Positions 1 through 21,781 of a stretch of DNA of 21,781 nucleotides are shown one piece after another. The stretch is from an uncultured Kouleothrix sp. (lineage in GTDB: Bacteria; Chloroflexota; Chloroflexia; Chloroflexales; Roseiflexaceae): NCBI GenBank assembly GCA_937858455.1, contig CALLYN010000829.1:1-21781 (forward strand), read 5' to 3'. The position numbers were made by a program, and so were the translations under genes. The number at the start of each line of letters is the position of its first letter. The first letter of the stretch is position 1. The notes under the pieces were generated by a model that saw only the letters and a program-made list of their open reading frames with translations, did no database searches and had not been told where the DNA came from.

Positions 1-155
1 CTTGGCCACCCGATCGGCGGCTCGGGCGCGCGGCCGCGCCCGCTCGGCCGGTCGGGCTGCGTCACCACACCTACCAGCTGGTAGCGCGGGTCGCTTGCGA
101 GCGCGCGTAGTGGGATGGCCGCATACTCGGGGGTGCCCAGAAAAATCACTCGCAT
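1..155 (-). CDS. fmt: Methionyl-tRNA formyltransferase, N-terminal part (cut by window edge)
   Basis: Fmt puts a formyl group from 10-formyltetrahydrofolate on initiator Met-tRNA in the cytoplasm. The visible 51 codons start [19 protein letters not shown] and continue to [13 protein letters not shown]. These are the family's N-terminal beta strand with GTPE/D (residues 7-10) and the very conserved TQPDRP(A/S)GRG loop (about residues 37-46). The start is the ATG at 155-153 on the minus strand, with a GAAAGGG-like ribosome site about 9 nt upstream. The gene continues beyond base 1, so catalytic residues and the C-terminal tRNA-binding domain are not visible. It is divergent from the SPFH gene; the usual neighbour def (peptide deformylase) would lie off the window. 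The recognised signatures make the call secure despite the short length. Confidence 0.9.
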
Positions 156-526
156 ACGATCAAACCCTTTCAAGGCGCTATTGCATCCGCCGCTCGGGCT
201 GTAGTATAATGCAACAACGCGGCGCGGCATAGCGCAATCTGATGCGTCGTTCCGTCGGTAAATAGTATAGCGTTCTTGCGCGGCGATGGGGGCGCGCTGC
301 AACCACCTCAGGCGTCGGTATCGGCCTGCGAGCAACCAAATTCCCGTGAAGAGATAACGCCGTCGCGCTTCGCTGCGCCGCACTAGCCTGCAAGCAATGC
401 CGGCCGTGGCGCAGAATCTGCAATATCGGCGTATGCGCTCTTGCGGCGCCGGGCTCGTGCCTGGCGGCGCGCTTCGTTGTCAGTTGCTGCTCCATACCAA
501 TCACAAGCATATTAAGGGAGGTCTGA
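156..526. other. Divergent intergenic region between fmt and the SPFH gene
   Basis: This 371-nt gap separates two divergent genes. It holds the candidate promoter at 181-210 and the ribosome site of the SPFH gene (AAGGGAGG, 514-521). I see no tRNA, no recognisable riboswitch and no convincing small gene. Open frames here have no ribosome site and match no family I know. If transcription starts near base 217, the SPFH mRNA leader would be about 310 nt, long enough to carry an unrecognised regulatory structure. Confidence 0.5.
181..210 (+). promoter_or_regulatory. Candidate sigma-70 promoter, possibly bidirectional
   Basis: TTGCAT (181-186) and a consensus TATAAT (205-210) are separated by 18 nt and point towards the SPFH gene. 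The overlapping bases 203-208 read TATACT on the minus strand, pointing towards fmt, so one AT-rich core could serve as the -10 element in both directions. No good minus-strand -35 element is visible. This rests on sequence match only. Confidence 0.4.
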
Positions 527-1657
527 ATGGCTATCAAAAACGTCGCAACCTCTGCCGTTCTGGGTCTTCTGTTCGTTTCGCTGGTCGTGATCTATCTCCT
601 GATCCCCACCAATAACCTGGTGCTGTTTTTGTCGGTGCTGATCATGCTGGTGAGCCTGATCGTCGCCCAGAGCCGCAGCTGGCGCGAGATCGGCGTGATG
701 GCCGGGTTTGCCGCGCTGATGTCGCTGGTGGCCGCCACGCTGCTGGGGCGCGCGCTGTTTGGCACCTTCGGCACGGTGCTGGGGCCGGTGGTGTGGCTGC
801 TGGCGCTGCTGGCCATGTTCTCGTGGACGCAGCGCAACATGCTCACGGTGCCGCGCGAGCGGGCGATCCTGATCGCCAACCGCTACACCGGCGCGGTGCG
901 CGAGGCCGACGGCCCAATTGCGCCGCCGCTGGCGCCGGGCGTCGAGGTGAAGCTGGCCGAGCTGCCGCTGTATGAGCTGAACAGCGATGTGCAGATCGAC
1001 AAGATCAACACCCGCGCGCGCCATAATGTCGACATGATCAAGGTGCACCTTGAGTACCGCGTGCGCGATAAAGAGGGCCGCAAGGTGCTCAGCGGCATCC
1101 CCAACCGCAGCCAGGCCGAGGCCAAGGTCGCCGACGAGCTGAAGAAGCCGCTCGGCGAGGCCCGCCAGGAGGTGGTGTACTGGGAGAAGCTGATCGACCG
1201 CCAGATGCAAGCCGAGGCCGAGGATGTTGTGCGCGCGGTGATCTTCAATAATGTCACCGCCCAGAATGTGATCGAGATCTACAATAACCGCGAGGCCTTG
1301 GCCGACATGGTGCGCGAGCGTCTGAGCGGGGCGGTGCGCCGCTGGGGCATCGAGCTGCTGGCCGTCGACTTCGAGCGAATCGACTTCAACCCCGATATCG
1401 CCAAGGGCATCAACAAGGCCAATGTTCGCGAAGACGAGACGCTGCTCGAAAAGATCAAGGCCGAGCGCGAAGCGACGCGTATTCGCCTCACCGGCACGGC
1501 CCAGGCCGAGGCCGAGGCGGTGCGCGTGGCCGAGATGGTGAAGGCGCTGCGCGAGACTGGGGTGGAGCTTTCGCCCGAGGCGCTGCGCGACATCGTGGTC
1601 GACGCCATCCACGCTGCGGCCGACGCCTATATCGATAACGGTGTGCTTCGCTCCTAG
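527..1657 (+). CDS. Membrane SPFH/band 7 (prohibitin-like) domain protein
   Basis: This 376-residue protein has four hydrophobic N-terminal segments (about 8-27, 30-48, 55-74, 80-99). An SPFH/band 7 domain follows (about 100-300), opening with the typical TVPRERAILIANRYTGAVREA and including strands such as IKVHLEYRVRD. The tail (about 300-345) is Ala/Glu-rich and likely coiled coil (GTAQAEAEAVRVAEMVKAL), as in flotillins and stomatins, where it drives oligomerisation. The family scaffolds membrane microdomains or regulates membrane proteases; the partner here cannot be told. The start is well supported: AAGGGAGG at 514-521 lies 5 nt before the ATG. The kinase gene begins 25 nt after the stop, suggesting co-transcription. 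Four membrane segments are more than the usual one, so the subclass is uncertain. Confidence 0.85.
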   Translation: MAIKNVATSAVLGLLFVSLVVIYLLIPTNNLVLFLSVLIMLVSLIVAQSRSWREIGVMAGFAALMSLVAATLLGRALFGTFGTVLGPVVWLLALLAMFSWTQRNMLTVPRERAILIANRYTGAVREADGPIAPPLAPGVEVKLAELPLYELNSDVQIDKINTRARHNVDMIKVHLEYRVRDKEGRKVLSGIPNRSQAEAKVADELKKPLGEARQEVVYWEKLIDRQMQAEAEDVVRAVIFNNVTAQNVIEIYNNREALADMVRERLSGAVRRWGIELLAVDFERIDFNPDIAKGINKANVREDETLLEKIKAEREATRIRLTGTAQAEAEAVRVAEMVKALRETGVELSPEALRDIVVDAIHAAADAYIDNGVLRS

Positions 1658-1682
1658 AGCGGCGCTGCGGCGCTGAACGCCC

Positions 1683-2627
1683 ATGGCACAGCCAAACACA
1701 ACCGAGGTGGCCGACGTGGTGGTGGTGGGCGCGGCGTGTCTCGATATCAAGGGCCGCATCGCCGGGGATGTGGTGGCCGGCACCTCGAACCCCGGCGATG
1801 TACGCATCAGCGTGGGCGGGTGCGCGCGCAACGTGGCCGAGAACCTGGCGCGCCTAGGTATGCCAACCGCGCTGCTGAGCGTGGTGTGCCAGGACGATTT
1901 CGGGCATATCATCGTGCAGCAAACCGAGCGGGCCGGTGTGAATACCGACCACATGCTGATGAGCTGCGAGCAGCACTCCGCGGCGTATATGGCGCTGCTC
2001 GGCGCTGGCGGCGCGCTGGTGGTGGGCATCGACGATACCGCAGCGGTGGCGGCGCTGACGCCCGGCTACATTCACGATCACGCCGAGCTGCTGGCGCAGG
2101 CGCGCATGGTCGTGATCGACGCGAATGTGCCGCTGCCGGCGGCCGAGGCGCTGCTGGCGATCTGCGGCGCCGCTGGCGTGCCAGTTGCGCTCGACCCGGT
2201 GGCGTATGGCCTGGCGGTGCGCTACCGCGAGCTGATTGGCGCGTTCTACCTGGCCGTGCCCAACGCCGTCGAGGCGCAAGCGCTGACTGGCCTGCCGGTT
2301 TCAACCCCCCAGCAAGGCGCGCTGGCTGCCAAGCAGCTGATCGCGCAAGGGGTTGAGATCGCCATTATTACGCTTGGGCTCGATGGCCTGGTGTATGCCA
2401 CCGCCGACTCCAGCGGCTATGTGCCAGCCCTGAAAGTCGAGGCCGTCGACCCGACCGGCGCAGGCGATGCGCTGACTGCGGCGGTGGTGTATGCCCTGCT
2501 GAACGATATCCCTGTCGATGATGCTGTGCGCCTGGGTGTCAGCGCCGCGACACTGACGATCGACTCGGCCGACACTGTACGCCAGGATCTCAGCCTGGAA
2601 AGCCTCTATGCCCAGCTGGTCATCTAG
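1683..2627 (+). CDS. PfkB-family carbohydrate kinase, pseudouridine kinase-like
   Basis: This 314-residue ribokinase-fold sugar/nucleoside kinase has both family signatures. GGCARNVAENLARLG (45-59) binds the sugar, and DPTGAGD (256-262) is the anion hole, with Asp262 the expected catalytic base. The N-terminal GAACLDIKGR (16-25) and the ARN-x-AEN pattern resemble pseudouridine kinase (PsuK), which makes pseudouridine 5'-phosphate, more than ribokinase or fructokinase. The usual partner PsuG (pseudouridine-5'-phosphate glycosidase) is not adjacent, so the substrate remains open. The length is normal and the fold looks complete. No strong ribosome site precedes the ATG; with only 25 nt after the SPFH stop, coupled translation is plausible. 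Confidence 0.82.
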   Translation: MAQPNTTEVADVVVVGAACLDIKGRIAGDVVAGTSNPGDVRISVGGCARNVAENLARLGMPTALLSVVCQDDFGHIIVQQTERAGVNTDHMLMSCEQHSAAYMALLGAGGALVVGIDDTAAVAALTPGYIHDHAELLAQARMVVIDANVPLPAAEALLAICGAAGVPVALDPVAYGLAVRYRELIGAFYLAVPNAVEAQALTGLPVSTPQQGALAAKQLIAQGVEIAIITLGLDGLVYATADSSGYVPALKVEAVDPTGAGDALTAAVVYALLNDIPVDDAVRLGVSAATLTIDSADTVRQDLSLESLYAQLVI

Positions 2628-2672
2628 CTAGGCTTGTACAGGCTTATGCAGAAGTTATGAGTTACAAGCGAT

Positions 2673-2733
2673 GAGTTTTGAATTACAACGCTTCCATTAC
2701 AACTCAAAACTCAAGACTCAAAGCTCAAAACTT
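2673..2733. repeat. Short AT-rich repeats and imperfect inverted repeat before the regulator gene
   Basis: GAGTTTTGA (2673-2681) pairs perfectly with TCAAAACTC (2704-2712). From 2703 to 2733 there is a run of degenerate CTCAAAACT / CTCAAGACT / CTCAAAGCT / CTCAAAACT heptamer-to-nonamer repeats. The segment lies between the kinase and response-regulator genes and is much richer in A/T than the genes around it. The stem is too AT-rich and lacks the right T-run to be a clear terminator. It may be a simple-repeat relic or a regulatory site. Confidence 0.55.
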
Positions 2734-2741
2734 TTAACTCT

Positions 2742-4064
2742 ATGACACGCATTCTGATAGCGGACGACGAGTTGACCGTTCGGCAGTTGCTCGAGCTGGT
2801 GTTGACCGGTCAGGGGTATGAGGTTGCATTGGCGGCGAATGGCGCTCAGCTGGTGCGTATGGCCCAGGAACGCGTCCCCGATCTGGTGTTGGTCGATCTG
2901 ATGATGCCCCAGCTTGACGGTTACGAGGCCATCCGGCAGCTGCGCAACGATACCCGCACTGCCCACCTGCCAATGCTGATCCTGACAGCTAAATCGACCC
3001 TTGACGATGTTGTGACCGGGTTTGAGACCGGCGCGGACGATTATATTACCAAGCCGTTCAATATTCCCGAGCTGCTCGCGCGGATCAAAGGGCACCTGCG
3101 GCGCGCCTCGCAACAGCCGGTGCGCAACCCGCTGACTGGCTTGCCAGGCAATGTGCTGCTGACCGAAGAGCTGAAATACCGGCTGAGCCAGCCCGAGCAA
3201 TTTGCGTACCTGTACGTCGATCTCGATAATTTCAAAGCGTTCAACGATACCTACGGCCCGGCGCGCGGCGACCGGGTGATCAAGCTGTTGGCCGAGGTGC
3301 TGTCCGAGGCGGTCGATGCGCACGGCACCGGGCCGGATTTCATTGGGCATATCGGCGGCGACGATTTCGCGGTGCTGACGACCCCGGCGGTGCTCGATGA
3401 GCTGTGCGCGGCGATCATCAGGATGTTCGACGAGCGCGTGCGCCTGCTGTACGACCCCACCGATCTCGCTCGTGGCTACTTGCAGGGTATCGATCGCCAG
3501 GGGGTCATGCGGCGCTTCCCGCTGATCACGCTGTCGATTGGCGTGGCTACCAACCGCAACCGGGCATTTGCCGATTATGAAGAGCTTAGCCGGGTGGCGG
3601 CCGAGATGAAGCAGTTTGCTAAGCAGGAGCCTGCCAGCTCGTACGCGGTGGATGTGCGCGGCGAGCGCGAGGCCGATGTGCCGGCCGAGCGGCGCGGCAC
3701 CAAGCTGCCGGTGGTGCTGCTGGTGGCCGGCAATGCCCAGCCGCGCAAGACGCTGCGGCCGGCGCTGCACCAGAGCGGCTACCGGGTGCTCGAGGCTGCT
3801 GGCCTGCTCGAGGCGAATGTGCTGCTCTCGCAGGTGCCCGAGCTCGATCTGATCGTCGCCGATGTGCAGCTGGGCGATCAGCTGTGGGAGCTGGCCGCCT
3901 CGCTGCAGACCGATATGCCGGGCGTGCCGCTGCTGGCGCTTGTCGCCGACGAGCGCGACGAAGCCGCGGCGCGGGTGCACGGGATCACGGCGTTCGTGCG
4001 CCAGCCCTTTCAAATCGAAGATTTTCTCGCGATCGTTGCCCAATCGCTACGTCGCCAGGAGTGA
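2742..4064 (+). CDS. Response regulator: REC - degenerate GGDEF - degenerate REC
   Basis: This 440-residue cytoplasmic signalling protein has a canonical first receiver domain (1-120): acidic pair D8/D9, phospho-acceptor Asp52 in VLVDLMMP, Thr82 and Lys104 in ITKPF. A GGDEF-type domain follows (about 128-330) with NPLTGLPGN and YVDLDNFKAFND, but the signature reads GGDDF (205-209), and no RxxD inhibitory site lies just before it. The third part (about 335-437) has receiver-like spacing (LIVADVQLG) but lacks the N-terminal acidic pair and has Gln where the conserved Lys should be (VRQPF). It probably lost phosphorylation. Diguanylate cyclase activity is therefore uncertain; c-di-GMP or GTP sensing, or a scaffold role, are alternatives. 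The TPR gene starts 28 nt downstream. No strong ribosome site precedes the ATG. Confidence 0.88.
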   Translation: MTRILIADDELTVRQLLELVLTGQGYEVALAANGAQLVRMAQERVPDLVLVDLMMPQLDGYEAIRQLRNDTRTAHLPMLILTAKSTLDDVVTGFETGADDYITKPFNIPELLARIKGHLRRASQQPVRNPLTGLPGNVLLTEELKYRLSQPEQFAYLYVDLDNFKAFNDTYGPARGDRVIKLLAEVLSEAVDAHGTGPDFIGHIGGDDFAVLTTPAVLDELCAAIIRMFDERVRLLYDPTDLARGYLQGIDRQGVMRRFPLITLSIGVATNRNRAFADYEELSRVAAEMKQFAKQEPASSYAVDVRGEREADVPAERRGTKLPVVLLVAGNAQPRKTLRPALHQSGYRVLEAAGLLEANVLLSQVPELDLIVADVQLGDQLWELAASLQTDMPGVPLLALVADERDEAAARVHGITAFVRQPFQIEDFLAIVAQSLRRQE

Positions 4065-4092
4065 ACGCGTTGACGAAAAGCAGGATTGAGCT

Positions 4093-7000
4093 ATGCCATC
4101 CCAGTACCTGATTGCGCTGCTGCTGGTTCTGATCGTGTTGGTTGTCCTCCTCGTGGCTCGAACGTCGCTGGCGAGCCAGTTCCACCGCCTCCGGCGACGC
4201 CTGTTCCCCCCTCCCCAGCCCCCGGCAAACACCGGTGTCACTATCATCCAATCCAACGGCGAAGAGTACGCGGTTCCACCCGAGCCCGCGCCGGCCGCGA
4301 GCCTGGCCGATCGCGCGCTAGCGCTGGGCCGCCAGCGCGCGCTGGTGCTGGTTGTCGTGGTGGGCCTGCTGGCGCTGCTGGCTGCGTGGCAGCTGTACCG
4401 GCTTGCTGCGGCACCAGCTGGCGGTCAGTTCGTCGTGCTGGTGGCGCCGTTCCACGAGCCCGGTGGCGCAGTGGGGCAGACTGGCCGCGAGGTCGCGGCT
4501 GCGCTGGCTGCGGCGCTGCCGAACGATACCGGCGGGCGGGTGGCCGCTCGCACGATCGCCGACCCGCCCGCCGACGCGGCCGCCGCGCTCGATCTGCTGA
4601 GCCGCGAGAATGCCGATGCGCTGGTGTGGGGCGATATTGCGGCGGGCGGGATGCTCGACCGCGCCACGCTGCAGCCGGTGCTGACGTACCGGCCGCGTGG
4701 GCCACTGGCCGCGCTTGGCTGGGACGGCTACGCCGGGCGCTTCGCCATGCCAACCGACTATGTGCTTGCGAGCAGCCCGATCAACGGCCAGGCGGTGCTG
4801 CGCGACCTGCTCGGGGCGCTGGCCGACTACGACGCCGGGCGGCTCGACCCGGCCTTTGACGGGCTTGGCCGGCTGATGAGCGACTACTCCGCGCTGGCGC
4901 CGACGCTGCCGCGAGCGCTGCGCGGCAATATCCTGTGGGCGCGCGGCGAGTTTCAGCAAGCTACCGGCGAGTACCAGGCCGCGCTGCTGGGCGTGTCGAG
5001 CGAGCGCGGCGCGGCCCAGTCGGCACTTCTGTACAACAACCTCGGCGCGATTCAGCACGACGCCGGCGATACTGCTGGCGCGGCAGCGTCGTTCGAGCAG
5101 GCGATCCAGGCCCTGCAGGGCCATGACCTGAGCGTGCTGCGCTACAACCTTGGCCTCCAGGCGCTGAGCAGCGGCAACACAGCCGATGCGGTCGTGGCGC
5201 TTGAGATCGCGCGCTCGCCGGATCTGCTGGGCGGCGCGAACCCGCCCGCCGCGCTGCTGCTGGCGCTGGGCGAAGCCTACCGCCAGAATGCGCAGTTTGA
5301 GCAGGCCAGCGCGGCAATTGCCGCCGCCGAGCGCCAGGCCGCTGCCGATGCCGCCGGCACAACCGCCGACATGCGCAATAGCGTCAGCGCGCGCCTGCAG
5401 GCCGATGCCGAAACCCAGCGCGCACTGCTCGCGCTGGCCCAGAGCGCCGGGGCGCGCGGCCCGCTGCTGTGGGAACTGCTTGGCAATAATGTGCGCCCGA
5501 CGCGCGAGCTCGAAAGCGCGCGTAGCGATCTTGGGCGTGCAGTGGACGACACCCAGGTGGCCGCGCAGCTGTGGACACGGCTTTCGACGACCAAGGATGC
5601 CGCCGGCGAGCCGATCAGCGGGCAGGTGGCCATCAACCAGGCGCAGCAGGCCCAGGAGCAGCTGCGCGAGCGCCAGCGCTGGCAGGCGCTGGTGGAGCTG
5701 GCGCGCGGATCGCTGCAAAGCGCGCAAAAGCCTGGTGGCCTGGCGTCGGTATGGGCGGCGCTTGTCGGCGATCGCTCGCCGGTGGGCCGCGGCCGCAGCA
5801 TCCTTGAAACTTTGCTCAAGAGCCAGCCCGGCGATGTCGATACGCTCGTGCTGCTGGGCAACAGCGCGCTGCTGAGCGGCAACAACGACGACGCGCTGGC
5901 GCAGTTCAACCGGGCGGCCGCGCTGGCTCCCCGGCGCCCCGAGCCGGCGTATGGCCAGGCGCTCGCGACGCTGCCATCCGATCGCGCCCGCGCCAAGCAG
6001 CAGATGGCCCAGGCAATTGCAAACAACCCGGCATTCTTCCCAGCGCGCCAGCGGCTGGCCGTGCTGGCCGAAGAGGATCGCGAGTGGGCCGCCGCCGCCG
6101 AGCAGCGCCGCTGGCTGGCGCAGAACCGCCCAAGCCTGCAGAACACGCTCGCGCTGGCCGCAGTGCTACAGCAGATCGGGCCGGGCGGTGCTGCCGAAGC
6201 CGAGCAGATCCTGCTGCCGCTCGCCAACCAGAATAACACCGAGGCGATGATCGCCCTCAGCGCGCTGTACGAAAAGCAGGGCGACGCCGACGGCGCGCGC
6301 CAGCTGCTTGAGCGCGCTCAGCAGGCCGCGCCGAATAGCTCGGAGGTGGCCTACCAGTATGGCCAGCTGCTCGAGCGCCAAAAGAACCCCGACGGCGCGC
6401 TGGCTGCATACAGCCACGCGATCGACCTGGACTCCGGCAATGTGCCGGCGCGCCTGGCGCTGGGCCGGCTGTACGCCGACCGTGGCGAGCCCGTCCAAGC
6501 CGGCCAGCAGTACCAGGTAGCGCTGAAAGCGGGCGCGAGCGATCCGCGCGAGCTCCAGCACGTGGGCGATGTGCTGCTGGCGAATGGCGAGTACGATGAT
6601 GCCGCCACCGCGTATCAGAACGCAATCGACTCAATGAAGACATCCAACGCCGCGCTGGCGGCCGGCGATAGCGCCGAGCCGCAGGTTGAGCTCGCCGACC
6701 TGTACCATGGCCTGGCGCAGGCCAACCTGAAGCGCAACCTGCTCCCGGCAGCCGAGCAGGCCGAGCTCGAGGCGCTGAAGCTGCGCAGTGCGTTCCCGGC
6801 GGCGCTGGTGGGCCTTGGCGATATCGCGCTGCTGCGCGGCAACTCTCCGGTGGCCGCCCAGCAGTACGATGCCGCGCTGAAGCTCGACGCTAACCTCGTC
6901 GATGCCTACATTGGCCTGGGGCGCGCCCAGGGCGCACAGGGTAACTGGGCGACGGCGCTGGCGCACTTCAACGACGCCGCGCGCATCAAGCCCAAATCGC

Positions 7001-7674
7001 CCGAGGCGCACCTGTGGATCGGCGAGGCGCTCGTCCGCCCGCCGAACTCCAACCCGCAGGCCGCGATCGACCAGTACGTGCAGGCGTTGGCGCTGCGCGA
7101 GAACCGCTACCCCGAGGCTTACTTCGGGCTGGCCCAGGCGCAGATCGCCGCCAACCGGCCCGATCTGGCCGGCGAAAACCTGGCGCTGGCGCTGCAGCTC
7201 AAGCCGAACTACCCCGAGGCGCTACTGCTGCAGGGCAAGCTGAACGAGCAGCTTGGCAACGACAGCGCGGCGCTTGACTCATACACCCGCTCGATCAAGG
7301 CCGGCGGCCAGCTCGCCGAGCCATACTACCGCCGCGCACTGCTGTATATGCGCACCGACCAGCTCGATAGCGCGGCGAGCGACCTTGGCTCGGCGCTCAA
7401 GATCCAAGAGAACTTTTCCGAGGCGCACTACTGGCTTGGCCGCGTGTACCTGGCGCAGAGCAAGTTCAAGCAGGCGCGCGACGAGCTGGTGCTGGCGGTG
7501 AAGTATCGCGCGAATAGTTTCGCCGACGCGTACTTCTACCGCGGGCTGGCCGAAGAGCAGCTGGGCCTGCGCGAAGACGCAGTGCAGTCGTATCAGACGG
7601 CGCTCGAGCAGGATGGCAACGCCGCGTGGGTCGGCGAGGCGCGTGGCGCCGTGGCGCGGCTAAGCCAGCCATAG
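4093..7674 (+). CDS. Large membrane-anchored tetratricopeptide repeat protein
   Basis: This 1193-residue protein has a transmembrane helix at 5-22, a Pro-rich, basic linker, and a second helix at about 83-103. Next is a small alpha/beta region (about 112-230) that begins FVVLVAPFH and resembles the TolB-N/adenylate-cyclase-associated domains often found before TPRs. From about 285 to the C-terminus runs a long series of TPRs, visible as repeating patterns such as LYNNLGAIQHDAGDTAGAAA, AYIGLGRAQGAQGNWATALA and AHYWLGRVYLAQSKFKQA. Such superhelices bind proteins, so a scaffold on the membrane is likely; the cargo is unknown. CAGGA about 6 nt before the ATG supports the start. The gene follows the response regulator by 28 nt, so both probably act in one pathway. 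No enzymatic motif is seen. Confidence 0.85.
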   Translation: MPSQYLIALLLVLIVLVVLLVARTSLASQFHRLRRRLFPPPQPPANTGVTIIQSNGEEYAVPPEPAPAASLADRALALGRQRALVLVVVVGLLALLAAWQLYRLAAAPAGGQFVVLVAPFHEPGGAVGQTGREVAAALAAALPNDTGGRVAARTIADPPADAAAALDLLSRENADALVWGDIAAGGMLDRATLQPVLTYRPRGPLAALGWDGYAGRFAMPTDYVLASSPINGQAVLRDLLGALADYDAGRLDPAFDGLGRLMSDYSALAPTLPRALRGNILWARGEFQQATGEYQAALLGVSSERGAAQSALLYNNLGAIQHDAGDTAGAAASFEQAIQALQGHDLSVLRYNLGLQALSSGNTADAVVALEIARSPDLLGGANPPAALLLALGEAYRQNAQFEQASAAIAAAERQAAADAAGTTADMRNSVSARLQADAETQRALLALAQSAGARGPLLWELLGNNVRPTRELESARSDLGRAVDDTQVAAQLWTRLSTTKDAAGEPISGQVAINQAQQAQEQLRERQRWQALVELARGSLQSAQKPGGLASVWAALVGDRSPVGRGRSILETLLKSQPGDVDTLVLLGNSALLSGNNDDALAQFNRAAALAPRRPEPAYGQALATLPSDRARAKQQMAQAIANNPAFFPARQRLAVLAEEDREWAAAAEQRRWLAQNRPSLQNTLALAAVLQQIGPGGAAEAEQILLPLANQNNTEAMIALSALYEKQGDADGARQLLERAQQAAPNSSEVAYQYGQLLERQKNPDGALAAYSHAIDLDSGNVPARLALGRLYADRGEPVQAGQQYQVALKAGASDPRELQHVGDVLLANGEYDDAATAYQNAIDSMKTSNAALAAGDSAEPQVELADLYHGLAQANLKRNLLPAAEQAELEALKLRSAFPAALVGLGDIALLRGNSPVAAQQYDAALKLDANLVDAYIGLGRAQGAQGNWATALAHFNDAARIKPKSPEAHLWIGEALVRPPNSNPQAAIDQYVQALALRENRYPEAYFGLAQAQIAANRPDLAGENLALALQLKPNYPEALLLQGKLNEQLGNDSAALDSYTRSIKAGGQLAEPYYRRALLYMRTDQLDSAASDLGSALKIQENFSEAHYWLGRVYLAQSKFKQARDELVLAVKYRANSFADAYFYRGLAEEQLGLREDAVQSYQTALEQDGNAAWVGEARGAVARLSQP

Positions 7675-7772
7675 CTATCCGGCGCATTGGGCTATCGATC
7701 TGTGCCGGCGCGAGAACCAAAATCGGCAACGCTACGTAGTTCCAATTCGGCAAGGATGCAAAGGAGCAGGCC

Positions 7773-9083
7773 ATGTCGCTTCTCGAAAACCAGCAGCATC
7801 TCGCGCCGGTGTGGGCGCGCTACACCGATATTATGGTCGAGCGCGGCGAGGGCGCGTGCCTGTACGCCGCCGACGGCCGCAGCTATCTTGATTTCACCTG
7901 CGGCATTGGCGTCACGAATACCGGCCACTGCCACCCGCGCGTGGTGGCGGCCATTCGCGAGCAGGCCGGGCTGCTGCTGCACGGCCAGGCCAACATCGTC
8001 TACCACCGCCCGATGCTCGAGCTGGTGGGCGCGCTACGCGAGCTGGTGCCGCCCACGCTCGACACCTTTTTCTTCAGCAACAGCGGCGCCGAGGCGGTCG
8101 AGGCCGCGGTGAAGCTCGCGCGCCAGGCCACCGGACGCACCGACGTGATCGTGTTCGGCGGGGGGTTCCATGGCCGCACGGCCGGGGCCATGGCGCTGAC
8201 GTCGAGCAAAGGCAAGTATCGCGGCGGCTACGCGCCACTACCTTCGGGCGTGCATATCGCGCCGTACGCCTACTGCTTCCAGTGCGCAGTGGCGCGCGCT
8301 GCCGGCAAAAACACTGGCGCGATCTCGGCGGCGGCGCCGGCTACCGCCGAGTGCTGCGGCGAACCGCTGCGCCAGGTGCGGCATATTCTTCAGACGGAGA
8401 CGGTGCCCGAAGATATCGCGGCAATACTGGTCGAGCCGGTGCTGGGTGAGGGCGGCTATGTCGTGCCACCGGCGTCGTTTCTTCAAGGGCTGCGCCAGAT
8501 CTGCGACGAGCATGGCATCCTGCTGATCGCCGACGAGGTGCAAACCGGCTTTGGCCGCACCGGGTCGTTTTTCGCGGTCGAGCAGTTCGGCGTGACGCCG
8601 GATATTCTGATCATGGCCAAGGGCCTGGCGTCGGGGCTGCCGCTCTCGGGCATCGCGTCGCGGCGCGAGCTGATGGACCGGTGGCACCCTGGCTCGCACG
8701 GCGGCACCTACGGCGGCAATGCGGTGGCGTGCGCGGCGGCGGTTGCCACGATCGCCGCGATCGCCGAGGATCGGCTGGTCGAGAACGCGGCGCGCCTCGG
8801 GGCCGTGCTGAAGCAGGAGCTCGCCGCGCTACAGGGGCGCAACCGCGCGATTGGCGATGTGCGCGGGCTCGGACTGATGATCGGCGTCGAGCTTGTTCGC
8901 CCCGACGGCGGCCCCGACGCGGCGCTGTGCAAGCGCGTGCTGGCCGGCTGCCGCGAGCACGGGCTGCTGCTGCTCAACTGCGGCTCGTACGACAACGTGG
9001 TGCGCTTCATCCCGCCGCTGGTGGTGAGCGACGAGCAGGTACGCCAGGCCGTGCGGATCTTCGAGCAGGCGCTGGCTGGCTGA
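7773..9083 (+). CDS. Class III PLP-dependent aminotransferase (4-aminobutyrate/acetylornithine type)
   Basis: This 436-residue enzyme moves an amino group from an omega-amino acid to a keto acid using PLP. Class III marks are all present: SNSGAEA (102-108), GFHGRT (131-136), ADEVQTGFGRTG (253-264, Asp254 contacting the PLP ring nitrogen), the PLP-binding Lys283 in MAKGLASG, and GGTYGGN (310-316). The length is typical for a GabT-like aspartate aminotransferase-family protein. A loop at about 165-200 carries cysteines 168, 171, 194 and 195 around an Ala-rich stretch, as in a subgroup of bacterial GabT-like enzymes. AAGGAG at 7761-7766, 6 nt before the ATG, fixes the start. The 98-nt gap after the TPR gene suggests its own promoter. 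The exact substrate cannot be read from sequence. Confidence 0.9.
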   Translation: MSLLENQQHLAPVWARYTDIMVERGEGACLYAADGRSYLDFTCGIGVTNTGHCHPRVVAAIREQAGLLLHGQANIVYHRPMLELVGALRELVPPTLDTFFFSNSGAEAVEAAVKLARQATGRTDVIVFGGGFHGRTAGAMALTSSKGKYRGGYAPLPSGVHIAPYAYCFQCAVARAAGKNTGAISAAAPATAECCGEPLRQVRHILQTETVPEDIAAILVEPVLGEGGYVVPPASFLQGLRQICDEHGILLIADEVQTGFGRTGSFFAVEQFGVTPDILIMAKGLASGLPLSGIASRRELMDRWHPGSHGGTYGGNAVACAAAVATIAAIAEDRLVENAARLGAVLKQELAALQGRNRAIGDVRGLGLMIGVELVRPDGGPDAALCKRVLAGCREHGLLLLNCGSYDNVVRFIPPLVVSDEQVRQAVRIFEQALAG

Positions 9084-9282
9084 GTGTTGAGTTCTGGGTA
9101 TTGGGTTGTGGCTTGTACACTCCACGGGCCGTATCAGGCCAGTATTCTCTGGTAGGCACAGCTGAGTCGTAGCGGCTAGCGGTTCGTCACGGTGGTTTTG
9201 GCGCGGAGGCGTGCCGGAGGGCGCAGCCCCCTCTGCAGCTGCCCCGCCAAGCCATGTGGCCGACCGCTAGTTATAGAAGAAT

Positions 9283-9891
9283 ATGGCAACGCCGCAAGAA
9301 ATGAAGGCAGTTCTTCAATCCTTTCAGTCGCAGCGCCTGCGCCGCGACCACGCCGACTTGGCGGCCGAACCGCAGTACCACGAGATCGCCGAGTTCTTTT
9401 TCGACGAAATGTACGGGCCGCGTGATTTCAAGGCGCGCGACGAGCAGGCCCACCGGCTGCACCAGTTCGTGCACCTCGCGCCGGGGCTGAACATCGGCGA
9501 TGTGCAGAATGTGCTCGAGCTGCTCGACCTGACGAATATGCTCGACGATCTGGTTGTGCAGCGGCTGAACCAGCTGGGCGCGCCGCTCGACTTCGACGAG
9601 CCGCTGTACGAGCGCGCATACCGCGAGGCCGACAACTATAGCGATCGCGTGCACCAGATCGAGCTGGCGCGCCACGCGCTGTACAATGTGTACCGCATGG
9701 CCAAGCGCCCGCTCATCGGCGCGGTGCTCAACCGCACCCACGGCCTGGCCCAAACCGTCGGCATGGCCGATATCCACCGCTTCCTGCGCCTCGGCTTCAA
9801 CTCGATCCAGTCGGTGCGCGACATCCACCGCTTTGTCGAGACGGTGTGCGTGCGCGAGCAGGATCGCCTCGATCGGATCTACGACGTGTAG
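9283..9891 (+). CDS. FFLEELY-motif family protein, function unknown
   Basis: This 202-residue, mostly helical protein has no signal peptide or membrane segment. Residues 38-49 read FFFDEMYGPRDF, followed by ARDEQ. This is the variant of the FFLEELYGPRDF-xxRD motif that names a small family of uncharacterised bacterial proteins best known in proteobacteria. The preceding RLRRDHADLAAEPQYHEIAEF also fits that family's N-terminus. No catalytic residues are known for it. An in-frame stop at 9268-9270 makes the ATG at 9283 the first possible start; the ribosome site (AGAAGA) is weak. It follows the aminotransferase by about 200 nt with no clear link. The match to the family is strong at the motif and moderate elsewhere. 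Confidence 0.78.
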   Translation: MATPQEMKAVLQSFQSQRLRRDHADLAAEPQYHEIAEFFFDEMYGPRDFKARDEQAHRLHQFVHLAPGLNIGDVQNVLELLDLTNMLDDLVVQRLNQLGAPLDFDEPLYERAYREADNYSDRVHQIELARHALYNVYRMAKRPLIGAVLNRTHGLAQTVGMADIHRFLRLGFNSIQSVRDIHRFVETVCVREQDRLDRIYDV

Positions 9892-9932
9892 CGCGCCTGG
9901 CAAGGCTGGCTGGAGCCACTACGCTTCACATA

Positions 9933-9994
9933 GCCACAAAGACGCAAAGAATATGCTGTTGCAGCGTGCCTTCGAGACTTTGTACCTTTGCGGC
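9933..9994. repeat. Degenerate CACAAAG-type inverted repeat
   Basis: GCCACAAAGACGCAAAG (9933-9949) and CTTTGTACCTTTGCGGC (9978-9994) are inverted copies with 13 of 17 positions paired. All four differences are transitions. Three of them would still pair as G-U in RNA made from the minus strand. It looks like a decayed member of the CACAAAGACRCAAAG repeats common between genes in many bacteria. Confidence 0.55.
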
Positions 9995-10107
9995 AAACGT
10001 CCTACGATCACTGTATTTGAAAAGCATCAGAACCTACGTAGCTGCGCTGTTCGGCTTCCTGAAGCCGTGCATGGTGCCTGCGGCAGCACGGTGCTTTTTG
10101 ATATCAT

Positions 10108-10144
10108 GTGTCCAATTTCCGCGCGCAGCGCGGAAATTGGACAC
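10108..10144. repeat. Perfect 17-bp palindrome with 3-nt loop
   Basis: GTGTCCAATTTCCGCGC (10108-10124) is followed by GCA and its exact reverse complement (10128-10144). It sits downstream of both convergent genes, 69 nt from the gmd stop. No T-run follows on either strand, so it is not a standard intrinsic terminator. It may be a REP-like element, a protein-binding site or a structural end to both messages. Confidence 0.85.
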
Positions 10145-10212
10145 GTCCACAAGGAAAGTACCACTCTGCCGAAGGCTGAACACGCCAACTGCGTAAGCCC
10201 TAAGTATGATGG

Positions 10213-11247
<1,035 letters not shown>

Positions 11248-11249
11248 CT

Positions 11250-11278
11250 ACTATAGCCGAAAACCGTGGCTGTGTCTG
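11250..11278 (-). promoter_or_regulatory. Candidate promoter of gmd
   Basis: On the minus strand, CAGACA (11278-11273) and TATAGT (11255-11250) are 17 nt apart. Four of six and five of six bases match the -35 and -10 consensus. The predicted leader is about 55 nt and includes the gmd ribosome site. Confidence 0.45.
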
Positions 11279-11353
11279 CTAAGTGGCTTAGCGAGATGCC
11301 GCCCGCGCGAGGCGTTTTCAGCATCCGGCTGATCGCTTGGATTATGGTGGGGG

Positions 11354-11380
11354 TTCGGGGCCGGCTTTGCCGCCCCCGAA
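11354..11380. repeat. 12-bp hairpin beside the long palindrome
   Basis: TTCGGGGCCGGC (11354-11365), loop TTT, then GCCGCCCCCGAA (11369-11380): 11 of 12 positions pair. Its tip, CGGC-TTT-GCCG, is the complement-style counterpart of CGGC-AAA-GCCG in the next hairpin. The two look like related REP-type units. No plus-strand gene ends nearby, so a terminator role on that strand is unlikely. Confidence 0.6.
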
Positions 11381-11385
11381 ATTTC

Positions 11386-11432
11386 GTTTTCTTGTGCGGC
11401 GCCCGGCAAAGCCGGGCGCCGCACAAGAAAAC
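11386..11432. repeat. Perfect 22-bp palindrome with AAA loop (REP-like)
   Basis: The left arm (11386-11407, starting GTTTTCTTGTGCGG) and the right arm (11411-11432) are exact reverse complements separated by AAA. It lies 74 nt beyond the helicase stop. On either strand the T-rich end comes first and the A-rich end last, the reverse of an intrinsic terminator. Together with the neighbouring hairpin and an 8-bp inverted repeat (ATCATACG 11456-11463, CGTATGAT 11479-11486), it fills most of this intergenic region. Confidence 0.88.
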
Positions 11433-11505
11433 ACAAGCGATCAAACGGAGTTGGTATCATACGTGATCAAGCGAACAGCGTATGATGAGTCGGAATGGTT
11501 GTGGT

Positions 11506-14500
11506 TTAGGCATACACATATTCGTAACAGACCAGCCGCAGGCTTTCGCGGGTCAGACCACTGCCAGCCTTTTTCTCGGGAGTTTCGTCGGATCGTGCGC
11601 CCTGATTCTGGTACAGCTCGCGGACAGTCTCGACGAGAACTGTGGCGTTATTTGAACTGCTGTACTCCTGCAGGGCTTTCTTTATTTGCTGCACCGATGC
11701 GCCCACCAGGGGCAATTTCAGAAATTTGCGTAGGTCGCGCAGCTCGGCACGGCTGAAATCGGGGCTGTTGAGGTGGCTTTGAAGAATCTGCGATGCTAGA
11801 ATTTGCTCTTCCGCAACGGGCTTGTTGACGACCGCTGCGACTTCCTGTTGCTCGACATCGCCCAGGATGCTCGCGATGATCTTCTCTTGCACCTCAAACA
11901 CATTGACCTCGTGATAGGGCGGCGGGAAGCGCGGTGTGTCGGGGCTGCAGGAGATGATCTGCATAATCTGGTAGCGGTTATCGATGATTTTTCGACTGTC
12001 CAGATCATAGTAGCGCCAGAAGTGCCCGCGCCCATGCTCGCGTGGTGCGGTGAAGTAGAAGAACATTCCTTTGATCTGCTGGCGTTCCAATCCTGAGTGA
12101 ATTCCATCATCGAGATCGGTCAGCCACTTGCGGGCGTTGCTGCTGAGCGCTTTTTGTAGCTCTGCCATCAGCGCTTCGCTGCTTGCCAGCTCGAGAAATG
12201 ACTCTTGCTCCTCGATCACCGTGGTATCTTCTTCCGCGATGCGCTTGAGCGTGTTAAAGTCGCGCGGCGTGACGACCTCGCCCAGGATGCTTGCGTCGAG
12301 AAATCCAGTCTGGTTGATCACGTCGATTTTGGCGGTCAGGCTGCGCACCAGTCCAAGCAATTCTTCGAGCGCACGCTCGGGAAACATGTTGAAGATGGTC
12401 AGCCGCTCAAACGTCGAGCCCAGGCGGTCGATCCGGCCGGCGCGCTGTACCATGCGCGTTGGGTTCCAGTGCAGGTCGTAGTTGATCAGGTAGCCGCAAT
12501 CTTGCAGGTTCTGGCCCTCCGATAGCACGTCGGTCGAGATCAGCAGGTCGACTTCTTGATCGGTGCCGGCAATGCCAGGGTGGCCGCCGGCAATCGGGGC
12601 GAACTGTTCGACGATCCGTGCGCGATCGCTGGTCTTCACGCTGCTGTCGATCCGTCGAATGTTCGGCTCGCCCATACGCGCGCGCCAGTCGGCATTGTCA
12701 TCGGCGGCTAATGCCTGGTACAGATAGCGCGCTGTGTCTTTGTAATAGGTGAAGATGATCGCTTTCTGGCCACGCAGGTCGGTTTCGAGCAAGCGCTTCA
12801 GCTGCTGGAGCTTTGCATCGTGCTGCGTGCTGATGTCTTTGATGTCGTGCCAGATGTCGGTCAGTGCGTCGATATCATCCTGAAGCGCACGGTGCAGCGC
12901 GCGCCGATCGTACTTCTCAACATCCAGGTGTGGCAACGTGTCGATAATCTGGCGCGCCAGCGTATTGTCGTCGATTGAGGAGGCGCGCGAGGTGGGTGTG
13001 GCGTCTTCGGCATCCTCGTCATCATTTTCCAGCAGCCGCATGGCGATCTGAAATGATGCGGAGTCCAGCAGTACGCCTTCTTGTAGGTACTCGGCAAAGG
13101 TTTTTACAAACTCAAGCGCGCGGCGGATGGTGATACGGAAGGCGTCGATGCTCGACTCCAGGCGCTTGAGGAAGCGACTCTTGAAGATGCCGACCAGCGC
13201 AGCTTGCCGGCCCAGCTCAAAGTCGTCGGTTTTCTGGTTGGCGCGCTTGTAGGTTTCGAGCGTGTAGTGCGGAAGCTGGAGCGCCTCGATCCGGCGAACG
13301 ATCTGCTTATAGAAGCCTTCATAGGTCGCCTGAAGGTCATATTCGATCGTCTGGAGCTGGCGCGTCGGCCAGGCGATCTTTTTCCCGCGAATCATCGCAT
13401 CGGGGTAGGCGCGGCGCACAAATTGGCGCGTGCGGCGGATCACCACTTCTTCGAGTAAGTTGAAAATGCGGATGCTGCCGGCCTCGATCGAGTCGCGGCG
13501 GGCAGCCAAAAAGTAGCTATACAGGTCGCCGATCCCGGCCGAGGCAAAGTAGGTGCGATCGTTGCCGGTGAACAGGTTGATCTGGTTGTAGAGATCGAAG
13601 ATATTGTTGTTGATCGGCGTGGCGGTGAGGAGTATGAGCTTCTTACGCCCGCCGCTACGCCCGCGCCGGCCATTGGCGGCGAGGATATTCTCAAGCTGCA
13701 TGTAGCGCCCGGCGCGCTTGTTCCGAAAGTTATGCGCCTCGTCGACCAGGATGACATCGGCGTCGGCGACATCGCGCATGTCGAAGTCTTCCGTGCCGAG
13801 GCGCTCCTGCGTGATAACGTAGGCCGAGATTGAGGCGCTGCGTAGTTCATGTTCCCACATGCGCTTGAGCGAGGCCGGGCAGATCACCAGCGCTTTTTGG
13901 CGCAGGTGGTAGGCGTAGTCTTCGAGCAGCTTCTTGCCGATCCAGGTTTTGCCGAGCCCGACCGAGTCGGCGACGATTACGCCATCGTACTGGGCCAGGA
14001 TGCGGCGCGCCTTGCGCACTGCGTCTTCCTGGAATTCGGCCAGCTCGACCGCCGAGCGCGTGGCGGGCTGGGCGAGGTCGTTGTCGAGGTCGTCTTTAAG
14101 GTACTCGTACAGCGCCTTCATGTAGACTTCGTAGGGGCTGTACTCGCGCCCACCAAACTTGGAGTTTTCCAGCAAGTCGATCAGCTGCTCTTTGTAGTCG
14201 ATCGCGCGCTGCCACTGCTCATCGTACCAGCGCGAGAGGTCCATGATCGCGCGTGCGCCGACCTCGCTTTTCAGCAGGCGCTGCTCTTCAGGCACAATAT
14301 CCAGATTGCGCCGTGCGAGCGCCTGGTGACCAACTGCGCCGCGAGCTTCAGGGTCGTCGATCTCGCTTTCGTCGAGCACGGTTTTGTGCACCAGGTTCAG
14401 CTCGCGGTTGCTGACCAGGCCCGGCCCGGTGAAGTTGCTGCTGCCGACGATTCCAACAATCGGGGTGAGATGATCGAAGAGGGTTTTTGGATTGTCGCTT

Positions 14501-14910
14501 CCGCCGTAGAACAGGTAGCACTTGGCGTGGAGAAACGCGCGGCGGCCTTTTTCGCCGGGGGCGTGCCCGGTGTACAGCCGCACCACGACGTCGTCGCGAC
14601 GTAGAAAGCGAACTAATTCCTCGACGAGCTGGAGCGTCGCGGCGTTGAATGGCTCGGCGTTCAGCTCGTGGCGCAGAAACGCGCCCGAGTCGGGGCGCAG
14701 GCCAATGTCTTCGCCTTCCAGCGGCTTGTCACCCAGCAGCAGGCGCAGGCGGCGCACACTGGGGAGTGTGGCGCGCAGTTGCTGGAAGCCGCGAATGCTA
14801 AAGTACGCCGTAGCGATATCGACCTGCTGGCCGGCTTGGCGCCGCAGCAGGTCGTTCAGAATATCCGCCAGGCGGGTTTCGATGTTGTCGATCACATAGG
14901 GGATATGCAT
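11506..14910 (-). CDS. PLD-like nuclease fused to SNF2-type superfamily II helicase
   Basis: In this 1134-residue protein the N-terminal PLD-like domain (about 1-180) has H128-x-K130 and GSSN (156-159), the two halves of an HKD half-site. This fold hydrolyses phosphodiester bonds. The helicase core follows: Walker A GLGKT (318-322), Walker B DEAH (390-393) and motif III TAT (429-431). The C-terminal RecA domain has STDVLSEGQNLQ (792-803) and motif VI QRAGRIDRLG (822-831). An acidic linker (about 629-650) splits the core, and a helical tail of some 270 residues may contact the methyltransferase. It is the last gene of the defence operon, 11 nt after the PIN stop, with no clear ribosome site, so coupled translation is likely. 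Probable role: ATP-driven DNA translocation with cleavage of unmodified invading DNA. Confidence 0.9.
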   Translation of the reverse strand: MHIPYVIDNIETRLADILNDLLRRQAGQQVDIATAYFSIRGFQQLRATLPSVRRLRLLLGDKPLEGEDIGLRPDSGAFLRHELNAEPFNAATLQLVEELVRFLRRDDVVVRLYTGHAPGEKGRRAFLHAKCYLFYGGSDNPKTLFDHLTPIVGIVGSSNFTGPGLVSNRELNLVHKTVLDESEIDDPEARGAVGHQALARRNLDIVPEEQRLLKSEVGARAIMDLSRWYDEQWQRAIDYKEQLIDLLENSKFGGREYSPYEVYMKALYEYLKDDLDNDLAQPATRSAVELAEFQEDAVRKARRILAQYDGVIVADSVGLGKTWIGKKLLEDYAYHLRQKALVICPASLKRMWEHELRSASISAYVITQERLGTEDFDMRDVADADVILVDEAHNFRNKRAGRYMQLENILAANGRRGRSGGRKKLILLTATPINNNIFDLYNQINLFTGNDRTYFASAGIGDLYSYFLAARRDSIEAGSIRIFNLLEEVVIRRTRQFVRRAYPDAMIRGKKIAWPTRQLQTIEYDLQATYEGFYKQIVRRIEALQLPHYTLETYKRANQKTDDFELGRQAALVGIFKSRFLKRLESSIDAFRITIRRALEFVKTFAEYLQEGVLLDSASFQIAMRLLENDDEDAEDATPTSRASSIDDNTLARQIIDTLPHLDVEKYDRRALHRALQDDIDALTDIWHDIKDISTQHDAKLQQLKRLLETDLRGQKAIIFTYYKDTARYLYQALAADDNADWRARMGEPNIRRIDSSVKTSDRARIVEQFAPIAGGHPGIAGTDQEVDLLISTDVLSEGQNLQDCGYLINYDLHWNPTRMVQRAGRIDRLGSTFERLTIFNMFPERALEELLGLVRSLTAKIDVINQTGFLDASILGEVVTPRDFNTLKRIAEEDTTVIEEQESFLELASSEALMAELQKALSSNARKWLTDLDDGIHSGLERQQIKGMFFYFTAPREHGRGHFWRYYDLDSRKIIDNRYQIMQIISCSPDTPRFPPPYHEVNVFEVQEKIIASILGDVEQQEVAAVVNKPVAEEQILASQILQSHLNSPDFSRAELRDLRKFLKLPLVGASVQQIKKALQEYSSSNNATVLVETVRELYQNQGARSDETPEKKAGSGLTRESLRLVCYEYVYA

Positions 14911-14921
14911 ATAAAGGACTG

Positions 14922-15383
14922 TTATGCTTTTGGCTGATCAAGCTCAAGTTCGCCAAGTATGATAACTGCGATCTCGGTAACGCGCTTGACTCCTGCGTCG
15001 TTAGTCAGAAACGCATCGCATCCTGCGGTTATCGCGGTCGCGATATGAATGGCATCCGGCGTGCGCAAATTGTATCGTGCGCGCAGATCCGCGGCGGCTT
15101 CTGCAATCTGTGCTGTGACCGGCAGGAGCTCGAAACCACCGCTGTGCAGCAAGATGTTACGGTATTCCTGTTCCAGCGTTGTGTTTGCCAGCTTGATGGG
15201 CTGTGGTAGCACCTCGGTGAGCACGATGACTGAGCTAACAGCCGTTATCGGAACCGCCTCAACCGTATCGATGACGACATCCATCTTGGCAATATACGTT
15301 GGGTTTTCTTCGACATAGTAGATCAGCGGCGCGGTCTCGATGTAGAGCCGATGAATACGAGCAAGCGCGGCAGTGATATTCAT
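14922..15383 (-). CDS. PIN-domain toxin (VapC-like)
   Basis: This 153-residue PIN-fold protein is a probable Mg-dependent RNase toxin. The four acidic positions can be placed: Glu16 in YIETAPLIYYVEE (most relatives have Asp, YxDT), Glu57 in VLTEVLP, Asp110 in RTPDAIHIATA and Asp129 in FLTND. I prefer the ATG at 15383-15381, because it overlaps the antitoxin stop as ATGA and has GGGA 9 nt upstream. The ATG at 15398 would add five residues but has no ribosome site. It sits between antitoxin and helicase genes, 11 nt before the latter. VapC-type toxins usually cut tRNA or rRNA; the target here is unknown. Confidence 0.87.
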   Translation of the reverse strand: MNITAALARIHRLYIETAPLIYYVEENPTYIAKMDVVIDTVEAVPITAVSSVIVLTEVLPQPIKLANTTLEQEYRNILLHSGGFELLPVTAQIAEAAADLRARYNLRTPDAIHIATAITAGCDAFLTNDAGVKRVTEIAVIILGELELDQPKA

Positions 15384-15601
15384 CGACGATTGTCCCATTC
15401 GTTGCGAAGTTGATCGACATACTCTTGGGCATCGATACCGGCCCAGATTTCTTTGCCTAATCCCCGCAGATCAGATAAACGATACTGGCGGGGCGATGGT
15501 GGCTCAGCTACGTCAAGCGTATCTACAAGCTGCTTCACCAGCTCCTTGCGCTCCTGGGCGCTCAGCGCTTTAGCTTGTTCCAGGATTTCGGCAACGGTCA
15601 C
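15380..15601 (-). CDS. Antitoxin-like protein paired with the PIN toxin
   Basis: This small 73-residue, charged, helical protein has a conserved-looking first half (AEILEQAKALSAQERKELVK) and a C-terminal GLGKEIWAGIDAQEYVDQLR segment. Similar short proteins sit directly upstream of PIN toxins in cyanobacteria and Chloroflexota, where the C-terminus is thought to block the toxin active site. The start is a GTG, strongly supported by GAGGAGG 6 nt upstream (15614-15608). Its TGA stop overlaps the toxin ATG. It starts 30 nt after the methyltransferase stop and has a possible promoter of its own. No clear DNA-binding fold such as AbrB or RHH is evident, so any autoregulation is inferred. Confidence 0.75.
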   Translation of the reverse strand: MTVAEILEQAKALSAQERKELVKQLVDTLDVAEPPSPRQYRLSDLRGLGKEIWAGIDAQEYVDQLRNEWDNRR

Positions 15602-15623
15602 GGCAGTCCTCCTCGGCGCCTGT

Positions 15624-15629
15624 ATTATA
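15624..15629 (-). promoter_or_regulatory. Possible internal -10 element and operator for the toxin-antitoxin pair
   Basis: A consensus TATAAT lies on the minus strand just upstream of the antitoxin, inside the small palindrome GTAT-A-ATAC. Transcription would begin around 15617, leaving a short leader that still includes the ribosome site. The only -35-like hexamer, TTGGGA, is 20 nt away, so the promoter is weakly supported. The palindrome over the -10 would suit antitoxin autorepression. Confidence 0.3.
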
Positions 15630-15631
15630 CG

Positions 15632-18600
15632 CTATACCAATCCCAGTATTCCCAATGCCCAGCTGCGCATCGCCTGTGCCTCTGTGCGCGTCAGCACTTC
15701 ATCGTGCGCGGCTTTGTTGCGAATATGCACCATCTGGTCGTCGCTCAGCAGCGCGACAATGCCGCTGTCTCCGAAAAAGGCCCGGTCTGCATCCACGATT
15801 ATGCGGCTGATGAAAGCGCGCAGCGCAGGTTCGGTGCTCTTGAAGATGATGCCAAACGCGCCGAGGGTTAATTCTTTTTCGCGGCGCATGAACTTTTTGA
15901 GGAAGTCGTTTTTGCAGTTTGCGTCGGTGCTGCCCGATTCCTCGCGGAACGGAATGAAGATACGCTGATAGATCGCTACCTCGACGGCCTTGGTGTAGGA
16001 AATCACACTGGTCGAAAAGTCCATCTGCTCGGGCAGCGTGCGCAAGTTGTAGTCGCCGGTGAGCAGGAAGGTCGGGGCGGCGGGTGGCAGCGCGCGCCAG
16101 CTCGGCAGATCACGGTCGAGCGTGTCTTCGTCCGATTTCGGCTCGACGCGCTCGAAGAAGCGCTCGACAGCCGGCAGGATGTTTTCGGCGATCTTGTCGA
16201 TCCTGGCTTCGTCGTCGGTGATCTGCTCGTCGGCCACGACCTGCGCTTTGGCATCGGCCAATTCTTGCTCGTAGCGCGGGCGCTCGATCAGCTCGATCTC
16301 GGCGTCGGTCAGGCCGTACAGCCGGTAGACGATCTTGTCGATCAGCGTATCGGTGCGCGCCAGCTCGCGCTTGATCGGCAGCAATGTTGCCAGCGAGCGC
16401 TCGTACTCGCGCTCGATCTCGCCCTCGGCATCGCTGAGCGAGACGGCAAAGCGGGTGCGGTTCTGGTGCAGACGGTAGAAGAACTCGCGCCAGGGTTGTT
16501 CGCGCTCGCCCTTCTGGTAGTCGCCCAGGTAGTTTTGCAGGATGCTCTTGCCGGTCAGGCTGTCGATGCTCGCCGCGCCATCCTTGCCGGGCCGGATCTT
16601 CAGCCGTTCTTCCAGCCAGCCGAGAAAGCGCTTGGTTTCAGTTTGCTTCTGCTTGTTAAGGTCGATCATGCGCTGCGCCAGGTGCGCCAGCAGGTCGTGG
16701 ACTACGTCGGTCTTGTCATCGTCGATCGCCGCCTGAGCCTGCGCGAGCATCGCCGCGTTGTCGCCGGCATCATAGCGCGCAATGGCAGACTGCGTGAGCC
16801 GCTCGCGCTCATCGGCGGGGGTGGTAGCTGATTTATTAGGGATGCAAAAAATATCTAATTCATAAGCATTTATATGATTCGTTGTACTAGTTGCTGAAAA
16901 ACGGAAGTTCCAAAGGCTAGAATTTAATAGCGTGAGTAAGGTATAAGGGTTATCTGTGTCAGCAAAGGGCAAATATCCGATAGTATCAAAACAGTATTCT
17001 CCAGGTGGAATAATTGTGGCAATTAATCTACGCCAATTGTCCACAGCAGCTCCTTTTTGAAATCCGATTCGATAATTATGATAATGTTGCCCTCGTTCGC
17101 TATTCCCGCGATCCTTCTTCCAAACAGAATCTAATAAATATCTAGGCTCACCTTGTTTTGGATCATCAAGTAACTCATATCGCTGGATATTTCCACCACG
17201 CAATATAATTGGTCCAGATGGTTGACTAGTAATGTATTTAGCGTTAGCGTAATTATCGCAAATTTCACCCGCATATATTTTTGCCTGGTTTCCAAGCAGA
17301 TCGCCTTTATCTGGATGCAGAAAATTCTCTAGAATATGCCACTCACCACTTGATACCAAAGGAATAGCGTGTTGGCCCGGAGTGAATGAATAAAGCTTTC
17401 CCTGCTCGGTTTCATATATGGGACTCTTCTCTAGGATAAATTTACCAGGATGAGTTCTAATTATCGTTTTGGTTTTCTGAGCTTTTGCCTTGCTAATTAC
17501 TAAGATACAGGTAGATTGCTTTGCTTCATGAAAGACACGATTATTTGGATCATCCTTTTGTGGAAATGCTTCGATTCGCTCAATGTGGAAATTATCAAAA
17601 AGACGTTTTCGAGTACCGAGTGAAAAACTGTCACTTAAAATTGTCAAAGGAATGATGAAGGTTCCAAATCCATCATTAGAGATCAGATGAGTTAATTTAA
17701 GCAGAAACAGACGATACAAATTTATACGACCGTTTTTGGTGTCGTTATATGGTGATGCTGAGGAAAAGTAAATATTTTCTTCTTCAGAATTGCCAGAGTA
17801 AAATTCCGATACTTCATCATACGGTGGATTCCCCACCACCGCGTCGAACCCGCCGCCCTCGCGCAGCTGCACATCCTGCCCGCCCGGCGTGCGAGGTGCG
17901 AAGAACACTTCGGGGAACTCCAGCTCCCAGTGGAAGAAGCGCTTGTCGCTGGCGGCCTGGAGCGCGGTTTGGGCGATCTGTGTCGCGGGTATTAAGCGGT
18001 TATCCAGAGGCACGGCAGGGTTTTGGAGCCATGCCTCGGTCTGTGGCTCTTGAAGAAATAGCCGCACATAGTCGGCTTTGGCCTTCTTGGCTGGCGCGTT
18101 GCCGAACCAGCGCGAGGTGTAGACATCCAGCAGGCGCTTGTAGGGCGCCAGGTGGTCGCTGGCGTCGCGGTAGGCCTCGGCGCTGCGGCGGGTCTGCTCC
18201 ACGGTGTTGTCGCTCAGGTAGGAAACCTGGCGCATCAGGTCGGTCGCCAGCATCACTCCAGCGAACTTGCTGCCGGCAAACATATCGAGCGTTTCGCCCG
18301 CGCCGGCCTCGATATAGTCTTGCACATCCTTGATGCGCGCGCCGATCAGGCTGTTGCCGTGCTTCAGGTGGTGGTCGAGAAAGCTCAGCGGCGCGCCGAG
18401 CGTAAACGCGTCCAGCCACAGCGAGACCTTGGCCAGCTCGACCGCCATTTCGTTCAGATCGACGCCATACACGCAGCGCTTGAGCACCGCGCGCTTGAGC
18501 AGCGCCACGCGCGTCAGCCGCTCGGCGTCGATCGTGACGTGCTGGCGCTCCATTTCGCCTAGAATGTCGGCGCGCGTCTGCTCGACAAACGCCCAGACCG

Positions 18601-20884
18601 GGTTCTCGCTCCAGCCGTTCAGAAAGCTAATCAGCCGGTTGCTGACATAGTCGACCACCTCGACCAGGAAGTGCCCGCTGCCCATGGCCGGGTCGAGGCA
18701 GCGGATATTCAGGCAGTCGTCGGCCAGCTGCTGCATGTCTAGGTTGTTCCAGTACACCGCAGGCGACTCGGATTTACCAGTGGATTTGCGGCGCGCCTCC
18801 ACCAGCTTGGCATAGTCGCGGAAACCCCTCTGGGCAGCGCGCAGCCGTGGGGCAAGCTCTTCAAACGTGCGGTCGAGCACCGGGCCGACCGTGTGCTGCA
18901 CAATGTACTTGACGATATAATCCGGCGTATAGTAGCTGCCGGTGGCCTTGCGCTCGCGCTTGTCGTTTTCGAGAAACACGTCGCCCTTCTCAAGCGTGGC
19001 CAGCGGCTTCTTGACCTTGGCGAACGGCTCGTAGACCTCCTTGCCCTTTTCTTTGGTAACTGCCAGCTTCTCGGCGGCGATGCGCAGCTTGAACTCAAGC
19101 AAGCCCTCGTAGATACTGCCAAGCTGGCGCACGCCCAGCGACTTGAAATCGATAAACACGAGCGCCTTGGTGCGCGTATCCACATCGCGGGCCAGCCGGT
19201 CGAGCCCGCGCGCCAGGAAGCGATCGGGAATGGCATAGGTATTCAGGAACTGGCCGCTCTCGGTCTGTGGGCTAAACAGGCCGCCGTTGTAGGTCGGCAT
19301 ATTCAGCTCGTCGGAGCCCTGGTCGATCACGGCGAACAATGCCGCCAGCCGCTCATACAGCGCGGTCGAGCTTTGGGAATAGCGCTTGTTCAGCTTGTCG
19401 GCCGACTCGTCGAGCAATATACCGCCGGCAGCGGCGATCTCGCCTTTCATGCGGCGCAGGCTCCGCTCGCGGTAGCCGTTGGCCTCGTTCACCGGCAACA
19501 GCTCCAGGCTCTCGGCGTACAGCAAGAACATCAGGCGATACAGAAAGGTCATCGTGCCCGAGAACACCTCTGCCAGCTCTGCGTCACCGAGCTTGCCAGC
19601 GTCCTTCCCGCGCATGTCGGCAATGAAGCCCTTGGCAAACTGCGGAAAGATCTCGACGAACACGCGGTCCTTCAGGCGGTCGCCAAGCTCCTTGGCGTAG
19701 TCGGCCGAGTTCTTCAGCAGCGCGTCGAGGAAGCCAGGGAACGACTGCCGGCGGAACAGCAGCCACCAATACTTGAGTGCCGTGGGCTGATCGCTAACGG
19801 CGAGCGCCTCCTCCAGATCGACCTCGTAGTAATTGGTGGCCTTGTTGCTGGCAGTTGCGGAGTACAGGCGCCACAGCTTGCCATTGGTGACGATCACCCA
19901 TGGGGCGACCTGCGCCTCCAGCAAGCTCACCACCAATGCGCCGGGGATCTCGTCGGGCGTCTCGCGGTCGCGCGTGGTGTCGACATCGTCGAGGTTGCGG
20001 TTCCAGACATACGTCAGCGCGGCCGCGAGGGGTTTATCAAGCTGGCCAGGCGCATACAGCAGGTAGTCGGGCGTCTCGGCCGGCGAGCCGCCTGGTTTCT
20101 GGGCAACGTAGGCAAAGCCGAGCTGCTGAAACAGCGGCTCATACAGCTTGCCGCGAATAGCCTGCTCGGGCTGGCCGGTGAAGGTTTTCCGCGCGGACGA
20201 GAGATGGCCAAGCACCTTCATACCGATAGGGTGCACATCCTCATCCCATTCTGGCGTGATCTTTTTGTCTGCCAGGCGTTGCTTCAGGTAGTAATCCGAG
20301 AACAGTGCGCGGTTGTTGAAGTATTCCTCGCTCCACTCGGCAAGCATGTACGCGGAGCGCAGCTTCTCCCACTGGTAGGCGGCATCTTCTTCGGTAAACG
20401 TGAAGCGCTTCAGCACGCGCAGCGCGACCGGCTCGGGGTTCAAACGATTCACAGTCAGCGGCACCGGCCGGACGACCAACTTCAGCGGCTGAAATTTGCT
20501 GCGGCTGCGCTCCTCGCTCTTCTGGAGCATCACAAACTCAAGCTGCTCGTAGTCCTTGGTCAGCACCAGCAGCGCGCTCTCAGGCCGGTCGCGGAACCGC
20601 CGCGCGATATCATTGCGCAGCTTGGCCGTTACCGAGCGCACTTCGAGGAGGTAGATGGTAATATCGCCATCTTCCGGGTCGTGGCCAATCAGCTCAATTC
20701 TGTGAATCTGCTGGCGGAGATCGGCGCTGCCCAACCCGAGCACGGCGTAATCAGAAATATTGACGCGACTGTCGACATCGTAGCGGAGCTTCGCGAAGAA
20801 GTGAGCGATTTCGTCGGCATTCTCAAGTTGCCGGATATCGTTGGTGGTAAGCTCCACGTCGTTGACGCGCATGTCGTTCTGCAT
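15632..20884 (-). CDS. Eco57I/type IIG-like N6-adenine DNA methyltransferase with specificity domain and HEPN-like C-terminus
   Basis: This 1750-residue protein should methylate adenine with S-adenosylmethionine and choose the DNA site for the operon's restriction activity. Residues 1-240 form an uncharacterised N-terminal region. Residues 245-345 look like a restriction-endonuclease fold (TPDYLLY, TNGKLWRLY) but lack a visible E-x-K. The methyltransferase core has TGSYYTP (648-654), motif I DPAMGSGHF (731-739), VDLNEMAVELAKVSLWL (808-824) and motif IV NPPY (1019-1022). Residues about 1023-1352 are the target-recognition region, encoded by AT-rich DNA. A helical segment (about 1355-1590) leads to a C-terminal domain (about 1620-1750) with R1722-N-K-A-A-H1727. 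The length exceeds that of usual type IIG enzymes (about 900-1200). GAGG 5 nt before the ATG supports the start. It is first in the operon. Confidence 0.9.
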   Translation of the reverse strand: MQNDMRVNDVELTTNDIRQLENADEIAHFFAKLRYDVDSRVNISDYAVLGLGSADLRQQIHRIELIGHDPEDGDITIYLLEVRSVTAKLRNDIARRFRDRPESALLVLTKDYEQLEFVMLQKSEERSRSKFQPLKLVVRPVPLTVNRLNPEPVALRVLKRFTFTEEDAAYQWEKLRSAYMLAEWSEEYFNNRALFSDYYLKQRLADKKITPEWDEDVHPIGMKVLGHLSSARKTFTGQPEQAIRGKLYEPLFQQLGFAYVAQKPGGSPAETPDYLLYAPGQLDKPLAAALTYVWNRNLDDVDTTRDRETPDEIPGALVVSLLEAQVAPWVIVTNGKLWRLYSATASNKATNYYEVDLEEALAVSDQPTALKYWWLLFRRQSFPGFLDALLKNSADYAKELGDRLKDRVFVEIFPQFAKGFIADMRGKDAGKLGDAELAEVFSGTMTFLYRLMFLLYAESLELLPVNEANGYRERSLRRMKGEIAAAGGILLDESADKLNKRYSQSSTALYERLAALFAVIDQGSDELNMPTYNGGLFSPQTESGQFLNTYAIPDRFLARGLDRLARDVDTRTKALVFIDFKSLGVRQLGSIYEGLLEFKLRIAAEKLAVTKEKGKEVYEPFAKVKKPLATLEKGDVFLENDKRERKATGSYYTPDYIVKYIVQHTVGPVLDRTFEELAPRLRAAQRGFRDYAKLVEARRKSTGKSESPAVYWNNLDMQQLADDCLNIRCLDPAMGSGHFLVEVVDYVSNRLISFLNGWSENPVWAFVEQTRADILGEMERQHVTIDAERLTRVALLKRAVLKRCVYGVDLNEMAVELAKVSLWLDAFTLGAPLSFLDHHLKHGNSLIGARIKDVQDYIEAGAGETLDMFAGSKFAGVMLATDLMRQVSYLSDNTVEQTRRSAEAYRDASDHLAPYKRLLDVYTSRWFGNAPAKKAKADYVRLFLQEPQTEAWLQNPAVPLDNRLIPATQIAQTALQAASDKRFFHWELEFPEVFFAPRTPGGQDVQLREGGGFDAVVGNPPYDEVSEFYSGNSEEENIYFSSASPYNDTKNGRINLYRLFLLKLTHLISNDGFGTFIIPLTILSDSFSLGTRKRLFDNFHIERIEAFPQKDDPNNRVFHEAKQSTCILVISKAKAQKTKTIIRTHPGKFILEKSPIYETEQGKLYSFTPGQHAIPLVSSGEWHILENFLHPDKGDLLGNQAKIYAGEICDNYANAKYITSQPSGPIILRGGNIQRYELLDDPKQGEPRYLLDSVWKKDRGNSERGQHYHNYRIGFQKGAAVDNWRRLIATIIPPGEYCFDTIGYLPFADTDNPYTLLTLLNSSLWNFRFSATSTTNHINAYELDIFCIPNKSATTPADERERLTQSAIARYDAGDNAAMLAQAQAAIDDDKTDVVHDLLAHLAQRMIDLNKQKQTETKRFLGWLEERLKIRPGKDGAASIDSLTGKSILQNYLGDYQKGEREQPWREFFYRLHQNRTRFAVSLSDAEGEIEREYERSLATLLPIKRELARTDTLIDKIVYRLYGLTDAEIELIERPRYEQELADAKAQVVADEQITDDEARIDKIAENILPAVERFFERVEPKSDEDTLDRDLPSWRALPPAAPTFLLTGDYNLRTLPEQMDFSTSVISYTKAVEVAIYQRIFIPFREESGSTDANCKNDFLKKFMRREKELTLGAFGIIFKSTEPALRAFISRIIVDADRAFFGDSGIVALLSDDQMVHIRNKAAHDEVLTRTEAQAMRSWALGILGLV
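16826..17820 (-). other. AT-rich target-recognition cassette inside the methyltransferase gene
   Basis: Sample 60-nt stretches at 16861 and 17461 contain 22 and 21 G/C bases. Stretches on either side, at 16441 and 18421, contain 36 and 37. The shift begins directly after the codons for NPPY and ends near residue 1352, which matches the specificity domain of this enzyme class. The reading frame stays open throughout. This suggests the specificity module was exchanged by recombination from a low-GC donor while the catalytic core stayed native. Confidence 0.75.
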
Positions 20885-21000
20885 TACAGCCTCGTATTAT
20901 GCAGGGGGATCGCATGAAGCCTGCACTCGACACCTATTTTACCCCATATGAAACTATCGTGGATCCATACATTTGTACACTCTGGCGACCAGACCTCCGT
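20885..21000. promoter_or_regulatory. Probable promoter region of the defence operon
   Basis: About 116 nt lie between the methyltransferase start and the repeat array, so the operon promoter should be here unless transcription enters from the array. On the minus strand I see TAAAAT near 20936-20941 and CATAAT close to the ribosome site, but neither has a good -35 partner. No promoter can be named with confidence. Confidence 0.25.
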
Positions 21001-21004
21001 CTCC

Positions 21005-21781
21005 ATTCATGGATTTGGGTGTATTTTCAGCGTGCGGGCGGCGATATGGCGCCCGTACATTCATGGATTTGGGTGTATTTTCGGCGTGCGGGCGGTACGA
21101 TGCCGCCCCCCCATTGTCACGTTCGCATTGCGGGGTGCGGGCGGCAGCAGGCCGCCCCTACATTGATGGATTTGGGTGTATTTTCAGCGTGTGGGCGGCA
21201 GCATGCCGGCTCTCCATTCATGGGTTTGGGTGTATTTTCAGCGTGCGGGCGGCAGCATGCCGCCCCTACATTCATGGGTTTGGGTGTATTTTGGGCGTGC
21301 GGGCGGCGATATGCCGCCCCCCCATTGTCACGTTCCCATTGCAGGGCGCGGGCGGCAGCAGGCCGGCTCTCCATTCATGGGTTTGGGTGTATTTTGGGCG
21401 TGCGGGCGGCAGCATGCCGCCCCCCCATTGTCACGATCGCATTGCGGGGTGCGGGCGGCGATATGGCGCCCGTTCATTCATGGATTTGCGCGTATTTTGG
21501 GCGTGCGGGCGGCAGCATGGCGCCCCTACATTGCGATCAATCGTACCAATCCTCGCATTGAAAGGCATGGGCGGCACGATGCCGCCCCTACATTCGCATT
21601 GCGGGCGTGCGGGCGGCAGCAGGCCGGCTCTCGATTCATGGATTTGCGCGTATTTTGGGCGTGCGGGCGGCGATATGGCGCCCCCATCGTCACGTTCGCA
21701 TTGCGGGGGTGCGGGCGGCAGCATGCCGCCCCTACATTCGCATTGCGGGGCGCGTGCAGGCGGCAGCATGCCGGCTCTCGA
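21005..21781. repeat. Array of 15 direct hairpin-bearing repeats, continuing past the window
   Basis: Units begin at 21005, 21059, 21113, 21162, 21215, 21270, 21324, 21373, 21427, 21476, 21530, 21592, 21634, 21686 and 21735, all in one orientation. Type A units (about 54 bp, ATTCATGGRTTTGGGTGTA then TTTT) and type B units (about 49 bp, ATTGTCACGTTCGCATTGC) share a GC-rich end, commonly GGGCGGCAGCATGCCGCCC, which folds as an 8-bp hairpin. Two D units are short forms of B, and one unit (21530) is divergent. The variable bases sit mainly in the hairpin tip (AGCAT, GATAT, ACGAT, AGCAG). No gene is supported here. The function is unknown; this type of intergenic hairpin repeat resembles REP/MITE arrays. 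Confidence 0.85.

Follow-up and report, generated by a model that had tools for sequence, protein, structure and literature searches.

Defence genes nested inside restriction operons have been described in several settings. In the RRDM island of EPEC, DarTG2 is embedded between hsdS and hsdR; the authors, in the part of their report drawn on here, call the hsdS–hsdR site a potential recombination hotspot, and another gene pair occupies it in four genomes (PMC12255303). PrrC, an RNase toxin, is encoded within the EcoprrI restriction operon (PMC12707154, PMC3710099, as excerpted), and BREX and DUF499-centred BR loci are reported, in the sections considered here, to carry the backup effectors PIN, HEPN, Schlafen and OLD embedded in their core (PMC12839542). 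The locus that we analysed invites comparison with all of these. We think it probable, from its sequence and that of its relatives, that it is a DISARM/BREX-related two-gene restriction operon with a cargo pocket inside it, and that the VapBC-type pair now in that pocket is a swappable passenger.

The stretch under study (the window, 21,781 nt) corresponds to one entire contig of G000, an incomplete genome (71.5%) of 1123 contigs and 5.14 Mb. On its minus strand the open reading frames (ORFs) give the order methyltransferase, antitoxin, PIN toxin, PLD–SNF2 helicase: an adenine DNA methyltransferase of DrmMI or type IIG-like character (15632–20884; 1750 aa), a predicted antitoxin with a GTG start (15380–15601; 73 aa), a VapC-like PIN-domain ORF (14922–15398; 158 aa) and a PLD nuclease fused to an SNF2-type helicase (11506–14910; 1134 aa). 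The methyltransferase and antitoxin genes are separated by 30 nt (15602–15631), with GAGGAGG ahead of the antitoxin GTG, and the PIN and helicase genes by 11 nt (14911–14921). The antitoxin and PIN genes share an ATGA overlap if the PIN start is at 15383, and overlap by 19 nt if it is at 15398; we favour 15383 because the five-residue N-terminal extension is absent from 104 of 121 aligned PIN rows. The initial annotation had proposed a tight four-gene minus-strand unit, and the ORFs and all three spacings (30 nt, ATGA, 11 nt) confirm it; its naming of the methyltransferase, PIN and PLD-helicase genes was likewise borne out by Pfam, each above cut-off. Between methyltransferase and helicase, a consensus scan gave no terminator-like site on the minus strand, nor were repeats of at least 12 nt reported in the window's junction. 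A single transcript across the four genes is plausible on this layout. The 30-nt gap contains an exact TATAAT at 15629–15624 on the minus strand, a motif seen five times in the whole window against 2.06 expected; a sigma-70 scan reported no promoter in the gap. Downstream of the operon lies a GDP-mannose dehydratase gene, identified by Pfam, and upstream the contig ends only 0.9 kb beyond the methyltransferase gene.

The helicase matched Helicase_C (69.1 bits), SNF2 (37.4) and PLDc_2 (33.3) in Pfam, all above cut-off. In PADLOC it scored 218 bits with C3a139, 'HKD+Snf2', and 128 bits with DrmD, its DrmA-model score of 83 bits lying below its own DrmD score; against the NCBIfam model DISARM_DrmD it reached 165.8 bits, short of the cut-off of 610, and it is therefore not assigned to DrmD. 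The PLD residues H128, K130, N159 and E170, the GKT motif and the D, E and H of the DEAH box are invariant in all 53 helicase relatives, and the protein therefore looks active by sequence. The best helicase loci came from Anaerolineae and other Chloroflexota MAGs. Viral contigs yielded eight distant helicase loci (26–31% identity) and no PIN locus, and a plasmid search returned 68 records, all below 60% identity. Related genes adjoin or lie near the helicase on its downstream side in four loci (L061, L066, L137 and L139); the three that were scanned (L061, L066 and L139) all have an AAA_5 ATPase domain, accompanied in L061 and L139 by Mrr_N.

The methyltransferase matched Eco57I (85.7 bits) and N6_Mtase (47.3 bits) above cut-off. 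Its top PADLOC model was DrmMI, whose 301-bit match spans part of the protein, and the top type IIG model scored 212. A G+C scan revealed a patch at 16800–17850 (minus strand; residues ∼1012–1361, the target-recognition part) in which G+C drops sharply to 35–41%, against 60–68% on either side, and over the recognition part tblastn identity with close relatives is low or partial. Probably this part has been exchanged by recombination, thereby swapping specificity. Homologous genes of ∼1020–1180 aa lie upstream of the methyltransferase in five Ktedonobacteria loci with an empty junction (L045, L046, L049, L051 and L054); the two that were scanned, from L046 and L051, are NACHT-HEAT proteins.

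The methyltransferase ends in an additional domain (residues 1569–1750; 15635–16180, minus strand). This add-on of ∼180 residues is present in 8 of 17 aligned methyltransferases, which form the window's clade, and the remaining 9 lack it; in a search within proteins of similar length, all 57 add-on homologues listed also had an Eco57I domain. It contains the motif RNKAAH at 1722–1727, in agreement with the HEPN RX4-6H motif, and R1722, N1723, A1725 and H1727 (fragment positions R178, N179, A181 and H183) do not vary across a 58-row alignment. RNxxxH with these invariant R, N, A and H columns is the pattern of HEPN RNases. Four of six add-on fragments gave weak Pfam matches to HEPN_Swt1 (E 0.059–0.068) or DUF4145 (E 0.11–0.21); neither the window's own copy nor that of L037 gave a Pfam HEPN match. 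Aligned by hhalign with 25 Swt1-type HEPN rows, the add-on scored a probability of 56% (E 1.1e-4), as compared with at most 0.9% for 16 controls (five unrelated families, ten column shuffles and one reversal). The search against solved structures gave two weak matches, neither to a HEPN chain. The add-on is thus a probable HEPN ribonuclease domain. A 2013 survey, which includes a motif table of HEPN proteins, states in the sections used here that restriction-system HEPN domains fuse to nucleases, helicases and ATPases and not to methylases, and its table notes that one HEPN family is occasionally fused to a methylase (PMC3710099). If real, a DNA methyltransferase would be an unusual carrier for a HEPN-type RNase, and we found no HEPN-tailed methyltransferase of this kind in a literature that was mostly open access. 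Some methyltransferases with the putative HEPN tail (P0147, P0152 and P0155) also carry a DUF559 nuclease domain; DUF559 occurs as separate cargo in the junction of L135.

The PIN ORF matched Pfam PIN at 60.7 bits, above cut-off, and retains its acidic residues in an alignment of 121 rows (E62 and D134 in all 121, D115 in 119, and either E or D at E21 in 120). Its sole match among solved structures was a VapC (E 0.0044), and 746 PIN homologues were found at E ≤ 1e-3. The antitoxin had no Pfam match at E 0.001, and its two family matches, TIGR02574 (E 8.8e-4) and Unstab_antitox (E 0.0036), are weak and below cut-off. An antitoxin homologue lies immediately upstream of PIN in nine of the ten other PIN places read, three of which have an in-frame stop in the PIN match. 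This recurrence, with the number of PIN homologues, speaks against a chance arrangement of ORFs. As in VapBC pairs generally, a small upstream antitoxin overlaps a PIN toxin in which four acidic residues are conserved; the differences here are the weak antitoxin family match and the placement of the pair inside another operon. By sequence, then, the genes are a VapBC-type pair with predicted toxin and antitoxin activity, set with operon-like spacing in a restriction-like operon, much as the initial annotation had it.

That annotation went further, suggesting that failure of the restriction proteins, or their inhibition by a phage, could lead to loss of the labile antitoxin and so trigger abortive infection, or equally that the pair could be an addiction module. 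On the first view the toxin would be wired into the operon: it would be kept off by the restriction proteins or by being expressed alongside them, and a phage that blocked restriction would cause the antitoxin to be lost and allow PIN to stop the cell. The operon-like spacing and the precedent of PrrC in EcoprrI, as far as the excerpted papers describe it (PMC12707154, PMC3710099), speak for such an arrangement. The annotation would count it as refuted if most related methyltransferase/PLD-helicase pairs lacked the toxin-antitoxin genes. We applied this to the best 80 of 547 confirmed helicase loci and 18 stretches from further relatives, 98 in all. No PIN homologue was detected by tblastn (E 1e-3) in these 98 loci, at least 20 of which have < 1.5 kb before the helicase, and the antitoxin gave one weak match, in L036, again with the junction outside the sequence in at least 20 loci. 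When 400 genomes of the phylum were searched, close PIN kin (E ≤ 1e-30) turned up in 10, one of them the window's own genome. In three genomes whose helicases are 70–71% identical to the window's (G027, G036 and G042), the nearest PIN lay either on a different contig or at a distance of 0.7 Mb, and no methyltransferase or helicase was found within ∼1.5 kb on each side of the ten other PIN places. Because close PIN kin occur away from the operon, with the antitoxin 5′ in nine of ten places, we regard the pair as of a mobile, free-standing kind; occurring free with its own antitoxin, it should need no restriction partner. The pair as a fixed, wired-in part is therefore not borne out, and the exact TATAAT, a possible −10 box of its own, also argues against one. 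Taken with the junction data below, we consider a toxin held in check by the restriction proteins unlikely.

The pair might instead be conserved within a narrow clade, as a component of the operons with the HEPN-type methyltransferase. Two homologues of the PIN protein, at 71% and 68% identity, coincide with HEPN-clade methyltransferases in source and contig size (14349 and 8650 nt), a weak hint, and L036 has, besides its antitoxin-like stretch, a PIN-like ORF recognized by eye. A third coincidence, at 3218 nt, was rejected as one contig since both genes do not fit. Against a clade component, the eight members with readable junctions comprise one intact pair, one remnant and six with other cargo or none, which makes it quite improbable.

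What occupies this position in relatives was determined by a census of junctions. Among 93 non-duplicate helicase loci, 53 had a methyltransferase followed by the helicase, counting three (L094, L097 and L100) whose upstream gene clusters with methyltransferases. The other 40 were dropped, 20 of them with < 1.5 kb before the helicase, and many of the loci are from fragmentary MAGs; on a looser check, a methyltransferase, or the end of one, does lie upstream of the helicase in two dropped loci, L085 and L042, with intervening stretches of 4.0 and 1.6 kb. Since some dropped loci with at least 5 kb upstream show no methyltransferase, the helicase can occur alone. Junction sizes fell into three groups: ≤ 100 nt in 14 loci, 167–236 nt in 3 and > 300 nt in 36. 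That the junction is empty in 14 of 53 operons counts against restriction proteins that have a toxin to restrain.

The filled junctions held a wide range of toxin-antitoxin and defence genes. Pfam PIN cargo was present in three, the window, L052 and L060; XRE-M78 with DUF4411, a PIN-like family, in five, namely L041, L086, L094 and L100 by scan and L106 by BLAST; and AbiEi/AbiEii in L039 and L040, the L040 junction also containing an AAA and subtilase combination, IetAS (IetA/IetS). Other junctions contained Fic in reverse orientation (L037), Piwi (Argonaute, pAgo class II) with two REase-type genes (L035), HEC-01A with DUF4276 (L142), an OLD-TOPRIM protein (OLD-type ATPase; L043), Schlafen (L144), DUF559 (L135), and a transposase with a PIN-like remnant, its PIN-like ORF seen by eye (L036). 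DUF2283 and DUF4258, which form a toxin-antitoxin pair, were found twice each among junction ORFs, and it was by eye that they were assigned to L068 and L078; the cargo labels of L145, L149, L038, L072 and L036 are wholly or partly by eye as well. Known systems recognized by PADLOC among the cargo were pAgo class II, IetA/IetS, HEC-01A and PDC-M19A. Other toxin pairs are arranged much as in the window, with operon-like spacing in independent cases: L052 (50 nt, 1-nt overlap, 10 nt), L060 (24 nt, 4-nt overlap, 38 nt) and L086 (1 nt, 4-nt overlap, 9 nt), which counts in favour of a wired-in toxin. In L034 a 483-aa orphan ORF (L034:8550–10001) fits exactly between methyltransferase and helicase and has no Pfam or PADLOC match; orphan junction genes of this type are candidate defence genes.

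On the helicase tree, junction contents change at least 12 times when scored as cargo or empty, and at least 8 times when scored by our toxin-antitoxin label, which 12 rows bear. Contents vary even between near relatives: L134 and L136 are empty and L135 has DUF559, and L034, L035 and L036 have the orphan, the Argonaute and the transposase with PIN-like remnant, respectively. The PIN pair as a conserved subunit is accordingly rejected, having no PIN homologue by tblastn in the 98 loci compared (at least 20 with < 1.5 kb before the helicase), being free elsewhere, and being part of a content that varies on this tree. The pair, then, is not kept here across relatives, and it is the position that is reused, by unrelated toxin-antitoxin and defence modules. 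The toxin does lie between two large genes, as first noted; the description of a split operon is better replaced by that of a two-gene operon with a cargo pocket.

We then asked whether the junctions differ from their surroundings. Leaving out four near-duplicate loci, 75 of 86 junction ORFs of at least 100 aa were co-directional with the operon, versus 85 of 166 in flanks within 3.5 kb (Fisher p 8e-9). A hand-filtered Pfam scan of 80 of 119 junction ORFs, with 25 of 81 families listed, gave AAA_21 (6), AAA_15 (6), DUF4411 (4), M78 (4), PIN (3), AbiEi_4 (3) and AbiEii (2). In the flanks (90 of 202 ORFs scanned), no toxin-antitoxin family was among the eight families with at least two members; the flank families listed are 25 of 117, so that single toxin-antitoxin genes are undercounted, and one Gp49 was present. 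In 32 genomes, 282 PIN genes occurred in ∼169.5 Mb, from which 0.10 would be expected in 58.5 kb of junctions; three were observed, or two without the window, which was chosen for its pair, and for AbiEii two were observed with 0.012 expected, both expectations being genome means, and toxin-antitoxin density being higher in defence islands. On this partial control, of flank scan and co-direction, we reject the junction as ordinary island sequence. Since contents differ between very close rows and the flanks are poorer, the pocket turns over faster than the core and is enriched beyond the flanks examined.

A further reading confines the pair to addiction or hitch-hiking: it would stabilize the operon, or would have landed at a tolerated site, and would have no role in phage defence. 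This is a serious possibility, although we think it less likely than not. The pair is free-standing in other genomes, and transposases occur among junction ORFs (IS200-like Y1_Tnp, three ORFs; ISL3, one ORF), so some junction fillings are plain mobile DNA. On the other hand, junction cargo is enriched in genes for defence and toxins and runs in the direction of the operon, and neither is true of the flanks examined; this suggests that selection acts on which fillings are retained. A REP-transposase-like ORF family is common to L036, L044 and L078, the L036 copy being without a Pfam match, and G+C-rich repeats occur in two junctions (L134:4957–5034 and L135:4913–5731). Such repeats, together with the IS200-like and REP-transposase-like ORFs, are a possible route for cargo exchange.

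We therefore return to a cargo pocket with a swappable passenger as the best explanation. Its two-gene core, the pocket, the turnover of the pocket and the free-standing kin of the pair elsewhere can be read directly from sequence comparison. The core would comprise a methyltransferase with an exchangeable recognition part and a PLD nuclease on an SNF2 motor; judged from the families involved, the methyltransferase would modify self DNA and the helicase-nuclease would attack unmodified DNA. The pocket between the core genes would have repeatedly gained, lost and regained its contents, namely toxin-antitoxin pairs and complete defence systems that mostly run with the operon. Its present passenger, the VapBC-type pair, would be expressed from the operon promoter and perhaps also from a promoter of its own. 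The pair, probably co-expressed with the core, may add a second layer of defence by stopping growth, may stabilize the island by addiction, or may do both, without being a core subunit. We favour an autonomous second layer or stabilizer over a wired sensor, because a pair that brings its own antitoxin has no need of the restriction proteins. A more elaborate scheme, in which the core serves as a chassis for restriction and offers a socket for effectors, would have the HEPN RNase sense loss or inhibition of modification and the state of the core license whichever swappable junction effector is expressed from the same promoter; we regard it as very improbable. With a swappable passenger, what seemed a one-off nested toxin becomes a test bed: cargo has been swapped naturally many times at a single site of one core operon, and since the variants include empty junction copies, cargo function can be compared on a constant background.

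How does this operon compare with the described systems? It resembles type-2 BR in having an HKD(PLD)–Swi2/Snf2 helicase together with an N6-methyltransferase (PMC12839542). It appears to differ in having no conserved DUF499 or DUF3780 partner among the 57 loci clustered, in which no third gene family, besides methyltransferase and helicase, was common to more than six; neither DUF499 ATPase nor DUF3780 was among the window proteins scanned with Pfam, on a contig that stops 0.9 kb upstream of the methyltransferase. With DISARM class 1 and ARMADA, as the extracts used describe them (PMC9142583, PMC12458937), it shares an SNF2 helicase, a PLD nuclease and, to judge by the top PADLOC model, a DrmMI-like methyltransferase; here, however, PLD is fused to the helicase, and no separate DrmA or DrmB gene was found among the nine window proteins compared with Pfam and the six compared with PADLOC, given the same upstream limit. 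The core is accordingly placed near DISARM and BR and assigned in full to neither. PrrC also is an RNase toxin within a restriction operon, but in the accounts cited it is silenced by the restriction complex (PMC12707154, PMC3710099), whereas the VapBC pair has its own antitoxin. The RRDM island is similar in that its restriction operon has toxin-antitoxin genes nested where modification genes give way to cleavage genes; in the portion of the report drawn on here it consists of type I hsdMSR with DarTG2 (PMC12255303), in contrast to the single-chain methyltransferase, PLD–SNF2 helicase and VapBC pair of our locus. A methyltransferase–helicase junction pocket of the present kind was not found in print, the literature covered being mostly open access. 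With DarTG2, PrrC and the embedded effectors of BREX and BR already published, the principle of nesting is known, and what would be new here is the pocket in a DISARM/BR-related two-gene core.
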